From positions 1,180,501-1,244,500 of the forward strand of contig NZ_CP054394.1 of NCBI RefSeq assembly GCF_022539405.1: a DNA stretch of 64,000 nt, written 5' to 3'. Under the pieces are notes generated by a model that searched no databases, had not been told where the DNA came from, and saw only the letters and a program-made list of their open reading frames with translations. Shown piece after piece: positions 1 through 64,000 of the stretch (positions within the stretch are counted from its first letter, which is position 1; each line of letters opens with the position of its first letter). The stretch comes from Natranaerofaba carboxydovora. Its GTDB lineage: Bacteria > Bacillota > Natranaerobiia > Natranaerobiales > Natranaerofabaceae. The position numbers and the translations under genes were made by a program.

Positions 1-129
1 GTAGCTGCTATTGTGATTTATGTAGCACAGTTTATAGTGCCTGCTATGACTGTTAGTATTTTGGGAGCTATTCTAGCTGCTATTGCAGTTGGTATAGCAG
101 ATAGTGTTGTTCCAACCAAATTACGATAG
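1..129 (+). CDS. C-terminal end of a membrane protein (partial)
   Basis: An open frame enters from the left edge and ends at TAG (127-129), giving 42 residues. They are almost all hydrophobic and contain two stretches that look like membrane helices, with a short polar tail ending PTKLR. The start lies outside the window. It is convergent with the RseC-like gene and the two share the terminator at 196-228. The family cannot be recognised from this fragment. Confidence 0.55.
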   Translation, partial: VAAIVIYVAQFIVPAMTVSILGAILAAIAVGIADSVVPTKLR

Positions 130-195
130 AAAACAAAAAATATCATGCAAAAGAACTTTATTGCATTGTTAAAAGGTACAAAATTAAAAGGTACA

Positions 196-228
196 AAATA
201 CCCGGCTTCAACTTTTAACCGGGTATTT
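196..228. terminator. Bidirectional rho-independent terminator
   Basis: Perfect 10-bp arms (196-205 and 219-228, core ATACCCGG/CCGGGTAT) around a 13-nt loop, with A-rich DNA on the left and a T-run on the right. It lies between convergent genes and overlaps the 3' end of the RseC-like gene, so it can serve both. Confidence 0.8.
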
Positions 229-640
229 TTCTTGTGATTTTAGGTTTTAATTTACTGCTATCTTTTGTTTTACGGTCAATAATGTTAATTACAAGAAAAG
301 ATATTGACATAAGAAGAAGACCGCTAATTAGTCCCACTAAATTTTCTGGTAGATTATTAGCATCTGCATAATAATGGCCAATTATTAAACCGATTAATAA
401 AGAGATAACTGGTACTATATAGACTAAAGCTGATACCTTTAATAAAGTTTTTTCTGTTAACTCAATCTGAACAAAGTCCCTAACATTAGCATCTTGATAA
501 TTTTTGGTCCAAATTGTATTATCTTTATTATTATTTGAAGCGCCACATCCTCCACAACCAGAACAGGAAGAATGATCCATAATCTCAACTAAAGCTTCAT
601 TCCCGCTTACCTTTATGACCTTTCCTGTTTTTACAGCCAT
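215..640 (-). CDS. RseC/MucC-family (SoxR-reducing system) membrane protein
   Basis: 141 residues. The N-terminal half carries a Cys-rich motif CSGCGGCG (about residues 26-33), which is the RseC/MucC signature. Two membrane helices follow (about 68-90 and 97-118), then a basic tail. Family members are linked to redox-cluster reduction (RsxC/RnfC systems) and often lie beside rnf genes; no rnf gene is seen here. The ATG at 640 is preferred over an in-frame GTG three codons upstream, because AAGGGA sits 9 nt before the ATG and directly against the GTG. The gene is followed by the terminator at 196-228. Confidence 0.8.
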   Translation of the reverse strand: MAVKTGKVIKVSGNEALVEIMDHSSCSGCGGCGASNNNKDNTIWTKNYQDANVRDFVQIELTEKTLLKVSALVYIVPVISLLIGLIIGHYYADANNLPENLVGLISGLLLMSISFLVINIIDRKTKDSSKLKPKITRKIPG

Positions 641-687
641 AATTAACACTCCCTTAATCGTTAAGAATTAACTACTTAAACAACACA

Positions 688-716
688 TTAACCCACCCCG
701 CCAGGGGGTGGGTTAA
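688..716. terminator. Strong GC-rich hairpin, probable terminator
   Basis: Perfect 12-bp arms (688-699 TTAACCCACCCC; 705-716) around a 5-nt loop, lying just downstream of the coiled-coil gene on the minus strand. There is no good T-run on either side, so it may be an mRNA 3'-end stabiliser rather than a classic intrinsic terminator. Confidence 0.55.
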
Positions 717-755
717 TTATATCATTGATATTTAACATAAGTCAATAGTTCGTCA

Positions 756-1640
756 TCACACGTTCTTTCGTTTATTTTCGTCTTTAAGCTTGGAAATTTC
801 GTTTTCGTATTTTTTGTTTAGTTTGTGTAATTCTTCTCTATAATAATTAACCTGGTTAGTAAGCTCTTCTACTTTTTCAAGCTTTTCATTTTTTATGTTT
901 GTTAACTCTTCTTCATGTCTTTTTTTTAGTTCAAATATTTCCTTCTCTTTTTGAAATTCCATTTTTTCCTTGGTTTTTTCAAGTTCAGTTTCATGTGAAT
1001 TTTTCAATTTTTTTAGCTCATTTTTGGCTGCTTCTAATTCTGATTTTAGCTCATTCTTTTTATCAGATGCTTGTAAATAATTTTCTTTGTATGGTTTTAG
1101 TTCATCTATATCTTTTTGAAGTTCATCATTTTTTTTCTTAAGTAACTCTATATGTTCGGCGTTATTTTTTTGAGCTTCCCTAAGATCTTTATTTGTTGCT
1201 TTTATTTCTTCAGCTTCTTCTTTTAGTTGTTCTAGATTATTTTCTGCTTCTTTTTTGGCTTCGTAAGCCATCTTTAATTCTTCTTTTAACACGTCAACTT
1301 CTTTTTGTCTTTTTGCTTCAAGTTCTTTTTTCTCTTTATCAAGTTTTGAAATAGCTGTTTCTTTTTCATTTCTAACGTCCTGTAATGACTTAGCAAGTTC
1401 AGTAAAGCTCTCAACAATTCTGTTAGCATGATAGTTAACTTGCGTTAACTGTTCATTAGATAGTTCAGTACCTTCCTCTTGTAATCTTTTTTCTTCATAT
1501 GTATTAATAATCTTTTCAAAAAGTTCTTTATGGGACAAATTTGTTTTATTAGCTAATTCTTCAAACTTTTTCTTGACTTCCTCGCTTCCCCTTATACCTA
1601 TCGTTTTGGATTTTTGTTCATGACTCTGACTGTTATCCAT
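756..1640 (-). CDS. Ribbon-helix-helix-like DNA-binding N-terminus fused to a long coiled coil
   Basis: 294 residues. Residues about 12-50 read as a short beta strand (KTIGIRG) followed by two helices (SEEVKKKFEELANKT, HKELFEKIINTYEEK), the layout of a ribbon-helix-helix domain. From about 80 to the end the protein is an almost uninterrupted E/K/L-rich coiled coil with no membrane segment. This architecture recalls KfrA-type plasmid proteins (DNA-binding head, coiled-coil tail), though that is a resemblance of layout only. AAAGGAG precedes the ATG. The promoter region holds repeated GTTAAC/GATAAC boxes, suggesting autoregulation. Function unknown; a nucleoid-associated or partition role is possible. 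Confidence 0.65.
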   Translation of the reverse strand: MDNSQSHEQKSKTIGIRGSEEVKKKFEELANKTNLSHKELFEKIINTYEEKRLQEEGTELSNEQLTQVNYHANRIVESFTELAKSLQDVRNEKETAISKLDKEKKELEAKRQKEVDVLKEELKMAYEAKKEAENNLEQLKEEAEEIKATNKDLREAQKNNAEHIELLKKKNDELQKDIDELKPYKENYLQASDKKNELKSELEAAKNELKKLKNSHETELEKTKEKMEFQKEKEIFELKKRHEEELTNIKNEKLEKVEELTNQVNYYREELHKLNKKYENEISKLKDENKRKNV

Positions 1641-1664
1641 AACGACCAGCTCCTTTTGCTGATA

Positions 1665-1701
1665 TGTTAACTTATGTTAACAAGATAACACATGGATAAC
1701 A
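1665..1701. promoter_or_regulatory. Operator-like array upstream of the RHH-coiled-coil gene
   Basis: Four related boxes read on the plus strand: GTTAACT (1666-1672), GTTAACA (1676-1682), GATAACA (1684-1690) and GATAACA (1695-1701), spaced 8-11 bp, about one helical turn. TGTTAACA is itself palindromic. On the minus strand they overlap a possible promoter (TTGAAA, 17 bp, TATCTT). Such arrays are typical operators for ribbon-helix-helix proteins. Confidence 0.5.
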
Positions 1702-1738
1702 ATATTTCAATGATCAAAAAAAAGAAATCAATAATAAA

Positions 1739-1784
1739 AGAGCCAAAATCCAGTATAAAACAATTATTTTCTGGATTTGGCTCT
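1739..1784. terminator. Bidirectional terminator
   Basis: Arms 1739-1753 and 1771-1784 pair over 14 bp with one bulged A. T-rich tails occur on both strands. It follows the carboxyltransferase gene on the minus strand. Confidence 0.75.
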
Positions 1785-1789
1785 TTTTC

Positions 1790-3217
1790 TTATTCATTTC
1801 CTTTAGATGTTAACTCCTGATATATTTCGTCTTGTGCTTTTTCCAATTCACCGTTTTGTTTTAGTGTAAGTACATCTTTAGTACTTTGAGGGAACAGTGC
1901 GTAAGAGATAATATCTTCTTCTGTAATTTCTAAGTTATTACTGTCATTGAAAATTTCTTTTAGCTCTGCTTCGGCTTTTTCAAACTCATTACCTTCTATA
2001 TAATCTGCTGGTCTTCCCTCTATTTTATCGTTAGGATCGTCTAATACCATTCTTTCTAACTTCGCATCAATTGAAGTTGGAGGTTTTCCATATTCACCTC
2101 TAACGTAGGCTTTTACTTCTCTTGGAATCATTTGATATCTTTGCTCGCATAATACATTTATTACTGCTTGTGCTCCAACTATTTGACTTGTTGGTGTAAC
2201 AAGGGGTGGATAACCCAGTTCTTCTCTTACTTTTGGTATTTCTGCAAGTACCTCTGATAGTTTATCTTCGGCTTTAGACTGCTGAAGCTGTGTTATTAGA
2301 TTGGAAATCATTCCTCCTGGAACCTGATGTTCAAAGATTTGCATATCACGAATCCTAGTAACACCTCTATCCATACCTCTTTCTTTACGTCTTTCCTCAA
2401 AGTAAGTTGCTATGTCGAATATATTACTAAAGTCTAATCCTGTATCATACGGTGTATTCCAGAATATTTTTACTAGTGTTTCTACTGGTGGCTGAGATGC
2501 TCCAAAAGCTAGAGGCAATGAAGCGGTATTTATAATATCTGCCCCTGCTTCAACACCTTTTATATATGTTGATATTGCTAAACCTCCGATATAATGGCAG
2601 TGTAATTCTACCGGTAGATCAACTTTGCTCTTTATTTTGCTTACTAGTTCTGATGCTGTAAATGGGCCAAGTAATCCAGCCATATCTTTGATACATATAG
2701 AATTAACACCCATTTCAGCGTATCTAATACCTATATTAACTAAATCATCTATGTCATGTACTGGACTTTTTGTAAAAACTATTGCCCCTTGTGCGTGTTT
2801 TCCTTCGTTTTTTACACATTCTATTGCTTTTTCCACATTTCTTAAATCATTTAAAGCATCAAAGACTCTAAATTTATCAATACCGTTAACTGCTGCCTTG
2901 TGAATGAATCTTTCTACCATTTCATCACTATAATGTTTATAGCCTACTAAGTTCTGCCCCCTTACAAGCATCTGAAGAGGTGTTTTCTTAAAAAGTTTTT
3001 TTAAGGTCCTTAATCTTTCCCAGGGGTCCTCTCTTAGGTATCTAAGACATGTGTCAAAAGTAGCTCCTCCCCAAACTTCAAGAGCATGATAGCCAATGTC
3101 ATCAATTTCTTCGGCTATGGGTTCAATGTCTTTAATACTCATTCTTGTTGCCCATAAACTCTGGTGACCATCTCTCATAGTAGTATCTGTAATTAAAACT
3201 TTTCTTTTATCAACCAT
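1790..3217 (-). CDS. Carboxyltransferase subunit (pyruvate carboxylase subunit B / oxaloacetate decarboxylase alpha), no biotin domain
   Basis: 475 residues, with an HMGL-like TIM barrel followed by the conserved carboxylase region. Visible motifs are DTTMRDGHQS near residue 12, the metal-binding HCH (LHCHYIGG), and CIKDMAG with the candidate carbamylated lysine. The usual C-terminal biotinyl domain with its AMKM motif is absent, so the biotin carrier must be a separate protein not seen here. The enzyme transfers carboxylate between biotin and pyruvate/oxaloacetate. It is a single-gene unit with its own promoter (3314-3342) and terminator; GGAGAGGAGG precedes the ATG. Whether it works in anaplerosis or in a Na+-pumping decarboxylase cannot be told. 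Confidence 0.88.
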   Translation of the reverse strand: MVDKRKVLITDTTMRDGHQSLWATRMSIKDIEPIAEEIDDIGYHALEVWGGATFDTCLRYLREDPWERLRTLKKLFKKTPLQMLVRGQNLVGYKHYSDEMVERFIHKAAVNGIDKFRVFDALNDLRNVEKAIECVKNEGKHAQGAIVFTKSPVHDIDDLVNIGIRYAEMGVNSICIKDMAGLLGPFTASELVSKIKSKVDLPVELHCHYIGGLAISTYIKGVEAGADIINTASLPLAFGASQPPVETLVKIFWNTPYDTGLDFSNIFDIATYFEERRKERGMDRGVTRIRDMQIFEHQVPGGMISNLITQLQQSKAEDKLSEVLAEIPKVREELGYPPLVTPTSQIVGAQAVINVLCEQRYQMIPREVKAYVRGEYGKPPTSIDAKLERMVLDDPNDKIEGRPADYIEGNEFEKAEAELKEIFNDSNNLEITEEDIISYALFPQSTKDVLTLKQNGELEKAQDEIYQELTSKGNE

Positions 3218-3313
3218 GTGTAATCTTAGTACCTCCTCTCCTATTAAAGTTTGTAGAATTTTATTTTTAGAATATGGTATTATAGATGGAACTTTTTTGA
3301 TACTCTATATATC

Positions 3314-3342
3314 ATTAAATATTATTATACCACAAGTGTCAA
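3314..3342 (-). promoter_or_regulatory. Candidate sigma-A promoter for the carboxyltransferase gene
   Basis: On the minus strand TTGACA (3342-3337), a 17-bp spacer, then TTTAAT (3319-3314), about 100 bp upstream of the start codon. Confidence 0.45.
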
Positions 3343-3392
3343 CACTAATAATACTAATAATAAGAATTGATAACAATATTAATAAATAAAAT

Positions 3393-3434
3393 AGGAGCTG
3401 CTCAAAAGTTTTGATAACTTTTAGAACAGCCCCT
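3393..3434. terminator. Terminator of the TM-helix-repeat gene
   Basis: Imperfect 18-19-bp arms (3393-3410 and 3416-3434, core AGGAGCTG/CAGCCCCT with mismatches), 5-nt loop, and a T-rich minus-strand tail. It lies 34 bp after the stop of the minus-strand gene that ends at 3468. Confidence 0.65.
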
Positions 3435-3467
3435 GATTTTAAAGATCTAAATCAAATATGGATTTTA

Positions 3468-4994
3468 TTAACCCTGATTTTGATCTTTGTCTTGTTTAAA
3501 TTTCTGTACTATCTCATCAAGCTCTCTGGCAGCTATGTCTTTGCCTCCAATTCCGAAGGCAATTATTGCAGTGATTGCTATTGCTCCAAGTGTAAGACCA
3601 AAAGCTAATACAATTATTTCATTAGCAAGCCCCATTCTCTGCAGTGCCATAGAGCCACCTAAAACTAAAATTGAATATTTTGCTAAACTTGCTAGAAAGC
3701 CTTTGTGTGGAGTCTGTGTTACTTTTACAGTATCATAAGCAAGATTTCCAAGGTACAACGCTATTCCGAAGATTATAATCCCGATAATTATTTGTGAGAT
3801 GAAAACTAACAGCTGACTAACCAAACTGGCAAATAAAGCAAAGCCTAAAAGCTCGGCTGCTTCAATACTGGCAAACAGCATAATTATTACAAAAGCAATA
3901 TAGCTAACTGCTTCAGAAGGTGTCCAGCTGCCCTCACCAGGTTCTTTTCCTATGCCAAGTTTTGCAAGTATATTATTGAATCCTGCGGCGTTTAGTAAGT
4001 TTGTTATTAGTCCTTTTACTACTAGACCTACCGCATACGCTATTCCTACAACTAGAACGGCTGCAAAAATGGCCGGTAATGCTTCAAGTATTAAGTTTAG
4101 CATATTGCTTGCCGGTGCTGTGATAGCTTCTAAAGCTAGAGCATTAAGGGCTGATATGATGGCTACAATATATACTAGAGCATAAACTATAATTCCAACC
4201 AGGGTTGATATACTTTGGTTACCTATTGCTTTGTCAATACCAATATTTTCACTAGCTTTATCTACTCCTACAGTAGTTAGTAAACCTTCAACTAATTGTC
4301 TTAAAATTTTGGCTACAAACCAACCAACAATAAGAATTAAACCTGCTGCTAGAATATTAGGTACAAAATCTAATGCTTTTGTAGTCATTTGCTGTACTGG
4401 CTGCAAAATACCTTCCAATTGTAATGCTGTTAAAATTGCTGGAATGAATAACAAAATGACTATCCAGTAAGTCACCTTACTAATTAATTGACTTAACGAG
4501 AACTTTTGGCCTTCTTCTACTTTTTCTCCAAAACGATCATCTACATTTGCTTTTACAAGGACTTTTAGAACTACTAATTTAAAGATTGTTGCTAAAATCC
4601 ATGCTAAGAATAATAATGCAAGACCGCCAACAAGTAGTGGAAGATAATTAAATACTTGTGAAAGCAGATTTGTAAAAGGTTCTGCAACAACTGTTAACTC
4701 TAACTGCTGGAAAAATGCAATGAGAACAAAAAACATTACAATATAAAATGCAACCTTTGATATCCACCTATCCAAATTTAAAGCTTGTAGTTTTTCCTTG
4801 TGTTCTTCTTCATCTTCTGTTCCAGTTGCTGATAGATTGACTAAAAAATCTCTTAGTTTAGTTTTTCTGATTGCACCCCCAACTCCTGAAGATACAATTA
4901 ATGCTACAATCCAACCGATTACAAGTATGGCTACTGCTATTGCAATGTTAACTACACTAACTGTAATGAGTTCCCCGAGATGATAATCAAACAT
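3468..4994 (-). CDS. Conserved TM-helix-repeat protein (MscS-related channel-like)
   Basis: 508 residues, very hydrophobic, with about ten or more predicted membrane helices. The repeated units (for example LILIVGWFVAKILRQLVEGLL and LVVGIAYAVGLVVKGLITNLL) match the conserved TM-helix family often annotated as a mechanosensitive ion channel protein. Each repeat is a glycine-rich helix followed by an amphipathic basic segment. No cytosolic MscS beta domain is visible, so channel gating is not assured. A charged loop (TGTEDEEEHKEK) lies near residue 58. GAAAGGAGGG precedes the ATG. Transcribed alone. Confidence 0.75.
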   Translation of the reverse strand: MFDYHLGELITVSVVNIAIAVAILVIGWIVALIVSSGVGGAIRKTKLRDFLVNLSATGTEDEEEHKEKLQALNLDRWISKVAFYIVMFFVLIAFFQQLELTVVAEPFTNLLSQVFNYLPLLVGGLALLFLAWILATIFKLVVLKVLVKANVDDRFGEKVEEGQKFSLSQLISKVTYWIVILLFIPAILTALQLEGILQPVQQMTTKALDFVPNILAAGLILIVGWFVAKILRQLVEGLLTTVGVDKASENIGIDKAIGNQSISTLVGIIVYALVYIVAIISALNALALEAITAPASNMLNLILEALPAIFAAVLVVGIAYAVGLVVKGLITNLLNAAGFNNILAKLGIGKEPGEGSWTPSEAVSYIAFVIIMLFASIEAAELLGFALFASLVSQLLVFISQIIIGIIIFGIALYLGNLAYDTVKVTQTPHKGFLASLAKYSILVLGGSMALQRMGLANEIIVLAFGLTLGAIAITAIIAFGIGGKDIAARELDEIVQKFKQDKDQNQG

Positions 4995-5315
4995 AAATAA
5001 TTCCCTCCTTTCAAAGATGAGAAAACACAGGCTGTAATTTTTCCTGTGTTTAAATGGTTAGTAATACCTCTACTACTACATTATTCAACATAAACCAAAA
5101 AAAACCTTTGAAGATGCAGTTTTTTTTTGGTGTAGTGAAATTAATTGAGTTAGACTAAACTTTATTTTTTTTAAAATAATAATATTTGCGAAGCCTTGAG
5201 GAATTATAAAGATAACAGAATGTAATTTGTGAAATCTAAAACTGTTTAAAAGAAGAGTTATAAGATGAGCTGTTGACAACAAACCTTATAAAATATATAA
5301 TGTTATTTGCAGCGT
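4995..5315. other. Non-coding interval before tRNA-Trp
   Basis: No convincing gene. It holds a hairpin (arms 5023-5031 and 5043-5051, AAACACAGG/CCTGTGTTT) in the 5' leader of the channel gene, and the tRNA-Trp promoter at 5273-5301. A 65-codon minus-strand frame at 5085-5282 has no ribosome binding site and runs into that promoter. Confidence 0.6.
5273..5301 (+). promoter_or_regulatory. Consensus promoter of tRNA-Trp
   Basis: TTGACA (5273-5278), a 17-bp spacer, and TATAAT (5296-5301), ending 14 bp before the tRNA. A perfect vegetative promoter. Confidence 0.85.
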
Positions 5316-5391
5316 AGGGGAGTAACTCAACTGGCAGAGTGCTGGACTCCAAATCCAGTGGTTGCGGGTTCAAATCCTGTCTCCCCTGCCA
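5316..5391 (+). tRNA. tRNA-Trp (anticodon CCA)
   Basis: The 7-bp acceptor stem (AGGGGAG/CTCCCCT), anticodon stem CTGGA/TCCAG with loop anticodon CCA (5349-5351), T-arm GGTTCAAATCC and an encoded 3' CCA are all present. Confidence 0.97.
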
Positions 5392-5431
5392 TTTACTTAC
5401 GAAAACAGTATCCGGTTTTAATAAAAAAACA

Positions 5432-5452
5432 CACTCCCGATTAGTGGGAGTG
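5432..5452. terminator. Bidirectional terminator between tRNA-Trp and deoC
   Basis: CACTCCC (5432-5438) pairs with GGGAGTG (5446-5452). An A-run lies to the left and CTTTTT to the right, so it can end the plus-strand tRNA transcript and the minus-strand salvage operon. Confidence 0.8.
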
Positions 5453-5456
5453 CTTT

Positions 5457-6119
5457 TTAATGCCTGTTTTTAATTATTTCAACACTTTTACTCGCGCCTA
5501 TTCTACTAGCTCCGGCTTTTATAAGTTCTAGAGCTTGTTCATAGGTTCTAATCTTCCCCGAGGCTTTAACCTTCATTTTGTTGCCGCCAATTCTATGAAG
5601 TAGTGATATATCATCTACTGTTGCCTGACCTGGACCAAAGCCAGTACATGTTTTTATATAATCTGCTCCTGCTTTAAGACAGCTTTCTGCTGTTTTTTCT
5701 TTCTCTTCATCTGTTAGGTATCCAGTTTCAATAATTACTTTTAATAAACCATTATGAGAAGAAACTGTGTTATATATTTCTTCAATTTCGTGCTTTATTT
5801 TGTCCCACTTATGATCTTTGATCTGCCCAATATTAGCAACCACATCTATTTCATGTGCACCATCTTCTAAAGCTTGTCTTGTCTCTTCTAGTTTTATCTT
5901 AGTTTTGCTTGAACCGAGTGGGAATCCTATTACCGATATGGTTTTGACACTTGTGTTTTCTAGCTGTTTTGCTGTCTCTTCAACATAAAAGGGGTTTATA
6001 CAAACCCCTTTAAAACCATGTTCTATAGCTTCATTACATACATTTTTTATGTCTTCAATTTTACTATCAGGGCTTAATATTGTGTGATCAATATATTTAA
6101 CCAGTTCTTTATTATCCAA
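5457..6119 (-). CDS. deoC: Deoxyribose-phosphate aldolase
   Basis: 220 residues, full length for DeoC. It cleaves 2-deoxyribose 5-phosphate to acetaldehyde and glyceraldehyde 3-phosphate. The Schiff-base lysine lies in YIKTCTGF (K156), the assisting lysine in VKASG (K185), and the catalytic Asp in HEIDVV (D92). The usual SGGIR motif reads SGKIR here, a small deviation. The start is TTG with GGAGGGG 5 nt upstream. It is the last gene of the salvage run mtnA, aldolase, surE, deoC and begins 16 bp after surE ends, which places it in nucleoside or deoxypentose disposal. Confidence 0.93.
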   Translation of the reverse strand: MDNKELVKYIDHTILSPDSKIEDIKNVCNEAIEHGFKGVCINPFYVEETAKQLENTSVKTISVIGFPLGSSKTKIKLEETRQALEDGAHEIDVVANIGQIKDHKWDKIKHEIEEIYNTVSSHNGLLKVIIETGYLTDEEKEKTAESCLKAGADYIKTCTGFGPGQATVDDISLLHRIGGNKMKVKASGKIRTYEQALELIKAGASRIGASKSVEIIKNRH

Positions 6120-6135
6120 AATTTCCCCTCCAGTT

Positions 6136-6912
6136 TTAAAAAATTTCTCCTCTTAATTTTTCTAAAAGGTCATAATTGGTTATATCATATTTGATCGGTG
6201 TAACAGAAACTTTATTTTCTGAAACACAGGTAACATCGGCATTTTTTTCACTAGTATCATCAACGATGTCTCCTGCCATCCAGTAATATTCCCTGCCCCT
6301 TGGATCTATCCTCTTTTCAAAAGCATCTTCATACCTTCTAACCCCCAGGTGAGTGATTTCCATGCCGTTTATTTTTTCTTCGGGCAGGTTAGGAACATTA
6401 ATATTTAATAGTATTTTTTTCAAAGTTTCATTAGATAGTGAGCCATCATGTAGCTTTTTGGCAATGTAAACAGCATAATCAGTTGCCAGAGTATAATCCT
6501 TTACATCAAAATCTACCACTGAGACTGCTAAAGACGGATAACCTAGGATCAACCCTTCCATTGCTCCAGAGACTGTACCTGAATACAAAACATCGGTACC
6601 TAGATTTGCACCTCTGTTAACACCCGAAATTACTAGGTCTGGCTCTTCGCCGTTAATTAATGCCTGCAGACCTAACTTGACACAGTCTGAAGGTGTTCCA
6701 TTTATTGAATAAACCTTTCCCTTGATATCTCCTTCAAGCTCACTTACTCTTCTTGCTCTTAAAGGCTTATGCATAGTTATGGCATGTCCTGTTGCGCTTT
6801 TTTCTCGTTCAGGTGCTACAACTATTACTTCTGCTTCTTTGCTAAATCTTCTGGCCAAAGCCAAAATGCCCGGTGCTTGTACGCCATCATCATTAGTGAT
6901 AAGTACTTTCAT
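6136..6912 (-). CDS. surE: 5'/3'-nucleotidase SurE
   Basis: 258 residues. The N-terminal metal-binding NDDG (7-10), the SGVNRGANLGTDVLYSGTV block and TPSDCVKLG are all intact SurE motifs. The enzyme dephosphorylates nucleoside 5'- and 3'-monophosphates. AAAGGAG lies before the ATG. It sits between an aldolase/mtnA pair and deoC, consistent with feeding nucleosides into sugar-phosphate salvage. Confidence 0.95.
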   Translation of the reverse strand: MKVLITNDDGVQAPGILALARRFSKEAEVIVVAPEREKSATGHAITMHKPLRARRVSELEGDIKGKVYSINGTPSDCVKLGLQALINGEEPDLVISGVNRGANLGTDVLYSGTVSGAMEGLILGYPSLAVSVVDFDVKDYTLATDYAVYIAKKLHDGSLSNETLKKILLNINVPNLPEEKINGMEITHLGVRRYEDAFEKRIDPRGREYYWMAGDIVDDTSEKNADVTCVSENKVSVTPIKYDITNYDLLEKLRGEIF

Positions 6913-6954
6913 ATAATTATGCTCCTTTCTATTTTTTATAAATTGACTGATTGG

Positions 6955-7608
6955 TTATTTGGTTGTCTGACCATAATTATTATACATTTCTTTTAATTTT
7001 TTTATCTCAGCCTCAGGTAAAGGATTGGGTTTGCCGATCATGTTACTAAATATATAAGTTTTCGCACATCTTTCAACTAAAACACTTGCTTTTAAAGCTT
7101 CACTCAAGGAACTGCCTACGGTAACTACACCGTGATTTGGCAGTAGGACTGCATTAGAATTGCCCATAGCTTTTACTGTGTTTAGTGCAAGTTCTTTGGT
7201 TCCTGGAAGAGCATAATCAGCTATTTTTACTGCTCCTTTTACTACTTGGACCATATCTTCGACTATTGCAGGAATCTCCTGATATGCTACCGCAAAAGCT
7301 GTCGCGTAAGTACTATGAGTATGAATCACGGCTTCTATATCATCCCTTGATTTATAGAGTTCTTGATGAAGTTGGTATTCAACAGATGGTTTTCTGTTTC
7401 CCCGGGTAATATTTCCTTCTAGGTCCAACAAGACAAGGTCTTTTGTAGTAGTTGTTAAATAGTCCATTCCGCTTGGAGTGATAATAAACCCATTTTCTAA
7501 TTTACTGCTGATATTTCCCCAGGTTGAGTAAACTAGCTCCTGGTTAACCATCTCTTTACATGTATATATAATTTCTTCTTTGATTTTAGGATACTTAGAT
7601 GATGTCAC
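6955..7608 (-). CDS. Class II aldolase (fuculose-1-phosphate / 5-deoxyribulose-1-phosphate aldolase type)
   Basis: 217 residues, whole family length. The zinc ligands are H96 and H98 (VIHTHST) and H159 (LPNHGVV); the catalytic acid is E77 (KPSVEYQLHQELY). It lies 40 bp downstream of mtnA on the same strand. In the known DHAP shunt, MtnA makes 5-(methylthio)ribulose 1-phosphate or 5-deoxyribulose 1-phosphate, and an aldolase of this family splits it to DHAP and an aldehyde. That role is inferred from context. MtnB dehydratase belongs to the same superfamily and is the main alternative, but no mtnW/mtnX/mtnD genes are nearby. Start GTG with GAGGGG 7 nt upstream. Confidence 0.82.
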   Translation of the reverse strand: MTSSKYPKIKEEIIYTCKEMVNQELVYSTWGNISSKLENGFIITPSGMDYLTTTTKDLVLLDLEGNITRGNRKPSVEYQLHQELYKSRDDIEAVIHTHSTYATAFAVAYQEIPAIVEDMVQVVKGAVKIADYALPGTKELALNTVKAMGNSNAVLLPNHGVVTVGSSLSEALKASVLVERCAKTYIFSNMIGKPNPLPEAEIKKLKEMYNNYGQTTK

Positions 7609-7648
7609 TTCTCTCTTCCCCTCTATTCTTAATTTCTTTTCCGATAAT

Positions 7649-8704
7649 CTATTTAAAAAATTTCTCGATGTTTTCTTTATCGGGTTTCTTTATGACACCT
7701 TTCTCGGTGATAATGCCCCAGACGAATTTATTTGGTGTAATATCAAAAGATGGGTTAAAAACTTCTACGTTTTCTGGAGCTATACTCAAATCATTTATCT
7801 TGGTTACTTCATCATCATCCCTGGTTTCTATTGGTATTTCTGAACCATTATTTAATGTAAGATCAAAAGTTGATATAGGCGCTGCGACATAAAATGGTAT
7901 ATTATGGTGATGTGCTAATAAGGCAAGGGTATAAGTTCCTATTTTGTTTGCCACATCTCCATTTTTGGCAATTCTATCAGCACCTACTATTACAGTATCT
8001 ATCATATTTTTTTTCATGCAGTAGCCGACCATATTGTCGGTTATTAAAGTAGTTGGGATTTTTTCTTTTAGTAGCTCCCATGCTGTTAATCGCGCCCCCT
8101 GTAAATACGGACGAGTTTCCGTTGCTATTATAGAGAGATTTTTACCTTCTTCCACAGCACTTCTGATAACTCCTAGAGCGGTACCATAATCAACAGTAGC
8201 GAGGGCTCCGGCATTACAGTGAGTTAGAACGGTAGAGTTGTCATCAATTAGACTTTGGCCGTTTTTGCCAATAGCTTTATTTGTTTGTTTGTCTTCTTTA
8301 GCAATCTCTACAGCTTCTTTCTCAGCTTCTTCAACCAAAATCTCAAGGCTCATTAATTCTAACTTAGAAAGCTTATTTATAATTCGGTCTACTGCCCACT
8401 GCAAATTAACAGCTGTAGGCCTTGATTCTTTTAGCGTTTTTTCAATTTGTTTCATCTCATTTTTAATTTGATCTTTTTTAATTGGGTCTGTGGCATTGTT
8501 GGATTTTTTTGCTAGCTCTTGCAATCCAAGTACTACTCCAAATGCAGCTGCCGCACCTATCGCAGGGGCACCGCGAATAATCATTTTAGAAATAGCGTCT
8601 GCTACATCAGTATGGGTTTTACAATTAAAATAAATTTCTTCATGAGGCAATTTTCTTTGGTCAAGAAGTACCAGTTGATTACTATCCCATTTAAAGTGAT
8701 TCAT
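7649..8704 (-). CDS. mtnA: S-methyl-5-thioribose-1-phosphate isomerase
   Basis: 351 residues, aIF-2B-like fold. The N-terminal RGAPAIGAAAAFG, the catalytic Cys in LTHCNAGALAT and the catalytic Asp in IVGADRIAKNGDVANKIGTY are all present. It converts 5-methylthioribose 1-phosphate (and 5-deoxyribose 1-phosphate) to the ribulose isomer. It leads the salvage operon. No mtnK kinase or MTA phosphorylase is in the window, so the substrate must be made elsewhere. A 12-bp tandem repeat sits 36 bp upstream. GGGGAG precedes the ATG. Confidence 0.93.
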   Translation of the reverse strand: MNHFKWDSNQLVLLDQRKLPHEEIYFNCKTHTDVADAISKMIIRGAPAIGAAAAFGVVLGLQELAKKSNNATDPIKKDQIKNEMKQIEKTLKESRPTAVNLQWAVDRIINKLSKLELMSLEILVEEAEKEAVEIAKEDKQTNKAIGKNGQSLIDDNSTVLTHCNAGALATVDYGTALGVIRSAVEEGKNLSIIATETRPYLQGARLTAWELLKEKIPTTLITDNMVGYCMKKNMIDTVIVGADRIAKNGDVANKIGTYTLALLAHHHNIPFYVAAPISTFDLTLNNGSEIPIETRDDDEVTKINDLSIAPENVEVFNPSFDITPNKFVWGIITEKGVIKKPDKENIEKFFK

Positions 8705-8740
8705 AAAAAAACTCCCCTATCCAATGGCTGATTTTCATAA

Positions 8741-8764
8741 CATATTTCCACACATATTTCCACA
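8741..8764. repeat. Tandem 12-bp direct repeat upstream of mtnA
   Basis: CATATTTCCACA occurs twice back to back (8741-8752, 8753-8764) in the 109-bp gap before mtnA. It could be a regulator site in the mtnA leader; nothing else in the gap is recognisable. Confidence 0.6.
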
Positions 8765-8813
8765 ATAACGTAAATTATTCCTTCAATTTATCAATTTTGA
8801 ATGGTTTCTACTT

Positions 8814-9716
8814 TTATTGATCCCATTTTAACTTTTTGCCATCAGTATAAAAAACAATACTTCCCTGTTGGTCAACTCTTTCCCTGTGTATATTTTTATT
8901 TTTTAATTTTTTTATTACCTCTGGATCTGGTAGATTTCTTGGATTGTCACCAACAGTTACAACAGCAACGTCAGGATCTATAATCTCTAAGAATCTTGTT
9001 GAACTAGCTTTTTTACTTCCCATACGGCTTACTTTTAACATGTTTGCATTTTTTACCTTTTCCATGGTTTTGTCATTGTCGACTAATTGACGCTCAATTT
9101 TTTTGTTTATAGCTCCAGTATGTAAGAAGGATACATCCTTATATGATATTAACGTTACCAGAGAGTTATTTCGTAAGTCAATGGGTTGTAAGTGAGATAT
9201 TTCTTTGGGAGACAAAAAGAATAGTTTTAAATTTTCATTTATGGTAAATTGCATAGATTTTTTCCCAGTGAAAAAGCTGTCAATTTTGGCTTTATAAGCT
9301 GCATTCAAATACTTATGGTTATAGCTTGTTGGAGCGGAACTACCTGTATCAATAATCTTTTTGACATCAAAGTTTTTAATTATTTTAGGTAAACCGCTTA
9401 TGTATGGGTTAGTAGGGTTTGAGACTATAAGAAAATCTATAGTCTCAATATTTAGGTTTTGTAGGTAGGCTTTGAGCTGATTTTTTCCTCCTCCATCAAT
9501 TAATATATTTTTGTCTTCTGAGGTTTTAATCAGTGTAGCTTCACCGTATCCCACATCAATAAAATGTATTTCCATAAGCTCACTTTTTCGTTCGAATCTT
9601 TCGATAATATTGTTGTTATTTGGAACAGCGTATGCTTCTTTTAGAGGAACTTGAAAGACAATTATTAAAGCAAAAAATAATAGTAAGGCGATTAACTTTA
9701 ATTTCAATTTAATCAC
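8814..9716 (-). CDS. Secreted metallo-beta-lactamase-fold protein of ComEC/Rec2 type with a lost metal site
   Basis: 300 residues with an N-terminal signal/anchor (about 5-30). From residue 48 it follows the ComEC-like MBL domain (EIHFIDVGYGEATLIKT, ILIDGGG). The HxHxDH motif expected near residue 100 is replaced by SNPTNPYI (99-106), LLTGD by LHTGA (198-202) and GHHGS by SRMGS (230-234). All main metal ligands are therefore gone while the fold markers persist, which argues for a non-catalytic exported binding protein. The GTG start overlaps the upstream TPR gene by 8 bp, implying translational coupling. Confidence 0.75.
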   Translation of the reverse strand: MIKLKLKLIALLLFFALIIVFQVPLKEAYAVPNNNNIIERFERKSELMEIHFIDVGYGEATLIKTSEDKNILIDGGGKNQLKAYLQNLNIETIDFLIVSNPTNPYISGLPKIIKNFDVKKIIDTGSSAPTSYNHKYLNAAYKAKIDSFFTGKKSMQFTINENLKLFFLSPKEISHLQPIDLRNNSLVTLISYKDVSFLHTGAINKKIERQLVDNDKTMEKVKNANMLKVSRMGSKKASSTRFLEIIDPDVAVVTVGDNPRNLPDPEVIKKLKNKNIHRERVDQQGSIVFYTDGKKLKWDQ

Positions 9717-10866
9717 CTTTCTTTTTTTCTTTATTTAAATAAATTTTTGCTTTTTCGTATTCTTGATGAGCTAATTCGTTTTTTTGTAAAAGCTGATAAA
9801 CTAATCCGATTTCGAAATGGATTTTTCCTTCTTTTGGATTAAGGGCGAGTGCTCTTTTGTAATGGTTCAAAGCTTCTTTTAATTTCCCCTGATAACTTAG
9901 TGCTTTACCAAGATTAAGATGTGTTTCCCAGTCGCCTGTTTTTAACTGCAGTGCCATTTTGAAGGTTGATTCACTTTTGTCAAATTCCCCTAAGTTAAAA
10001 TAAGTGGCTCCCAGGTTAAAATAAGCATCAAATAGATTAGAGTTATACTCTGTGGCTCTAGAAAAATTTATAAGCGCTTTTTCAAATTCTTTTTGCTTGA
10101 TATAAATATTGCCAATTAAATTGTATATAACTCCTTTTAGCTCATCTTCCTTAATTAGAGCCAGTACTAGCCTTAATTCTTTTAGGCCTTCTTCGTAATT
10201 TCCTTTCTCTGCATTAGCTATTCCAAGATAGAAGTGTCCGATAATCATGTTAGGATTAAGTTTGACAACTTTTTCAAATTCATTTCTTGCTTCATCATAC
10301 ATTAAAAGATCAAAGTATCCAAGTCCTCTTTCTAAAGTTTTAATTGTGGTTGAGTACTTAGTTTCATCTGTTGCTTGATTGATTATTTCGTTTGTATCTT
10401 CAATATCTTCGCTTAGCTTATCTTTATTACTTTCACTTTCATCGTTTTTACTGCCATCAACTCGTGACTCTTCTATTGATTTTTTATTATATTCTGAGTC
10501 TTTTTTTGAATTGATATCTTCTTTTGAGCTATTTGATTGTGCTTTAGAAAATATTTCATTTAATATATCCATATTATCCCCGTCTAGGTCTTTGCTTAAA
10601 TATTCAGCCAACCCAGATGATTCTAGATAAGCTGAAATTAGTGACTCATCTAATTGATCTGGTATGTCTATCTTGAATTTTTCTTGTAATTCCCATAACT
10701 TTTCCTCAAATCCAAGCCAATAGCCTATGTATTCGTCAATATTTGATCTTAAGTCAATTAAGCGCTGTTTGATTTTATCTTTGTCACAGTTTTCTCCTTG
10801 AGTTTCTAATTTGTTTTCAATTTCCTTTAATTCTGTAAAAATTTTATCGAATTCCTCGCTAAACAA
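9709..10866 (-). CDS. TPR-repeat protein
   Basis: 385 residues. The N-terminal third (1-100) is helical and charged, then comes an acidic, Ser/Asp-rich linker (about 105-155), then at least six consecutive tetratricopeptide repeats (about 167-375), for example NLFDAYFNLGATYFNLGEFD. No signal peptide. TPRs make protein-protein scaffolds; the partner is likely the overlapping MBL-fold gene. Start TTG with AAGGAGG 7 nt upstream. Confidence 0.85.
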   Translation of the reverse strand: MFSEEFDKIFTELKEIENKLETQGENCDKDKIKQRLIDLRSNIDEYIGYWLGFEEKLWELQEKFKIDIPDQLDESLISAYLESSGLAEYLSKDLDGDNMDILNEIFSKAQSNSSKEDINSKKDSEYNKKSIEESRVDGSKNDESESNKDKLSEDIEDTNEIINQATDETKYSTTIKTLERGLGYFDLLMYDEARNEFEKVVKLNPNMIIGHFYLGIANAEKGNYEEGLKELRLVLALIKEDELKGVIYNLIGNIYIKQKEFEKALINFSRATEYNSNLFDAYFNLGATYFNLGEFDKSESTFKMALQLKTGDWETHLNLGKALSYQGKLKEALNHYKRALALNPKEGKIHFEIGLVYQLLQKNELAHQEYEKAKIYLNKEKKKGD

Positions 10867-10988
10867 GGTATAACCTCCTTATTCATTAATTCTAATGAAA
10901 TAGTTATATTGATTTTAATAAATTAATCTTTTATAATTAGTCTGTACAATATTGTGTTTTAAATGATGATTTTTTCGAGGTGAGTTGT

Positions 10989-11156
10989 TTGGAAAATAAG
11001 TATATTAAAGTGTTAATAGTTTTGGGAGCTATATGCGTAGTATTTTTATTTGGTCTTATATTTGGTTATGCTTATATAGCAAGAGAAGTAGGAGGAATTT
11101 TTCAAGTTGAGACCTGGCAGAATTTATTCTATCAGCTAAGAAACTTTTTTTCATGA
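10989..11156 (+). CDS. Small single-pass membrane protein, EpuA-like
   Basis: 55 residues, too short for most gene callers. One membrane helix (about residues 8-30, IVLGAICVVFLFGLIFGYAY) is followed by a tail with FQVETWQNLFYQL. The pattern GxxxGY...F..ETWQ...F matches the EpuA family, often annotated as DNA-directed RNA polymerase subunit beta because it lies next to or is fused near rpoB-related genes. The match is by eye. The TTG start is chosen because GAGGTGAG lies about 5 nt upstream. It is divergent from the TPR gene and upstream of the tRNA cluster. Confidence 0.6.
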   Translation: MENKYIKVLIVLGAICVVFLFGLIFGYAYIAREVGGIFQVETWQNLFYQLRNFFS

Positions 11157-11214
11157 AATTACTTCTTAGCACCAGAATCAGATATAAAATTTATAAAAAA
11201 ATATTTTTTATCTA

Positions 11215-11243
11215 TTGACTCATAATCTTTTTTAAGTTATACT
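11215..11243 (+). promoter_or_regulatory. Promoter of the five-tRNA cluster
   Basis: TTGACT (11215-11220), a 17-bp spacer, and TATACT (11238-11243), 33 bp before tRNA-Asp. No other strong promoter is seen between the following tRNAs. Confidence 0.75.
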
Positions 11244-11276
11244 ATCTATTGCCTTAGGAAAAATAAAGGCTTGCGC

Positions 11277-11353
11277 GGGGCTGTAGTGAAGTGGCTTAAC
11301 ACGCCGGCCTGTCACGCCGGAGATCGCGGGTTCAAATCCCGTCAGCCCCGCCA
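11277..11353 (+). tRNA. tRNA-Asp (anticodon GTC)
   Basis: Acceptor GGGGCTG/CAGCCCC, anticodon arm CCGGC-CTGTCAC-GCCGG, standard T-arm and encoded CCA. Confidence 0.97.
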
Positions 11354-11376
11354 TTACATTATATTGCTAAATATGA

Positions 11377-11452
11377 GCTGACGTAGCTCAATCGGCAGAG
11401 CAGCTGACTTGTAATCAGCAGGCTTGGGGTTCAAGTCCCCACGTCAGCTCCA
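11377..11452 (+). tRNA. tRNA-Thr (anticodon TGT)
   Basis: Acceptor GCTGACG/CGTCAGC, anticodon loop CTTGTAA within GCTGA/TCAGC, encoded CCA. Confidence 0.97.
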
Positions 11453-11478
11453 TTAATTTATAATAGTAGATTTTTCGT

Positions 11479-11566
11479 GGAGAGGTACCCGAGTTCGGCC
11501 AAAGGGGGCAGACTGTAAATCTGCTGGCGTAAGCCTTCGAAGGTTCGAATCCTTCCCTCTCCACCA
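11479..11566 (+). tRNA. tRNA-Tyr (anticodon GTA)
   Basis: 88 nt with the long variable arm of bacterial tRNA-Tyr. Acceptor GGAGAGG/CCTCTCC; anticodon loop CTGTAAA within GCAGA/TCTGC; encoded CCA. Confidence 0.97.
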
Positions 11567-11606
11567 ATTTATGTGCAAAAATTTAATTTCTATGTATTTT
11601 TTATTT

Positions 11607-11681
11607 TGGGGTGTAGCCAAGCGGTAAGGCACGGGGTTTTGGTCTCCGCATGCGCAGGTTCGAATCCTGCCACCCCAGCCA
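11607..11681 (+). tRNA. tRNA-Gln (anticodon TTG)
   Basis: Acceptor TGGGGTG/CACCCCA with the Gln-type terminal T-A pair, anticodon TTG in TTTTGGT, encoded CCA. Confidence 0.95.
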
Positions 11682-11687
11682 ATATGT

Positions 11688-11763
11688 GAGCCATTAGCTC
11701 AGTTGGCAGAGCACCTGACTTTTAATCAGGGTGTCCCAGGTTCGAATCCTGGATGGCTCACCA
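11688..11763 (+). tRNA. tRNA-Lys (anticodon TTT)
   Basis: Acceptor GAGCCAT/ATGGCTC, anticodon arm CCTGA-CTTTTAA-TCAGG, encoded CCA. Confidence 0.97.
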
Positions 11764-11850
11764 TATTATTTCAACACAGTAAAACAGTAAAGACGAAAAT
11801 ATTATATGAGAACAAAAAGGAAAAAAGTAAAAATAAAAGAAAAAGTAAGA

Positions 11851-11892
11851 AAACAGTGTTGAGCAATCAATGCCGATTGCCTTACACTGTTT
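11851..11892. terminator. Bidirectional terminator after the tRNA cluster
   Basis: Outer arms AAACAGTGT (11851-11859) and ACACTGTTT (11884-11892) enclose inner arms GCAATC (11863-11868) and GATTGC (11875-11880). T-run to the right, A-rich to the left. It serves the tRNA operon and cheR on the other strand. Confidence 0.75.
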
Positions 11893-11916
11893 TTTATTTT
11901 GACTTTATATAGCTAT

Positions 11917-12699
11917 TTATTTTTGATAGAAAAAAGTAGCAATTGATTTAAACCCTAACTTTCTAGCATCAAATATTTGCTCGGTACTACCTACAAAAAG
12001 TATTCCACCTTTTTTTAAGGCATCATAAAACTTTTTATAAAGTTCTTTTTTTGCTTCTTCAGTAAAATATATCATTACATTTCGGCAGAGTATCAAGTCA
12101 AAGCTGTGATCAAATTTATCCTCTAGCATATTTTGTTTTTCGAAGGCAACACAATCTCTAATTTTCTTGTCAATTCTATAATTGTTGCCTTCTTTAGTAA
12201 AATATTTGTCTATATAATCTGGTTTGACACCTTTTACCCTATCCTGAGGATATAAACCTTCTTTAGCCTTTTTTAATGCCATTTCATCTATATCTGTTGC
12301 ATAAACATTAATTTTATTAAAAGGCAAGAACTTCGACATAACCATAACAAGGGTATATGGCTCCTCCCCCGTAGAGCACCCAGCGCTCCAAACCTTTAGA
12401 CTTTTGTCATTGCTATTTTCTAATAACTTTGGGAGCATTTCATTTTCTAGTACACTCCAGCGATCAGCATTTCTAAAAAATTCTGAGACATTAATCGTTA
12501 ATCTATCAAGAAATTCTTGGTATAGCTGCTGATCCTTTCGTAGGGCTTCCCAATAGTCCTCATATTTATCAAAGCCTCGTTTTCTCATCAAGCTGTTGAG
12601 GCGTCTCTTCATTTGTTTTTCTTTATATTGGTTTAAGTCGATGCCTGTTTTATTGTACACTTGTTTTTTAAAGTTTTCGAAGGCAGCGTCTGTTGTCAA
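11917..12699 (-). CDS. cheR: Chemotaxis protein methyltransferase CheR
   Basis: 260 residues. A helical N-terminal domain (about 5-70, with basic KQMKRRL) is followed by a SAM-dependent methyltransferase domain containing NVSEFFR (70-76), VWSAGCSTGEEPYTL (103-117), the acidic ATDID loop and FDLILCRNVMIYF. It methylates glutamates of chemoreceptors. It stands apart from other che genes. Start TTG with GAGGAAG about 9 nt upstream; 28 bp separate it from ndk, so the two may be co-transcribed. Confidence 0.93.
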   Translation of the reverse strand: MTTDAAFENFKKQVYNKTGIDLNQYKEKQMKRRLNSLMRKRGFDKYEDYWEALRKDQQLYQEFLDRLTINVSEFFRNADRWSVLENEMLPKLLENSNDKSLKVWSAGCSTGEEPYTLVMVMSKFLPFNKINVYATDIDEMALKKAKEGLYPQDRVKGVKPDYIDKYFTKEGNNYRIDKKIRDCVAFEKQNMLEDKFDHSFDLILCRNVMIYFTEEAKKELYKKFYDALKKGGILFVGSTEQIFDARKLGFKSIATFFYQK

Positions 12700-12727
12700 A
12701 AGCTCACACTTCCTCTCCCTTTAAATA

Positions 12728-13180
12728 TTAATCTTGATATACCCAACTTTCTAGGGTTAAATTGTAATCAATAATCTCGTCCTGGGAAAAGAAGAGACCT
12801 ATTTCTTTTTCGGCACTTTCAGGGCTGTCAGAACCATGGACTATATTTGCTCCTATGGTAAGTGCTAGATCCCCTCTGATAGTTCCTGGAGCTGCTTTTT
12901 TGGGGTCTGTTTCACCCATTATGTTTCTTGTCACTTCTATTGCATTTTCCCCTTCCCATACCATTGCGATTACTGGCCCGCTGGTTATGTAATCGATTAA
13001 ACTTTGGAAGAAAGGCTTTCCTTCGTGTTCGCCGTAATGTGTTTTTGCTAGTGACTCGGAAATCTGCATTAGCTTTAAACCTTTTAGTTTAAGCCCCTTG
13101 TTTTCAAGACGGCTGATAACGTTTCCTGCTAGATTCCTTTGAACTCCATCTGGCTTGATCATTACAAATGTCTTTTCCAT
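12728..13180 (-). CDS. ndk: Nucleoside diphosphate kinase
   Basis: 150 residues, full length. The phospho-acceptor His115 is in [22 protein letters not shown] and GTIRGD are conserved. It balances NTP pools by transferring the gamma phosphate. AAGGAGG precedes the ATG. It follows cooS on the same strand after a 144-bp gap in which no feature is recognised. Confidence 0.97.
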
Positions 13181-13324
13181 TGTTAAAGTCCTCCTTATTG
13201 TTCATAATTAGTTTCATACATAGATATAGTATAGAATATTTTACTACAACATTCAACAAATGCGTAAAATTTCTCTTCTATACCACGAAAACTAGATTTA
13301 ATTTCATCTGTCTGATTTTTTGAT

Positions 13325-15241
13325 TTATTCCAAATTTAACCCTCTTCTTCTTTCTTTTATCTCATCATAAAGCAATTGTGAAGCTTTAAGGGGATCAGGT
13401 TCAGCGATGAAATATCCACCAAACAATTCTTTGGATGTTTGCGTTAACAGTTTGACCACTTCTTTACTTCCAAGTATTGGGGGCACGACTTCTACATGTG
13501 TTGGAAGCCCACCAGTAACAGCCCAGGTTCCAATTGAAATAGCTTTTTCTGTGGTGGATTCAGGGGCGCTAGCTACTACTGGCAGTTGATTTAGGTCAAC
13601 ACCTAATTTGTTAGCTAAAGCGACTGCAATATCTACTGCCCTTGAATTATCAACACAAGAACCTACATGAAGAACAAGAGGTAATGGTCCTCCAAGTCCT
13701 GCAGCTTCACCTACTGCTGTAAGAACATTTTTTAGGCCCTCCCCTGCATACTCGTTGGTTGCTTCGGGAGTTAAAAGCCCATGTCTAGCAAAGGCACCGC
13801 CTCCACAACCGGTAGCTAAAACTAATATATTATTTTTGGCAAGTTCTTTGGCCATCGTGATGTAATTTTCGTCCTGTTTTATCTTGACATTATTACAACC
13901 TGCAAAAAGACAGACGCCCTGTATATTACCTTCGGCTATATTATCGATTAAAGGTTTTAATGGATCTTCACTATTTACTTTGCTAAGAGCATCAACAATA
14001 GCTTCTGTTGAGAACCCTGCATAAGCTGTTGTTTTATCATCCGGTATATTTGTTTTTTCGGGGTTTCTGTTTTTGTAAGCTTTAATTGATTCTTTAATGA
14101 TATCTTTGGCACAGTCTTTTGCGTTTTCTTCATCTATTTCCATATGAGTTGCACCTTTTATTTTACTTGTTGGCATTGTGGTGATTATTTTTGTGTGGTA
14201 ACAGTCAGCTATTTTTGTAAGTGATGGTAGGACACACTGATAATCTGTTACTACTGCTTCTAAGGCACCTGTAACAATTGCCATTTCCTGCGAAACTGAA
14301 TGGGTGGCTGATGGAATGCCGTGGCGCATTAGTACTTCATTGCCAGTACAACAGATACCCACTATATTTATTCCTTCACTTGCCCCTACACTTTTAGCTT
14401 CATCTTCAAGTTCACTTGCAACCTGGACCATAATATCTGATAAGGCCGGGTTATGGCCGTGAACGGCAATATTGACTGCACTTTCTTTTAGGACTCCTAA
14501 GTTTGCCTCGGTTTTAACTGGTTTTGGGGTTCCAAATAATATATCTGAAATGTCTGTTGCCATGTGACAGCCAGCGTAGTCAGCAAGGGCACATTTAACC
14601 CCGCCCATTATTAAGTTACTTACCTCAGAATCATTACCATAATGAGTTCTGTGCATTATCTCGGATACTATACTATCTATTCCTTCTGGTACTACTCCTA
14701 ATTCAGTTAGTTTTTTGGCCATGCCCTCAGTAACTGTAGTTGCAGCCCACAGGTTTGCTTCTTCTTTCTCGGAGAATTCACCAAGAGCGGCTCTACCTAC
14801 TTCTATTGCTATTTCACTGTCTTCTTTGCCACCAGTTTCAATACCAAGTCTGCTGGCGACGTTTTTTAATTTTTCGCTATCTTTTATCGGGTAGTCTTTG
14901 TATTCTCCTTTACCGGATTTCAGCAGTATATGAGCTAGATGTTTCGCATGACCAGAATGAGAAGCAGTTCCTGCTGCAATTTGGCGAATAAGATTTCTTG
15001 CTACTATAGTATCAGCATCAGCACCGCATGTTCCCTCGGATAGATTTTCATCAAAGGGGTCAATTCTACACGGGCCTTGAAGACAGATTTTGCAGCATAC
15101 CCCAAGAGAACCAAATCCACATTGGGGTGATTGCTCTTCATATCTATCCCAGATAGTTTGTATTTTCTCATTATCTGATTTTTCAAGCATTTTTTCTGTA
15201 GCCTTATCTTTGGTGTACCCGGAAAAATCTTTTCTACTCAT
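13325..15241 (-). CDS. cooS: Anaerobic carbon monoxide dehydrogenase, catalytic subunit
   Basis: 638 residues. The B/D-cluster cysteines are present near the N-terminus (CGFGSLGVCCKIC, GPC, TCGAD). The six expected C-cluster ligands can be followed in order: His in GCHMATD, Cys in GICCTGN, DYQC, FAGCNN, LATGCGG and VGSCVDN. It oxidises CO to CO2 with release of two electrons at the Ni-Fe-S cluster. No acsB, cdhD/E or CooC maturase lies near, so this is a monofunctional CODH. It is the last gene of a run with NuoE/F/G-like and CooF-like subunits, implying electron transfer to NAD(P)+. AGGGAGAGGTGAT precedes the ATG. Confidence 0.97.
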   Translation of the reverse strand: MSRKDFSGYTKDKATEKMLEKSDNEKIQTIWDRYEEQSPQCGFGSLGVCCKICLQGPCRIDPFDENLSEGTCGADADTIVARNLIRQIAAGTASHSGHAKHLAHILLKSGKGEYKDYPIKDSEKLKNVASRLGIETGGKEDSEIAIEVGRAALGEFSEKEEANLWAATTVTEGMAKKLTELGVVPEGIDSIVSEIMHRTHYGNDSEVSNLIMGGVKCALADYAGCHMATDISDILFGTPKPVKTEANLGVLKESAVNIAVHGHNPALSDIMVQVASELEDEAKSVGASEGINIVGICCTGNEVLMRHGIPSATHSVSQEMAIVTGALEAVVTDYQCVLPSLTKIADCYHTKIITTMPTSKIKGATHMEIDEENAKDCAKDIIKESIKAYKNRNPEKTNIPDDKTTAYAGFSTEAIVDALSKVNSEDPLKPLIDNIAEGNIQGVCLFAGCNNVKIKQDENYITMAKELAKNNILVLATGCGGGAFARHGLLTPEATNEYAGEGLKNVLTAVGEAAGLGGPLPLVLHVGSCVDNSRAVDIAVALANKLGVDLNQLPVVASAPESTTEKAISIGTWAVTGGLPTHVEVVPPILGSKEVVKLLTQTSKELFGGYFIAEPDPLKASQLLYDEIKERRRGLNLE

Positions 15242-15293
15242 TCTATCACCTCTCCCTTTTAAAATTCTTATTTACTTTGTATCTGCGTATCTG

Positions 15294-16133
15294 CTAAATT
15301 AATGTTTTTGAATCTTTAAAGTTTTTGATATTTAGTTTTCTTTTACATTTGGGGCAGTACCTGGCATATTCACTATCTTCATTTACTGACCCTAAATTCA
15401 ACTCTGATTCACTTTTAGTTTTGTAATTAACCTCATTTATAGTTTGGTCTGTAAAAAAGTATAAGTTTTCACAGTTACCACATTTAATAACGTCAAACTC
15501 TGCCCCCCACGGATCAATGTATTTTCTGCTATCTTGTATCTTAGTTTTTGCCTGACCTGTCGGGCAGACAACACTGCAGGCTTCGCAGCCGATGCATTCT
15601 TTAGGGGGTTCTTCAAATGGAGGAGCTACCTTTCTATCGATTCCTCTATTTACAAAACTTATTGCTCCTTTGTTTAACACATCGTTACACGTTCTAACAC
15701 AAAGCCCACACAGGATGCATAGATTTTCCTTGTTCCTTTTTTTATCCTTATCTTCGTCTGTTACAAATCTGTCTTCGCTTTCAACTCCATAAGTTTTAGC
15801 GAGTTCTTTTATTTTTTCGGAACTTGGAGTTTTTGCTAGTAAAAGTTTTATTATCATTTCTCTTATTTCTAAGACCTCAGAAGAATTGGTAAAAACCTCT
15901 AACCCGTCAGTTCTAATTGGATAAGTACATGATGTTATAATTTTTGTTTTTTCTTTTTCTTTAATTTCCACACTACAAAGCCTGCAAGCTCCATAGGAAG
16001 GTACTCCTTTGTGATAACATAGTGTTGGTATTTTAAAGTCGTTTTTATTTAAGATATCTAAGAGGTTATCGTCTTTAGCTGCTGATATTTTTTTGCCATC
16101 AACATAAATAGATAAAGTCGTTTTGTTTTGCAT
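15294..16133 (-). CDS. NuoG N-terminal-like iron-sulfur protein with extra C-terminal Cys pairs
   Basis: 279 residues. A [2Fe-2S] ferredoxin domain (about 5-80, CYH..., CRLC, SC) and two [4Fe-4S] motifs (CILCGLCVRTCN; CIGCEACSVVCP) match the N-terminus of NuoG/HydA/HndD. The molybdopterin or H-cluster domain is missing. A further CGNC...CPKC zinc-ribbon-like tail (about 218-265) is unusual. The likely role is an electron conduit between the NuoF-like flavoprotein and CooS. It lies 52 bp before cooS and 54 bp after the NuoF-like gene. Confidence 0.85.
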   Translation of the reverse strand: MQNKTTLSIYVDGKKISAAKDDNLLDILNKNDFKIPTLCYHKGVPSYGACRLCSVEIKEKEKTKIITSCTYPIRTDGLEVFTNSSEVLEIREMIIKLLLAKTPSSEKIKELAKTYGVESEDRFVTDEDKDKKRNKENLCILCGLCVRTCNDVLNKGAISFVNRGIDRKVAPPFEEPPKECIGCEACSVVCPTGQAKTKIQDSRKYIDPWGAEFDVIKCGNCENLYFFTDQTINEVNYKTKSESELNLGSVNEDSEYARYCPKCKRKLNIKNFKDSKTLI

Positions 16134-16187
16134 TTTTTCCTCCCTTCTTTCTTTATTACTGGTATAATAAATCTGATTAGCATCAAA

Positions 16188-17978
16188 CTATTTTACCAAT
16201 ATTGCATCAAAAGGACAGACCTCATAACAGCTTCCGCATTTAGTGCATTTTTCTTGATCTAATGAATGAGGTTCTTTTTTGACGCCTGAGATAGCATCTA
16301 CAGGACAGGATTTAATACATTTTTGACAACCTCTACACTCCTCTTCAATGATAGAATAACTAATTAAGTCTTTACAAACCCCAGCGGGGCAATGTTTGTC
16401 ATATATATGGCTCAGATATTCATTTTTGAAATACTTTAAGGTTGTAATGACAGGATTGGGTGCTAGTCTACCCAAGTTACAGAGGGCACCTCTTTGCATG
16501 GTCTTTGATACTTCTTTAATTAAAACTAAATCCCCTTCCTTTCCTTCTCCCTGTGTGATTTTATTAAGGATTTCTACTAGCTGTCTGCCCCCTTCGCGAC
16601 AAGGGATGCATTTTCCACAGGATTCTTCCTGTGTAAAGTTTAAAAAGTACTTTGATACATCTACCATGCAGGTACTTTCATCCATAACTATCATCCCACC
16701 AGAGCCCATCATTGAACCTATCTCAGTAAGCTTTTCATAATCCAGTGGTATATCAATTTTGTTCTCAGGAATACATCCCCCCGAGGGACCCCCTGTTTGG
16801 ACGGCTTTTAATTTTTTGTCACCTTTTATTCCTCCGCCGATGTCAAACACCAAGCTCTGAAGGGATATCCCCATGGGAACTTCTACAAGCCCTGTATTAT
16901 TTACTTTTCCTGTTAGGGAAAAAACCATAGTTCCTGTACTATCTTTGGTTCCAATATTAGTGAACCATTTTGCTCCCTGATTTATTATGAAAGGAACGCT
17001 TGCCCACGTTTTGACATTATTTAAAACAGTTGGTTTTCCCCAAAGGCCCTGCTCGGTATTTCTAACGTATTTATCCCTTGGTTCGCCTAACTTGCCTTCG
17101 ATAGAGGCAACTAGTGCACTTGACTCACCACATACGAAAGCTCCTCCACCTCTAGTTATCTTTACGTCAAAGGAAAAACCGCTCCCAAGAATATTTTCGC
17201 CAATATAACCATATTCTCTAGCCTGCTTTAGGGCGTGGCTGAAATTATTTACAGCTAGTGGGTATTCGTGACGTACATAGATGTAGCCTTTAGAAGCTCC
17301 AACGGCGTATGCACCAATGATCATCCCTTCAAGTACCAGGTGAGGATTTCCTTCAATTAAGCTTCTATCCTGAAAACATCCTGGATCACCTTCATCTGCA
17401 TTGCAGATAATATATTTGTCCTGTTCTTCGGTCAAAAAAGCAGCTTCCCATTTTTTGCCCGTAGGAAATCCACCCCCGCCTCTACCTCTGAGCTTAGAAT
17501 CTTTTACTTCTTTAATGACGTCTTCCTGATTCATATTTTCAAAGACCTTTTTTAAAGCTTCATAACCGCCTGTTGCGATATAATCATTTATATCTCTGGG
17601 GTTAATATCACCGTTATAACCAAACAGAAGTCTTTGTTGACTTTGGTAAAAAGGAATATCTTCTTCTTTGACGATCTTTTTCCCTGTGGTAGGATCTTCG
17701 TATAATAGCTCCTCAATTATTTCATTTCTTTTTATGGATTTTTCGATTATTGTATCTGCATCTTCAGGTCTTACCTGACGGTAGAAAATATTATCAGGTT
17801 TGATAACCATTACAGGCCCCTGCTCACAAAAACCATGGCAGCCTGTGTTCTTGACAGTAATTTCTGTTTCTATATCTTTAATATTATTTAACTTTTTCTT
17901 TAGATTGCTAAAAAGAGTACCTGCTCCTGATGCATTACAACCAGTGCCACAACATATCGATATAACCTTTTTTTTCAA
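16188..17978 (-). CDS. NuoF/HydB/HndC-like NAD(P)H-binding flavoprotein subunit
   Basis: 596 residues with the full HydB layout. An N-terminal thioredoxin-like [2Fe-2S] domain (CCGTGCNASG, GCHGFCEQGP) is followed by the FMN/NADH domain with GRGGGGFPTGKKWE, NADEGDPGC and GGAFVCGESSAL, an SLBB region, the [4Fe-4S] site ESCGKCIPCREG...LCNLG, and two C-terminal ferredoxin clusters (CRGCQKCIKSCP, CTKCGSCYEVCP). It exchanges electrons with NAD(P)H. In bifurcating hydrogenases this subunit is the branching point; here it lies with CooS. Start TTG after GGAGGGAG. Confidence 0.93.
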   Translation of the reverse strand: MKKKVISICCGTGCNASGAGTLFSNLKKKLNNIKDIETEITVKNTGCHGFCEQGPVMVIKPDNIFYRQVRPEDADTIIEKSIKRNEIIEELLYEDPTTGKKIVKEEDIPFYQSQQRLLFGYNGDINPRDINDYIATGGYEALKKVFENMNQEDVIKEVKDSKLRGRGGGGFPTGKKWEAAFLTEEQDKYIICNADEGDPGCFQDRSLIEGNPHLVLEGMIIGAYAVGASKGYIYVRHEYPLAVNNFSHALKQAREYGYIGENILGSGFSFDVKITRGGGAFVCGESSALVASIEGKLGEPRDKYVRNTEQGLWGKPTVLNNVKTWASVPFIINQGAKWFTNIGTKDSTGTMVFSLTGKVNNTGLVEVPMGISLQSLVFDIGGGIKGDKKLKAVQTGGPSGGCIPENKIDIPLDYEKLTEIGSMMGSGGMIVMDESTCMVDVSKYFLNFTQEESCGKCIPCREGGRQLVEILNKITQGEGKEGDLVLIKEVSKTMQRGALCNLGRLAPNPVITTLKYFKNEYLSHIYDKHCPAGVCKDLISYSIIEEECRGCQKCIKSCPVDAISGVKKEPHSLDQEKCTKCGSCYEVCPFDAILVK

Positions 17979-18001
17979 TTATCTCCCTCCAAGTATAAAT
18001 C

Positions 18002-18493
18002 TTACTCAACTTGTTCTTCTAGCTCTTTAAGGATGGAGTCAACTTGGTTAACTGTAAGGTTTCCTCTGTATTTTCCATTAACGGTTATAAGAGGCCCTAA
18101 TGCACAGGCTCCAACACAGTTTACAGTTTCAAGGCTAAAATTTTGGTCTTTAGTCGTTTCGCCGGGTTTTATATGTAGATGATCAGATATTTTATCAAGC
18201 ATTTTTGGGGCTTTTCTTACATGACAAGCGGTTCCCATGCATACATGGATTTCGAATTTACCTTTTGGGGTTAATGAAAAACAACTATAAAAAGTGGCAA
18301 GGCTATAGAGCCTACTTAAAGGAATGTTTAGTTTTTCTGAACAGATCTTTAGAGCATCTTTTGGAAGATAGCGAAATTTATCTTGAATTTCCTGAAGGAG
18401 AGCAATATAATCGGGTTCTTCTCCCATATATTTGCTGGTTATTTTATTAACCTCTTCTACTTTAATACTAACATTTTTTGTATTAATACTCAT
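18002..18493 (-). CDS. NuoE-like [2Fe-2S] subunit
   Basis: 163 residues. Thioredoxin-like [2Fe-2S] domain with C-x4-C (HVCMGTACHVR) and C-x3-C (VNCVGACALGP). It pairs with the NuoF-like protein encoded 23 bp downstream. The ATG at 18493 lacks a clear ribosome binding site, so translation may be coupled to the gene upstream, which ends 24 bp earlier. Confidence 0.93.
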   Translation of the reverse strand: MSINTKNVSIKVEEVNKITSKYMGEEPDYIALLQEIQDKFRYLPKDALKICSEKLNIPLSRLYSLATFYSCFSLTPKGKFEIHVCMGTACHVRKAPKMLDKISDHLHIKPGETTKDQNFSLETVNCVGACALGPLITVNGKYRGNLTVNQVDSILKELEEQVE

Positions 18494-18517
18494 AACTTTT
18501 ATTGGTAGAGTTCGACA

Positions 18518-19030
18518 CTAAGCCTTATGCGAATCGGTAACAAACTCTACCATGAATTCCCTCCTTTTCTTTTTGACAAAATCTTCTGAAGGAATAAATT
18601 CTAATGCATTCGTGGGGCAGCTTTTTACACAGGTTGGAGGATTATTATCTTCTAAGTTTGTACATAAATCACACTTGATGATTTTTTCTTCATTGTTTTG
18701 GTAAGTTATAACACCGAAGGGGCAGGCAATAATGCAGTATTTGCAGCCAATGCATTTGTCGTTATCAATTAATACTGGATCAGCTTTGGATGGTTTTGTG
18801 AAGGCATTTGTAGGACATACATTTTTACAAGGAGGGTCTTCGCAGTGACGGCACTGCATTGGGAAGTTAGTTTCACCGGCTCTTTCTACAAAAATTCTTT
18901 TTCTTGGCAGAGTTTCTTCAAAAATTGCAGTATAAAGGTTCTTGCTTTTAGAGTGTGAAACGGCACACTCTAGTTCACAGGTTCTACAGGCAACACATTT
19001 TTGTGTGTTTACAACTATTAAATTATCCAA
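18518..19030 (-). CDS. CooF-like four-cluster ferredoxin subunit
   Basis: 170 residues with the start at TTG 19030. AGGAGGTG lies about 10 nt upstream, and this gives the typical DNLIVVNTQKCVACRTCELEC start; a longer frame to 19105 has no binding site. Four ferredoxin-like Cys groups (CVACRTCELEC, CRHCEDPPCKNVCP, CIGCKYCIIACP, CDLC...CVKSCP) match CooF/HycB proteins, which wire CODH to acceptors. It is the first gene of the CODH run. No terminator is seen between it and cooS. Confidence 0.88.
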   Translation of the reverse strand: MDNLIVVNTQKCVACRTCELECAVSHSKSKNLYTAIFEETLPRKRIFVERAGETNFPMQCRHCEDPPCKNVCPTNAFTKPSKADPVLIDNDKCIGCKYCIIACPFGVITYQNNEEKIIKCDLCTNLEDNNPPTCVKSCPTNALEFIPSEDFVKKKRREFMVEFVTDSHKA

Positions 19031-19167
19031 AATTAAATTACACCTCCTGATACCTAAGGCTATAGGGGATTTAACCTTAACATTGTATACACTTATTACA
19101 TTCACATTCTATCTATGACATTCTATTTACTGGGTTTATATTCCTGCTAAGTAAATATGATTAAAAA

Positions 19168-19195
19168 AGCTCCCTATAAATGTATATAAGGAGCT
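19168..19195 (-). terminator. Terminator of the HisD-family gene
   Basis: AGCTCC (19168-19173) pairs with GGAGCT (19190-19195), followed on the minus strand by a run of six T. It separates the dehydrogenase gene from the CODH operon. Confidence 0.75.
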
Positions 19196-19233
19196 CTAAT
19201 CGCTATGTCTTTAAATCCACCCACACCTAGATA

Positions 19234-20475
19234 TTACGTTTTATTATTAATTCTATACTCTGCAGATTTTTTATGGGCGTATAGTCCTTCCATCTCTGCA
19301 AGATGCATACATGCGTTAGCTAATTTTTTTGCTCCTCTTTCTGTAATCTTTTGATATGATAATACTTTTAAAAACTTGCCTACCCATAATCCATTGGTAA
19401 AACGTGCACCGGTTCCTGTGGGTAATATATGATTTGTACCTGACACGTAATCACCAAATGCTACCGGGGAGTTTGGGCCTATAAATAAAGAGCCGTAATT
19501 AGTTAGCTTCTCTATTAATTCATCATCGTTTTCTGTTATAACCTGTAAATGTTCTGGTGCAATCTTATTGGAGTATTCTGCGGCTTCGTCTAAATCATCA
19601 ACTAACTTTACTACACCATATTTTTCCCAACTTTCTTTAATTACTTCTTTGGTCTCCAATGATTCAAGTTCTTTTGCAAATTCATTTTTAACGTTATCTA
19701 TCAGTTCCTGGCTGGTTGTTACTAGTATTGCGACAGAATCTGGGTCATGTTCGCATTTTGCAAGAAGATCAATAGCTACTAAATTTGGGTCAGCCAGTTC
19801 ATCAGCTATTATTAGAACTTCACTTGGACCAGCAAGCATATCAATTCCTACATCGCCACTTACTTGTCTTTTAGCTTCTGTGACAAAGGTATTGCCAGGG
19901 CCAACTATCATGTCAACAGGAGGTATTGAACTGGTTCCATAAGCATAAGTAGCAATCGCTTGAGCTCCTCCCATCATGAATATTTCGTCTGCACCGGCTA
20001 TATCCATAGCTACGACTACTATAGGATGAATAGTACCATGAGTCTTACTAGGTGGAGCACAAGCTGCGATTCTTTTTACCCCTGCAGTTCTGGCAGGTAT
20101 AATTGACATTAAAGCAGATGAAGGAAGGGGGTATCTTCCTGCAGGAACATAGCAACCACATGACTCGATTGGTATTATTTTATGTCCAAGCTCTACTCCT
20201 TCAATGTTTTGACAATGAAGCGGCTTTAAGCATTCAAGCTGGTTTTTAGAAAAAAAACTTATTTGGCTGGCAGCAAATTTAATTTTATTAATAGTCTCAT
20301 CATCAACCTCTTCATAAGCTTTAGTTATATCTTCTTTTGATAATCGGAGATTTTCAGGTTTTAATTTTATACCATCATATTTTTCGATTAATTCTACTAA
20401 GCCATTGTCTTTTTTGGTTTTTACCTTCTCTATTATTTCTGCTACACTATTTTTAATCTCAACTTTTTTTGTCAT
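19234..20475 (-). CDS. Histidinol dehydrogenase family protein, substrate uncertain
   Basis: 413 residues, start ATG 20475 (GGAGG 10 nt upstream; the longer frame to 20496 begins inside the binding site). HisD blocks are clear: GPGNTFVTEAKRQV, DMLAGPSEVL, IAPEHLQ, FGDYVSGTNHILPT. The position of HisD zinc ligand Gln in QAEH reads KCEH here. The blocks CGCYVPAGRYPLPSSALMS and NGLWVGKFLKVLSYQ resemble the sulfopropanediol-dehydrogenase (HpsN)-like branch rather than biosynthetic HisD. It stands alone, away from his genes. It oxidises an alcohol to a carboxylate with NAD+; histidinol remains possible. Confidence 0.8.
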   Translation of the reverse strand: MTKKVEIKNSVAEIIEKVKTKKDNGLVELIEKYDGIKLKPENLRLSKEDITKAYEEVDDETINKIKFAASQISFFSKNQLECLKPLHCQNIEGVELGHKIIPIESCGCYVPAGRYPLPSSALMSIIPARTAGVKRIAACAPPSKTHGTIHPIVVVAMDIAGADEIFMMGGAQAIATYAYGTSSIPPVDMIVGPGNTFVTEAKRQVSGDVGIDMLAGPSEVLIIADELADPNLVAIDLLAKCEHDPDSVAILVTTSQELIDNVKNEFAKELESLETKEVIKESWEKYGVVKLVDDLDEAAEYSNKIAPEHLQVITENDDELIEKLTNYGSLFIGPNSPVAFGDYVSGTNHILPTGTGARFTNGLWVGKFLKVLSYQKITERGAKKLANACMHLAEMEGLYAHKKSAEYRINNKT

Positions 20476-20596
20476 TATGTAATATCCTCCAATCATTTTA
20501 AATTATATTTTGATATAAATCTATTTTAAATAGACAAAGCTATTGGTATAATTAAGTAAAATTTATAAATTAAATTAAGCAAGGAGGTCGTTGCGG

Positions 20597-20854
20597 ATGT
20601 CTTCAAACAGTACAGTACATTTTTATAGTGAAGAACCAAAGAGCACTAAAGATATTGGGGAATTTTTAAAAATGATAGGTGAGAAGCTTTCTAATGAAGG
20701 TTCTTTTAGCCTTCAGCAGGGCGAAACAGAACATAATATAGCGCCGTCAGGAGCAACCAAACTAGAGTTGAAATATAAGACAAAGCAAGATAAACATGAG
20801 TTTGAAATAGAAATTGAATGGAAGCCTGGTTCTGATGACGTAATTATTAAATAA
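20597..20854 (+). CDS. Amphi-Trp domain protein
   Basis: 85 residues, start ATG 20597 with AAGGAGG 9 nt upstream. It matches the small amphi-Trp family: FLKMIGEKLSNEGSFSL followed by a LELKYKTKQDKHEFEIEIEWK strand pair ending in the conserved Trp. The function of the family is unknown. Single-gene unit, convergent with the tandem paralogs and sharing a terminator. Confidence 0.75.
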   Translation: MSSNSTVHFYSEEPKSTKDIGEFLKMIGEKLSNEGSFSLQQGETEHNIAPSGATKLELKYKTKQDKHEFEIEIEWKPGSDDVIIK

Positions 20855-20904
20855 AGAATTGAATATTTTGATTAAAAGAAATAATAATCATTAAATACTA
20901 ATCA

Positions 20905-20937
20905 GGAGTTAGAAAGACAAATTATCTCTCTAACTCC
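20905..20937. terminator. Bidirectional terminator
   Basis: 13-bp arms (20905-20917, 20925-20937; GGAGTTAGAAAGA/TCTCTCTAACTCC, one mismatch) between convergent genes, followed on the plus strand by CTTTTATCTTT. Confidence 0.75.
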
Positions 20938-20952
20938 CTTTTATCTTTCTAT

Positions 20953-21177
20953 TTACAGTCCTTCTTCCATTTTCATTTCAACATCTTCCAATAATCTGGT
21001 TATTGTGCTTTCTAGCTCATTTAGAAGAGGTTTTGCTTCGCTGTTATCATCAATTACATTACGAAGCTTTCTGATGTCTAGTTGCCACCTACTCAAGAGT
21101 GCAGTTGATTCAAGACGGTGACCTGAATCAATCATTCCCTGTATAACTTCATCAATATTTTTCCTATCTTCTAGCAA
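20953..21177 (-). CDS. Small helical protein, paralog 1 of a tandem pair
   Basis: 74 residues, start TTG with GGGAGG 7 nt upstream. All helical and charged. It shares the core LLSRWQLDIRKLRNVI...NSEAKP.L.ELE..I.RL.EDVE with the gene directly upstream. No known family recognised. The pair arose by tandem duplication. Confidence 0.7.
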   Translation of the reverse strand: MLEDRKNIDEVIQGMIDSGHRLESTALLSRWQLDIRKLRNVIDDNSEAKPLLNELESTITRLLEDVEMKMEEGL

Positions 21178-21196
21178 TATTATGCCTCCCTTCTAC

Positions 21197-21583
21197 TTAA
21201 GTTTTTTGGTCTGTATTATCTGAAGTAGTACCAGTTGCATCATCTTTTTTGAAATTTAAAACTTCATTCTTATTGAAATTTAAGTCTTCACTTTCTGGTT
21301 TTAGATCAAACTTGTTATCACTCTTGTTATCATTGTCATCGCTTTTTAGTTGTATGTCATCAAATAACTCACTTTTTAACTCCACGTCTTCTGTTAATCT
21401 AGAAATAATTTTTTCTAGTTCACTTAAGTAAGGTTTAGCTTCACTATTACTTGCGATTACTTTGCGTACCTTTCTTATATCAAGCTGCCATTTGCTAAGT
21501 AGTGCTGTTAATTCAAGGTAACTTCCGCTATCTGTCATATTAGCTAGGATATCATCGATACTTTTTTCTTTTCCAACAGCCAT
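21197..21583 (-). CDS. Small helical protein, paralog 2 with acidic tail
   Basis: 128 residues. Residues 1-75 match the downstream paralog closely (LLSKWQLDIRKVRKVI, NSEAKPYLSELE, RLTEDVE). A disordered, Asp/Asn/Lys-rich tail of about 50 residues follows that the paralog lacks. GGAGGGCAAGC precedes the ATG. Function unknown; the conserved WQLDIRK motif is the most specific clue. Confidence 0.7.
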   Translation of the reverse strand: MAVGKEKSIDDILANMTDSGSYLELTALLSKWQLDIRKVRKVIASNSEAKPYLSELEKIISRLTEDVELKSELFDDIQLKSDDNDNKSDNKFDLKPESEDLNFNKNEVLNFKKDDATGTTSDNTDQKT

Positions 21584-21688
21584 ATGCTTGCCCTCCTTGT
21601 ACTATAAAATTTTTACTCTACTCTATTTTCTTTCAAAGAAAAGATAATTCCTTCAAATTCGACAAATTTATTAAAAAATACACAAAAA

Positions 21689-21714
21689 AGCCGCGTTTAT
21701 TCTAAAACACGGCT
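21689..21714 (-). terminator. Terminator of the first sodium symporter unit
   Basis: Arms AGCCGCGTTT (21689-21698) and AAACACGGCT (21705-21714) pair with one mismatch, and a T-run follows on the minus strand. Confidence 0.65.
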
Positions 21715-21764
21715 AAGGACATATCAGATAAATGTCAGCATAATAATATTGTGTTTTTAGAATA

Positions 21765-23369
21765 TTACCCCTTAAGGTCACGGCAATATTTTTGTATAGT
21801 TTCTTCTTTTGGTGGCTGGGTTAATAGCGAAACCACTATAAAGAATATTGCTGATGCAGGGACCAACCAGACTTGGTGTCCTGTTGGTAATAGAAAATCG
21901 TCCCAGATCCATTCACTTGCAAAGAACCAGTGGGCACTACCTAAAGCATAGTGGGCATAAAGCCATGAGAATAGTGAGAGTGGGAAGAATACTGCTATTG
22001 TAGAAATGGTAGCAGTTTTAGTTGCCTTATCCCACCACAGTCCAAGCACCAATGGGAAGCCGGTAGTACAAATGATGACTATAAAGGCCCAGCCAGATAG
22101 ATCAAGAACTAAAGCTATTGGATTTAATGCGAAGATGGCGCAGACGATCATTATTATAATAGTCCACAAGCGAAGTGATTTGACCGGGTTTTCTAAAGCC
22201 CATTTTTGCCCAAAGACTTTACCCATCCAGTCACGGCTAACAAGCACATTCATAACCATTACCCAGCCAGCAGCTGTTGCCATGGAGATAGCAAGGCCAC
22301 CTGCTGTTAAGATTCCAAGTACTATGGGGTTTCCTAAAGCTTCTGTTAAGGCAATATACGAATAATCGGTTTCAGCAGCACCTCCGATGGCAAAGGCCTC
22401 TTGAATCATAACAAGGACTTCTTCAGCATTCTCAGCTCCCTGATCCATCATGTAATGATAAGTTTCTAAAAGGTATCTAGCTGCTGTACCAGCGATAAGA
22501 AGACCCCAGTACATAGGAAATCCAACGATTACTGCCCATAGAACTGAACGGCGCGCATCTTTTATGTCTACGGAAGTAAAGAAACGTACTACTGAATACG
22601 GCATAGTTGTGAAGCCGTAATGCCATACAAAGAAAAATCCTATAGCTCCAGTCCAGTAACTCATAATTGGATGAGAGAATGCTTCGGGATCAACGTGAGG
22701 CATGAGCCAGAAATCAGGATTATTTGCATAAACAGCTTCACTAAGCCCCCCAAAGCCGCCAAAATATATAAGGATAGTAAAAGCAACGACTAGAGAAGCT
22801 ATTGTCATCAAAACTCCTTGAAAAGCTGTAGCAAAGGTAGTAGCAACCATACCGCCCATATAAACGTAGAAGATTGTTACTGCAGTTGCAATAAAAATAG
22901 CCCAAGGGTAAGGAATTCTTAAAATTGCCACCATAAAGAGTCCTACACCAACAAGAGAAAGGGTGATATAGGACCAACCGGAGAAGAGTGCAGGAAGCCC
23001 TGTTATTACCCTCATTAATTTTTCATTTTCGTACCTATCTACAAAGTAATCTGTGAAGGACACGGGCGCATATCTTCTTAAAGGTGCTGCTGTAAGCATA
23101 GAAGCAAGTGGTAGACCGGCAATGATCGAACTAAGAACCCACCAAAAAGGATAACCCATCATGAACACAAATGCTGGCATCCCTAGAAAAGTAGCCGGGC
23201 TAAAAAAAGCTGCTGCAAGAGCGGAACCGTTTACTGCTGGACCTATTTTTCTTCCGGCAATATAATAATCCATAGGGTCAGCTGAAGCTTTTCTCGTTGC
23301 AACTCCAATATAAATTAAAACAGCAAAGTATAAAATAGCTGCAATAACAACGGGAGCACTAACTTCCAT
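21765..23369 (-). CDS. Sodium:solute symporter family transporter
   Basis: 534 residues, start ATG 23369 (GAGGAGGTG 7 nt upstream; the longer frame overlaps the partner gene too far). About 13 membrane helices; SSS signatures include YIAGRKIGPAVNGSALAAAFFSPATFLG, MGGMVATTFATAFQGVLM and GNPIVLGILTAGGLAISMATAAGW. It uses a Na+ gradient for uptake of an organic solute that cannot be named. It overlaps the end of the small membrane gene by 11 bp, so the two are co-translated. Confidence 0.88.
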   Translation of the reverse strand: MEVSAPVVIAAILYFAVLIYIGVATRKASADPMDYYIAGRKIGPAVNGSALAAAFFSPATFLGMPAFVFMMGYPFWWVLSSIIAGLPLASMLTAAPLRRYAPVSFTDYFVDRYENEKLMRVITGLPALFSGWSYITLSLVGVGLFMVAILRIPYPWAIFIATAVTIFYVYMGGMVATTFATAFQGVLMTIASLVVAFTILIYFGGFGGLSEAVYANNPDFWLMPHVDPEAFSHPIMSYWTGAIGFFFVWHYGFTTMPYSVVRFFTSVDIKDARRSVLWAVIVGFPMYWGLLIAGTAARYLLETYHYMMDQGAENAEEVLVMIQEAFAIGGAAETDYSYIALTEALGNPIVLGILTAGGLAISMATAAGWVMVMNVLVSRDWMGKVFGQKWALENPVKSLRLWTIIIMIVCAIFALNPIALVLDLSGWAFIVIICTTGFPLVLGLWWDKATKTATISTIAVFFPLSLFSWLYAHYALGSAHWFFASEWIWDDFLLPTGHQVWLVPASAIFFIVVSLLTQPPKEETIQKYCRDLKG

Positions 23370-23628
23370 TAGAGGACACCTCCTCCTCTTCTTCTTCATT
23401 CTTCTGTTTTTCTCTTTCTTCTGCTTTTTCTGGTATATAGACCCACATTAATGCTAGAGCCATGTTAATAACACAAAGGGAAATAATCGACGTATAAATG
23501 AATTGAGGGGCAATTCCTACTCCGTCGTAAGGCGGGATTACAGTCATTTCAAGGATCATGATACCAATATTGTAGCCATACAGTAGAGCAATACCGACGA
23601 AAAAAATTGGATGCATTCCTTTAAACAT
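23359..23628 (-). CDS. Small two-helix membrane partner of the symporter
   Basis: 89 residues, start ATG 23628 with AAGGAGG upstream. Two membrane helices (about 5-27 and 40-62) and an acidic Glu-rich cytosolic tail (KNEEEEEEV). Small membrane proteins often precede SSS transporters (compare YhdT with PanF at 56 kb). Here the family is not one that I recognise. Confidence 0.7.
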   Translation of the reverse strand: MFKGMHPIFFVGIALLYGYNIGIMILEMTVIPPYDGVGIAPQFIYTSIISLCVINMALALMWVYIPEKAEEREKQKNEEEEEEVSSNGS

Positions 23629-23777
23629 AACAAACCTCCTTACTTTTGATTTACTAACTAATTCTAAATACAAATTTAACTTACCAAATTAATTTTTAGC
23701 TGTTCTCACCCCCTTACTTATAGAACCTCTTAAATTTAAAAACATTCTAACAAATTACCGTGCTTGTGCTTTATTAA

Positions 23778-24131
23778 TCAGCTATTATACAATCTTTTTT
23801 CGTAAGTAAGCTTAAAATGTATTTCTGACAGCAAAAACATACAAGCAAATGGAATTCCAATACCTACTATAAAACCAAGTAAAATGTCTTGAGACAGGTC
23901 TATTCCAGCTTTGTAAAGAAGTGCATTTATTCCTACTCCAAGTAGAAAATAAGGCGTGTATAATTTTCGTTTACAATAAGCTCTATACCATAAGTCTCGT
24001 TCTTCTTTGGAAGTAAACTCATAAATTCTTGTTTTTCTCTTATCTTTAATCTCAAGGGTGACGGTATTATCACTGTCTATGTTTTTTAAATCTTCTTCAG
24101 ACTTTAAGATAAATTCATCTTCTTTGCTCAT
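23778..24131 (-). CDS. Hypothetical two-helix membrane protein, probably N-terminally extended across a frameshift
   Basis: 117 residues in the continuous frame. A soluble acidic N-terminus has an immunoglobulin-like or PH-like beta pattern (TVTLEIKDKRKTRIYEFTSKEERDLWYRAY), followed by two helices (about 57-76, 81-101). The ATG at 24131 has no ribosome binding site. A strong GGAGG lies before ATG 24190, whose frame meets a run of seven A. One more A would join it to this frame and add about 20 Lys/Asp-rich residues without a stop. The true gene is likely 23778-24190. Family not recognised. Confidence 0.6.
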   Translation of the reverse strand: MSKEDEFILKSEEDLKNIDSDNTVTLEIKDKRKTRIYEFTSKEERDLWYRAYCKRKLYTPYFLLGVGINALLYKAGIDLSQDILLGFIVGIGIPFACMFLLSEIHFKLTYEKRLYNS

Positions 24132-24174
24132 TGTATTTTCATTAACTTGTGAATCTTTTTTATGTTCATCTTTC

Positions 24175-24181
24175 TTTTTTT
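24175..24181 (-). other. A7 slip or frameshift site near a gene start
   Basis: Seven T on the plus strand (A7 in the mRNA) directly after ATG CCT AAG (ATG at 24190). As written, translation from the good start stops at a TGA overlapping 24131 after 20 codons; A8 would restore a single frame. Confidence 0.6.
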
Positions 24182-24190
24182 CTTAGGCAT

Positions 24191-24487
24191 TTAGTAATGC
24201 CTCCTTCCTTAACTATTAAATTATAGAAGTTAGGTAGTTGATATCAGTTAGTTAATGTCAGAACAAGATTTATTTTTCATTATTTTTGGATAGTTGTGTC
24301 AAATTAAGGAGAGGACTGTCTACTTATTTGTATATTTATTAATATTGGTACAAAAAAATGAGTTATTTTTAAAAATAGTATAAATTTTTTATTTTAGAAC
24401 TATTTATGTTTTTAGTTTGCCTAGGTTTTTAGTAAAATTCTGCCTACATATCTTTTATGAATTGAAGATATGTAGGCAGATATTTGG
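24191..24487. other. Non-coding interval between the membrane protein and the CoA-transferase genes
   Basis: Very AT-rich. It contains the ribosome binding site and presumed promoter of the membrane protein gene and, at its right end, the terminator at 24440-24479. No gene is seen. Confidence 0.6.
24440..24479 (-). terminator. Terminator of the acyl-CoA operon
   Basis: Perfect 14-bp arms CTGCCTACATATCT (24440-24453) and its complement (24466-24479) around a 12-nt loop, just after the last gene of the operon. The tail on the minus strand is only mildly T-rich (GAATTTTAC). Confidence 0.7.
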
Positions 24488-25267
24488 TTATTCTCTACCA
24501 ATAATGTAGCGATAAGGGTCTACTTTTTCTCTTAGAAGATCTAGTTCTTCTTTTGAAGGAATTGGGCTTTCTTCTAAGTTATCGCTCCACAGTAGTTTGA
24601 ACCCGGTATTTTCTTCTATTTTTTCTTTAGTTACTCCGGGATGGATACTCTCAACTTTCATTCTGCCAGTCTTATCGTCATAACCCATCACACACAAATC
24701 GGTGATAACCTTGTATGGCCCTGTACCCTCAGGTAGGCCCACATCCTCTCTTGTTCCTGGCCCGTTTAGATATCCAGGAGTGGTAAGAAAATCGACTTTT
24801 TCTACAAATCTTTGTTTGACATGGGGAGTGATAACCATGGTGTTCCAGCATAGAGAAGCTAGTTCATTTGCTCCTCCGCTGCCTGGCAGTCTAACCTTTG
24901 GCTTGTAATAATCATCACCGATAATGGTGGAGTTAAGATTGCCATATTTATCTATTTGGGCTCCTCCAAGGAATGTAAAGTCTACCATTCCAGCTTGACA
25001 TAGTTCCATAATCTCTGCCATGCTAGTAGACATAATTCCTTTATAAAAAGTTCTTGAATCACCAACGCTTATTGGCATTGTTGGAAGCTGTGGTCCCAAG
25101 CCACCAGCTTCAAACATTATTATTAGATCGGGGGCCACGGTTCGCTGGCTAAGCATTGCAGCAGCACAGGGCGCCCCGGTTCCAACCACTACAGTACTTT
25201 TATCTTCCAAAAACCTAGAAGCAAGAGTGATCATTAACTCCATCTGATTATAATCGGCACTTTTCAT
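24488..25267 (-). CDS. CoA-transferase subunit beta, glutaconate/IpdB type (copy 1)
   Basis: 259 residues. Class I CoA-transferase fold: VVVGTGAPCAAAMLSQRT, then IIMFEAGGLGP, where E53 matches the catalytic glutamate position of glutaconate CoA-transferase beta, then FLGGAQIDKYGNLNST and GSGGANELASL. It moves CoA between acids; the related actinobacterial IpdAB hydrolyses a ring ketone instead, so the reaction is open. It lies 50 bp after the alpha subunit. A close second copy sits at 59288-60067. Confidence 0.88.
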   Translation of the reverse strand: MKSADYNQMELMITLASRFLEDKSTVVVGTGAPCAAAMLSQRTVAPDLIIMFEAGGLGPQLPTMPISVGDSRTFYKGIMSTSMAEIMELCQAGMVDFTFLGGAQIDKYGNLNSTIIGDDYYKPKVRLPGSGGANELASLCWNTMVITPHVKQRFVEKVDFLTTPGYLNGPGTREDVGLPEGTGPYKVITDLCVMGYDDKTGRMKVESIHPGVTKEKIEENTGFKLLWSDNLEESPIPSKEELDLLREKVDPYRYIIGRE

Positions 25268-25317
25268 TTCAATCCCCTCCTTTTAACAAAATGATCCTTG
25301 TTTGTAATGCCTTCATC

Positions 25318-26331
25318 TTATTCTCCTAACTCTTCCAAGTCTTCAATTAGCACTTCTTTTCTTCTAAGATCTTTTAATTTTTCTATACCTCCACAAAGCT
25401 GTAGATATTCGCTAAAATCAGAAGTGCTGTAGATATATTTTTGGAGGAATTCATCAATTTTGCCCTCCTGCTCCTGCTGTAACCATTCGTTTAGATGTTC
25501 TTCATCGCTAAAATATCTGTATGGCATATTCCCCGGATAACAACCATAAGGCACTTCTGCTACAGCATCTACTAAAAAGTAAGGAATGCTTACTTTATCA
25601 GTTTCATTTCTCATTTGAGAATGAGGGACTAGCTCTTCGGTTGTTACTATTACATATTTTGAAGCCTTAACTATATCAATATCTCCCACGTCAATTCCTT
25701 CAATTTGACAGTTGCCGTATATATCTGCTTTATGAACATGTATACAAGCCACATCAACGGGAAGCGCTGGTAAAGCTGCATATTTTTGTCCAGTAAAAGG
25801 GCAGTGCATTACTTTGGCACCGCTGTATTTAAAGGTATCTGTACCTAAAAGTGCTCTACTTGGTAAAAATGATAAACCCATGGCAGCAGCTTTGTAGCGC
25901 CAGGTCAAAGTTGCGTTAGTCCATTCGCATACTTCAACTCCGTATTTTTCAAATGCATCCCTTGCGCTCTTAGATAGACCTCTTGCTTCAAGGCCAACTA
26001 CATAAGCTGCATCACATCTATCTACTGCACCACCAGCCATTAATATTTGACCATCATGGGTTGCAGTGTGCCCTGATAGAGCGAGATTTTTCTTTCTTTG
26101 TCTTACTATTTCATGATAAATAGCAGTAGGTATCCTATTAGTCCCAAATCCACCAACTGCTAAATAAATGCCATCTTCAATATATTTATTTACAGCTTCT
26201 TTTACCGAGGTTACCTTACTTTTCATTTCTCGAGATTTATTTTTGAAAAACTTTCTTGAACCTTCAGCATCAGGTTTTTTAAACAATTTACCTTTTCCTT
26301 CTTGCAAGCCAATTAGCTCTTCATAACTCAT
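25318..26331 (-). CDS. CoA-transferase subunit alpha, glutaconate/IpdA type (copy 1)
   Basis: 337 residues, start ATG 26331 (AGGTGA 5 nt upstream). Motifs include YLAVGGFGTNRIPTAIYHEIVRQ, LSGHTATHDGQILMAGG, LGTDTFKYSGAKVM, HVHKADIYGNCQIEG and PHSQMRNETDKVSIPYFLVDAV. It forms the hetero-oligomer with the beta subunit. A hairpin at 26430-26455 separates it from the ligase gene, so the pair may be partly uncoupled from the rest. Copy 2 is at 60118-61140. Confidence 0.88.
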   Translation of the reverse strand: MSYEELIGLQEGKGKLFKKPDAEGSRKFFKNKSREMKSKVTSVKEAVNKYIEDGIYLAVGGFGTNRIPTAIYHEIVRQRKKNLALSGHTATHDGQILMAGGAVDRCDAAYVVGLEARGLSKSARDAFEKYGVEVCEWTNATLTWRYKAAAMGLSFLPSRALLGTDTFKYSGAKVMHCPFTGQKYAALPALPVDVACIHVHKADIYGNCQIEGIDVGDIDIVKASKYVIVTTEELVPHSQMRNETDKVSIPYFLVDAVAEVPYGCYPGNMPYRYFSDEEHLNEWLQQEQEGKIDEFLQKYIYSTSDFSEYLQLCGGIEKLKDLRRKEVLIEDLEELGE

Positions 26332-26429
26332 AAAATTCACCTACCTTATATTTGGTTAATTAAATTTAGTTACTAATCAATAAATTGACAAATCAGTAAA
26401 ATTATAAATATGAATTAGATGTTATTAGA

Positions 26430-26455
26430 GGGCCTGGCATATAAATACCAGGCCC
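26430..26455 (-). terminator. Intercistronic hairpin in the acyl-CoA operon
   Basis: GGGCCTGG (26430-26437) pairs with CCAGGCCC (26448-26455). On the minus strand the tail is TCTAATAAC, a weak T-run, so it may act as an attenuator or processing site between the ligase and CoA-transferase genes. Confidence 0.55.
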
Positions 26456-26482
26456 CATTAGTGGAACATTTAATTATATATT

Positions 26483-28216
26483 TTAGGCTTCTTTTCTTTG
26501 TTCAAGCTGATCATGGAGGTTGAAATCTTCTATAGCTTTATCTCTTAATTTATATTTTTGGATCTTACCGCTTGCAGTCATAGGGTAATCATCGATGAAT
26601 TTAATGTATTTAGGTATCTTATGTCTAGCTATTTGCCCAGTGCAAAATTCTTTTATCTCATTTTCTGTAGCTTCTTCGCCTTCTGCAAGTTTGATATAAG
26701 CGGCTAGCTCTTCCCCGTACTTTTTACTTGGTGCACCAATAATTTGTACATCTGAAACTTTCGGATGAGTATATAAGAACTCTTCGATTTCTCTTGGATA
26801 AATGTTTTCGCCGCCGCGGATGATCATGTCTTTTAGACGTCCTGTTACAGACAGATAACCTTCTTCGTCCATAACTCCTAGGTCTCCAGTACATACCCAG
26901 CCGTTTTCAGTGATAGTTTCGTTTGTTTCGTCTTCCATTTTGTAGTAGCCTTTCATTATGGGGTAGCCCCTGGCTCGAATTTCCCCGGTTTCTCCTGGAT
27001 CCACCTCTTCATCTGTTTCAGGGTCGAACACTTTAACCTCAATATTTGGAAGTGGTCGCCCTACTGTAGAGACTCTTCGTTCTAATGGATCTGAAGGTCT
27101 GGTTTTTGTAAGGACCGGTGAGGTCTCTGTCTGGCCAAAAGATATAGTTACTTCTGGTGCCATGTGTTCTGTCACCTGTTTCATAAGTTCCATGGGACAG
27201 TTAGATCCTGCCATTATACCTGTGCGAAGATGTTTGAGGTCATATTCTTCAAAATCAGGGTGGTCAAGTACTACTCTCCACATAGTAGGGACGCCCTGGC
27301 AGGCAGTGCTTTTACCTTTGTCTAATGTCTTTAGCACCCACTCTGGGTCAAAGAATGGTACGGGAAGTATAGTGGCTCCGTGAGTAAGACATGCTGTAAT
27401 ACTCATTGTCAGACCAAAACAGTGAAAGAATGGTACGGGAGTACAAAGTCGTTCAGCGTCGGTGTAGTTTTGGGCTTCACCGACATACCAAGCATTATTT
27501 ATGACATTGTAGTGGGTAAGCATAACACCCTTTGGAAAACCAGTGGTTCCAGAAGTATACTGTATATTAAAAACATCATGAGGGTCGCAGGCACTTTGAT
27601 ATCTAGATAGTTCATTGTCGGGAATCTCGCTGCCAAGTTCTAAGAACTCATTCCAGCTAAACATACCTGGATGTTCTTCATCTTTATCAGGGTCACTTTC
27701 TCCTCCGGCAAAAATTACATTTTTCAATTTAGGAAGGTTTTCTGAATTAAGTTTTCCTGGCTCACTGTCTTTTAATTCTGGGGCTATTTGATAGACAGAG
27801 TCCAAATATCTATTGCCTTTGTGTTCATCGATTAGTACCAAAGTGTTGCTGTCTGATTGTTGCAAGAGATACTCAAGTTCGCTGGCTTTGTAGTTGGTGT
27901 TAACTGTTACTAGGACAGCACCTATCTTGGCAGCTCCTCCTAGTGTAAAAATCCATTGGGGGATGTTAGTCCCCCACATGGCAACATGATCACCTTTTCT
28001 TACTCCAAGCATTCTTAAACTTTTAGCTACTTTATTACACATATCCCTATAGTCTTTGTACGAGTAGCTTTTTTCAAAAGGTGACACATAGACGATTGCT
28101 TCTTTGTCGCCATACTCTTCTGCCCTTTGATCTAAAAGATCGCCAAAGGTGGTTTCAAAGAAGTCATTTGGTGGTTTTCTTTGATCACCAACCAAAAAAT
28201 CTTTGCCTTTTGTCAT
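26483..28216 (-). CDS. AMP-forming acyl-CoA synthetase
   Basis: 577 residues. Adenylate-forming motifs are intact: IQYTSGTTGFPKGVMLTH (P-loop), SFGQTETSP, GWVCTGDLGVMDEEGY, GRLKDMIIRGGENIYPREIEEF, and the C-terminal lysine in MTASGKIQKYKLR. It activates a carboxylic acid with ATP and CoA; the closest named type is medium/long-chain fatty acid CoA ligase. It lies 18 bp after a DUF35 gene within the acyl-CoA operon, so it probably supplies the thioester used by the acyl-CoA dehydrogenase and thiolase-fold proteins. Confidence 0.92.
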   Translation of the reverse strand: MTKGKDFLVGDQRKPPNDFFETTFGDLLDQRAEEYGDKEAIVYVSPFEKSYSYKDYRDMCNKVAKSLRMLGVRKGDHVAMWGTNIPQWIFTLGGAAKIGAVLVTVNTNYKASELEYLLQQSDSNTLVLIDEHKGNRYLDSVYQIAPELKDSEPGKLNSENLPKLKNVIFAGGESDPDKDEEHPGMFSWNEFLELGSEIPDNELSRYQSACDPHDVFNIQYTSGTTGFPKGVMLTHYNVINNAWYVGEAQNYTDAERLCTPVPFFHCFGLTMSITACLTHGATILPVPFFDPEWVLKTLDKGKSTACQGVPTMWRVVLDHPDFEEYDLKHLRTGIMAGSNCPMELMKQVTEHMAPEVTISFGQTETSPVLTKTRPSDPLERRVSTVGRPLPNIEVKVFDPETDEEVDPGETGEIRARGYPIMKGYYKMEDETNETITENGWVCTGDLGVMDEEGYLSVTGRLKDMIIRGGENIYPREIEEFLYTHPKVSDVQIIGAPSKKYGEELAAYIKLAEGEEATENEIKEFCTGQIARHKIPKYIKFIDDYPMTASGKIQKYKLRDKAIEDFNLHDQLEQRKEA

Positions 28217-28234
28217 AGGCTAAACTCCTCTCCT

Positions 28235-28723
28235 TTAACAAGGTTTGAAATATTTAATATCAAGCAGATAACCTGTTCTTTCTGCTTTTTGCCTAATTAC
28301 AGCTTCGACCTCCATGCCGCTACTTATTTCATCAGGACTGCATTCATCCAAACGATGAATGACAATTCCATCAGCTATTTTTATAGCTGCAAGTATAGTT
28401 GGTTTATCTTTTGGTGAGCCGTCTTTATTTACATAGGCCACAGTATAGCTGTATATAGTTCCTTTACTACCAACATCTATCCACTCTTCTAGTCTTTCAA
28501 AGCATTTTTCGCAGTAGAGTCTTGCAGGAACATAAGTGTAATCACATTTATTACAGCGGGTTCCAAATATTTTCCCATTTTCTTTTAACTCGTTGAAAAA
28601 TTTTTGACCGGCAACTCCTGCAGTATAGCGATTTTTTACGGGAAAGCTGTTCCCTATACTATCTCTTGTAGAGGACCAATAGCCAGCATTAACATTTTTT
28701 GTAACCCTCTCAGTCAAAGCCAT
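28235..28723 (-). CDS. DUF35 OB-fold/zinc-ribbon acyl-CoA-associated protein (second of two)
   Basis: 162 residues. Rubredoxin-like zinc ribbon CNKCDYTYVPARLYCEKC (about 54-71) followed by an OB fold ending ILAAIKIADGIVIHRL and the terminal DIKYFKP. DUF35 proteins bind acyl-CoA and partner thiolase-superfamily enzymes (archaeal thiolase/HMG-CoA synthase complex, BbsAB, ChsH2-Ltp2). Its neighbours fit that role. GGAGAG lies before the ATG. Confidence 0.85.
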   Translation of the reverse strand: MALTERVTKNVNAGYWSSTRDSIGNSFPVKNRYTAGVAGQKFFNELKENGKIFGTRCNKCDYTYVPARLYCEKCFERLEEWIDVGSKGTIYSYTVAYVNKDGSPKDKPTILAAIKIADGIVIHRLDECSPDEISSGMEVEAVIRQKAERTGYLLDIKYFKPC

Positions 28724-28739
28724 GTTAATCTCTCCTTTA

Positions 28740-29258
28740 TTAATAAGGTTTAAAATATTTTATATCTGTAATAGCACCGGTTCTTTCTTCTTCTGGTTTC
28801 CAAACAGCCTTAACTTTCATCCCTATTTTGATATCTTCAGGTTTTACCTCGCCTAATAGATGCAAAATACCCATTCCTTTAGTAGCGCCATTAATTTCTA
28901 TTACTGCAGGAAGGGGAGGATCCTCACCTTCCTCTACCCTACTTGCATCCCAGTGTACATTACAGATGGAAAAAGTATTGATAATCCCTGTATCTTCTAC
29001 ATATACCCAATCATCAGTTGGTCTAAAGCATAGTTCACAGAACATACGGGGTGGCAGCATAATACGTCCACATTCGTTGCATTTTTTTGCAATTATATTT
29101 CCTTTTTTTAGCTCGCTAAGATATTTACCAATTGCTTTCCCACAGTCCCAGGTATATTCGCAATCTAGACTATCAAAGGTATGGAATATATCGCCGGCTT
29201 TAATGTCTTTTTCAGATACGGAGGTACCACCGGATACCCATTTTTCCATATTTCCCAT
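28740..29258 (-). CDS. DUF35 OB-fold/zinc-ribbon protein (first of two)
   Basis: 172 residues. Zinc ribbon CNECGRIMLPPRMFCELC (about 59-76), OB fold, and terminal DIKYFKPY. It is homologous to the next gene but diverged; the two DUF35 genes match the two thiolase-fold genes in number. It lies 53 bp after the downstream thiolase-fold gene. AAAGGAGG lies 9 nt before the ATG. Confidence 0.85.
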   Translation of the reverse strand: MGNMEKWVSGGTSVSEKDIKAGDIFHTFDSLDCEYTWDCGKAIGKYLSELKKGNIIAKKCNECGRIMLPPRMFCELCFRPTDDWVYVEDTGIINTFSICNVHWDASRVEEGEDPPLPAVIEINGATKGMGILHLLGEVKPEDIKIGMKVKAVWKPEEERTGAITDIKYFKPY

Positions 29259-29311
29259 TGTTGTTCGCCTCCTTTATTAATAAATGATTAGCATCAAATA
29301 TTTATGAGTTC

Positions 29312-30469
29312 TTAATTACCCATTACTACTACGGAACTAACCTGCATCAAGTCACCCCATGCCTGGGCTACGCCAAGCTTAGGTGAACCTGGCACTTGTC
29401 TTTCCCCGGCTTCGCCTCTAAGCTGCCAGAATAACTCTGCTATCTTCATAGTTCCTGCAGCTGCAATAGGGTTTCCAACACCCATTAAGCCACCAGATGG
29501 ACACATAGCAATTTCCCCGTCCTGATCGAAGTAACCGTCTTTTAAAAGATCCACAGTTTTACCTTTCGGTGATAGCTGTAGTCCTTCCATATGATGAAGG
29601 GCTTTGTAATCAAAAGGATCATAAGGTTCTGCTATATCGATATCTTCTATTGGGTTTCTTATACCTGCCATATCATAAGCCATCCAGGCAGCTTTTTCGC
29701 AGTACCTTGGATAATACAAGTCTCTTGTTGCCCAGTATGCCGTATCAAGATTCCAACCTACTCCTTCCACCCAAACAGGCTGATCGGTTATCTGTCTTGC
29801 CACTCTGTCTGAGGCGAGCACTACTGCGACTGCTCCATCAGAAACAGGGCTAACATCTAGGCGGTTAACTGGATATGCCATAACTTCTGAATTTAGCACA
29901 TCTTCTACTGTTACCTCGGTATCAAACTGGGAAGCAGGATGTTTTATCCCCTGATTTTTGTTTTTTTCTGCAACTATTGCCATGTCTTCTTTTGTATAGC
30001 CATATGTCTCCATATATCTTTTCATCTCCATGGCAAAAATCCAAAGTAAAGTAGGATCCAAAGGTCTTTCTGTGGTATGATCAAATATAGTCTTGAAAAA
30101 TGCCTGGGCATGAGGCATAGCACTAGACATCTTTTCTTCGCAGACTACAACACAGGTATCAAAATGTCCTGATGCTACGTGATACCATCCGTGAATCAGT
30201 GAGTGTACTCCTGTAGCTCCACCTACATATACCCTCATAGTAGGTTTGTTAAATCCTCCACAGCCATCTGCTAGATATTCTCCTTTTTGATGGATACCAT
30301 CAAAGGCATCAGGAGCACTACCATGTGCTATACTTTCGATATCATCAAGCTGCAAACCACAGCTGTCTAAAGCATTTTTAGTAGCCTCGTAAGATAATTC
30401 CTTAGGTGTTTCAAGTGCTCTTCTGACAAAATTAGTCATTCCAGCACCAACAACAGCGACGTCTCTCAT
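29312..30469 (-). CDS. Thiolase-fold protein lacking the catalytic Cys and His (SCP2-thiolase/aldolase type)
   Basis: 385 residues, full length for SCPx-type thiolases. DVAVVGAGMTNF at the start and NRLDVSPVSDGAVAVVLAS in the middle are family markers. At the nucleophile position (CASG in thiolases) it reads YVGGATG, and the C-terminal GHP is GNP (GVGNPIAAAG), so thiolase chemistry is unlikely. Cys-less members such as Ltp2 are retro-aldolases that need a DUF35 partner, and two DUF35 genes follow. The assignment as an aldolase is inference. Confidence 0.78.
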   Translation of the reverse strand: MRDVAVVGAGMTNFVRRALETPKELSYEATKNALDSCGLQLDDIESIAHGSAPDAFDGIHQKGEYLADGCGGFNKPTMRVYVGGATGVHSLIHGWYHVASGHFDTCVVVCEEKMSSAMPHAQAFFKTIFDHTTERPLDPTLLWIFAMEMKRYMETYGYTKEDMAIVAEKNKNQGIKHPASQFDTEVTVEDVLNSEVMAYPVNRLDVSPVSDGAVAVVLASDRVARQITDQPVWVEGVGWNLDTAYWATRDLYYPRYCEKAAWMAYDMAGIRNPIEDIDIAEPYDPFDYKALHHMEGLQLSPKGKTVDLLKDGYFDQDGEIAMCPSGGLMGVGNPIAAAGTMKIAELFWQLRGEAGERQVPGSPKLGVAQAWGDLMQVSSVVVMGN

Positions 30470-30534
30470 TTTAAAAGCCTCCTTCTAAGAATTATGATTA
30501 TTTAATTTTGATTATTTTTTTGAAATTATAAGCT

Positions 30535-31701
30535 TTAATAACGATCATTACTTAAGATTGTAACTACCCCGGTAGCTGTAGGGATGTTTCTCCAGGCAAA
30601 GGCAAGTCCTGTATTTGCACCTTCAATCTGTCTTTTGCCCGCCTCATTTCTAAGCTGTAAGACAACTTCGAGTAATTTTTGAAAACCATTAGCTTCGTGC
30701 ATATGACCTACACCTAAATTACCTCCTGATACATTCACAGGTAAATCTCCGTTTTTTGAAAAGACCCCTTGTTCTAATAAGTCACCAGATTCTCCGGGGG
30801 AACAAAGTTTAAGAGCTTCTATATGCTGAAGTTCTTTGTAAGAGAAGGTATCGTCAATTTCAGCCAAAGATAACTCTTTTCTTGGATATTTTATTCCTGC
30901 CTGTTCGTAAGCTTTTTGGGCTGCTAATCTAGCGTATACAGCAGAGCCAAGCCCTTCATTTCTTGAATCTAAATTAGGAGTATCAGTAGCCCAGCTAATT
31001 CCTTTGACCCAAACAGGATTTTCACATAACTCTAAAGCTTTTTCCTCAGATGCAAGTAGGAATACAATAGCACCGTCCAAATCTTCGCTTGAGTCTAATC
31101 TATTTATCGGTTCAAAAAGAGCTGGTGAATTTAATACGTCTTTAGCATCTATATTAGCCCCATATGAGGCATAGGGGTTTGAAAGAGCATTTGCTTTATT
31201 TTTGGCTACTACTTTGGCACACTGCTCACGGGTATTTCCTGTTTCTTCAAGAAAACGGTTCATTTCTAGTCCAGCGATAAAATTTGGATTTTCATCTAGA
31301 GGTCTAACAGTAAGTGGATCGCATGCATAGGACATAACGTTTTCTTTTTGTTGAACATTTGAAGCTTTAGAAAAGGCTGAAGTAACTACAAGGTCTAGCT
31401 GTCCCGTTTGTATTTGCATCATAGCTGATGCTAGGCCCTGAAGGCCGTCTCCTGTAATACTTTGTACAGGCTTTAATACTGCACCAAGCTGATCTGGAAC
31501 GTATTCATCTGCTATACTTACTCCTTCCATGAAATCTTCAGAAGAAGCAACAAAAGCGTCTACTTCTGTTGGATGAATACCTCCAGCATCTTCATAACAC
31601 CTGGTGGCAGCTTCATAGATCATCTCTCTGTAAGAAACGTCTGGGGTTGTGCTCCCAAACTTTGAATAACCGACTCCGATTATAGCCACCTTTTTGTTCA
31701 T
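30535..31701 (-). CDS. Thiolase-fold protein lacking the nucleophilic Cys
   Basis: 388 residues. Thiolase-superfamily markers (KVAIIGVGYSKFG, NRLDSSEDLDGAIVFLLAS) are clear. The nucleophile block reads VQSITGDGLQGL where thiolases have a CASG motif, placing Thr at the Cys position; the GH of GVGHMHEANG is kept. It differs strongly from the next gene, so the two may form a heteromer or act on different acyl-CoAs. It begins 32 bp after the acyl-CoA dehydrogenase. GGAGGG precedes the ATG. Confidence 0.78.
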   Translation of the reverse strand: MNKKVAIIGVGYSKFGSTTPDVSYREMIYEAATRCYEDAGGIHPTEVDAFVASSEDFMEGVSIADEYVPDQLGAVLKPVQSITGDGLQGLASAMMQIQTGQLDLVVTSAFSKASNVQQKENVMSYACDPLTVRPLDENPNFIAGLEMNRFLEETGNTREQCAKVVAKNKANALSNPYASYGANIDAKDVLNSPALFEPINRLDSSEDLDGAIVFLLASEEKALELCENPVWVKGISWATDTPNLDSRNEGLGSAVYARLAAQKAYEQAGIKYPRKELSLAEIDDTFSYKELQHIEALKLCSPGESGDLLEQGVFSKNGDLPVNVSGGNLGVGHMHEANGFQKLLEVVLQLRNEAGKRQIEGANTGLAFAWRNIPTATGVVTILSNDRY

Positions 31702-31733
31702 TAAATAATCCCTCCTAAAGATATTGATAGTTT

Positions 31734-32879
31734 TTAACAGCCAAGCTGTCTTGCGATGACAAGGCGTTGTACTTCTGAAGTTCCCTCGCCTATCTCCATA
31801 AGTTTTGCATCACGAAGATAGCGCTCAACTGGATACTCTTTCATATATCCGTAGCCACCGTGTATTTGTATAGCATCTAGTGCAGCTCGAACAGAAGTTT
31901 CGGAAGCATAAAGTTTAGCCATAGATGCTTCTTTGGTAAATGGATAGCCATTATCCTTAAGCCAGGCAGCCCTGTAAGTGGCCAGGCGGGATAACTCTAT
32001 CTGGGTTGCCATGTCTGCTATTTTGTTTTGAATTGACTGGAACTTAGCTATTGGCTTGCCAAATTGAACACGTTCATTAGCGTATCTTATTGTTTCGTCT
32101 AAACAAGCCTGTGCAATTCCTACTGATAGAGCAGCAATACTAATTCTTCCTCCATCTAGTGCTTTAAGAAATTGTTTAAATCCCTCTCCCTCATTGCCTA
32201 GAATATTTTCTTTGGGGATTCTTACATCTTCCATTATTAGTTCGGCTGTATCAGAGCCTTTTAGGCCCATCTTTTCGTAAGGTTCACTGACTTGAAAGCC
32301 AGGTGTTTCAGTTGGTACGATAAATGAACTTATACCTTTTGTGCCTTTGCTTTTATCTGTCATAGCAGTAACTACTGCTACAGACGCCTTGGACGCATTG
32401 GTAATAAAACATTTGTTACCGTTAATCACCCATTCATCTCCATCTAGAACTGCTGTTGTGCGTGTTCCACCTGCATCAGAACCTGCGTCTGGTTCTGTTA
32501 ATCCAAAAGCAGCAAGGATTTTACCTTCTGCACAAGGTTTTAGCCATTTTTGTTTTTGCTCTTCAGTCCCAAATAAGTTTATCGGACCACTACCTATTGA
32601 ACAATGAGCAGCATAAGTTATCCCTGTTGAAGCACAAGCTCTAGAAACTTCTTCAACAGCTATGGCATAAGACAAATAACCGGCGCTAGCACCCCCGTAT
32701 TCTTCATCAAATGGTAAACCAAATAACCCCAGTTCACCCATTTGTTCAATTATTTCTGTGGGGAACTTTCCTTCATGGTCGATATCTTCGGCTTTTGGAG
32801 CGATTTCGTTTTGAGCAAAGCTGTTAACCATTTTCCAAATCTGCTTATGCTCATCTTCCAAAATGAAATCCATACTCAT
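31734..32879 (-). CDS. Acyl-CoA dehydrogenase
   Basis: 381 residues, start ATG 32879 (AAAGGAGG upstream; a GTG four codons earlier is less well placed). FAD-binding LTEPDAGSDAGGTRTTA and FITNASKAS, and the catalytic glutamate in IGEGTSEVQ near residue 363, match short-chain type enzymes. It oxidises acyl-CoA to 2-enoyl-CoA and passes electrons to ETF, which is not in the window. It is the first gene of the acyl-CoA operon. Confidence 0.94.
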   Translation of the reverse strand: MSMDFILEDEHKQIWKMVNSFAQNEIAPKAEDIDHEGKFPTEIIEQMGELGLFGLPFDEEYGGASAGYLSYAIAVEEVSRACASTGITYAAHCSIGSGPINLFGTEEQKQKWLKPCAEGKILAAFGLTEPDAGSDAGGTRTTAVLDGDEWVINGNKCFITNASKASVAVVTAMTDKSKGTKGISSFIVPTETPGFQVSEPYEKMGLKGSDTAELIMEDVRIPKENILGNEGEGFKQFLKALDGGRISIAALSVGIAQACLDETIRYANERVQFGKPIAKFQSIQNKIADMATQIELSRLATYRAAWLKDNGYPFTKEASMAKLYASETSVRAALDAIQIHGGYGYMKEYPVERYLRDAKLMEIGEGTSEVQRLVIARQLGC

Positions 32880-33001
32880 GCTGCTTTCCACCTCCTTTCA
32901 GTTGAGGAAAATATTTTATTTTGAACAAGTTTCACTATATAGATATTAAAGTGGACTAGATTTATGCATAGCTTGTTAACTTTTTTTAAAAAAATAAAAA
33001 A

Positions 33002-33020
33002 AGCAGCGAAATTCGCTGCT
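33002..33020 (-). terminator. Terminator of ygiQ
   Basis: AGCAGCG (33002-33008) pairs with CGCTGCT (33014-33020), and a long T-run follows on the minus strand. It lies 46 bp after the ygiQ stop. Confidence 0.85.
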
Positions 33021-33065
33021 TATCCAAAGTCTATTTGCTTTGCTTTATTATTAACTTTTTTGGGT

Positions 33066-34958
33066 TTAGGATCTTTTTTTTAACTTAGGACCTTTTTTGT
33101 TTTTAGATTTTCTGGATTTTTTAGTTACTTGGTTTTTGTCTTTAGGGTTTTTCTTTTCTTTGGGTTTAATCAAGCACTTTTTGTCGTATCCTATAAGGTC
33201 TTCTCTTCCTGCTTTTTTTAGAGCTTCGTAAACCAGGTTATAATTTTTAGGATTTTTGTACTGGATAAGAGCTCTTTGCATTGCTTTTTCGTGAGGAGAT
33301 TTTGGAACATAAACTTTTTTCATTGTATAGGGATCGAGTTCTGTATAATACATGCAGGTAGAAAGAGTTCCTGGAGTCGGATAAAAATCTTGAACCTGCT
33401 TAGGATAATGCCCTATATCTCTAAGATATTCAGCTAGTTGTATGGCTGCTTTTAAGTCAGAGCCAGGGTGACTTGACATCAAATAAGGAACTAGATATTG
33501 TTCTTTGCCAAGTTTTTTATTTACTTTCTGGTATTTGTTTACGAATTTTTCATATACTTTATGAGAGGGTTTCCCCATTTTCTTTAACACTGAAGGTGCT
33601 ATATGCTCTGGAGCGACTTTTAACTGTCCGCTAACATGATGCTTACAAAGCTCTTCGATAAACTTTTCATTTTCTTGATCATATATAAGATAGTCATATC
33701 TAATACCTGAACGGATGAATACTTTTTTTACTCCATCAAGGTTACGTAATTTTTGTAAAAGTTCTAGGTATTCGTTGTGATCTACTTCTAAATTATTACA
33801 TGGATTTGGTGTAAGGCACCTTCTATCTTTACAAACACCTCGATTTTCCTGTTTTGTGCAGGCTTTTTTCCTAAAGTTAGCAGTAGGTCCTCCTACATCA
33901 TGGATGTAACCTTTGAATTTTGGGTCTTTTGTCATTTCTTTTGCATCTTCCAAAATTGAAGTGATACTTCTCGGCTGTACGATTCTACCCTGGTGAAAAT
34001 GCAAAGCACAAAAACTGCAGCCACCGAAACATCCTCTACTGCTAACAAGGCTAAATTTTACCTCCTCTATAGCCGGCACACCGCCATTTTTCTCATACAT
34101 CGGATGGTATGTCCTGGTGAAAGGGAGAAGATACAAACTGTCTAATTCTGAAGTTTCTAATGGTTCTGGAGGTGGATTTTGAACTACAAAATTATTATGT
34201 CTGTATGGCTCAATTAAAGGAACAGAATTGAATGGGTCAGTATTTTCATACTGTATTTTAAAGCTTTTGGCAAATTTTTCATTAGAAGATAAAATCTCGT
34301 CATAAGATGGAAGGAGTTTTCCCTCATATACGTTTTCTATACTCTTAGTTTTGTATACGGTTCCTTTAATATAAGTTAGATCATTAATACTAAGCCCACT
34401 GCTTAAAGCCTCTGCTGCTTCTATGGCAGGCTTTTCGCCCATCCCATAAATTAAAAGATCAGCTTTTGAGTCTAAAAGTATAGAACGTCTAACTTTATTT
34501 TCCCAATAATCATAATGAGCGAGCCTTCTAAGACTTGCTTCTAACCCACCTAATATTACTGGTACTTTTTTAAATGCTTCTTTAATCTTCTGTGAATATA
34601 CTATTGTAGCTCTATCTGGACGAAGCCCTGTTTTACCTCCTGGAGAATATGAATCTTTATTACGCCTTTTTTTGGCGACTGTATAATGATTTACCATTGA
34701 GTCAATGTTACCGGCCGTTACAAAAAATCCAATGGAAGGTTTGCCAAGTTTTTTGAACTCGTCTAAATCTTTCCAGTTTGGTTGAGGTATTACACCTACT
34801 TTGTATCCTTTTGCTTCTAAGAGCCTACTTATTATAGCAACTCCAAAAGAAGGGTGATCGATATAAGCGTCCCCACTAACAATAATAAAATCTAATTGAT
34901 TTATACCACGTTTTTGCATGTCTTCTTTTGATACAGGCAGAAAGTTATCTATTGACAA
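33066..34958 (-). CDS. ygiQ: YgiQ-family (UPF0313) radical SAM protein
   Basis: 630 residues. N-terminal YgiQ domain ([17 protein letters not shown]), radical SAM cysteines in [12 protein letters not shown] (near residue 312), a [14 protein letters not shown] block with further cysteines, and a Lys/Arg-rich tail (about 590-630). The function of the family is unknown. Start TTG with AGGTGAT upstream. Single-gene unit. Confidence 0.9.
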
Positions 34959-35090
34959 TATTTATCACCTATTATTATTTAAATTTTTACTTACTGTAAC
35001 ATAACTGCATTTAAGTTACAACAAACTTTCAACTTCTCTCTTTTAAACTCCTCAATTTTAGACTCATCTAAAATTAATTTTAAAATAAAA

Positions 35091-35131
35091 AAGTCCCCAT
35101 CTTATGGTTAAACTAACTTAAATAGGGACTT
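35091..35131 (-). terminator. Terminator of the gene at 35152
   Basis: AAGTCCC (35091-35097) pairs with GGGACTT (35125-35131) around a 27-nt loop, with TTTTTTATTTTA on the minus strand after it. The rest of the 193-bp interval from 34959 holds only a small palindrome at 35056-35073. Confidence 0.6.
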
Positions 35132-35151
35132 TTAGGGACTTCGATTTAGGC

Positions 35152-35574
35152 TTAGTTTAAAATATTTTCTATGAATTCATTGTAATTTTCACCAAACATT
35201 TCAGTTAAAACTTCATAGTGTTCTTTTGCAATTTCTTTTTCATCTTTCGATAAGCCGTTAAGCTCATTGTTTTTATATTTATCAGCATTCATTTCCATTA
35301 TTGTTAAAACGTGAGGTAAAGAAAGAAAAGTAGCTCTTTTAAGCATTTTAAAACGAAACTTTAGCCGAAATTTCTTTATCTTATTTTTGTATGATATAGT
35401 GCAGTAATATGTTTTATATAGATCTGTTTTTTCAATTCCCTTACCATATATTTTTTTATTTTCGGCTATTTTTTGCTTTAGAGCTATTCCTTTGCGTGCT
35501 TGGAAGTCAGTATCTCTTCTAAAACTATTTAAGATAAAACCTATCCTCCTGGTTATTCTATTTAAGTATAACAT
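35152..35574 (-). CDS. Hypothetical protein
   Basis: 140 residues, basic N-terminal half (RITRRIGFILNSFRRDTDFQARKG; KNKIKKFRLKFRFK) and acidic helical C-terminus (SKDEKEIAKEHYEVLTEMFGENYNEF). No signal peptide or membrane helix. AGGAGAGAA precedes the ATG, and the gene has its own terminator. I do not recognise a family. Confidence 0.6.
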   Translation of the reverse strand: MLYLNRITRRIGFILNSFRRDTDFQARKGIALKQKIAENKKIYGKGIEKTDLYKTYYCTISYKNKIKKFRLKFRFKMLKRATFLSLPHVLTIMEMNADKYKNNELNGLSKDEKEIAKEHYEVLTEMFGENYNEFIENILN

Positions 35575-35696
35575 ACTATTCTCTCCTTATCATTTCCTAT
35601 AACTTATTATACATATTCTATCATTTTTTATTATTATTGTGTGAATTTTCTTACTATTCTTTTGATAGAGTATCTTTAGGAATGAATACTAAAATT

Positions 35697-35721
35697 AAAA
35701 CGCCCCGTGTAAGAGCGTTTT
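35697..35721 (-). terminator. Terminator of the gene at 35738
   Basis: AAAACGC (35697-35703) pairs with GCGTTTT (35715-35721), 16 bp after the stop of the minus-strand gene. Confidence 0.65.
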
Positions 35722-35737
35722 TGACTAAAGATTTTTA

Positions 35738-35968
35738 TTAGTTCTTTTTTTCTTCAATTATTTTCTTTATTTCTTTTATTTCTTTATCTAATTCTTCAAG
35801 TTTTAAAACGTAGTTATTATGAGTGTACCCTGGTACATGATGGTTAGTAGTATGTTTTAACAGGAATTCTCCCATATCTTCGGTTTCTTGATAGTCTTCT
35901 TGTTTTTCTTTTAATACCTCTTCTAGTTCATCAATTGAAAGATCTTTATAATCTTTTTTTTCTGTCAA
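35738..35968 (-). CDS. Small charged helical protein
   Basis: 76 residues. Two Glu/Lys-rich helices (about 8-35 and 52-75) flank a short loop with TTNHHVPGYTHNNY, a His/Asn-rich stretch that could bind metal or be a turn. Start TTG with GGAGGG 6 nt upstream. The family is not recognised; the layout resembles small DUF proteins of spore-formers. Confidence 0.6.
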   Translation of the reverse strand: MTEKKDYKDLSIDELEEVLKEKQEDYQETEDMGEFLLKHTTNHHVPGYTHNNYVLKLEELDKEIKEIKKIIEEKKN

Positions 35969-36133
35969 CTGTATCCCTCCTGAATAAATTCTTTCTCCTT
36001 ACAAGCATACAATATACTCTCATATACCCTAGTATAGTATTTCTCCTAATATACATATTAAAACAATACTTTTACCTTGTCAATTGTAACTACAAGTATT
36101 GCAGACATTCAGTGAAAATTCGTCATCTAGCTA

Positions 36134-36162
36134 TTGACAAAATAGCTTTATAAAAATATTAT
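36134..36162 (+). promoter_or_regulatory. Promoter of the small ferredoxin
   Basis: TTGACA (36134-36139), a 17-bp spacer, TATTAT (36157-36162), 85 bp before the ATG. Confidence 0.7.
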
Positions 36163-36246
36163 AGAATGTACGGACTGGTAACCCCCTAAGGGTATTTTAT
36201 TTTGCCGCTGATAGTAGATTTTATAGTTTTTTTGGAGTGATTATTG

Positions 36247-36444
36247 ATGCCTTATAAGATAATTGATAAATGTAGATTCTGTTACACCTGTATTTCAGTG
36301 TGTCCAGCAGAAGCAATAAAAGAATCTTATCCTATTTTTGAAATTGATCAAGATTTATGTAATGATTGTGGATTATGTTATGAAGTATGTAGACATGGAG
36401 CGATCAAGAAAATTGATGAGAAACAGACTGGAACTTTAGATTAA
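36247..36444 (+). CDS. 2[4Fe-4S] ferredoxin-like protein
   Basis: 65 residues, start ATG 36247 with GGAGTGA 6 nt upstream. Two cluster motifs, CRFCYTCISVCP and CNDCGLCYEVC, make a bacterial-type two-cluster ferredoxin; the second lacks the usual Pro after the last Cys. Electron carrier in the cytosol. Stands alone between divergent and unrelated genes. Confidence 0.88.
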   Translation: MPYKIIDKCRFCYTCISVCPAEAIKESYPIFEIDQDLCNDCGLCYEVCRHGAIKKIDEKQTGTLD

Positions 36445-36832
36445 AAAATAATGATTAAGTAAAAACAGAGTATTGGAACTAAATTAGAAGTGCTATTAGT
36501 GTCTAATGTTAGTATTGACAATAAAGATTTATAAGTCTAAAATGAACACTAGAAAATATTAAATATTTTCATATTTTCAAATTTAGGCAATGAGGTCTAT
36601 TTTTCCTGTTATGTGGGGAATTATAGGCCTTTTTATTTTACTTTTTCTTATAATATAAGTAATATTTAGGAAACAACACCAATTTTAAGTATTGAAATTA
36701 TACTAAATTTTTTTTAAATTAGTGTTACCGCAATTCATTTCAAGGAGGTGGTAATAAATATAAAGCTTGTAGCTTATACTGAACAATTATTCAGAATATT
36801 GAAAAGAAAATTAACTACAAGGAGGGGTCAAT
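36445..36832. other. Non-coding leader region of the TRAP operon
   Basis: Holds a terminator-like hairpin for the ferredoxin gene (AGGTCTAT 36593-36600 with ATAGGCCT 36623-36630, one G-T pair, then TTTTTATTTTA). It also has a strong unassigned ribosome binding site AAGGAGG at 36742-36748, 85 bp before the TAXI start. The frame after it is open for about 30 codons and overlaps the TAXI ATG, but lacks a usable ATG/GTG/TTG at normal spacing. Confidence 0.5.
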
Positions 36833-37783
36833 ATGAATAAGAAGGTTGGAATTTTAACTTTAGGAATTTTTTTAATCGTTTCGCTTACGTTTGCTTTAGG
36901 TGGCTGTGGGCCAGAAGCTGAGGATGAGTTTGTTACTATAGGTGCAGGAAGTCCAGGTGGTGTCTATTATCCATTAGGTGCAGGAATTGACTATGTTCTA
37001 GAAAGAAGAGATGAAGATCTTAGTGCAAGTTCTGAAACAACTGGAGCATCAGTTGAAAATGCTCGTTATGTTGCAGATGAAACACATACAATGGGGATGG
37101 CAATGTCTAACATAGCTTATGATGCAATACAAGGAGAAGGAGATTTTGAGGATGATGGAGAACTACCACTACGCACACTGTTTTCTATGTACGAGGCTCA
37201 GCAGCATTTAATTGTTCCTGAAGATTCAGATATAGAATCAGTATATGACCTTGAAGGAAAGTCTGTTAGTGTTGATACTATGGGAAGTGGTTGTCAGGTC
37301 ACCTCATATATTATATTAGAGTATGCAGAAATTTTAGATGATGTAGATACAGAGTATTATTCTCAGCCCGAAGCAAGAGACGCATTGATAGATGGTGATG
37401 TTGACGCTGTATTTTATAATTTTGCTTCAGAGGCTGGCGTGATTGAAGAGATTGAGGCAAGTCGAGACATAAGGTTCATCCCTATGGACGATGATTTAAT
37501 GGCTGATATAGTTGATGATTATCCTTACTTTTTCGAAGGTGAGATCCCTGAAGGACACTATGGTTTAGAAGAAGATGTACCTTCGTTAAATGTTGGTAAC
37601 TTGATGCTAGTACATGAAGATATGGATGAAGATTTTGCTTATGAGCTGTTAACTCATATTTTCCATGAAGAATCATTAGAGGAACTTGAAGGAATTCATC
37701 CGATGGCAGATCATTTTGAAGTGAGTGAAGATGTAGAACCAGCTTTACATCCAGGCGCAGAAAAGTTTTTGGAAGAACAGTAA
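36833..37783 (+). CDS. TAXI-family TRAP transporter substrate-binding lipoprotein
   Basis: 316 residues. Lipoprotein signal (about 1-24) with lipobox ALGGC, lipid-bearing Cys25. The mature part starts with VTIGAGSPGGVYYPLGAGI, the TAXI hallmark, and is very acidic, as expected for an exported protein of a salt-adapted bacterium. It captures an organic acid outside the cell for the fused permease two genes on. AAGGAGGGG precedes the ATG. Confidence 0.93.
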   Translation: MNKKVGILTLGIFLIVSLTFALGGCGPEAEDEFVTIGAGSPGGVYYPLGAGIDYVLERRDEDLSASSETTGASVENARYVADETHTMGMAMSNIAYDAIQGEGDFEDDGELPLRTLFSMYEAQQHLIVPEDSDIESVYDLEGKSVSVDTMGSGCQVTSYIILEYAEILDDVDTEYYSQPEARDALIDGDVDAVFYNFASEAGVIEEIEASRDIRFIPMDDDLMADIVDDYPYFFEGEIPEGHYGLEEDVPSLNVGNLMLVHEDMDEDFAYELLTHIFHEESLEELEGIHPMADHFEVSEDVEPALHPGAEKFLEEQ

Positions 37784-37801
37784 AATGAGGAGCAGAGGCT
37801 A

Positions 37802-38326
37802 ATGCCTTTAACTAGACAAAGGTTAGTTATACTATTAACTTTAGGTTTGTTCTTAATTGTGGGAGCCCTCCTTGTACTAGGAGGGTTATCCCATGAATAT
37901 TATTTAATTATCAAAGATGGAGATACTGATGACGTACTTGTTAAACGTCAGGTAAACCTAGGGCAAAAGATTACTTTATGGTATGTTCATTCTGCTGATG
38001 GTACTCCAGTAACTCAGGTGTTTCAGGTAAAGGAAAAAGGAGAATTATCCCTGGAGAAAGAAAAATATGAATGGTATGGAGCTGGTCTTGAAGCGGGTTC
38101 GGGTGATTTAGAATATTCATCAAAAAACGGTGAAGTGATTGTAAGTGGTTACGATCGTTCTTTTGAGGTGCTTCCTATTAGAGTTGCTAATACAGTACCA
38201 CAGGTTTTGACTATAGGCGATGAAGAATTTGACTTATCAGAGATTACAAAAGGAGGAACATTACTTAATGTAGAAATTGATTCTGAGTTTTCCTTTATTG
38301 GGAATAACAGGACTGATTCTAAATAA
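37802..38326 (+). CDS. DUF1850 protein, TAXI-TRAP accessory
   Basis: 174 residues. One N-terminal membrane helix (about 8-28), then a beta-rich extracytoplasmic domain with LWYVHSADGTPVTQVFQV and GAGLEAGSGDL, both DUF1850 landmarks. DUF1850 genes commonly sit between a TAXI binding protein and its fused permease, as here; their role is unknown. 18 bp and 24 bp separate it from its neighbours. Confidence 0.88.
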   Translation: MPLTRQRLVILLTLGLFLIVGALLVLGGLSHEYYLIIKDGDTDDVLVKRQVNLGQKITLWYVHSADGTPVTQVFQVKEKGELSLEKEKYEWYGAGLEAGSGDLEYSSKNGEVIVSGYDRSFEVLPIRVANTVPQVLTIGDEEFDLSEITKGGTLLNVEIDSEFSFIGNNRTDSK

Positions 38327-38350
38327 AATCTTTAATGAGAGGAGAACTTT

Positions 38351-40285
38351 ATGCTTAAACGATTTGTAGACTCAAAAAAAGATACTTTCACTGAGGAAGC
38401 TATCAAAGGAAAGCATAGAGAGTTTCAAGGGAAATTTAATTATTTTGTTACATTTTTCGCAGCTTTTGTTGGATTATATCACATATATACAGCTGCAGTT
38501 GGTCCTCCTTTTGCTATATTATTTCGAAATATTCATTGGATGATGATCGGTGTGCTTGTATTTTTATATTTCCCGTTTAGCAAAAACTCTCCTAAAAATC
38601 GCCCTCAAATTATTGACATAGTTAGCATTATAGCAACTCTTATAATTGGGTTTTACCTGCTTATTAATATACAAGATATTGCTGGGCGGGCTGGAGCACC
38701 AACTACTACAGATTGGATCCTTGGGATGATACTAACACTATTGGTTCTTGATGCTGCGAGACGTACTGTTGGTTGGCCAATAGTTATTATTGCTACCTTA
38801 TTCTTAATTTACTCATATTTTGGTCCGTATATGCCAGGAGTGCTTCGTCATGCTGGACAAAATGTTGACAGACTATTTTCTTTTCTCTACTTAACAGATG
38901 CAGGTATTTTTGGTATTCCCCTGGGGGTTTCTTCTAGATTTATTTTACTCTTTATTGTGTTTGGTTCATATCTTGAAAGAGCTGGCGCCGGAGAGTTTTT
39001 CAAAGATTTATCAATAGCTTTAACTGGTAACTATGTTGGTGGACCAGGTAAGGCTTCGATATTATTTAGCGGTTTTATAGGATCTATTACTGGAAGTTCA
39101 ACTGCTAATGTTGTTACTACTGGTACTTTTACTATTCCTCTTATGAAAAAACTTGGATACAAACCTGCTTTTGCAGGTGGTATTGAAGCTGATGCTTCTA
39201 CTGGTGGTCAAATACTTCCACCTGTAATGGGTGCCGCTGCCTTTGTGATGGCAGAATACTTAGGAGTAGGTTACGTAACTGTAATGGTTGCAGCTATTAT
39301 CCCGGCAGCATTTTACTTTATTACATCGTACTATATGGTTCACTTTAGAGCTTTAAAAGAAGGACTAAAGCCAGTTCCCAAAGAGGAACTTCCAAACTTT
39401 TGGGATGTTATTAAGAGTGGATTTTATTATTTTATTCCATTGGTTTTACTTATTTTTATGCTTGTTCAAGGTTTTACGGCTACACGCTCGGTGCTATTTG
39501 CTATTATTTCAACAATAGTGATAAGTTGGTTCAAGAAAGAAACATTTATGGGACCGTATGATATTTTGTTAGCTACCGCTGATGGAGTCAAAAAAGCGTT
39601 AGAAGTTGTAGCTGCCTGTGCTGCAGCAGGGATAATTATCGGAGTAGTTACAATGACGGGCCTTGGAGTTAGTTTCTCGACACTTGTAGAACATCTTGCA
39701 GGAGAAAGTTTATTCCTAGGGCTACTTTATACCGTGATTGCTTCTATTATACTTGGCATGGGTGTACCTACAACTGCTAAATATATTATTCTTGCAACCC
39801 TTGTAGCACCCGCACTTCATAACCTTGGAGCACCACTTCTTGCAGCACATTTATTTATACTATACTTTGGAACCGATGCGGATATTACTCCACCCGTTGG
39901 GCTAGCAGCTTATGCGGCAGCTGGACTGTCTGGTGCCCATCCTTTAACCACAAGTATTGAGGCATTCAAAATGGGTATTACAGCCTTTATTGTTCCTTTT
40001 ATGTTTATATATGGTGAAGCTTTGTTGATGCAGGGAGATGTACAGTGGATAATACTAGCTGTGATTACTGGATTCATCGCATGTGTGGGGCTTGGAGCTG
40101 CAATACAGGGCTATTTTGTACGTGTTATGCCCTGGTGGCATCGTATAATCTTGTTTATAGGCGCAGTTATGCTAATGGAAGCTTCGCTAATGATTGATGC
40201 AATAGGATTACTATTAGCTGGTTTTGTCTTTGCAATAGAGTTTATTGCTAAAAGAAAAGAAGAAAACGAGACTGCTGTTAGTTAA
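38351..40285 (+). CDS. TRAP transporter fused permease (small and large subunits)
   Basis: 644 residues with about 17-18 membrane helices. The N-terminal four-helix part corresponds to the small TRAP subunit; the large subunit follows, with FSGFIGSITGSSTANVVTTGTFTIPLMKK, EADASTGGQILPPVMGAAAF and GMGVPTTAKYI. It imports the TAXI ligand, driven by a Na+ or H+ gradient. Last gene of the three-gene operon. Confidence 0.94.
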   Translation: MLKRFVDSKKDTFTEEAIKGKHREFQGKFNYFVTFFAAFVGLYHIYTAAVGPPFAILFRNIHWMMIGVLVFLYFPFSKNSPKNRPQIIDIVSIIATLIIGFYLLINIQDIAGRAGAPTTTDWILGMILTLLVLDAARRTVGWPIVIIATLFLIYSYFGPYMPGVLRHAGQNVDRLFSFLYLTDAGIFGIPLGVSSRFILLFIVFGSYLERAGAGEFFKDLSIALTGNYVGGPGKASILFSGFIGSITGSSTANVVTTGTFTIPLMKKLGYKPAFAGGIEADASTGGQILPPVMGAAAFVMAEYLGVGYVTVMVAAIIPAAFYFITSYYMVHFRALKEGLKPVPKEELPNFWDVIKSGFYYFIPLVLLIFMLVQGFTATRSVLFAIISTIVISWFKKETFMGPYDILLATADGVKKALEVVAACAAAGIIIGVVTMTGLGVSFSTLVEHLAGESLFLGLLYTVIASIILGMGVPTTAKYIILATLVAPALHNLGAPLLAAHLFILYFGTDADITPPVGLAAYAAAGLSGAHPLTTSIEAFKMGITAFIVPFMFIYGEALLMQGDVQWIILAVITGFIACVGLGAAIQGYFVRVMPWWHRIILFIGAVMLMEASLMIDAIGLLLAGFVFAIEFIAKRKEENETAVS

Positions 40286-40346
40286 ACTGTATAAGAGAAA
40301 TTAAACAAAATAAACATGATATAAAGAAACATGATATAAACAATAA

Positions 40347-40373
40347 AATAAACCCCAACTATAGGGGTTTATT
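40347..40373. terminator. Bidirectional terminator after the TRAP operon
   Basis: Perfect 10-bp arms AATAAACCCC (40347-40356) and GGGGTTTATT (40364-40373), T-rich on both outer sides; shared with the convergent AI-2E gene. Confidence 0.85.
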
Positions 40374-40401
40374 TTATATTTTGTAATATTATTATCAGCT
40401 C

Positions 40402-41472
40402 TTAATTATCAGCTCTTAAACTATTGTTTTTTTCTAAATAATAATAGTTTAACAGGACTTTTAGTATAGCTGCAATAGGCACTGAGATGATAAAGCCAAC
40501 TATACCGTAAAGTGCACCACCAATGGAAATAGCAATAACTATTGTAAAAGGTCTCAAATCAACAGCTTTCCCTAATAGAACGGGATATAAAACAAAAGCA
40601 TCTATACTCTGAATTACTACATACATTAATGCTACAATTATTGCTGTTTCGATAGAGTAAGATAATGCAACTATAATGGCAGGTATCGCTGCAATATATG
40701 GGCCAATGTAGACGATAATATTTAGTATTGCAGCCAACAAACCAAGTAAAATATAAAATCTTATATCAATGATAAAAAGACCAAGTCCTGTGACAAAGCC
40801 TACCAAAGAGCAGCGAATTAAATTTCCTCTTAAAAATTGTCCAACTTTTAAGTCTATAACTTTTAGAACCTCCCTCGCCTCATCCTGGCGTTTTGATGGT
40901 ACGAAGGAAATCACTCCTGATTTTATCTCTTTAATATCTTTTAATAGATAAAAGACTAAAAATATTAAAATCAAAAATTCAAAGAAAACTGTAATTAAAG
41001 CAAATATTAAATTCGTCAGCTGTTTAGATACTTCGTGAAGGCCTTCTAAAGCTCCTGGAAAAGCGTCAAATAGTTCTTCTAAATTTTGTGCAAATTCAGG
41101 TGCTTCCATTAGCAGATACAATTTTTCAAGATATCCCTGCTCCTCAATATATTCAAATAACACTGGTGCATAATTGGCTAAAGCTAATACTTCGGCATAT
41201 AGTCTGGGTATAGTAAAATACAAAAATCCCAATAAAAAGAACATTAGTAGTGAAAAAGTAATAACGACGGCGGAAGTTCTTGAAAATTTTTGCTTCTCTA
41301 GCCAATCAGTGAAAGGGCTTACAGAATAAACAATTAAAACACTTATTAAAAATAAAGATATGACCCACGATACCTTATAAATAAACCAGATTGAAAATAA
41401 AATGCCGAATATAACACCTATTATTTTTAATGAAAGAAACCAGTATTGGCGGATTTTTTCTTTTTCATCCAT
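40402..41472 (-). CDS. AI-2E family transporter (PerM/YdiK-like)
   Basis: 356 residues, about eight membrane helices. The N-terminal pair, the soluble segment (LYLLMEAPEFAQNLEELF), and the C-terminal block GLGLFIIDIRFYILLGLLAAILNIIVYIGPYIAAIPA and VDLRPFTIVIAISIGGALYGIVGF are typical. Some family members are Na+/H+ antiporters in halophiles and others export small molecules; the substrate cannot be told. GGAGG precedes the ATG. It lies 28 bp after adenine deaminase and may share its transcript. Confidence 0.88.
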   Translation of the reverse strand: MDEKEKIRQYWFLSLKIIGVIFGILFSIWFIYKVSWVISLFLISVLIVYSVSPFTDWLEKQKFSRTSAVVITFSLLMFFLLGFLYFTIPRLYAEVLALANYAPVLFEYIEEQGYLEKLYLLMEAPEFAQNLEELFDAFPGALEGLHEVSKQLTNLIFALITVFFEFLILIFLVFYLLKDIKEIKSGVISFVPSKRQDEAREVLKVIDLKVGQFLRGNLIRCSLVGFVTGLGLFIIDIRFYILLGLLAAILNIIVYIGPYIAAIPAIIVALSYSIETAIIVALMYVVIQSIDAFVLYPVLLGKAVDLRPFTIVIAISIGGALYGIVGFIISVPIAAILKVLLNYYYLEKNNSLRADN

Positions 41473-41500
41473 AATTAGAAGCCTCCAAAAGAAATATTTG

Positions 41501-43306
41501 TTATTCGGTAATTCTGATAAATTTAAAATTTAAGGTATCGACGAGGCCTCTATTTGTAAGTCTTAATTCTGGTAATACAGGTAAGCTCAAAAGAGCCATT
41601 GTCATAAATGGCGAGACTATATCACAACCGAGTTTTTTCCAGGCTTCAGCCATATCATCTACCAATTTAGCTACTTCTTCTACTGGTTTATCTGAGATTA
41701 AGCCTGCTATGCTTAGAGGCAGGAGAGCTAATACTTGTTTGTCTTTGACAGCTATCATCCCCCCACCTTCTTCTGCTAAAATATTACCGGCATAAGCCAT
41801 ATCTTCGTCATTAGTTCCCGTTATTAATAGATTATGACTGTCATGTGCTACAGTAGAAGCTACTGCACCTTCTTTTATTCCAAATCCTTTTACAAAACCT
41901 AGACCGAAACTTCCTTCTCCTCTGTGTCTATCCATAACCATTGCTTTAATAATATCGTTTTCTAAAGAAGGCTGTACTTTTCCTTCGTTAACTGGCAGAT
42001 CGATAATTTTGTGTTTTGTTCCAACTTGTGCTTCGACAATTTCCATTACATTTGTTTTTACGGTATTTTCGTGTGTGTTGACTTTAACTTCAAAGTCTTC
42101 TGGTTTTAAATTTTCTTGAAGGTGAACAGAGTTTGAAGCAGATTTTGGGTATTCATATGTGTTTAGGGAAGTCGTTAATTCACCATGTTCTGCGATAACC
42201 TCTCCCCTTGCTATTACTTTATCAATACTTACATCAGCTAGGTCTTTGATAAATAGAATATCAGCATAACGACCTGGAGAAATACTCCCCATAAATCTAT
42301 CTACATTGAAGCATTGTGCAGTATTTATTGTAACCATCTGTATAGCAGTAATAGGATTCAATCCTTCCTGGATGGCTCTTCTGACTACATGATCTAAATG
42401 TCCTTTCTCGAGGAGTGTGTGTGGGTGAACATCGTCAGAAACAAGGATACCATAACGGGAATCTATATTATTTTCCGTAATTGCCTTGATGTTTTCTTTA
42501 ACATCATGCCAGGCTGATCCTTCTCTCATTTTGGCATACATTCCAAGTCTCATCCTTGATATAGCATCTTCCTTTGAAGTACCTTCATGACAGGATGCTA
42601 TACCAGCAGCAGAATAAGCCTGCAAACCTTTTTCAGTGTCAGGTATAGAATAATGACCGGTTATGACTTTTCCACTTTTAAGAGTAGCTTTTAACTCTTC
42701 GTGAACATCCGTATCTCCAAAAATAACTCCAGGGAAATTCATCATCTCGCCAAGTCCAATAATCTCTTCCCATTGCATAGCTTCTTCTATTTCTTCGGGT
42801 CCAAATATTGCTCCTGCATCTTCAAAACCTGGAGCAGATGGGACGCAAGATGGCATAGTAGCTAGCACTCTTAATGGAAGGTCTCTTCCTTCTTCTATCA
42901 TGTATTTAACTCCATCCATTCCAAGTACATTTGCAATTTCATGGGGGTCCATAAAGATAGTGGTTGTCCCTTTTGGAAGAACAGCTTTAGCGAACTGTGT
43001 GACAGTGACCATACTGCTTTCTACATGAACATGGCCATCCATAAACCCAGGAGCAAGATAATATCCCGAAGCATCGATTATTTTTGTGTTATCTCCGATT
43101 GTATGATCTGCCTTTCCTACTAGTACAACTCTGCTAGCTTTTATTGCTATATCTTTATTTTCTTCGATCTCTCCAGTGTTAACGTTTACAATATTCCCAT
43201 TTTTGATTACCATGTCTGCTTTGTTATTTCCCATTGCAGTTATTGAAAGAGTTTCTGTTAATTTTGATAATTTATGGCCTTCGCCGTTTCTTTTATTACT
43301 ATGCAT
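41501..43306 (-). CDS. ade: Adenine deaminase
   Basis: 601 residues. Amidohydrolase metal-binding HVHVESSMV, FMDPHEIANVLG, HYSIPD, ILVSDDVHPHTL and the C-terminal HDSHNLLITG are intact. It converts adenine to hypoxanthine and ammonia in purine salvage. AGGAGG precedes the ATG. No purine riboswitch is visible in the leader. Confidence 0.95.
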   Translation of the reverse strand: MHSNKRNGEGHKLSKLTETLSITAMGNNKADMVIKNGNIVNVNTGEIEENKDIAIKASRVVLVGKADHTIGDNTKIIDASGYYLAPGFMDGHVHVESSMVTVTQFAKAVLPKGTTTIFMDPHEIANVLGMDGVKYMIEEGRDLPLRVLATMPSCVPSAPGFEDAGAIFGPEEIEEAMQWEEIIGLGEMMNFPGVIFGDTDVHEELKATLKSGKVITGHYSIPDTEKGLQAYSAAGIASCHEGTSKEDAISRMRLGMYAKMREGSAWHDVKENIKAITENNIDSRYGILVSDDVHPHTLLEKGHLDHVVRRAIQEGLNPITAIQMVTINTAQCFNVDRFMGSISPGRYADILFIKDLADVSIDKVIARGEVIAEHGELTTSLNTYEYPKSASNSVHLQENLKPEDFEVKVNTHENTVKTNVMEIVEAQVGTKHKIIDLPVNEGKVQPSLENDIIKAMVMDRHRGEGSFGLGFVKGFGIKEGAVASTVAHDSHNLLITGTNDEDMAYAGNILAEEGGGMIAVKDKQVLALLPLSIAGLISDKPVEEVAKLVDDMAEAWKKLGCDIVSPFMTMALLSLPVLPELRLTNRGLVDTLNFKFIRITE

Positions 43307-43469
43307 TAACTAATCCTCCTATCGCGTATAGTTATTAAAATTTATTAGGTATTTTTAGATATATGAAACATTTCGTTATTAATCGACATACTCCTTTAGA
43401 CTAATATTAATAAATTATAAGATAGGGATATGAGTGGAGTTATATTTTATTGAATTTTTGATGTAGGTG

Positions 43470-43892
43470 TCAGTTTTTGCGCTTTCCCGGGAAATTATTA
43501 AATATAAACTTTAGAATTTTCCCGAGGGTATCTTTTTTTGGCTTGTTTTTTTCTAATTCTTTTAACTCTTCTAGTTCTTCAAATTTAGCTAACTTTTCTT
43601 CTCCTGCAAGGGCTTCAACATGATGTGTTAACTCATGTTTTATTGTTGATAGTATCTCTTCTTGCCATTTTTTATCTGTTTTGTTTTCCAAAATTTCATT
43701 AAAAGAGCCATAATAAAGAACAACATATTTACCCAAATCATCATTGATGTATTCACCCATTATATAGTAATCGTCTTCTGCTTTTGTTTCTTGCATAATA
43801 ATGATTCCCATATTGAGGTTTTTCATTAACTCAGGAGGAATCTTATTATTAATTATTTGATTAACACAACTTTTAAATTCAGAAAAGTTCAT
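43470..43892 (-). CDS. Small zincin-like metallopeptidase-family protein
   Basis: 140 residues. The zinc-binding HELTHH (86-91) follows the strands YYIMGEYINDDLGKYVVLYYGSF, fitting the small zincin family. A Glu-rich C-terminus ends in a basic tail. Cytosolic. The family is poorly characterised. GGAGGAG precedes the ATG. Single-gene unit. Confidence 0.75.
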   Translation of the reverse strand: MNFSEFKSCVNQIINNKIPPELMKNLNMGIIIMQETKAEDDYYIMGEYINDDLGKYVVLYYGSFNEILENKTDKKWQEEILSTIKHELTHHVEALAGEEKLAKFEELEELKELEKNKPKKDTLGKILKFIFNNFPGKRKN

Positions 43893-43971
43893 ATTAAATT
43901 TGCTCCTCCTAAAGTTGTTAAGTATTAACCTAAATTATAATATACTTCTTCTTATTTTAAAAATAGGCTTC

Positions 43972-44114
43972 TTATAATTCATTGTTTTGGTGGTCTCAGA
44001 GCACCTACCTTGCTACCAACATGTCGGGGGAACTTGCTAAAAAATCGCGCAAATTAAAAGCTCATTTATGGTAGCAGGTAGGTGCTTTTAATAAATATCA
44101 ACAATGAACTATAA
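43972..44114. repeat. 143-bp palindromic element with nested inverted repeats
   Basis: Outer inverted repeat of 15 bp with one mismatch (43972-43986 TTATAATTCATTGTT; 44100-44114). Inner stem of 18 bp with one bulge (44000-44018 AGCACCTACCTTGCTACCA; 44069-44086). The central loop is 50 nt. No open frame. It could be a small non-autonomous mobile element, a structured RNA, or an insertion hairpin. It sits between the zincin gene and the terminator of the methyltransferase operon. Confidence 0.7.
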
Positions 44115-44129
44115 CAGAGCTAAAAATAA

Positions 44130-44167
44130 AAAACCGTGAGAATCTATTTCATTTTTCTCACGGTTTT
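44130..44167 (-). terminator. Terminator of the methyltransferase operon
   Basis: Perfect 13-bp arms AAAACCGTGAGAA (44130-44142) and TTCTCACGGTTTT (44155-44167), with A/T-rich flanks on both strands, 14 bp after the last gene. Confidence 0.88.
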
Positions 44168-44181
44168 TTAATGTTATTATT

Positions 44182-44982
44182 TTAATCTCCTAATATACCT
44201 TTTCTATAAGATTTTAGATAGCTGCTGCAAAAATTATCATTACCCATCAAAGCCCTGGTCGATACTATTCTAGCCATCATTTCTTTATCTGTAGGATCTA
44301 AGATTACTGAATCAAGTCCTGACTTCATACATAAGATCATGAAGGTTTGGTTTAGTATTTTTCTCTTAGGAAGACCATAAGAGACATTACTTAAACCACA
44401 TATGGTGTGGACATCATTGAATTCTGAATGTACTCTTTCTATGGTTTCAAATACAGACATTCCATTATTAGTATCTGTGCTGATAGGCTGAATTAATGGA
44501 TCGACGTAAATATCGTCTTCCTTAACCCCTTCGGCTTTTAAATCATTTATAACTTTTTGTGCTACTTCAAATCTTTTTGCTGCGCCCTGGGGTATACCAT
44601 CATCATCCATGCAAAGAACTACTACCTTACAATTGTATTCTTTCACTAGAGGTGTTAGCCCATCATATCTTTCTTTTTCACCACTGATTGAATTTAACAT
44701 AGGTTGTCCGTTTTTGTGTGCCTCTAGCCCAGCTTTTACTGCTTCTGGATTTGGACTGTCAATGCATAGAGGCAAATCAACTTCTTCTTGAACAGTTTCT
44801 ACAAGCCACTGCATTAACTCTGGTTCGTTATTTATAAAGGTTCCACAGTTTACATCGATATAATGGGCTCCGGCTTCTTTTTGGTCTTTTGTAACTTTTT
44901 TAATGAACTCATCATCTTTGTTTTCTACTGCTTCTTTAATCGATTTTCTACTTGTGTTTATTTTTTCCCCTACTATGAGCAT
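44182..44982 (-). CDS. Corrinoid:tetrahydrofolate methyltransferase (AcsE/MtgA type)
   Basis: 266 residues, pterin-binding TIM barrel. IVGEKINTSRKSI, GAHYIDVNCGTF, LPLCIDSPNPEAVKAGL and ICGLSNVSYGLPKR match the methyl-THF methyltransferase family. It moves the methyl group from the corrinoid protein to THF, the step called MtgA in glycine betaine demethylation. It is the last gene of the operon after the transporter. GGGGAGGT precedes the ATG. Confidence 0.92.
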   Translation of the reverse strand: MLIVGEKINTSRKSIKEAVENKDDEFIKKVTKDQKEAGAHYIDVNCGTFINNEPELMQWLVETVQEEVDLPLCIDSPNPEAVKAGLEAHKNGQPMLNSISGEKERYDGLTPLVKEYNCKVVVLCMDDDGIPQGAAKRFEVAQKVINDLKAEGVKEDDIYVDPLIQPISTDTNNGMSVFETIERVHSEFNDVHTICGLSNVSYGLPKRKILNQTFMILCMKSGLDSVILDPTDKEMMARIVSTRALMGNDNFCSSYLKSYRKGILGD

Positions 44983-45006
44983 CAGCTTACCTCCCCTATT
45001 TTAGTA

Positions 45007-46467
45007 TTACTGACTATCTGTCTTTACACCTGATATTTTTTCAGCTTCTCCCTCTCTTGGAGCTGTCTTATCAGCTGGGTACCAGAATCCTGCAACCTTT
45101 GCAAGTACAAGTAAAGCTACAGCTGCTGCTATCAACAACCCTGTGGTTATTTCTGGTGCCATAACAAAGAAAACTGGAACAAAGGCTGTTAAAACTAACT
45201 GTGTCCATGCGAAGATAATATATGCTATTCCGTAATCTTCTAGGGTTTCACTTCTATAATCAGGATCTACAATGCGAAGTAAAACAACACCAAAAGCAAC
45301 TACTCCACTACACCAACCGAAGTTGAAAATACCTCTTTCGAACCAGAAGTTATTAAGCATTCTTGGCGCAATGTAGAATAGGTTAAATAGTAACCACCCG
45401 ACACCTACGATAACTAAGAACAATAGTGGTTGCCAAAGCTCTAATACTACTGAAATTTGGATTGAAGCTACACCAAAGCCAACCATGAAATCTGAAACTG
45501 TACTTCCAATCCTTGTGATTACTTCTTTATCAATGTACTGAGCCATGTTTAGTCTTTCCAATAAAGCCTGGAAAGCAAATCCAAAGATAACTGCAGTAGC
45601 TAGTTCAGGAATATACAAAGGTTCACCTGCCACTTTGAATTGTCCGAGCCATTCTGTCAGATAAACACCTGCGAGAGTAACTAGCAAAACTAAAGCAAGA
45701 TGCCATGCAAGAGGATCTATAGACATTGGAGAAGTTGTTGAAGATCCCATACTTTGTCTATCTTTTTCCTCAACAAGGCCTTTAGTCATAGAAGGAGGTA
45801 AGTTTCCAACCTCATCAACAATCCTTGTATAACCTTTTTTAGTCGCCTGTTTGATGATAAAAATACCTAAAAATACTGCCATTAATAAACCTATAGTTGC
45901 CATAGTCATCCCTATTGTAACAGGATCTTCAAAACCATATTGTCCAAAGGTAGTTCCGATAGCAGTTGCATAACCGTGGCCACCGGCAAAACCTGCAGGA
46001 AGCATCCAGGCGAAACCTTCGTGAAGATCTGGCCATACTATCCTAAACACAGTGATTCCTAAGAGTGCCCCTATGGCAAATTGTGCGACCTCGGCAAATT
46101 TGTTAAAGAAAAATGTTGGCCCTGCTTTATTTACAATCGACTTTAGACCTTTTACTTTCTTTCTACCTATAGGGAAAGTTGCAAAAAGTATTACAACTAA
46201 AAGCCAGGCGTAGTTAGCAATTGCTTCAGACCATGGTATAACATCTATCAACTGCGGCCCAAATATTAGTCCGATAAATCCAGCAATTATTGATGGCGGG
46301 ATGAAGAAATTTTGAAAGAATGCTACCCTTGTTCTTAAAAGTTTTCCTATAAATATCAATAGTGCCATTAAGCCGAAGTCCTTTAATATTGCTAAAGGAG
46401 CTCCTTCCATAATAGCTGAAATAACTTCTGGATGTTCAATTGCCTCCGAAATCATTTCTGGGGACAT
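45007..46467 (-). CDS. ESS/GltS-family sodium symporter
   Basis: 486 residues, about 12 membrane helices. FFIPPSIIAGFIGLIFGP, the glycine-rich LPAGFAGGHGYATAIGTTF and FGVASIQISVVLE match the glutamate:sodium symporter family; it is longer than classic GltS (about 400). It lies between the methyltransferase and the THF methyltransferase, so it probably imports the methylated substrate instead of glutamate. That is inference. GGAGGG precedes the ATG. Confidence 0.82.
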   Translation of the reverse strand: MSPEMISEAIEHPEVISAIMEGAPLAILKDFGLMALLIFIGKLLRTRVAFFQNFFIPPSIIAGFIGLIFGPQLIDVIPWSEAIANYAWLLVVILFATFPIGRKKVKGLKSIVNKAGPTFFFNKFAEVAQFAIGALLGITVFRIVWPDLHEGFAWMLPAGFAGGHGYATAIGTTFGQYGFEDPVTIGMTMATIGLLMAVFLGIFIIKQATKKGYTRIVDEVGNLPPSMTKGLVEEKDRQSMGSSTTSPMSIDPLAWHLALVLLVTLAGVYLTEWLGQFKVAGEPLYIPELATAVIFGFAFQALLERLNMAQYIDKEVITRIGSTVSDFMVGFGVASIQISVVLELWQPLLFLVIVGVGWLLFNLFYIAPRMLNNFWFERGIFNFGWCSGVVAFGVVLLRIVDPDYRSETLEDYGIAYIIFAWTQLVLTAFVPVFFVMAPEITTGLLIAAAVALLVLAKVAGFWYPADKTAPREGEAEKISGVKTDSQ

Positions 46468-46521
46468 ATTTCACCCTCCTTTTTAATTTTGTCCCAATAT
46501 GGAAAAACGGATGGATATTTC

Positions 46522-46542
46522 CCGGGGTCTTAGTGACCCCGG
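46522..46542 (-). other. Intercistronic hairpin between methyltransferase and transporter genes
   Basis: CCGGGGTC (46522-46529) pairs with GACCCCGG (46535-46542) around a 5-nt loop, very stable and without a T-run on the minus strand. It probably sets mRNA ratios by processing or stabilising the upstream message. Confidence 0.6.
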
Positions 46543-46553
46543 AGTATTTATAA

Positions 46554-47999
46554 CTAATCAAGCTTAATATTTGGTTCTTTTTCTTTTATCTTTTCATCAG
46601 CTTCTTTAGGAATTGGGTTTGGTTTATAGTTTTCTAATAGATCTTTAGCTTTAACTTCTGCCTTATCCCACAGGTCCTTTGCACCTGCTTTTTCCCATCC
46701 GGCATAATCGGTACGAGCTGCTAGTTCTGGGAAGAAGAGTTCTTTTCTCATGTGTTTAGTTGTGTGTTTTTGACTTAAGAAGTCGCCTCCCGGTCCTACT
46801 TTAGAAATAACATCAACTGCTAAAGTCTCTTCGTTTACATCAATTCCTTTTAGTGTCCTTAAAATATATCCATTGGCTTCGCTGTCGATCACATATTGAG
46901 CGTAGCTTAGTGTCATACAGCTATCTAACATACCTGCAGCTTCATGAATGAAATTAGCTCCAGATAGGGCTGGTAATATAGCAGTCATAGCTTTCTCAAA
47001 GCCAGCCTGCTGGTCTAGCTGTTTTGAATCAGTGATTCCTCCAGTAGAATATAAAGGTAGGTCATAATATTGGGCTAACTGAGCCGTAGCAGCGTTCATC
47101 ATAGCAGCTTCTGGGCTACCAAAAATACAATTCATCGTTTTCATGTCCATTATTGTAGGAACAGTCGAGTATAGTACAGGAGCTCCTGGATTTACTAATT
47201 GAGTCATTATAACACCTGCAAGTGCTTCTGCATTGATTTGTGCTAATGTTCCAGCTAAAGTTACGGGAGCTGTAGCACCAGAGAGAGGTGCACATGATGT
47301 TGCTACCGGTATTTCTTCTTCTGCAATTCTCATCAATATTTTCACATGATTATCTTCATACTGCAGTGGACTAACAACACTTGATATAAAAGATATGAAA
47401 GGTTTTTCTTTTAGATTTTCTTTGCCTCCAGCAATTTCGGTAGCCATATCAATGACTCTTTCACAACCATCTATAGTGTATACTCCTCCCATGATTGGCT
47501 TTGTAGTGTTGTTCATAGCATGATAAAATCTATTGACATCAGCATCTTTTGTTTCAATTTCATTTGGATAACAGGGTATTAGATAAAAGTGAATATTATC
47601 TAATGCATCTACTAGCTTGGCCGTCTTTTGAACGTCATCACAAGTGGTTTTAACCCTATTTCTGTCAAGATTTAAGATAGACAATGCAGTCCCACCTGTA
47701 CCTAGATAAACTTTAGTTCCTCCAAGCTCTACATTATCTTTGCTTTCATCTCTACTGTATATAGTAACCGTGGAAGGAGCACTTTCTACTGCCCTGGTAG
47801 CGATATCCCGATCAAAATAAACTAATTTTTTCTCATAATCTACTTTAGCCCCTTTTTCTTCGCAGAGTTCTAAAGCTTCTTTGTCACCTAATTTAACCCC
47901 TACTTCTTCTAATAACTGCATAGAAGCTTGATGAATTTTTTCGATATCCTCCTGGCTTAAAAACTTTAAATAGTTTGCTTCTACTCCGCCCTTTAACAT
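46554..47999 (-). CDS. MttB-family methyltransferase without pyrrolysine (glycine betaine methyltransferase-like)
   Basis: 481 residues, start ATG 47999 (AAAGGAGG 10 nt upstream; the longer frame to 48020 starts inside that site). Trimethylamine methyltransferase fold: LGTGGTALSILNLD, TKPIMGGVY and FGSPEAAMMNAATAQLAQYYDLPLYSTGG. The frame is open throughout, with no amber codon in the mid-protein region where pyrrolysine lies in MttB, so it belongs with MtgB/MtpB/MtcB-like quaternary amine demethylases. It moves a methyl group to the corrinoid protein encoded just upstream. Confidence 0.9.
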   Translation of the reverse strand: MLKGGVEANYLKFLSQEDIEKIHQASMQLLEEVGVKLGDKEALELCEEKGAKVDYEKKLVYFDRDIATRAVESAPSTVTIYSRDESKDNVELGGTKVYLGTGGTALSILNLDRNRVKTTCDDVQKTAKLVDALDNIHFYLIPCYPNEIETKDADVNRFYHAMNNTTKPIMGGVYTIDGCERVIDMATEIAGGKENLKEKPFISFISSVVSPLQYEDNHVKILMRIAEEEIPVATSCAPLSGATAPVTLAGTLAQINAEALAGVIMTQLVNPGAPVLYSTVPTIMDMKTMNCIFGSPEAAMMNAATAQLAQYYDLPLYSTGGITDSKQLDQQAGFEKAMTAILPALSGANFIHEAAGMLDSCMTLSYAQYVIDSEANGYILRTLKGIDVNEETLAVDVISKVGPGGDFLSQKHTTKHMRKELFFPELAARTDYAGWEKAGAKDLWDKAEVKAKDLLENYKPNPIPKEADEKIKEKEPNIKLD

Positions 48000-48028
48000 A
48001 ATTATTCTACCTCCTTTCAATAATTTTG

Positions 48029-48661
48029 TTAGCTTACTTGCATAATATCTTTTGACAACTCTACAGCTGAAGATGCATCAGATCCGTACCCATCCGCTCC
48101 AATCTCCTCTGCAAACTCTTCACTGACCGGTGCTCCTCCAACAATTATCTTGGCATCTATATTGTTGTCTTTTAATGCATTAACTGTTTCTTTCATTGCA
48201 GGCATAGTTGTTGTTAATAGTGCAGAAAGTCCCATTATTTCAGGTTTGTGTTCTTTAGCTGCTTCAACAAAATCATTTACAGGCACATCGATTCCAAGAT
48301 CAACCACTTCAAATCCAGAGCTTTCAAGCATCATGACTACCATATTTTTACCTATATCGTGTAGGTCTCCTTCTACTGTACCAACAACTACCTTGCCTAA
48401 ATAGTGATGATCACCTTCCTGCATCATTGGTTTTAGATATTCTAAACCTTTTTTCATAGCTTCAGCACACATAAGAACTTCGGGTACAAATAACTCCCCT
48501 GAAGCCATTTTAGGTCCGATTTCATCCATAGCTTTAGTTAATCCCTCTTGAGTGATCTGTTGAATAGGGACATCACTGTTTAAAGCTTCTTTAATATTCT
48601 CTACAACATCCTCTTCTTCTCCTGCCATAACAGCTTCACGAATTTTCTCGGTTGCTTCCAT
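48029..48661 (-). CDS. Corrinoid methyl-carrier protein (MttC/MtgC type)
   Basis: 210 residues. The helical cap domain (1-85) precedes a B12-binding Rossmann domain with the DLHDIGKNM motif (axial His), the GLSALLTTTM loop and VGGAPV. It carries the methyl group on cobalamin between the MttB-like and THF methyltransferases. It lies 29 bp before the MttB-like gene. AAAGGAGG precedes the ATG; the 201-bp region upstream should hold the operon promoter. Confidence 0.94.
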   Translation of the reverse strand: MEATEKIREAVMAGEEEDVVENIKEALNSDVPIQQITQEGLTKAMDEIGPKMASGELFVPEVLMCAEAMKKGLEYLKPMMQEGDHHYLGKVVVGTVEGDLHDIGKNMVVMMLESSGFEVVDLGIDVPVNDFVEAAKEHKPEIMGLSALLTTTMPAMKETVNALKDNNIDAKIIVGGAPVSEEFAEEIGADGYGSDASSAVELSKDIMQVS

Positions 48662-48844
48662 TTAAATTCCTCCTTTTTCTAACTAAAGTTTATTTACGCT
48701 CAATTTGGTTTCGTAATAATACTAACATGACTTCATATGACATTGTTTAACACTATTCTGCTTATTTTGATATAAATCTATCGGAATACAATATTATAAT
48801 TGTTTTAAATATATTGAAAATTGATCGATACTCAAACACAAAAA

Positions 48845-48869
48845 AAGGCAGGGTTATAAACCCTACCTT
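48845..48869 (-). terminator. Terminator of the regulator/corrinoid unit
   Basis: AAGGCAGGGTT (48845-48855) pairs with AACCCTACCTT (48859-48869, one mismatch) around ATA, followed by a T-run on the minus strand. It overlaps the last codons of the second corrinoid gene and separates this unit from the methyltransferase operon. Confidence 0.8.
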
Positions 48870-49513
48870 ACAAGCATTTTCTTTAAATTTTTTTCAAGAT
48901 AATCTTTAGTCTCTAGTGCATCTGAAAAATAATAATCTGCCCCTATCTCATTTGCAAAAACATCGGTTACAGGTGTTCCTCCAACTACTATTTTAAGATT
49001 TTTCCTTAATGGAAGCTTATTAACTTCTTTTATTATATCCTGCATCACTTTCATTGTTGTGGTTAAAAGAGCTGAAATCATTAAAAAATCTGGCTCTTCT
49101 TCTTTCACTGCTTTTACGAATCCTTCGACTGTAATATCTACACCTAGGTCTATTACTTTAACACCTAAAGAATTCAAATAAATTTTCACAAGGTTTTTTC
49201 CAATGTCATGTATGTCTCCTTCAACAGTACCTAGGACTGCCTTTGCTTTAAAGTGATTATTGTCTGACTTAAAATAAGGCTCTAAAATTGTATACCCAGC
49301 ATACATTGCCCTTGCTGACATTAATACTTCAGGAACAAGAACTTTTTCGTTTTTAAACTTTTTGGCTACGTCATCAATACCTGATATAATGCCTTTTTCT
49401 AAAACAACTTCAGGTGGATACCATTTTTTTAGTGCTTCTTTAGTAAGTTCCATTACTTTTTCGGCTTCACCTACATAAATTGCTTCTCTAATTTTTTGAA
49501 AAAAATCCTCCAT
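48863..49513 (-). CDS. Second corrinoid methyl-carrier protein
   Basis: 216 residues. Same architecture as the corrinoid protein 200 bp downstream: cap domain, DIHDIGKNL, SALLTTTM, VVGGTPVTD. Clearly diverged, so not a recent copy. It lies 25 bp after the PocR-AraC gene, with its own terminator. It may serve another methyltransferase elsewhere or act with the regulator as a sensor; no direct evidence. Confidence 0.9.
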   Translation of the reverse strand: MEDFFQKIREAIYVGEAEKVMELTKEALKKWYPPEVVLEKGIISGIDDVAKKFKNEKVLVPEVLMSARAMYAGYTILEPYFKSDNNHFKAKAVLGTVEGDIHDIGKNLVKIYLNSLGVKVIDLGVDITVEGFVKAVKEEEPDFLMISALLTTTMKVMQDIIKEVNKLPLRKNLKIVVGGTPVTDVFANEIGADYYFSDALETKDYLEKNLKKMLVR

Positions 49514-49538
49514 TTTAAATTAGCACCTCTCAAACTTA

Positions 49539-50822
49539 TTAGAATAAACTGTTTTTATAAACTATAGGAGTAACACCAATATATTGTTTAAATATTTTTG
49601 AAAAATAGCTTTGGTTTTTAATCCCAACAGACCTAGCTACTTCTCCTACACTCATTTCGGGCTTTTTTAGTAGTTCTACAGATTTCTCAACTCTTACTCG
49701 GGTTATATATTCATTAACAGTGCAATTCATTTCTTGTCGAAAAAGCCTGCTTAAATGTGATTCACTAATGCATAAATAATTACTAACATCTTCAATTTTT
49801 ATTTGCTTATCATAATTTTCCATAATATAATTTCTAGCTTCCTTAACAAGATTTAAATACTTCTTATCCGCTAACGCAAATATATTTTCAAGAAACTTTT
49901 CGACTATTGCCCAAACTTTATAAATTAATTCTTCAACTTCTAAATTTCTTATCTCATTATTAAATTTTTCAAGTAGTTTCATGGTTGTTTCCGCATCAGA
50001 ACCTCCGTCTACTGCTGCCCGCGAAACAAGAGAAGTCAATTCTAATACTCTTGCACGTATTATATGCTTCTTGCCTCCGGTTTTAATGTATAGGTCGCTT
50101 AGGAGGTCCTCAAGGATTTTTGTAGTATTGGTCTTATCACCTAATCGGACATAACGTAATAGTTTTTTTTCTTTTTTGAAGTAACTTTCGTATATATCCG
50201 GCACTTGATATTTTTTGCGTTGTTTCTTTTTTTCTTCTAATTTTTGTCTAATAATTTCTTGCTCCATTTTAATCGATTTTTCTTCTTCTAAGAAATGTAT
50301 ACTTCTTTTAGTTAGGTGATTGACCATTATGAAAAGCATGTCAGCAGCAGCTTGGGAATTATCTGAGGATAATACTTCAATATTTAAGGCAAGTTCTTTT
50401 AATTTATCAAATTCTTCTATAATAGGTTTTAAAGAGTTTAGTTCATACCAAAAAAAATCATCAGGTTTCCAAAGTAATACCTGTCCACATATTATGCTTC
50501 CAATCGGATTATCCTGCATGTATATAGGTACTGCCCATATAACTAATCCAGCATGGCATCTAAAAAAATATGGTTCTTTCCATTTTACAGCTTCTCTATG
50601 AGCCCTTTCGTAACACGATTGACAAAGATCATTTCCTTCTTTGGTACTACGTATCATCTTACAAAACTCTTTTCTATCAATATCTTCAGGTGAATAGAAA
50701 GTTTGCCCTTTTTCATCAACTATTTCTACATTTAAACTAGTTGCTATACAAAAGCTTTTTAATACATCATTAAAGTATCTTTGATCAATAAAGTCTTTAT
50801 TAGCAATGCTTTGTTGAGTCAA
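49539..50822 (-). CDS. AraC-family regulator with PocR sensory domain
   Basis: 427 residues, start TTG 50822 (GAGGTGA 5 nt upstream). A longer frame to 50903 is rejected because a promoter overlaps its start. The PocR domain (about 5-170) has Cys-rich FCKMIRSTKEGNDLCQSC and a GSIICGQVLLW block. A helical linker precedes the AraC double helix-turn-helix (about 330-427, IKIEDVSNYLCISESHLSRLFRQ). PocR regulators often control corrinoid methyltransferase and propanediol genes, so it likely activates the adjacent operon. Confidence 0.9.
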   Translation of the reverse strand: MTQQSIANKDFIDQRYFNDVLKSFCIATSLNVEIVDEKGQTFYSPEDIDRKEFCKMIRSTKEGNDLCQSCYERAHREAVKWKEPYFFRCHAGLVIWAVPIYMQDNPIGSIICGQVLLWKPDDFFWYELNSLKPIIEEFDKLKELALNIEVLSSDNSQAAADMLFIMVNHLTKRSIHFLEEEKSIKMEQEIIRQKLEEKKKQRKKYQVPDIYESYFKKEKKLLRYVRLGDKTNTTKILEDLLSDLYIKTGGKKHIIRARVLELTSLVSRAAVDGGSDAETTMKLLEKFNNEIRNLEVEELIYKVWAIVEKFLENIFALADKKYLNLVKEARNYIMENYDKQIKIEDVSNYLCISESHLSRLFRQEMNCTVNEYITRVRVEKSVELLKKPEMSVGEVARSVGIKNQSYFSKIFKQYIGVTPIVYKNSLF

Positions 50823-50903
50823 ACTACTCACCTCGTTAAGTTTAGAAAACTCGACAATTGTATTATAAATTTTCTGAATATAAGTGACATATCTCACAAA
50901 CAA

Positions 50904-50932
50904 AGTATACCATCAAGTATTTTTTTTATCAA
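50904..50932 (-). promoter_or_regulatory. Promoter of the PocR-AraC gene
   Basis: On the minus strand TTGATA (50932-50927), a 17-bp spacer, TATACT (50909-50904), about 80 bp before the TTG start. Confidence 0.7.
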
Positions 50933-50973
50933 TTTATGATTATAAGGTGATAATAGGGAGAAAAGTATAAAAA

Positions 50974-51002
50974 AACCGTGGATGTATATTGCATCCACGG
51001 TT
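50974..51002 (-). terminator. Terminator of tRNA-Pro
   Basis: Perfect 11-bp arms AACCGTGGATG (50974-50984) and CATCCACGGTT (50992-51002); the minus-strand tail is TTTTATACTTTT. Confidence 0.85.
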
Positions 51003-51018
51003 GAAGTCATATGTTAAA

Positions 51019-51095
51019 TGGTCGGAGCGGCAGGATTTGAACCTGCGACCTCTACACCCCCAGTGTAGCGCCCTGCCAAACTGGGCCACGCCCCG
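51019..51095 (-). tRNA. tRNA-Pro (anticodon GGG)
   Basis: Read on the minus strand: acceptor CGGGGCG/CGCTCCG (one G-U pair), anticodon arm CTACA-CTGGGGG-TGTAG, T-arm GCAGGTTCAAATCCTGC, encoded CCA. Confidence 0.96.
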
Positions 51096-51311
51096 ACGCG
51101 TTTTATATTATAACTTATATAAATATTTATTTCAAGCTAAACGATAATATTTCTATAATACTAAGCAAAAGAAATAAAAAATGTTATGTGAAATCTTTAA
51201 TTTTTAGCAGGTAAAATTTCATTGATGTGTAAAATATATTATAACAGAGAGTTTTCATTAAAATTAACTTAATTACATAACTTAAATCTATTTTGAAAAG
51301 GAGAGTGGAAT

Positions 51312-51800
51312 ATGACTATTAAATTAGGAATTGACAAAAAAGGTGAAAAAGTTGAGTTTGATTTAGAAGAAAACAACAATATTTGTATAGTTGGAAATGT
51401 AAAATCTGATAAAGTTGAACTAGCCAAGAAAATCATGGAACAGTTTGAGGGCTCTTCTATATGGTTTAAACCTGGAGATGAATTTAATGTTAATAATGAA
51501 GATGGGCTTGTTGTAATTGAAGATGTAGATAACTTAGAAGAGTCTAAAACTCTTAAAGAAATAATTGACCACCCTACTAAAACCATTATAATAACAACTG
51601 AATTTGACGAAGAAACAATTCCAGATAATATAATCAAAAATATAGATATCTTTTTTATAGGATATATAAGAAGTGTAGCGAACTACCCTACCCAGAGACT
51701 TAAACTTACGAAAAGCACAATGTATTTGGATAACGGAGAGTTTATAGTATCTAGAGAAAATCAAAAAGAAAGAAAAATAAATATTGAGGATATCGGGTAA
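51312..51800 (+). CDS. Hypothetical protein resembling a degenerate P-loop NTPase domain
   Basis: 162 residues. KGEKVEFDLEENNNICIVGNVKSDKVELAKKI resembles the strand-loop-helix around a Walker A motif, but the loop reads GNVKSDK without the canonical GKS/T. GLVVIEDVDNL (66-75) resembles a Walker B strand and IIITTEF the next strand. The order recalls a minimal FtsK/HerA-like core that has lost nucleotide binding. AAGGAGAG precedes the ATG. Single-gene unit with its own terminator. Function unknown. Confidence 0.6.
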   Translation: MTIKLGIDKKGEKVEFDLEENNNICIVGNVKSDKVELAKKIMEQFEGSSIWFKPGDEFNVNNEDGLVVIEDVDNLEESKTLKEIIDHPTKTIIITTEFDEETIPDNIIKNIDIFFIGYIRSVANYPTQRLKLTKSTMYLDNGEFIVSRENQKERKINIEDIG

Positions 51801-51825
51801 GTATATTTAGTAATTAGTAATCTTA

Positions 51826-51846
51826 AGCTCTGTTTTATACAGAGCT
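51826..51846 (+). terminator. Terminator
   Basis: AGCTCTGT (51826-51833) pairs with ACAGAGCT (51839-51846), followed by ATTTTTTTT on the plus strand. Confidence 0.88.
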
Positions 51847-51887
51847 ATTTTTTTTGGTTACTTTTAAAATTTTTTGTTATATTTACC

Positions 51888-51915
51888 TTGACACAACCTC
51901 AAAATCTGTTATAAT
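51888..51915 (+). promoter_or_regulatory. Consensus promoter of the zinc-ribbon membrane protein
   Basis: TTGACA (51888-51893), a 16-bp spacer, TATAAT (51910-51915), 97 bp before the ATG. Confidence 0.8.
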
Positions 51916-52011
51916 ACAATATACAAGATAATAAAAACTGTTGCATAACACATAATTTGATTTAAACAAAAGATTAATAGGAGTTTTAAAATAAATTAGG
52001 GGGTATTTAAA

Positions 52012-52284
52012 ATGAAAAACATATTTTCTGTAAGTTTGTTATTAGTAGTTAGTGGGTTGTTACTTAGTATGATAGGATATACAGCACCTATATTAATCAT
52101 AATTTTAGGAATTGGATGGTTAGGGTTATTCTCAAGTGGAGCGATATTATTAAAATGTCAACTTACAGCTAATCACGTATGCAAATGCTGTAGAGAACCT
52201 TGGAGTGTAGTTACCTTTACAAAGAATGTTGTGGAAACCACACAAGAACATTTATGTCCTGACTGTAGAGAAGAAGTATTTTAA
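52012..52284 (+). CDS. Small membrane protein with a C-terminal four-Cys site
   Basis: 90 residues. Two membrane helices (about 4-22 and 26-47) and a cytosolic tail with CKCC near residue 57 and CPDC near residue 84, suggesting a small zinc site. AGGGGG precedes the ATG. It has a strong promoter and a 20-bp perfect terminator, which suggests high expression. Family not recognised. Confidence 0.7.
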   Translation: MKNIFSVSLLLVVSGLLLSMIGYTAPILIIILGIGWLGLFSSGAILLKCQLTANHVCKCCREPWSVVTFTKNVVETTQEHLCPDCREEVF

Positions 52285-52300
52285 AAATGATAGAGGATTA

Positions 52301-52344
52301 AATAAATGAAGGCTACTTCTTATTAGAAGTAGCCTTCATTTATT
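52301..52344. terminator. Very strong bidirectional terminator
   Basis: Perfect 20-bp arms (52301-52320 and 52325-52344, core GAAGGCTACTTCT) with a TATT loop, between convergent genes. Confidence 0.88.
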
Positions 52345-52375
52345 ATATTGGGAAAAAGAGATTTTTAATCAATTA

Positions 52376-53386
52376 TTAGCCACCGAATATTCTCCGCCAC
52401 CAAGGTTTGTCTTGTTCTATTTCTTCTTGTAAATCTTTTATTAAGTCTACGATTTCCTGTTCTATCTCTTCAAATCTTTCTTTTATATCACCCATCATAT
52501 CGTAAATTTTCCACTCTCCATTAACAAGGCGAAGCTCTACTTCTCCTTCATGAGTTATAGTATCTGTTTCTTTAATGTATTCTGTTAGTAATTCATTAAC
52601 ACTCTCAATCATAACTGTCATATCTTTATCTTCACTTGACATTTCGACAATTTTGGGTATACCTTCTTCAGACAATCTATCAAGAACCTTTTGAAAATCT
52701 GGTTTTGTTATTTTCACATCTACTATTGCTGTATCATTAGACTTTTTGTATTCGAAAATTTCTAGATCGTATTTATTTTTTGTTTCGTGTAGATCTTCTA
52801 AGTCTTCAATGCCTGCATAAATGTACTCAAGTTCTTCCTCTCTGCCTTCTTTAATTAGTTTTTCAGCTTTATCAACTTCACCATCTACAAAAAGTAGTTT
52901 CCAGTATTCTTCTACAACTTTGTCTGGTGCTTTGAAGTTTTCATCGTCATTTATATACACAGTTTTGCTTTCGTCATTCCATTTGACATATGCTCCAAGA
53001 GCCTCAGAAACAAAGCGTAATGGTATTACTGTTCTACCTGTATCAGTTATTTCTGGTGTGGTATCCATTTTGTAATCATCACTTTTTTCTCCATTTATTT
53101 CATAGTATTTGTTGCCAATCTCTAATGAAATTTCGGTACCATTTTTTTCGATTTTGATTGTATTGTTATTACCATTCCATTCAAAATTAGCCCCTAGTTC
53201 TTCGCCAATTAATCTTAATGGAATTTGTACCCTGTTATTATCATCAATAAATGGCTTTTGTTCTTCTAATGAAACTTTTTCATAATTAATATAAACGTCA
53301 ATATCATTACTGCTTGCTATCGCATTTGTTGTACCGGCTAATAATATAACAACTAATAGTAAACTTAATACTAGAGCTTTTTTCAT
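52376..53386 (-). CDS. Exported copper amine oxidase N-terminal-type (stalk domain) protein
   Basis: 336 residues, start ATG 53386 (GGAGGGG upstream; the longer frame to 53449 lacks a signal at its N-terminus). Signal peptide about 1-24. Two stalk-domain repeats follow (VQIPLRLIGEELGANFEWNGNNNTIKI; TVIPLRFVSEALGAYVKWNDESKTVYI), then an acidic alpha/beta domain of about 200 residues resembling DUF4878-like NTF2 folds (VVEEYWKLLFVDGEVDKAEKLI). Probably a cell-surface binding protein. The last residues are basic/aromatic (WWRRIFGG). Confidence 0.8.
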   Translation of the reverse strand: MKKALVLSLLLVVILLAGTTNAIASSNDIDVYINYEKVSLEEQKPFIDDNNRVQIPLRLIGEELGANFEWNGNNNTIKIEKNGTEISLEIGNKYYEINGEKSDDYKMDTTPEITDTGRTVIPLRFVSEALGAYVKWNDESKTVYINDDENFKAPDKVVEEYWKLLFVDGEVDKAEKLIKEGREEELEYIYAGIEDLEDLHETKNKYDLEIFEYKKSNDTAIVDVKITKPDFQKVLDRLSEEGIPKIVEMSSEDKDMTVMIESVNELLTEYIKETDTITHEGEVELRLVNGEWKIYDMMGDIKERFEEIEQEIVDLIKDLQEEIEQDKPWWRRIFGG

Positions 53387-53486
53387 AAATATGACCCCTC
53401 CATGGCTTATTCTCCTATTTAGACGTAAGATACCTCTTTTATTGTTCATATTTTTTTGTTTTTTATTAAAAAATTTATAAAAAAAA

Positions 53487-53515
53487 GAGAGCCATGTTTA
53501 ATATTGAAGGCTCTC
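53487..53515 (-). terminator. Terminator of the ferredoxin gene
   Basis: GAGAGCC (53487-53493) pairs with GGCTCTC (53509-53515); six T follow on the minus strand. Confidence 0.8.
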
Positions 53516-53557
53516 GTAATAATCAAATATAATACCCATTATGAGTAAGTATTTTTG

Positions 53558-53728
53558 TTACGCTTCTACTATAGCTTCCTCTGGACACTCATCAACACAA
53601 GTGCCACAATCATTACACTTTTCTGGGTCGATTACAAAAATGTCATCGCCTTCGCTAATAGCTTCCTCTGGACATTCATCCTCACACATACCGCACTGAA
53701 TACAGTCTTCAGTAATCTTATAAGCCAT
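53558..53728 (-). CDS. 2[4Fe-4S] ferredoxin
   Basis: 56 residues, classic clostridial size. It begins MAYKITEDCIQCGMCEDECP and has a second cluster CNDCGTCVDECPEEAI. Both motifs are intact CxxCxxCxxxCP. GAGAGGTG precedes the ATG. Single-gene unit. A general low-potential electron carrier, a plausible partner for CODH and other oxidoreductases. Confidence 0.96.
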   Translation of the reverse strand: MAYKITEDCIQCGMCEDECPEEAISEGDDIFVIDPEKCNDCGTCVDECPEEAIVEA

Positions 53729-53794
53729 TTTATACACCTCTCTTTTTTTATTTTAATGTTATCATCATATTATAATTAGTACAAGGGTAAATTT

Positions 53795-54550
53795 TTATAA
53801 GGAGATTTTTAACTCCACTGGACAATGATCACTTCCCGTTATATTTGAGTGTATTATTGAATCTTTAATATGCTCTTTGATTTTATCTGAAACAATAAAA
53901 TAATCTATTCTCCAACCAACATTTCTTTCTCTAGCTTTTCTCATATAAGACCACCATGTATAGGCATCTTTTTTTTCTGGATATAAATATCTGAAAGTAT
54001 CAACAAAGCCAGCTTCAAGTAACCTGGTCATTTTGTCTCTTTCCTCATCAGAGAAACCAGCATTTTTTTTGTTGGATTTGGGGTTAGCAAGATCTATCTC
54101 CTGATGTGCCACATTTAGATCTCCGCATAGAATTACTGGTTTACTTTCATCTAATTCTATTAAGTAATTTCTAAAAGTATCTTCCCAATTCATCCTATGT
54201 TCTAGTCTTACAAGGCCTCTTTGAGAGTTTGGGGTATATACATTGACAAGATAGAATCCATCATATTCTAGTGTGATAACTCTCCCTTCTTCATCATTTT
54301 CGTTATTTCCAACCCCATAACTTACTTTATGAGGGGTAAATTTAGTAAACACAGCTGTTCCTGAATAGCCTTTTTTTTCGGCATAGTTCCAGTATTGTTC
54401 GTATTCTTTTAATTCAAGATCTATTTGGCCATTTTGTAGTTTGGTTTCTTGAATACAAAAGATATCAGCGTTTAATTTGTCAAAAGACTCTAAAAAGCCT
54501 TTTTTTAGACTGGCTCTTAAACCATTAACGTTCCATGATACTATTTTCAT
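53795..54550 (-). CDS. xth: Exodeoxyribonuclease III
   Basis: 251 residues, start ATG 54550, which gives the conserved MKIVSWNVNGLR; GGGGGG lies 7 nt upstream and overlaps the end of the symporter gene. IQETKLQ (metal-binding Glu), LCGDLNVAH and GSDHCPVELKI (catalytic His) are intact. AP endonuclease and 3'-5' exonuclease of base excision repair. It follows the PanF-like gene by 2 bp, so translational coupling is likely. Confidence 0.96.
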   Translation of the reverse strand: MKIVSWNVNGLRASLKKGFLESFDKLNADIFCIQETKLQNGQIDLELKEYEQYWNYAEKKGYSGTAVFTKFTPHKVSYGVGNNENDEEGRVITLEYDGFYLVNVYTPNSQRGLVRLEHRMNWEDTFRNYLIELDESKPVILCGDLNVAHQEIDLANPKSNKKNAGFSDEERDKMTRLLEAGFVDTFRYLYPEKKDAYTWWSYMRKARERNVGWRIDYFIVSDKIKEHIKDSIIHSNITGSDHCPVELKISL

Positions 54551-54552
54551 TT

Positions 54553-56037
54553 TCATACCCCCCAAAATTTTTGTATTACTCTAGCAGGTGGTTTTTCAGT
54601 TAATAGTGAAACAATTACAAATCCTGCAAGAGACAAGACTAATGTTAATACAATAGGATGCATACCAAGGGGTGTGGGCCAGTAGATATCAAATAATATA
54701 AAGGAAAGAACTCCTAATATTATAGAGGTGTAAGCACCTTTAGTATTAGCACGTTTCCAGTATATGCCTAAAACAATTGGCCAGAGAAAAGTTGCTTTTA
54801 AGCCTCCAGCTGCATAAAGGTTTAACCAAACCATTAGATCAGGTGGGTCAAAAGCCATAATAAATACAACAGCCCCCATAATTATAGCACTTAAAAATGT
54901 AATTAAAGATGTCCTTTGAAGTTTTGGATTTATTATATTTGCATAGACGTCATTTACAATTGCACCAAGCCCTACAAGCAGCTGGGAATCGATAGACGAC
55001 ATTACTGCAGCAAGAGGTCCCGCTAAGATTAGACCTGCGATCCAATTTGGGAAAAGATGAGTTGTTAGCTTTGGGACTACTAAGTCCCCTGATTCAATTC
55101 CAGGTAATAAGACTGCTCCAAAGGCTCCAAGTAAATGCATCCCAAGTAATAAAATCATTGTTATAATTGTTCCATAAATAATAGCATCTTTTAAACTTTT
55201 GCTATCTTTGTAACTCATTGCTCTTGTTGCTACCCTGGGAAGACCTACTACACCGAAACCAACTAATACCCAAAAAGAAGTAACGTAAGCTATTGTCAAA
55301 AATTCTGGATCAGTACCATAAGGTGATATCATTCCAGGGTCTAGCTTGTACATGTCCTGAATTATGTTATTTATCCCTCCTCCTGCACTAATTGCAGCAA
55401 ATATAACAGCTGATACACCAACTGTCATAACAATCCCCTGCAGTGTATCTGTTAGTGCCACCGCCCTAAAACCGCCAATAATAGTGTATATGAGTATTGT
55501 GAAGGCAAAAAAGATCAGGCCAACTTCATAGGATATGCCAAGAGCACCTTCTAAGAGCCTTACAGCTCCTATTACTTGTGCCGTCATTGCAGCCAGCAAA
55601 AAAAATACAACAGATAAAGAGACAATGACTACAAGTAATTTGCTTTCATAACGTTCTTTTAAAAAGTCTGTTATTGTCACTGCGTTAATTTTTCTTGCTA
55701 TTATTGCAAACTTCTTCCCCAGAACTCCAAGGGTAAAATAACCTGTAGGCATTTGAGCCATTGCGAGAAAAACCCATGCTAGACCATATGTATAAGCTGT
55801 ACCTGGTCCTCCGATGAAGCTTCCAGCACTTAAATATGTTGCTACAAGAGTCATAGCCAGCACAAAACCATTTAAATTTCGATCGCTCATCAAATATTCT
55901 TTCAAAAAACCTTTGCCCTCGCGCTTGGTAGCTCTGTAAACATATCGCATGCTTATAAAGCCAATTATATAAATGATTATAAAATAAATAATTAGAGGTA
56001 TTAATGCATCAAATCTAACTTCTTCAGCCAACGTCAT
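54553..56037 (-). CDS. panF: Sodium/pantothenate symporter (PanF-like)
   Basis: 494 residues, start taken at ATG 56037 (an ATG at 56052 is in frame). SSS family with about 13 helices: YLMSDRNLNGFVLAMTLVATYLSAGSFIGGPGTAY, GGFRAVALTDTLQGIVM and GPLAAVMSSIDSQLLVGLGAIVND. The paired YhdT-like gene supports PanF. It overlaps that gene by 14 bp. Confidence 0.85.
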   Translation of the reverse strand: MTLAEEVRFDALIPLIIYFIIIYIIGFISMRYVYRATKREGKGFLKEYLMSDRNLNGFVLAMTLVATYLSAGSFIGGPGTAYTYGLAWVFLAMAQMPTGYFTLGVLGKKFAIIARKINAVTITDFLKERYESKLLVVIVSLSVVFFLLAAMTAQVIGAVRLLEGALGISYEVGLIFFAFTILIYTIIGGFRAVALTDTLQGIVMTVGVSAVIFAAISAGGGINNIIQDMYKLDPGMISPYGTDPEFLTIAYVTSFWVLVGFGVVGLPRVATRAMSYKDSKSLKDAIIYGTIITMILLLGMHLLGAFGAVLLPGIESGDLVVPKLTTHLFPNWIAGLILAGPLAAVMSSIDSQLLVGLGAIVNDVYANIINPKLQRTSLITFLSAIIMGAVVFIMAFDPPDLMVWLNLYAAGGLKATFLWPIVLGIYWKRANTKGAYTSIILGVLSFILFDIYWPTPLGMHPIVLTLVLSLAGFVIVSLLTEKPPARVIQKFWGV

Positions 56038-56338
56038 CACTCTCTTCGTCACTACTGTTGTCTTCTACGACAAATTCTTCTGGTACTGTTTCTTCGAGGG
56101 AAAAATCTACAAAATATTTATTAACTAAAACTACTGTTAATACAGTAAAAAGTAATGCTCCTACAATACAACTCATAAAAAACCATAAAGGAAATCCCAT
56201 TACAAAAGTATACTCTGAAGGATCTTTAGATCCAAGGCCATATCCCCATGAAAACCACCAGATCAGATTCGCTAAACCTAAGCTTACACAAATTAAAGCT
56301 TCTTTGTTGCACTGTTTGTATCTTGGGTCTTCTTTCAA
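56024..56338 (-). CDS. YhdT/DUF997 family small membrane protein
   Basis: 104 residues, start TTG 56338 (GAGGAGGGGC 5 nt upstream; the longer frame to 56395 has no binding site). Two membrane helices with LANLIWWFSWGYGLGS, the DUF997 signature, and an acidic tail. YhdT genes commonly precede panF, as here; the function is unknown. Confidence 0.85.
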   Translation of the reverse strand: MKEDPRYKQCNKEALICVSLGLANLIWWFSWGYGLGSKDPSEYTFVMGFPLWFFMSCIVGALLFTVLTVVLVNKYFVDFSLEETVPEEFVVEDNSSDEESDDVG

Positions 56339-56462
56339 ATAGCGCCCCTCCTCATTATTAGATATAATATATTGATGATACTTTATATACAACAATGTTT
56401 TATTCTCAATAACTTAAGTATAAATGCATAATATATAGGTTGTCCATAAAATTATAAAAAAA

Positions 56463-56478
56463 AAGCCCAATTGAGGGC

Positions 56479-56480
<2 letters not shown>
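56463..56480 (-). terminator. Terminator of the tyrosine phenol-lyase operon
   Basis: AAGCCC (56463-56468) pairs with GGGCTT (56475-56480); eight T follow on the minus strand. It overlaps the stop codon of the lyase. Confidence 0.8.
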
Positions 56481-59272
<2,792 letters not shown>

Positions 59273-59287
59273 CTAATTTCACACACC

Positions 59288-60067
59288 TTATGCTCTACCT
59301 ATAATATATCCATATGGATCTACTTTATTACGTAAAAGCTCTAACTCTTCTTTCGTTGGCGGTTTACTGTCAACCAAATCATCGCTCCATAGCAATTCAA
59401 ATCCTGTATTTTCTTCTATTTGCTTCCTATCAATTCCCGGATGAATACTTTCAACCTGCATTCGCTTTTCATCTTCATCATATCCCATAACGCACAAATC
59501 AGTTATAACTTTGTAAGGTCCTGAACCGGGAGGCAGACCAGCTTCTTCCCTTTTTCCTTTGCCTGATAGATATCCTGGGGTAGTAAGGAAATCTACTTTT
59601 TCAACAAATCTTTTGCTGTCATGGGGTGTCATAACCATTGTGTTCCAAGCAAGCGAAGCTAGGTCGTTGGCTCCTCCACTCCCTGGTAGCCTTACTTTGG
59701 GTTTTTCATAATTATCTCCAATTATAGTTGAGTTGAGATTTCCATGTTTGTCTATTTGGGCACCACCCAAAAATGTATAATCAACCATACCCATTTGACA
59801 ATACTCCATTATTTCAGCCATACTGGTAGCCTGTATACCTTTATAAAATGTTCTAGAATCACCTACACTAATAGGCATTGTGGGAAGCTGTGGTCCCATT
59901 CCCCCTGCTTCAAACATAATCACCAAATTAGGGGCAACTGTCTTTTGACTAAGCATTGCAGCCGCACAAGGAGCTCCAGTGCCAACAACTACAGTACTAT
60001 TATCCTCCAAGTTTCTTGAAGCAAGGGTTATCATAAGCTCCATTTTATTATATTCATTTCCAGACAT
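59288..60067 (-). CDS. CoA-transferase subunit beta, glutaconate/IpdB type (copy 2)
   Basis: 259 residues, the same length as the copy at 24488 and similar over its whole length, including VVVGTGAPCAAAMLSQKT, the catalytic-type Glu in MFEAGGMGP and FLGGAQIDKHGNLNST. A duplication with later divergence. It lies 50 bp after its alpha subunit, the same spacing as in copy 1. Confidence 0.88.
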   Translation of the reverse strand: MSGNEYNKMELMITLASRNLEDNSTVVVGTGAPCAAAMLSQKTVAPNLVIMFEAGGMGPQLPTMPISVGDSRTFYKGIQATSMAEIMEYCQMGMVDYTFLGGAQIDKHGNLNSTIIGDNYEKPKVRLPGSGGANDLASLAWNTMVMTPHDSKRFVEKVDFLTTPGYLSGKGKREEAGLPPGSGPYKVITDLCVMGYDEDEKRMQVESIHPGIDRKQIEENTGFELLWSDDLVDSKPPTKEELELLRNKVDPYGYIIGRA

Positions 60068-60117
60068 TGTAATCCCTCCTCATAAGCATGAAATATCATC
60101 ATAATTATCAATCTAAT

Positions 60118-61140
60118 TTATTGATCTAAACCTTCCAGTTCTTCAAGGTCTTCAATTAGATTTTCTTGTCTTCTTAGCTCTTTGATTCTTTTAATACCAC
60201 CGCAAAGTTCTAGATACTCTTCGAAGTCCTTTGTGTTATGAATATATTCTTCAATAAAAGATTCAATTTCACCTTTGCTTTCTTTTTCTAACCAGAGCTT
60301 TAGATGTTCCTCATCGCTAAAATATCTATATGCCATATTACCGGGATAGCAACCAAATGGAACTTCTGCTACTGCATCAACAAGGAAATAAGGTATTTTT
60401 ACTTTGTCAGTTTCATTTCTCATCTGGGAATGTGGAACTAACTCTTCAGTAGTAACAATAACTCTTTTTGCACATTTTACTAAATCAGTGTCACTTACTT
60501 CGATTCCTTCAATTTGGCAATTTCCGTATATATCAGCTTTGTGGACATGGATAACGGCAACATCAACATTTAATGCAGGAAGTGCAGCTAACTTTTGACC
60601 AGTGAAAGGACAGTTCATAACTTTGGCTCCACTGTATTTAAAGGTATCAGTACCAAGAAGGACTCTAGTAGGTAAAAAAGGCAGTCCCATAGCAGCAGCT
60701 TTGTAGCGCCAGGCAAGAGCCGCATTACTCCATTCTGTGACTTTGATTCCGTATTTTTCAAAAGCATCCCTAGCACTTTTTGATAAGCCTCTGGCTTCAA
60801 GACCAACAACATATGCTGCATCACAACGGTCAACAACTTTCCCAGCCATTAATATTTGCCCGTCATGAGTTGCAGTATGACCTGATAGACCAATATTTTT
60901 CTTTTTTTGCCGTACTATTTCATGGTAGACTGCAGTTGGAATTCTATTTGTACCAAACCCACCAACACCTAAATAAGTACCATCTTCAATAAATTCTTCT
61001 ACTGCTTTTTTAACTGTAGTGACCTTTGGAACTTTTTTTCTAGGCTTTTTCTTAAAATATTCTCTGGCTCCATCTGCGTCGGGTTCAACAAATAATTCGC
61101 CGATTCCTTTTTCTAAATTGACCAATTCCTCATTACTCAT
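60118..61140 (-). CDS. CoA-transferase subunit alpha, glutaconate/IpdA type (copy 2)
   Basis: 340 residues, start ATG 61140 (AAGGAAGGTG upstream). It shares all motifs with copy 1 (GVGGFGTNRIPTAVYHEIVRQ, LSGHTATHDGQILMAG, HVHKADIYGNCQIEG). First gene of the run toward amidase and tyrosine phenol-lyase. The upstream region holds a palindromic operator-like site. Confidence 0.88.
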   Translation of the reverse strand: MSNEELVNLEKGIGELFVEPDADGAREYFKKKPRKKVPKVTTVKKAVEEFIEDGTYLGVGGFGTNRIPTAVYHEIVRQKKKNIGLSGHTATHDGQILMAGKVVDRCDAAYVVGLEARGLSKSARDAFEKYGIKVTEWSNAALAWRYKAAAMGLPFLPTRVLLGTDTFKYSGAKVMNCPFTGQKLAALPALNVDVAVIHVHKADIYGNCQIEGIEVSDTDLVKCAKRVIVTTEELVPHSQMRNETDKVKIPYFLVDAVAEVPFGCYPGNMAYRYFSDEEHLKLWLEKESKGEIESFIEEYIHNTKDFEEYLELCGGIKRIKELRRQENLIEDLEELEGLDQ

Positions 61141-61219
61141 TAGCCTCACCTTCCTTATTATTATTTATATTTTTAAAGTATACCTTGCTAATTAAATTTT
61201 ATACAATTATAGAAGTTTG

Positions 61220-61234
61220 TACAATTAAATTGTA
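61220..61234. promoter_or_regulatory. Palindromic operator-like site before CoA-transferase copy 2
   Basis: TACAATT-A-AATTGTA, a perfect odd palindrome typical of LacI/GntR-type operators in AT-rich genomes. A related ATACAATTATA lies at 61201-61211. A possible minus-strand promoter (TTGTAT, 18 bp, TATACT) lies just downstream. The adjacent LacI-family gene is the obvious candidate regulator. Confidence 0.5.
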
Positions 61235-61259
61235 TAATACAACAAAAAGCAAGGCAAAA

Positions 61260-62251
61260 TTAAGTGGTGTTTCTAATAATCAATTCTGGTTCAAGATAAG
61301 TATGCTGAGGTTTATTTCTTTCATTACTTATGTTATTCATTAGTGTGTCTACAGCAAGGATGCCCATTTCTTCTTTTTTTGAGCTATAGTAGTTAAAAGT
61401 ATATTTCTGTGCCCGCTAATATCTATATTATCATACCCAATTAGAGCTATGTCTTCAGGGATACGATAGCCTTTTTCTTTTATTATTTCCATTGAGGCAA
61501 GAGCTATTAGATCATTGCTTGCAAATATTGCAGTTGGAACAGGTGAAGTAGATAGAAGTTCATTGGTAAGCTTGTACGAAATCTCTTTGCTAAAAGGTCC
61601 CTGTTTAATATATTTTTTTTCAATTTGGAGCCCTTTTTCTTTCATAGCTTCATAAAAACCTTCTAACCTTTCTGAGGCTGTAGAAAGATTATTAGGCCCA
61701 GAAATATAAGCTATTCTCTTATGCCCTTTTTCAATTAAATGGTTAACAGCTAACTTGGCTCCTTCTTTATTTTTTGAGGCAATAAAAGCAGCTTTTTTTA
61801 ATTTTAAGCGTCTGTTACAAAATACACAAGGGTAGTCTGATCTTACTAGCTCTTCTGCTTTTTTATCGTTAAGGTTTACAGAAGAAAATATAATCCCATC
61901 TACTCCCTTTTGTCTTAAAAAATCGATATAGAAGTCTTGATTTTCTTTTTTATTGTCTGTATTACACAGCACTACATTGTAATTAAATAACTTTGCTCTA
62001 TCAGTAATATTTTTTGCAAGTTCACTGTAAAATGGGTTTGTTATATCTGAAACTATTAGTCCGATGGTATTTGTTTTTTGTAAAGCAAAATTTCTTGCCA
62101 TTTCATTTGGCTTATATCCTAATTCTGTCATTGCTTTAACTACTTTTTCTTTAGTATCTTCATTAACGTAATTATAATTGTTTAATACCCTGGAAACAGT
62201 TGCTGGAGAAACACCTGCTTTTTTGGCGACATCTTTTATAGTAATATTCAT
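61260..62251 (-). pseudogene. LacI-family transcriptional regulator, frameshifted near the C-terminus
   Basis: Start ATG 62251. N-terminal LacI helix-turn-helix (ITIKDVAKKAGVSPATVSRVLNN) and the sugar-binding-like core up to NILLTTIAQ are intact. There an A7 run (61374-61380) shifts the frame and the protein stops at 61349 after about 300 residues. One extra A would continue as KKEEMGILAVDTLMNN... to a stop at 61260, giving a full-length LacI protein (about 330). The normal continuation downstream shows the frameshift is recent, a sequencing error, or a slippage site. Confidence 0.8.
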
Positions 62252-62350
62252 TATTATCACATCCGGTAAAAATATTATTTGATTATAAAACTGCTTTATA
62301 ATGTTGTACTAAATGTACTATATATTACTCTATATATTATTCTAACATAA

Positions 62351-62389
62351 TTAAGTTTGTCCCCGTATAGGTAACGGGGACAAACTTAA
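62351..62389. terminator. Strong inverted repeat, probable terminator of atoE
   Basis: Perfect 15-bp arms TTAAGTTTGTCCCCG (62351-62365) and its complement (62375-62389), 9-nt loop. It lies 16 bp after the atoE stop. The best T-run is on the plus strand; on the minus strand it is weak. Confidence 0.65.
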
Positions 62390-62405
62390 GTTTTTTGTTT
62401 TTTAG

Positions 62406-63725
62406 TTACATGAACATTAAGCCAATTGGAATTACAATACCAGAAAGAATCAGAGCCATTATGCAATAACCCATAATATCTTTGGCGCCAAGCCCGGCAA
62501 TTGCAAGTGCTGGTAGTGCCCAGAAAGGCTGAATCATGTTTGTCCAAGCATCACCCCATGCTACAGCCATAGCAGCTTGTGCATAGTCGACATTTAAGGC
62601 TTCTGCTGCTGGCATAACTATAGGAGCCTGTACAGCCCACTGTCCTCCACCTGATGGAACGAAGAAGTTTAGGATACCTGCACTTAAGAAAGTAAAGATT
62701 GGGAATGTTGTTTCATTAGCAAACCCAATAATAGATTCTGACATAATAGCCGCTAGACCAGAAGCTGTCATCATGCCCATTATACCTGCATAGAATGGGA
62801 ACTGTACGATAATTGGCCCTGCTGCTACAGAAGCATTTGGTAGTGCATTCAAAAATCTTTGTGGAGTACCATGAAGTAATATTCCAAGGAACAAGAATAT
62901 AAAGTTAACTATATTAAGATTTAGATCAAAGCCCTGATTAGCAAAGTAATATACTACATAAATCATTCCAAGGCCACCGATTATCATTGAGATAGCTCTG
63001 CTGTTGTTGATATAATCAGATACTGTTTCAAGCTTTGCATTTTCGGTGTCATCTACTTCGTCTTCCAACACTGCAGGATCAACTTCAATAATATCTTCTT
63101 CTTTTGGTATCATTGCCCGGTTTAATATTGGTAGCAAAATTATTAGTGCAAGTACAGTGAGAAGGTTGGCAGGATTAAAAATTGTTTGTGAAGTAGGGAT
63201 TACTCCCATAATATCAGCAAAATCGTGTCCCTCTCCTGCAATTGCAAGAGTTACTGAACCTGCAAGCCCTGCGTGCCATACTAAATAACCAGAATAAGCA
63301 CTTGCTATTAGAAGCCTGTAATCTACCCCTTTAACAACTCTTGCCACTTCTTTTGAAAATAGCGCAAGAACAACTAGTCCAAAGCCCCACTGTATCCAGG
63401 AAGCTATTGCACCTACAATTGTAACCATTACAATTGCCTGGGGCATATTCTTTGGTACAGAAGCCCCTGCTCTTAAAATACTTTTGATTGGCCTACTGTT
63501 TGCAAGGATGTGACCGGTAACAAGGATCAGAGACATCTGCATAGCAAATTCTAATAGGTCCCAAAATCCTTCTCCCCAGTACCTTGTCATGTCAATAAAG
63601 CCGGCATCTGTCATACTCCATCCCATTAAAAACACAACAAAAGTCAATATAATAGCAAATAGGAATGGAGCAGGTAAATATTTTTGCATTAAGTTAACAA
63701 AAAACCTACTGGTTGCTTGTAACAA
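62406..63725 (-). CDS. atoE: Short-chain fatty acid transporter (AtoE family)
   Basis: 439 residues, about 11 membrane helices. FFVNLMQKYLPAPFLFAIILT, IQWGFGLVVLALFSKEVAR and NFFVPSGGGQWAVQAPIV are AtoE landmarks. It imports short-chain fatty acids or acetoacetate. Start TTG with GGAGGG upstream. It lies next to a LacI regulator, CoA-transferase genes and a short-chain dehydrogenase, which suggests uptake and activation of an organic acid. Confidence 0.92.
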   Translation of the reverse strand: MLQATSRFFVNLMQKYLPAPFLFAIILTFVVFLMGWSMTDAGFIDMTRYWGEGFWDLLEFAMQMSLILVTGHILANSRPIKSILRAGASVPKNMPQAIVMVTIVGAIASWIQWGFGLVVLALFSKEVARVVKGVDYRLLIASAYSGYLVWHAGLAGSVTLAIAGEGHDFADIMGVIPTSQTIFNPANLLTVLALIILLPILNRAMIPKEEDIIEVDPAVLEDEVDDTENAKLETVSDYINNSRAISMIIGGLGMIYVVYYFANQGFDLNLNIVNFIFLFLGILLHGTPQRFLNALPNASVAAGPIIVQFPFYAGIMGMMTASGLAAIMSESIIGFANETTFPIFTFLSAGILNFFVPSGGGQWAVQAPIVMPAAEALNVDYAQAAMAVAWGDAWTNMIQPFWALPALAIAGLGAKDIMGYCIMALILSGIVIPIGLMFM

Positions 63726-63815
63726 TTGATCTCCCTCCTTAAAATTTAGTAAAATTTAATTTAAAGTTAATATTCTGTATTTTTATTAATTTTTGATAAA
63801 TTTTTTCAAAAATTA

Positions 63816-64000
63816 TTACCAGGCAATCCAACCGCCATCTACGACTACTGAACTCCCGGTTACTAGATTGGCTGAATCTGAAGCAAGAAATAGTACTGCA
63901 CCAGTTACATCTTGAGGTTCTCCTACTTTTCCTAGTGGAATCCTGTTTTTAACTTCTTCTAAGAAATCCTTATCTTCAAACATTGGTTCAGTAAGAGGAG
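63816..64000 (-). CDS. Short-chain dehydrogenase/reductase, C-terminal part
   Basis: 60 residues enter from the right edge. RIPLGKVGEPQDVTGAVLFLASDSANLVTG and VVVDGGWIAW form the standard SDR C-terminus. NAD(P)-dependent oxidoreductase; the substrate cannot be told from this part. Upstream of atoE and in the same direction, so possibly first in the same operon. Confidence 0.93.
   Translation of the reverse strand, partial: PLTEPMFEDKDFLEEVKNRIPLGKVGEPQDVTGAVLFLASDSANLVTGSSVVVDGGWIAW

Follow-up and report, generated by a model that had tools for sequence, protein, structure and literature searches.

In Natranaerofaba carboxydovora, an acetate-forming and presumably halophilic bacterium, a six-gene cluster probably serves to import a carboxylated quaternary amine, rather than glycine betaine, with Na+ as the driving ion and to remove a methyl group from it for the Wood-Ljungdahl pathway, as judged from its genes and their relatives. 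This kind of system is already known; what is new is its pairing with an ESS-family transporter. Open reading frames were confirmed for all six genes, each on the minus strand of the window (the whole 64,000-nucleotide stretch of DNA analyzed), at positions 44182 to 50822 (Table 1). An earlier note had named them, from the letters alone, as a PocR-AraC regulator, two corrinoid proteins, an MttB-like protein, an ESS/GltS-like transporter, and a methyl-THF methyltransferase, and Pfam and NCBIfam models agree with this gene content.

Table 1. Features of the MttB-ESS cluster, in the order in which they are read on the minus strand
Feature	Position	Strand	Basis
PocR-domain AraC-family regulator	49539..50822	-	PF10114, 140.1 bits; HTH_AraC/HTH_18
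Corrinoid protein 2 (MttC2), two-domain B12-binding, GDIHDIGKN	48863..49513	-	PF02310, PF02607
Stem-loop with T-run, terminator-like, at the end of the MttC2 gene	48845..48869	-	11 pairs
Corrinoid protein 1 (MttC1), two-domain B12-binding, GDLHDIGKN	48029..48661	-	PF02310, PF02607
Pyrrolysine-free MttB-superfamily methyltransferase, 481 aa	46554..47999	-	Pfam PF06253, 404.8 bits (cut-off 25); Ile at the pyrrolysine position; tree
PYLIS_3 match within mttB, read as coding homology	46937..47036	-	First triplet ATC, UAG in the model
Divergent ESS-family (GltS-like) transporter	45007..46467	-	PF03616 (Glt_symporter), 53.7 bits (cut-off 26); elevator-fold model; conserved MttB linkage
Methyl-THF:corrinoid methyltransferase, 266 aa, role like MtgA/MtqA	44182..44982	-	NCBIfam PRK07535, 371.1 bits (cut-off 259); Pfam Pterin_bind domain

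Gene spacing suggests two transcription units. The regulator and MttC2 genes are 25 bp apart and are followed by the stem-loop, and 201 bp then separate them from MttC1, MttB, ESS, and methyltransferase genes that follow one another at gaps of 29, 86, and 24 bp. Four terminator-like sites were counted in the region against a mean of 4.2 in shuffled sequence, so their number is not above chance. The regulator starts at TTG 50822 behind gaggtg, with the frame open up to 50903, and for MttB the most likely start codon is ATG 47999, preceded by aaaggaggt, rather than TTG 48020. The word "regulon," which the earlier note applied to these genes, is a label inferred from gene layout only.

In the mechanism that we propose, the PocR-AraC protein, to go by its domains, would sense the compound and turn the genes on. 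The ESS-type elevator carrier would import the carboxyl-bearing quaternary amine, probably with Na+, as its family and its linkage to MttB suggest. From the families of the enzymes, a single methyl group would travel from the amine via MttB to the Co(I) of one of the corrinoid proteins (MttC1 or MttC2) and from there, through the 266-aa methyltransferase, to tetrahydrofolate, for entry into the Wood-Ljungdahl pathway and conversion to acetate. A CODH/ACS gene is present in the host genome, and a RACo-type activase adjoins another of its MttB genes.

The pyrrolysine-free MttB protein and its partners

The MttB frame is unbroken and free of pyrrolysine, as the earlier note had read it: the gene has no in-frame stop, and the codon homologous to that of pyrrolysine is ATC (Ile). 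The protein scores below the cut-off of the model for pyrrolysine TMA methyltransferase (TIGR02369; 500.7 bits, cut-off 525) and has no UAG, and the PylS model found nothing above its cut-off in the host genome. The PYLIS_3 match inside the gene could be taken as the sign of a lost or hidden pyrrolysine gene; we rejected this reading because, at six related loci (L058 to L061, L063, and L071), PYLIS_3 also matches every one of the 10 MttB genes that lack pyrrolysine, whereas it matches none of the five other MttB genes of the host genome.

On a phylogenetic tree, the window MttB falls into a group of 37 rows (support, 91; several forks inside it are left unsettled) that lies apart from the pyrrolysine rows and from MtgB of Desulfitobacterium hafniense. 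Two other MttB genes of the host genome fall inside the MtgB group, and a third adjoins a BCCT carrier; a substrate other than glycine betaine is therefore favored for the window MttB. The earlier note had left the choice between a new betaine importer and a different zwitterionic substrate, and it is the second option toward which the tree and the BCCT neighbor lean. An AlphaFold2 model of MttB has low confidence around the active site and was left out of this reading.

Both corrinoid proteins contain the cap and B12-binding domains, with TIGR02370 scores (202.3 and 170.5 bits) below the cut-off of 215.3. MtgC models are the top NCBIfam matches for both, in each case below the cut-off; for MttC1, the best match is MtgC at 218.9 bits (cut-off 370). 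Similarly, the regulator contains a PocR domain and an AraC HTH and scores 135.9 bits against the PocR equivalog (cut-off 500).

Linkage of the ESS-family transporter to MttB genes

The ESS assignment of the transporter is remote by sequence. Its score is above the PF03616 cut-off and far below that of the gltS equivalog (TIGR00210; 25.3 bits, cut-off 310.75), and it is 17% identical to E. coli GltS. The ESS family is expected to carry GGXG motifs in two putative re-entrant loops. The first loop motif, GGHG, is kept in all 15 aligned rows; in the second loop, FGVVLLRIVDP stands opposite GATPTAIANM of GltS. R398 and D401 of the carrier are invariant in 19 of 19 rows. As predicted, the carrier resembles the CitS/AspT elevator fold: in the top nine VIA rows, the model is closest to AspT and CitS (Z, 15.7 to 18.1 over 346 to 366 residues at 10 to 13% identity), and an oxaloacetate decarboxylase subunit and Na+/H+ antiporters score lower in the same structure list. 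No GltS structure turned up when the sequences of solved structures were searched with three queries: the ESS protein, the ESS profile, and E. coli GltS. To our knowledge, the ESS family is known for glutamate only.

Among 398 genomes of the phylum, 57 of which are MttB positive, close ESS relatives (E ≤ 1e-100, a line that was chosen after a gap in the E-values had been seen) occur in four. In each of these, 54 to 137 bp separate the ESS gene from an MttB gene that belongs to the same tree group. Six more genomes have weaker ESS matches (34 to 38% identity), and none of these is among the 57. The ESS protein alone, used as a query against the genome contigs, found no relative; a profile search of the named-genome contigs found 23. 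Nine of these lie at an MttB gene, eight directly and one (L079) with two genes between, and come from Thermincola, Natroniella, Fuchsiella, Maledivibacter, Dethiosulfatibacter, two Synergistaceae, and two Clostridia MAGs, so that the pairing spans Bacillota and Synergistota. On the ESS tree, the label of having an MttB neighbor changes 4 times, against a mean of 9.9 after shuffling, and none of 500 shuffles gave a number as low. Thermincola holds all six genes, reordered, at 52 to 63% identity. By this linkage, conserved across genomes, the ESS transporter is part of the MttB system, as the earlier note had claimed, and no stray neighbor. The remaining 14 relatives do not adjoin MttB; the carrier subfamily is therefore not confined to an MttB role.

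Candidate substrates and roles of the carrier

Genes near ESS-MttB pairs in other genomes hint at amino-acid betaines: histidine-to-glutamate and methylaspartate genes in Halobacteroidaceae, and ornithine-cyclodeaminase family and aconitase X genes elsewhere. The MttB genes next to such neighbors sit in other subgroups of the MttB tree than the window's, and the window and Thermincola clusters have no neighbors of this type. Because urocanase is absent from the host genome, the histidine route is not transferable to it, and hercynine breakdown via urocanase was rejected for this host. Among titles in the open-access literature on glutamate betaine, none concerns demethylation. We rank an amino-acid-type betaine first and a carnitine- or gamma-butyrobetaine-type compound second. 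A broader possibility, which we put forward tentatively, is that this ESS subfamily departed from glutamate and, with the matching pyrrolysine-free MttB group, may make up a widespread anaerobic pathway for amino-acid betaines outside the range of the known MttB systems; examples would be hercynine or glutamate betaine for acetogens of soda lakes and proline-type betaines for others.

The window MttB could instead be a relative of MtcB and MtyB that acts on L-carnitine or gamma-butyrobetaine, with only the carrier swapped from MFS to ESS. In one genome (G142), an MttB gene whose product is 50% identical to the window's is divergent to a sigma-54 activator and adjoins an MFS gene, the layout given for MtcB and MtyB in the accessible text of PMC8604678; a second genome (G294) matches in part: it shares the activator, and a gene similar in size to the MFS gene occupies the corresponding position. 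Furthermore, in G294 and G270, a 60 to 62% relative of the window MttB shares a gene run with an MttB gene of this sigma-54-activator type. The window itself lacks both the RocR-type activator and the MFS carrier, and we consider this reading rather unlikely, if the strongest of the alternatives.

It is less probable still that the demethylated product leaves the cell through this carrier, alone or in exchange for the methylated substrate, with uptake left to another carrier. One of the closest folds is that of AspT, titled an Asp/Ala antiporter in its record, and the cluster has no catabolic genes for a product; on the other hand, the cluster offers no second importer, and the accessible text of PMC12344293 presents members of the ESS family as Na+ symporters.

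Glycine betaine, with the ESS protein as another betaine importer, would suit a host that is probably halophilic. MtgC models as the top matches of both corrinoid proteins would fit, as would OpuA-type ABC importers beside relatives of the window MttB group in two genomes (G080 and G111). Yet MttC1 falls well short of the MtgC cut-off, the host already has two MttB proteins inside the MtgB group from which the window MttB is excluded, and four full BCCT carriers are encoded elsewhere in the genome, which together make this substrate improbable. Equally improbable is an ordinary Na+/glutamate symporter sitting in the operon by chance, for which PF03616 membership speaks, in view of the MttB linkage in 4/4 phylum genomes and over two phyla, the very low gltS score, and the replaced second loop motif.

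Comparison with known methyltransferase systems

Single genomes can contain dozens of MttB-superfamily members. Six members with an identified physiological substrate are counted in the accessible text of PMC12155760. Uptake and demethylation by the linked genes could be a specific route by which haloalkaliphilic acetogens live on osmolyte methyl groups. No report of an MttB system coupled to an ESS/GltS carrier was found in the open-access literature. The earlier note held BCCT or ABC importers to be the usual partners; they are not the sole ones known, since MFS carriers adjoin MtcB and MtyB (PMC8604678) and an EamA carrier adjoins MthB (PMC12155760), according to the accessible parts of both papers.

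MtgB/MtgC/MtgA of D. hafniense (MtgB, PDB 2qne and 9yce) likewise combines a pyrrolysine-free MttB-family protein, a corrinoid protein, and a methyl-THF methyltransferase, and the window MttB matches 2qne at E = 9.8e-93. The window system differs in its MttB of another tree group, its carrier, and its corrinoid proteins below the MtgC cut-off. In Eubacterium limosum, MtcB acts on L-carnitine and MtyB (WP_013382626.1 in PMC8604678) on gamma-butyrobetaine, and genes of the layout published for the two lie within the 37-row group, a comparison made by gene layout; in place of their divergent RocR-like activator and adjoining MFS carrier, the window has PocR-AraC and ESS proteins. The MthB/MthK phosphocholine system of E. 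limosum, as described in the accessible text of PMC12155760, also has an MttB member clustered with a carrier, a corrinoid protein, and a methyltransferase, but its EamA carrier and choline kinase have no counterpart here. On the transport side, the window carrier shares PF03616 and GGHG with the E. coli GltS/ESS Na+/glutamate symporters and differs from GltS in its low identity, its gltS equivalog score, and its replaced C-terminal loop motif, whereas the elevator transporters CitS and AspT, whose substrates are citrate and aspartate/alanine, have a fold like the one predicted for it.

Cluster layout and host genome

The cluster probably encodes proteins that import and demethylate a quaternary amine with a carboxyl group, a compound other than glycine betaine. 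Its genes, as named in the earlier note, were matched by Pfam and NCBIfam scores: a PocR-AraC regulator and the corrinoid protein MttC2 are followed, after a gap of 201 bp, by a second block composed of the corrinoid protein MttC1, the methyltransferase MttB, an ESS-family carrier, and a methyl-THF:corrinoid methyltransferase, with intergenic gaps of 29, 86, and 24 bp. Among ESS proteins, the carrier is a distant member, scoring 53.7 bits against PF03616 (Pfam) and 25.3 of 310.75 against the gltS equivalog (NCBIfam). MttC2 is followed by a stem-loop with a T-run; the region has no more of these sites than its shuffled versions. Between the mttB and ESS genes lies a GC-rich hairpin, possibly a processing or attenuation element.

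The genome is a single contig of 3,264,732 bp with six MttB genes, one ESS gene, one CODH/ACS gene, and four full BCCT carriers plus one fragment; no urocanase was found in it. Elsewhere on the contig, one MttB gene adjoins a BCCT gene and one adjoins a RACo-type activase.

Features of the cluster, its genome, and related loci (window positions, except for L075)
Feature	Coordinates	Strand	Content
Six co-directional genes	50822 to 44182	minus	PocR-AraC regulator first, methyl-THF:corrinoid methyltransferase last
Rfam PYLIS_3 match in mttB	46937-47036	minus	Above gathering score; begins exactly at the ATC codon aligned with Pyl334
GC-rich hairpin	46522-46542		Between mttB and ESS gene; without T-run on the operon's strand
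L075, a second locus of the same genome	G000:C1:1479068-1484510		Single run of three MttB genes (one in the MtgB group), corrinoid protein, methyltransferase
G381, Halobacteroidaceae (L063, L152)			Three MttB, ESS, then urocanase, FTCD_C, FTCD_N, amidohydrolase, aromatic amino-acid lyase, methylaspartate mutase E
Natroniella (L080)			Urocanase and FTCD_C behind the cluster, MutL in front, DAP-epimerase-like gene between
Fuchsiella (L083)			ESS, methyltransferase, unscanned gene, then MutE and methylaspartate ammonia-lyase

An MttB protein without pyrrolysine

The unbroken MttB frame noted earlier holds throughout the genome, where none of the six MttB genes has an internal stop, and a profile search of the genome found no PylS over the model cut-off. 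The window MttB has Ile (codon ATC) aligned with Pyl334 of Methanosarcina barkeri MttB (PDB 7xcl). It keeps Gly110-Thr111, described as a cis peptide in the M. barkeri structure (PMC9842639), and Tyr364 stands opposite His359, which is invariant in 18/18 and 12/12 aligned relatives.

The UAG position of PYLIS_3 is a sense codon in the window mttB. The family matches, with scores over its gathering threshold, all 10 pyrrolysine-free MttB genes in six related loci (L058, L059, L060, L061, L063, and L071) and none of the five other MttB genes of the window's genome; therefore, we rejected the match as a recoding signal, since it tracks coding similarity. PYLIS_3 is not specific for pyrrolysine insertion.

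MttB matches are present in 57 of 398 genomes of the phylum. On a tree of 94 rows, built by a quick method with SH-aLRT support, the window MttB falls within a group of 37 rows (support, 91), with MtgB and all pyrrolysine rows outside; with relatives in Thermincola (G130), G270, and G294 (60 to 63% identity), it forms a subgroup with support of 100. Two other MttB genes of the genome are inside the MtgB group.

The ESS-type carrier and its linkage to MttB

ESS matches at E≤1e-60 occur in 10 of the 398 genomes, four of which (the window's genome, Thermincola, G298, and G381) match at E≤1e-100, a line drawn after the fact. In all four, the ESS gene has an MttB gene from the 37-row group 54 to 137 bp away; the chance of drawing four MttB-positive genomes is ∼4e-4, adjacency not yet counted. 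The remaining six ESS-positive genomes (34 to 38% identity) are not among the 57 with MttB. A scan of named genomes via two short peptide patterns, which is not a census and includes short contigs (L090 and L100), matched 99 stretches; 23 encode ESS relatives, 9 at an MttB gene and 14 not at one. Three of the nine linked loci overlap the phylum survey (L078, L083, with G130 and G298 as twins). On an ESS tree of 43 rows, the 11 MttB-linked rows need 4 changes versus a shuffled mean of 9.9 (0/500 as low), a result to which near-copies contribute. Within the 37-row group, the ESS-linked MttB genes belong to three distinct subgroups. Thus, the pairing is either old or formed more than once, and a functional one is the simplest reading. 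The earlier observation of the cluster was borne out, and the conserved linkage lends it strength: the ESS-type protein belongs to the system.

The GGHG motif is invariant over 15 aligned proteins, including Escherichia coli GltS, and a subfamily alignment shows R398 and D401 unchanged in 19/19 rows. In the second half, GltS GHCGFGLGATPTAIANM aligns opposite GWCSGVVAFGVVLLRIVDP of the window carrier; this loop comparison comes from the alignment because a sequence search found no GltS structure. An AlphaFold2 model (mean pLDDT, 82.6; pTM, 0.80) is closest to AspT and CitS (Z 15.7 to 18.1 over 346 to 366 residues in the top nine rows), and Foldseek places NapA and CitS at the head of its list (E, 5.5e-5 to 9.3e-5). 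These features fit an elevator-type transporter that takes a carboxylate and whose binding loop would be unlike that of GltS.

Neighboring genes and known systems

Neighbor genes in other genomes hint at amino-acid betaines; the window cluster has no amino-acid genes of such kinds. In Halobacteroidaceae, MttB-ESS clusters stand beside amino-acid genes, namely, those of the histidine-to-glutamate and methylaspartate pathways (L063, L152, L080, and L083). In G381, the amidohydrolase was read as imidazolonepropionase and the lyase as histidine ammonia-lyase, both by place, and the urocanase and FTCD_C names were transferred from Natroniella relatives. These clusters may be a hercynine or glutamate-betaine island. 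An ornithine cyclodeaminase/mu-crystallin gene (scanned in one locus, assigned by clustering in the others) precedes MttC-MttB-ESS in Dethiosulfatibacter, two Clostridia MAGs, and one Synergistaceae contig.

Two Synergistaceae carry aconitase X as well, which lies near ESS-subfamily carriers with or without an adjoining MttB in L084, L087, L089, and L092 (one scanned, the others by clustering). ESS relatives without MttB are often beside carbon-nitrogen hydrolase, DUF6282, or BCCT genes, as in gut and other bacteria (L082, L086, L089 to L093, and L095).

We found no report, within the open-access library searched, of an MttB system joined with an ESS carrier. The system is of a known kind, and the ESS-MttB pairing is what is new. 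Within the 37-row group, an MttB gene of G142 is divergent to a sigma-54 activator and adjoins an MFS gene; G294 has the same activator and, where the MFS gene would be, an unscanned gene of similar size. The published description of the Eubacterium limosum L-carnitine and gamma-butyrobetaine methyltransferases, MtcB and MtyB, gives the same arrangement as in G142 (PMC8604678). Likened by this description rather than by sequences, the G142 and G294 genes would share their layout with MtcB and MtyB.
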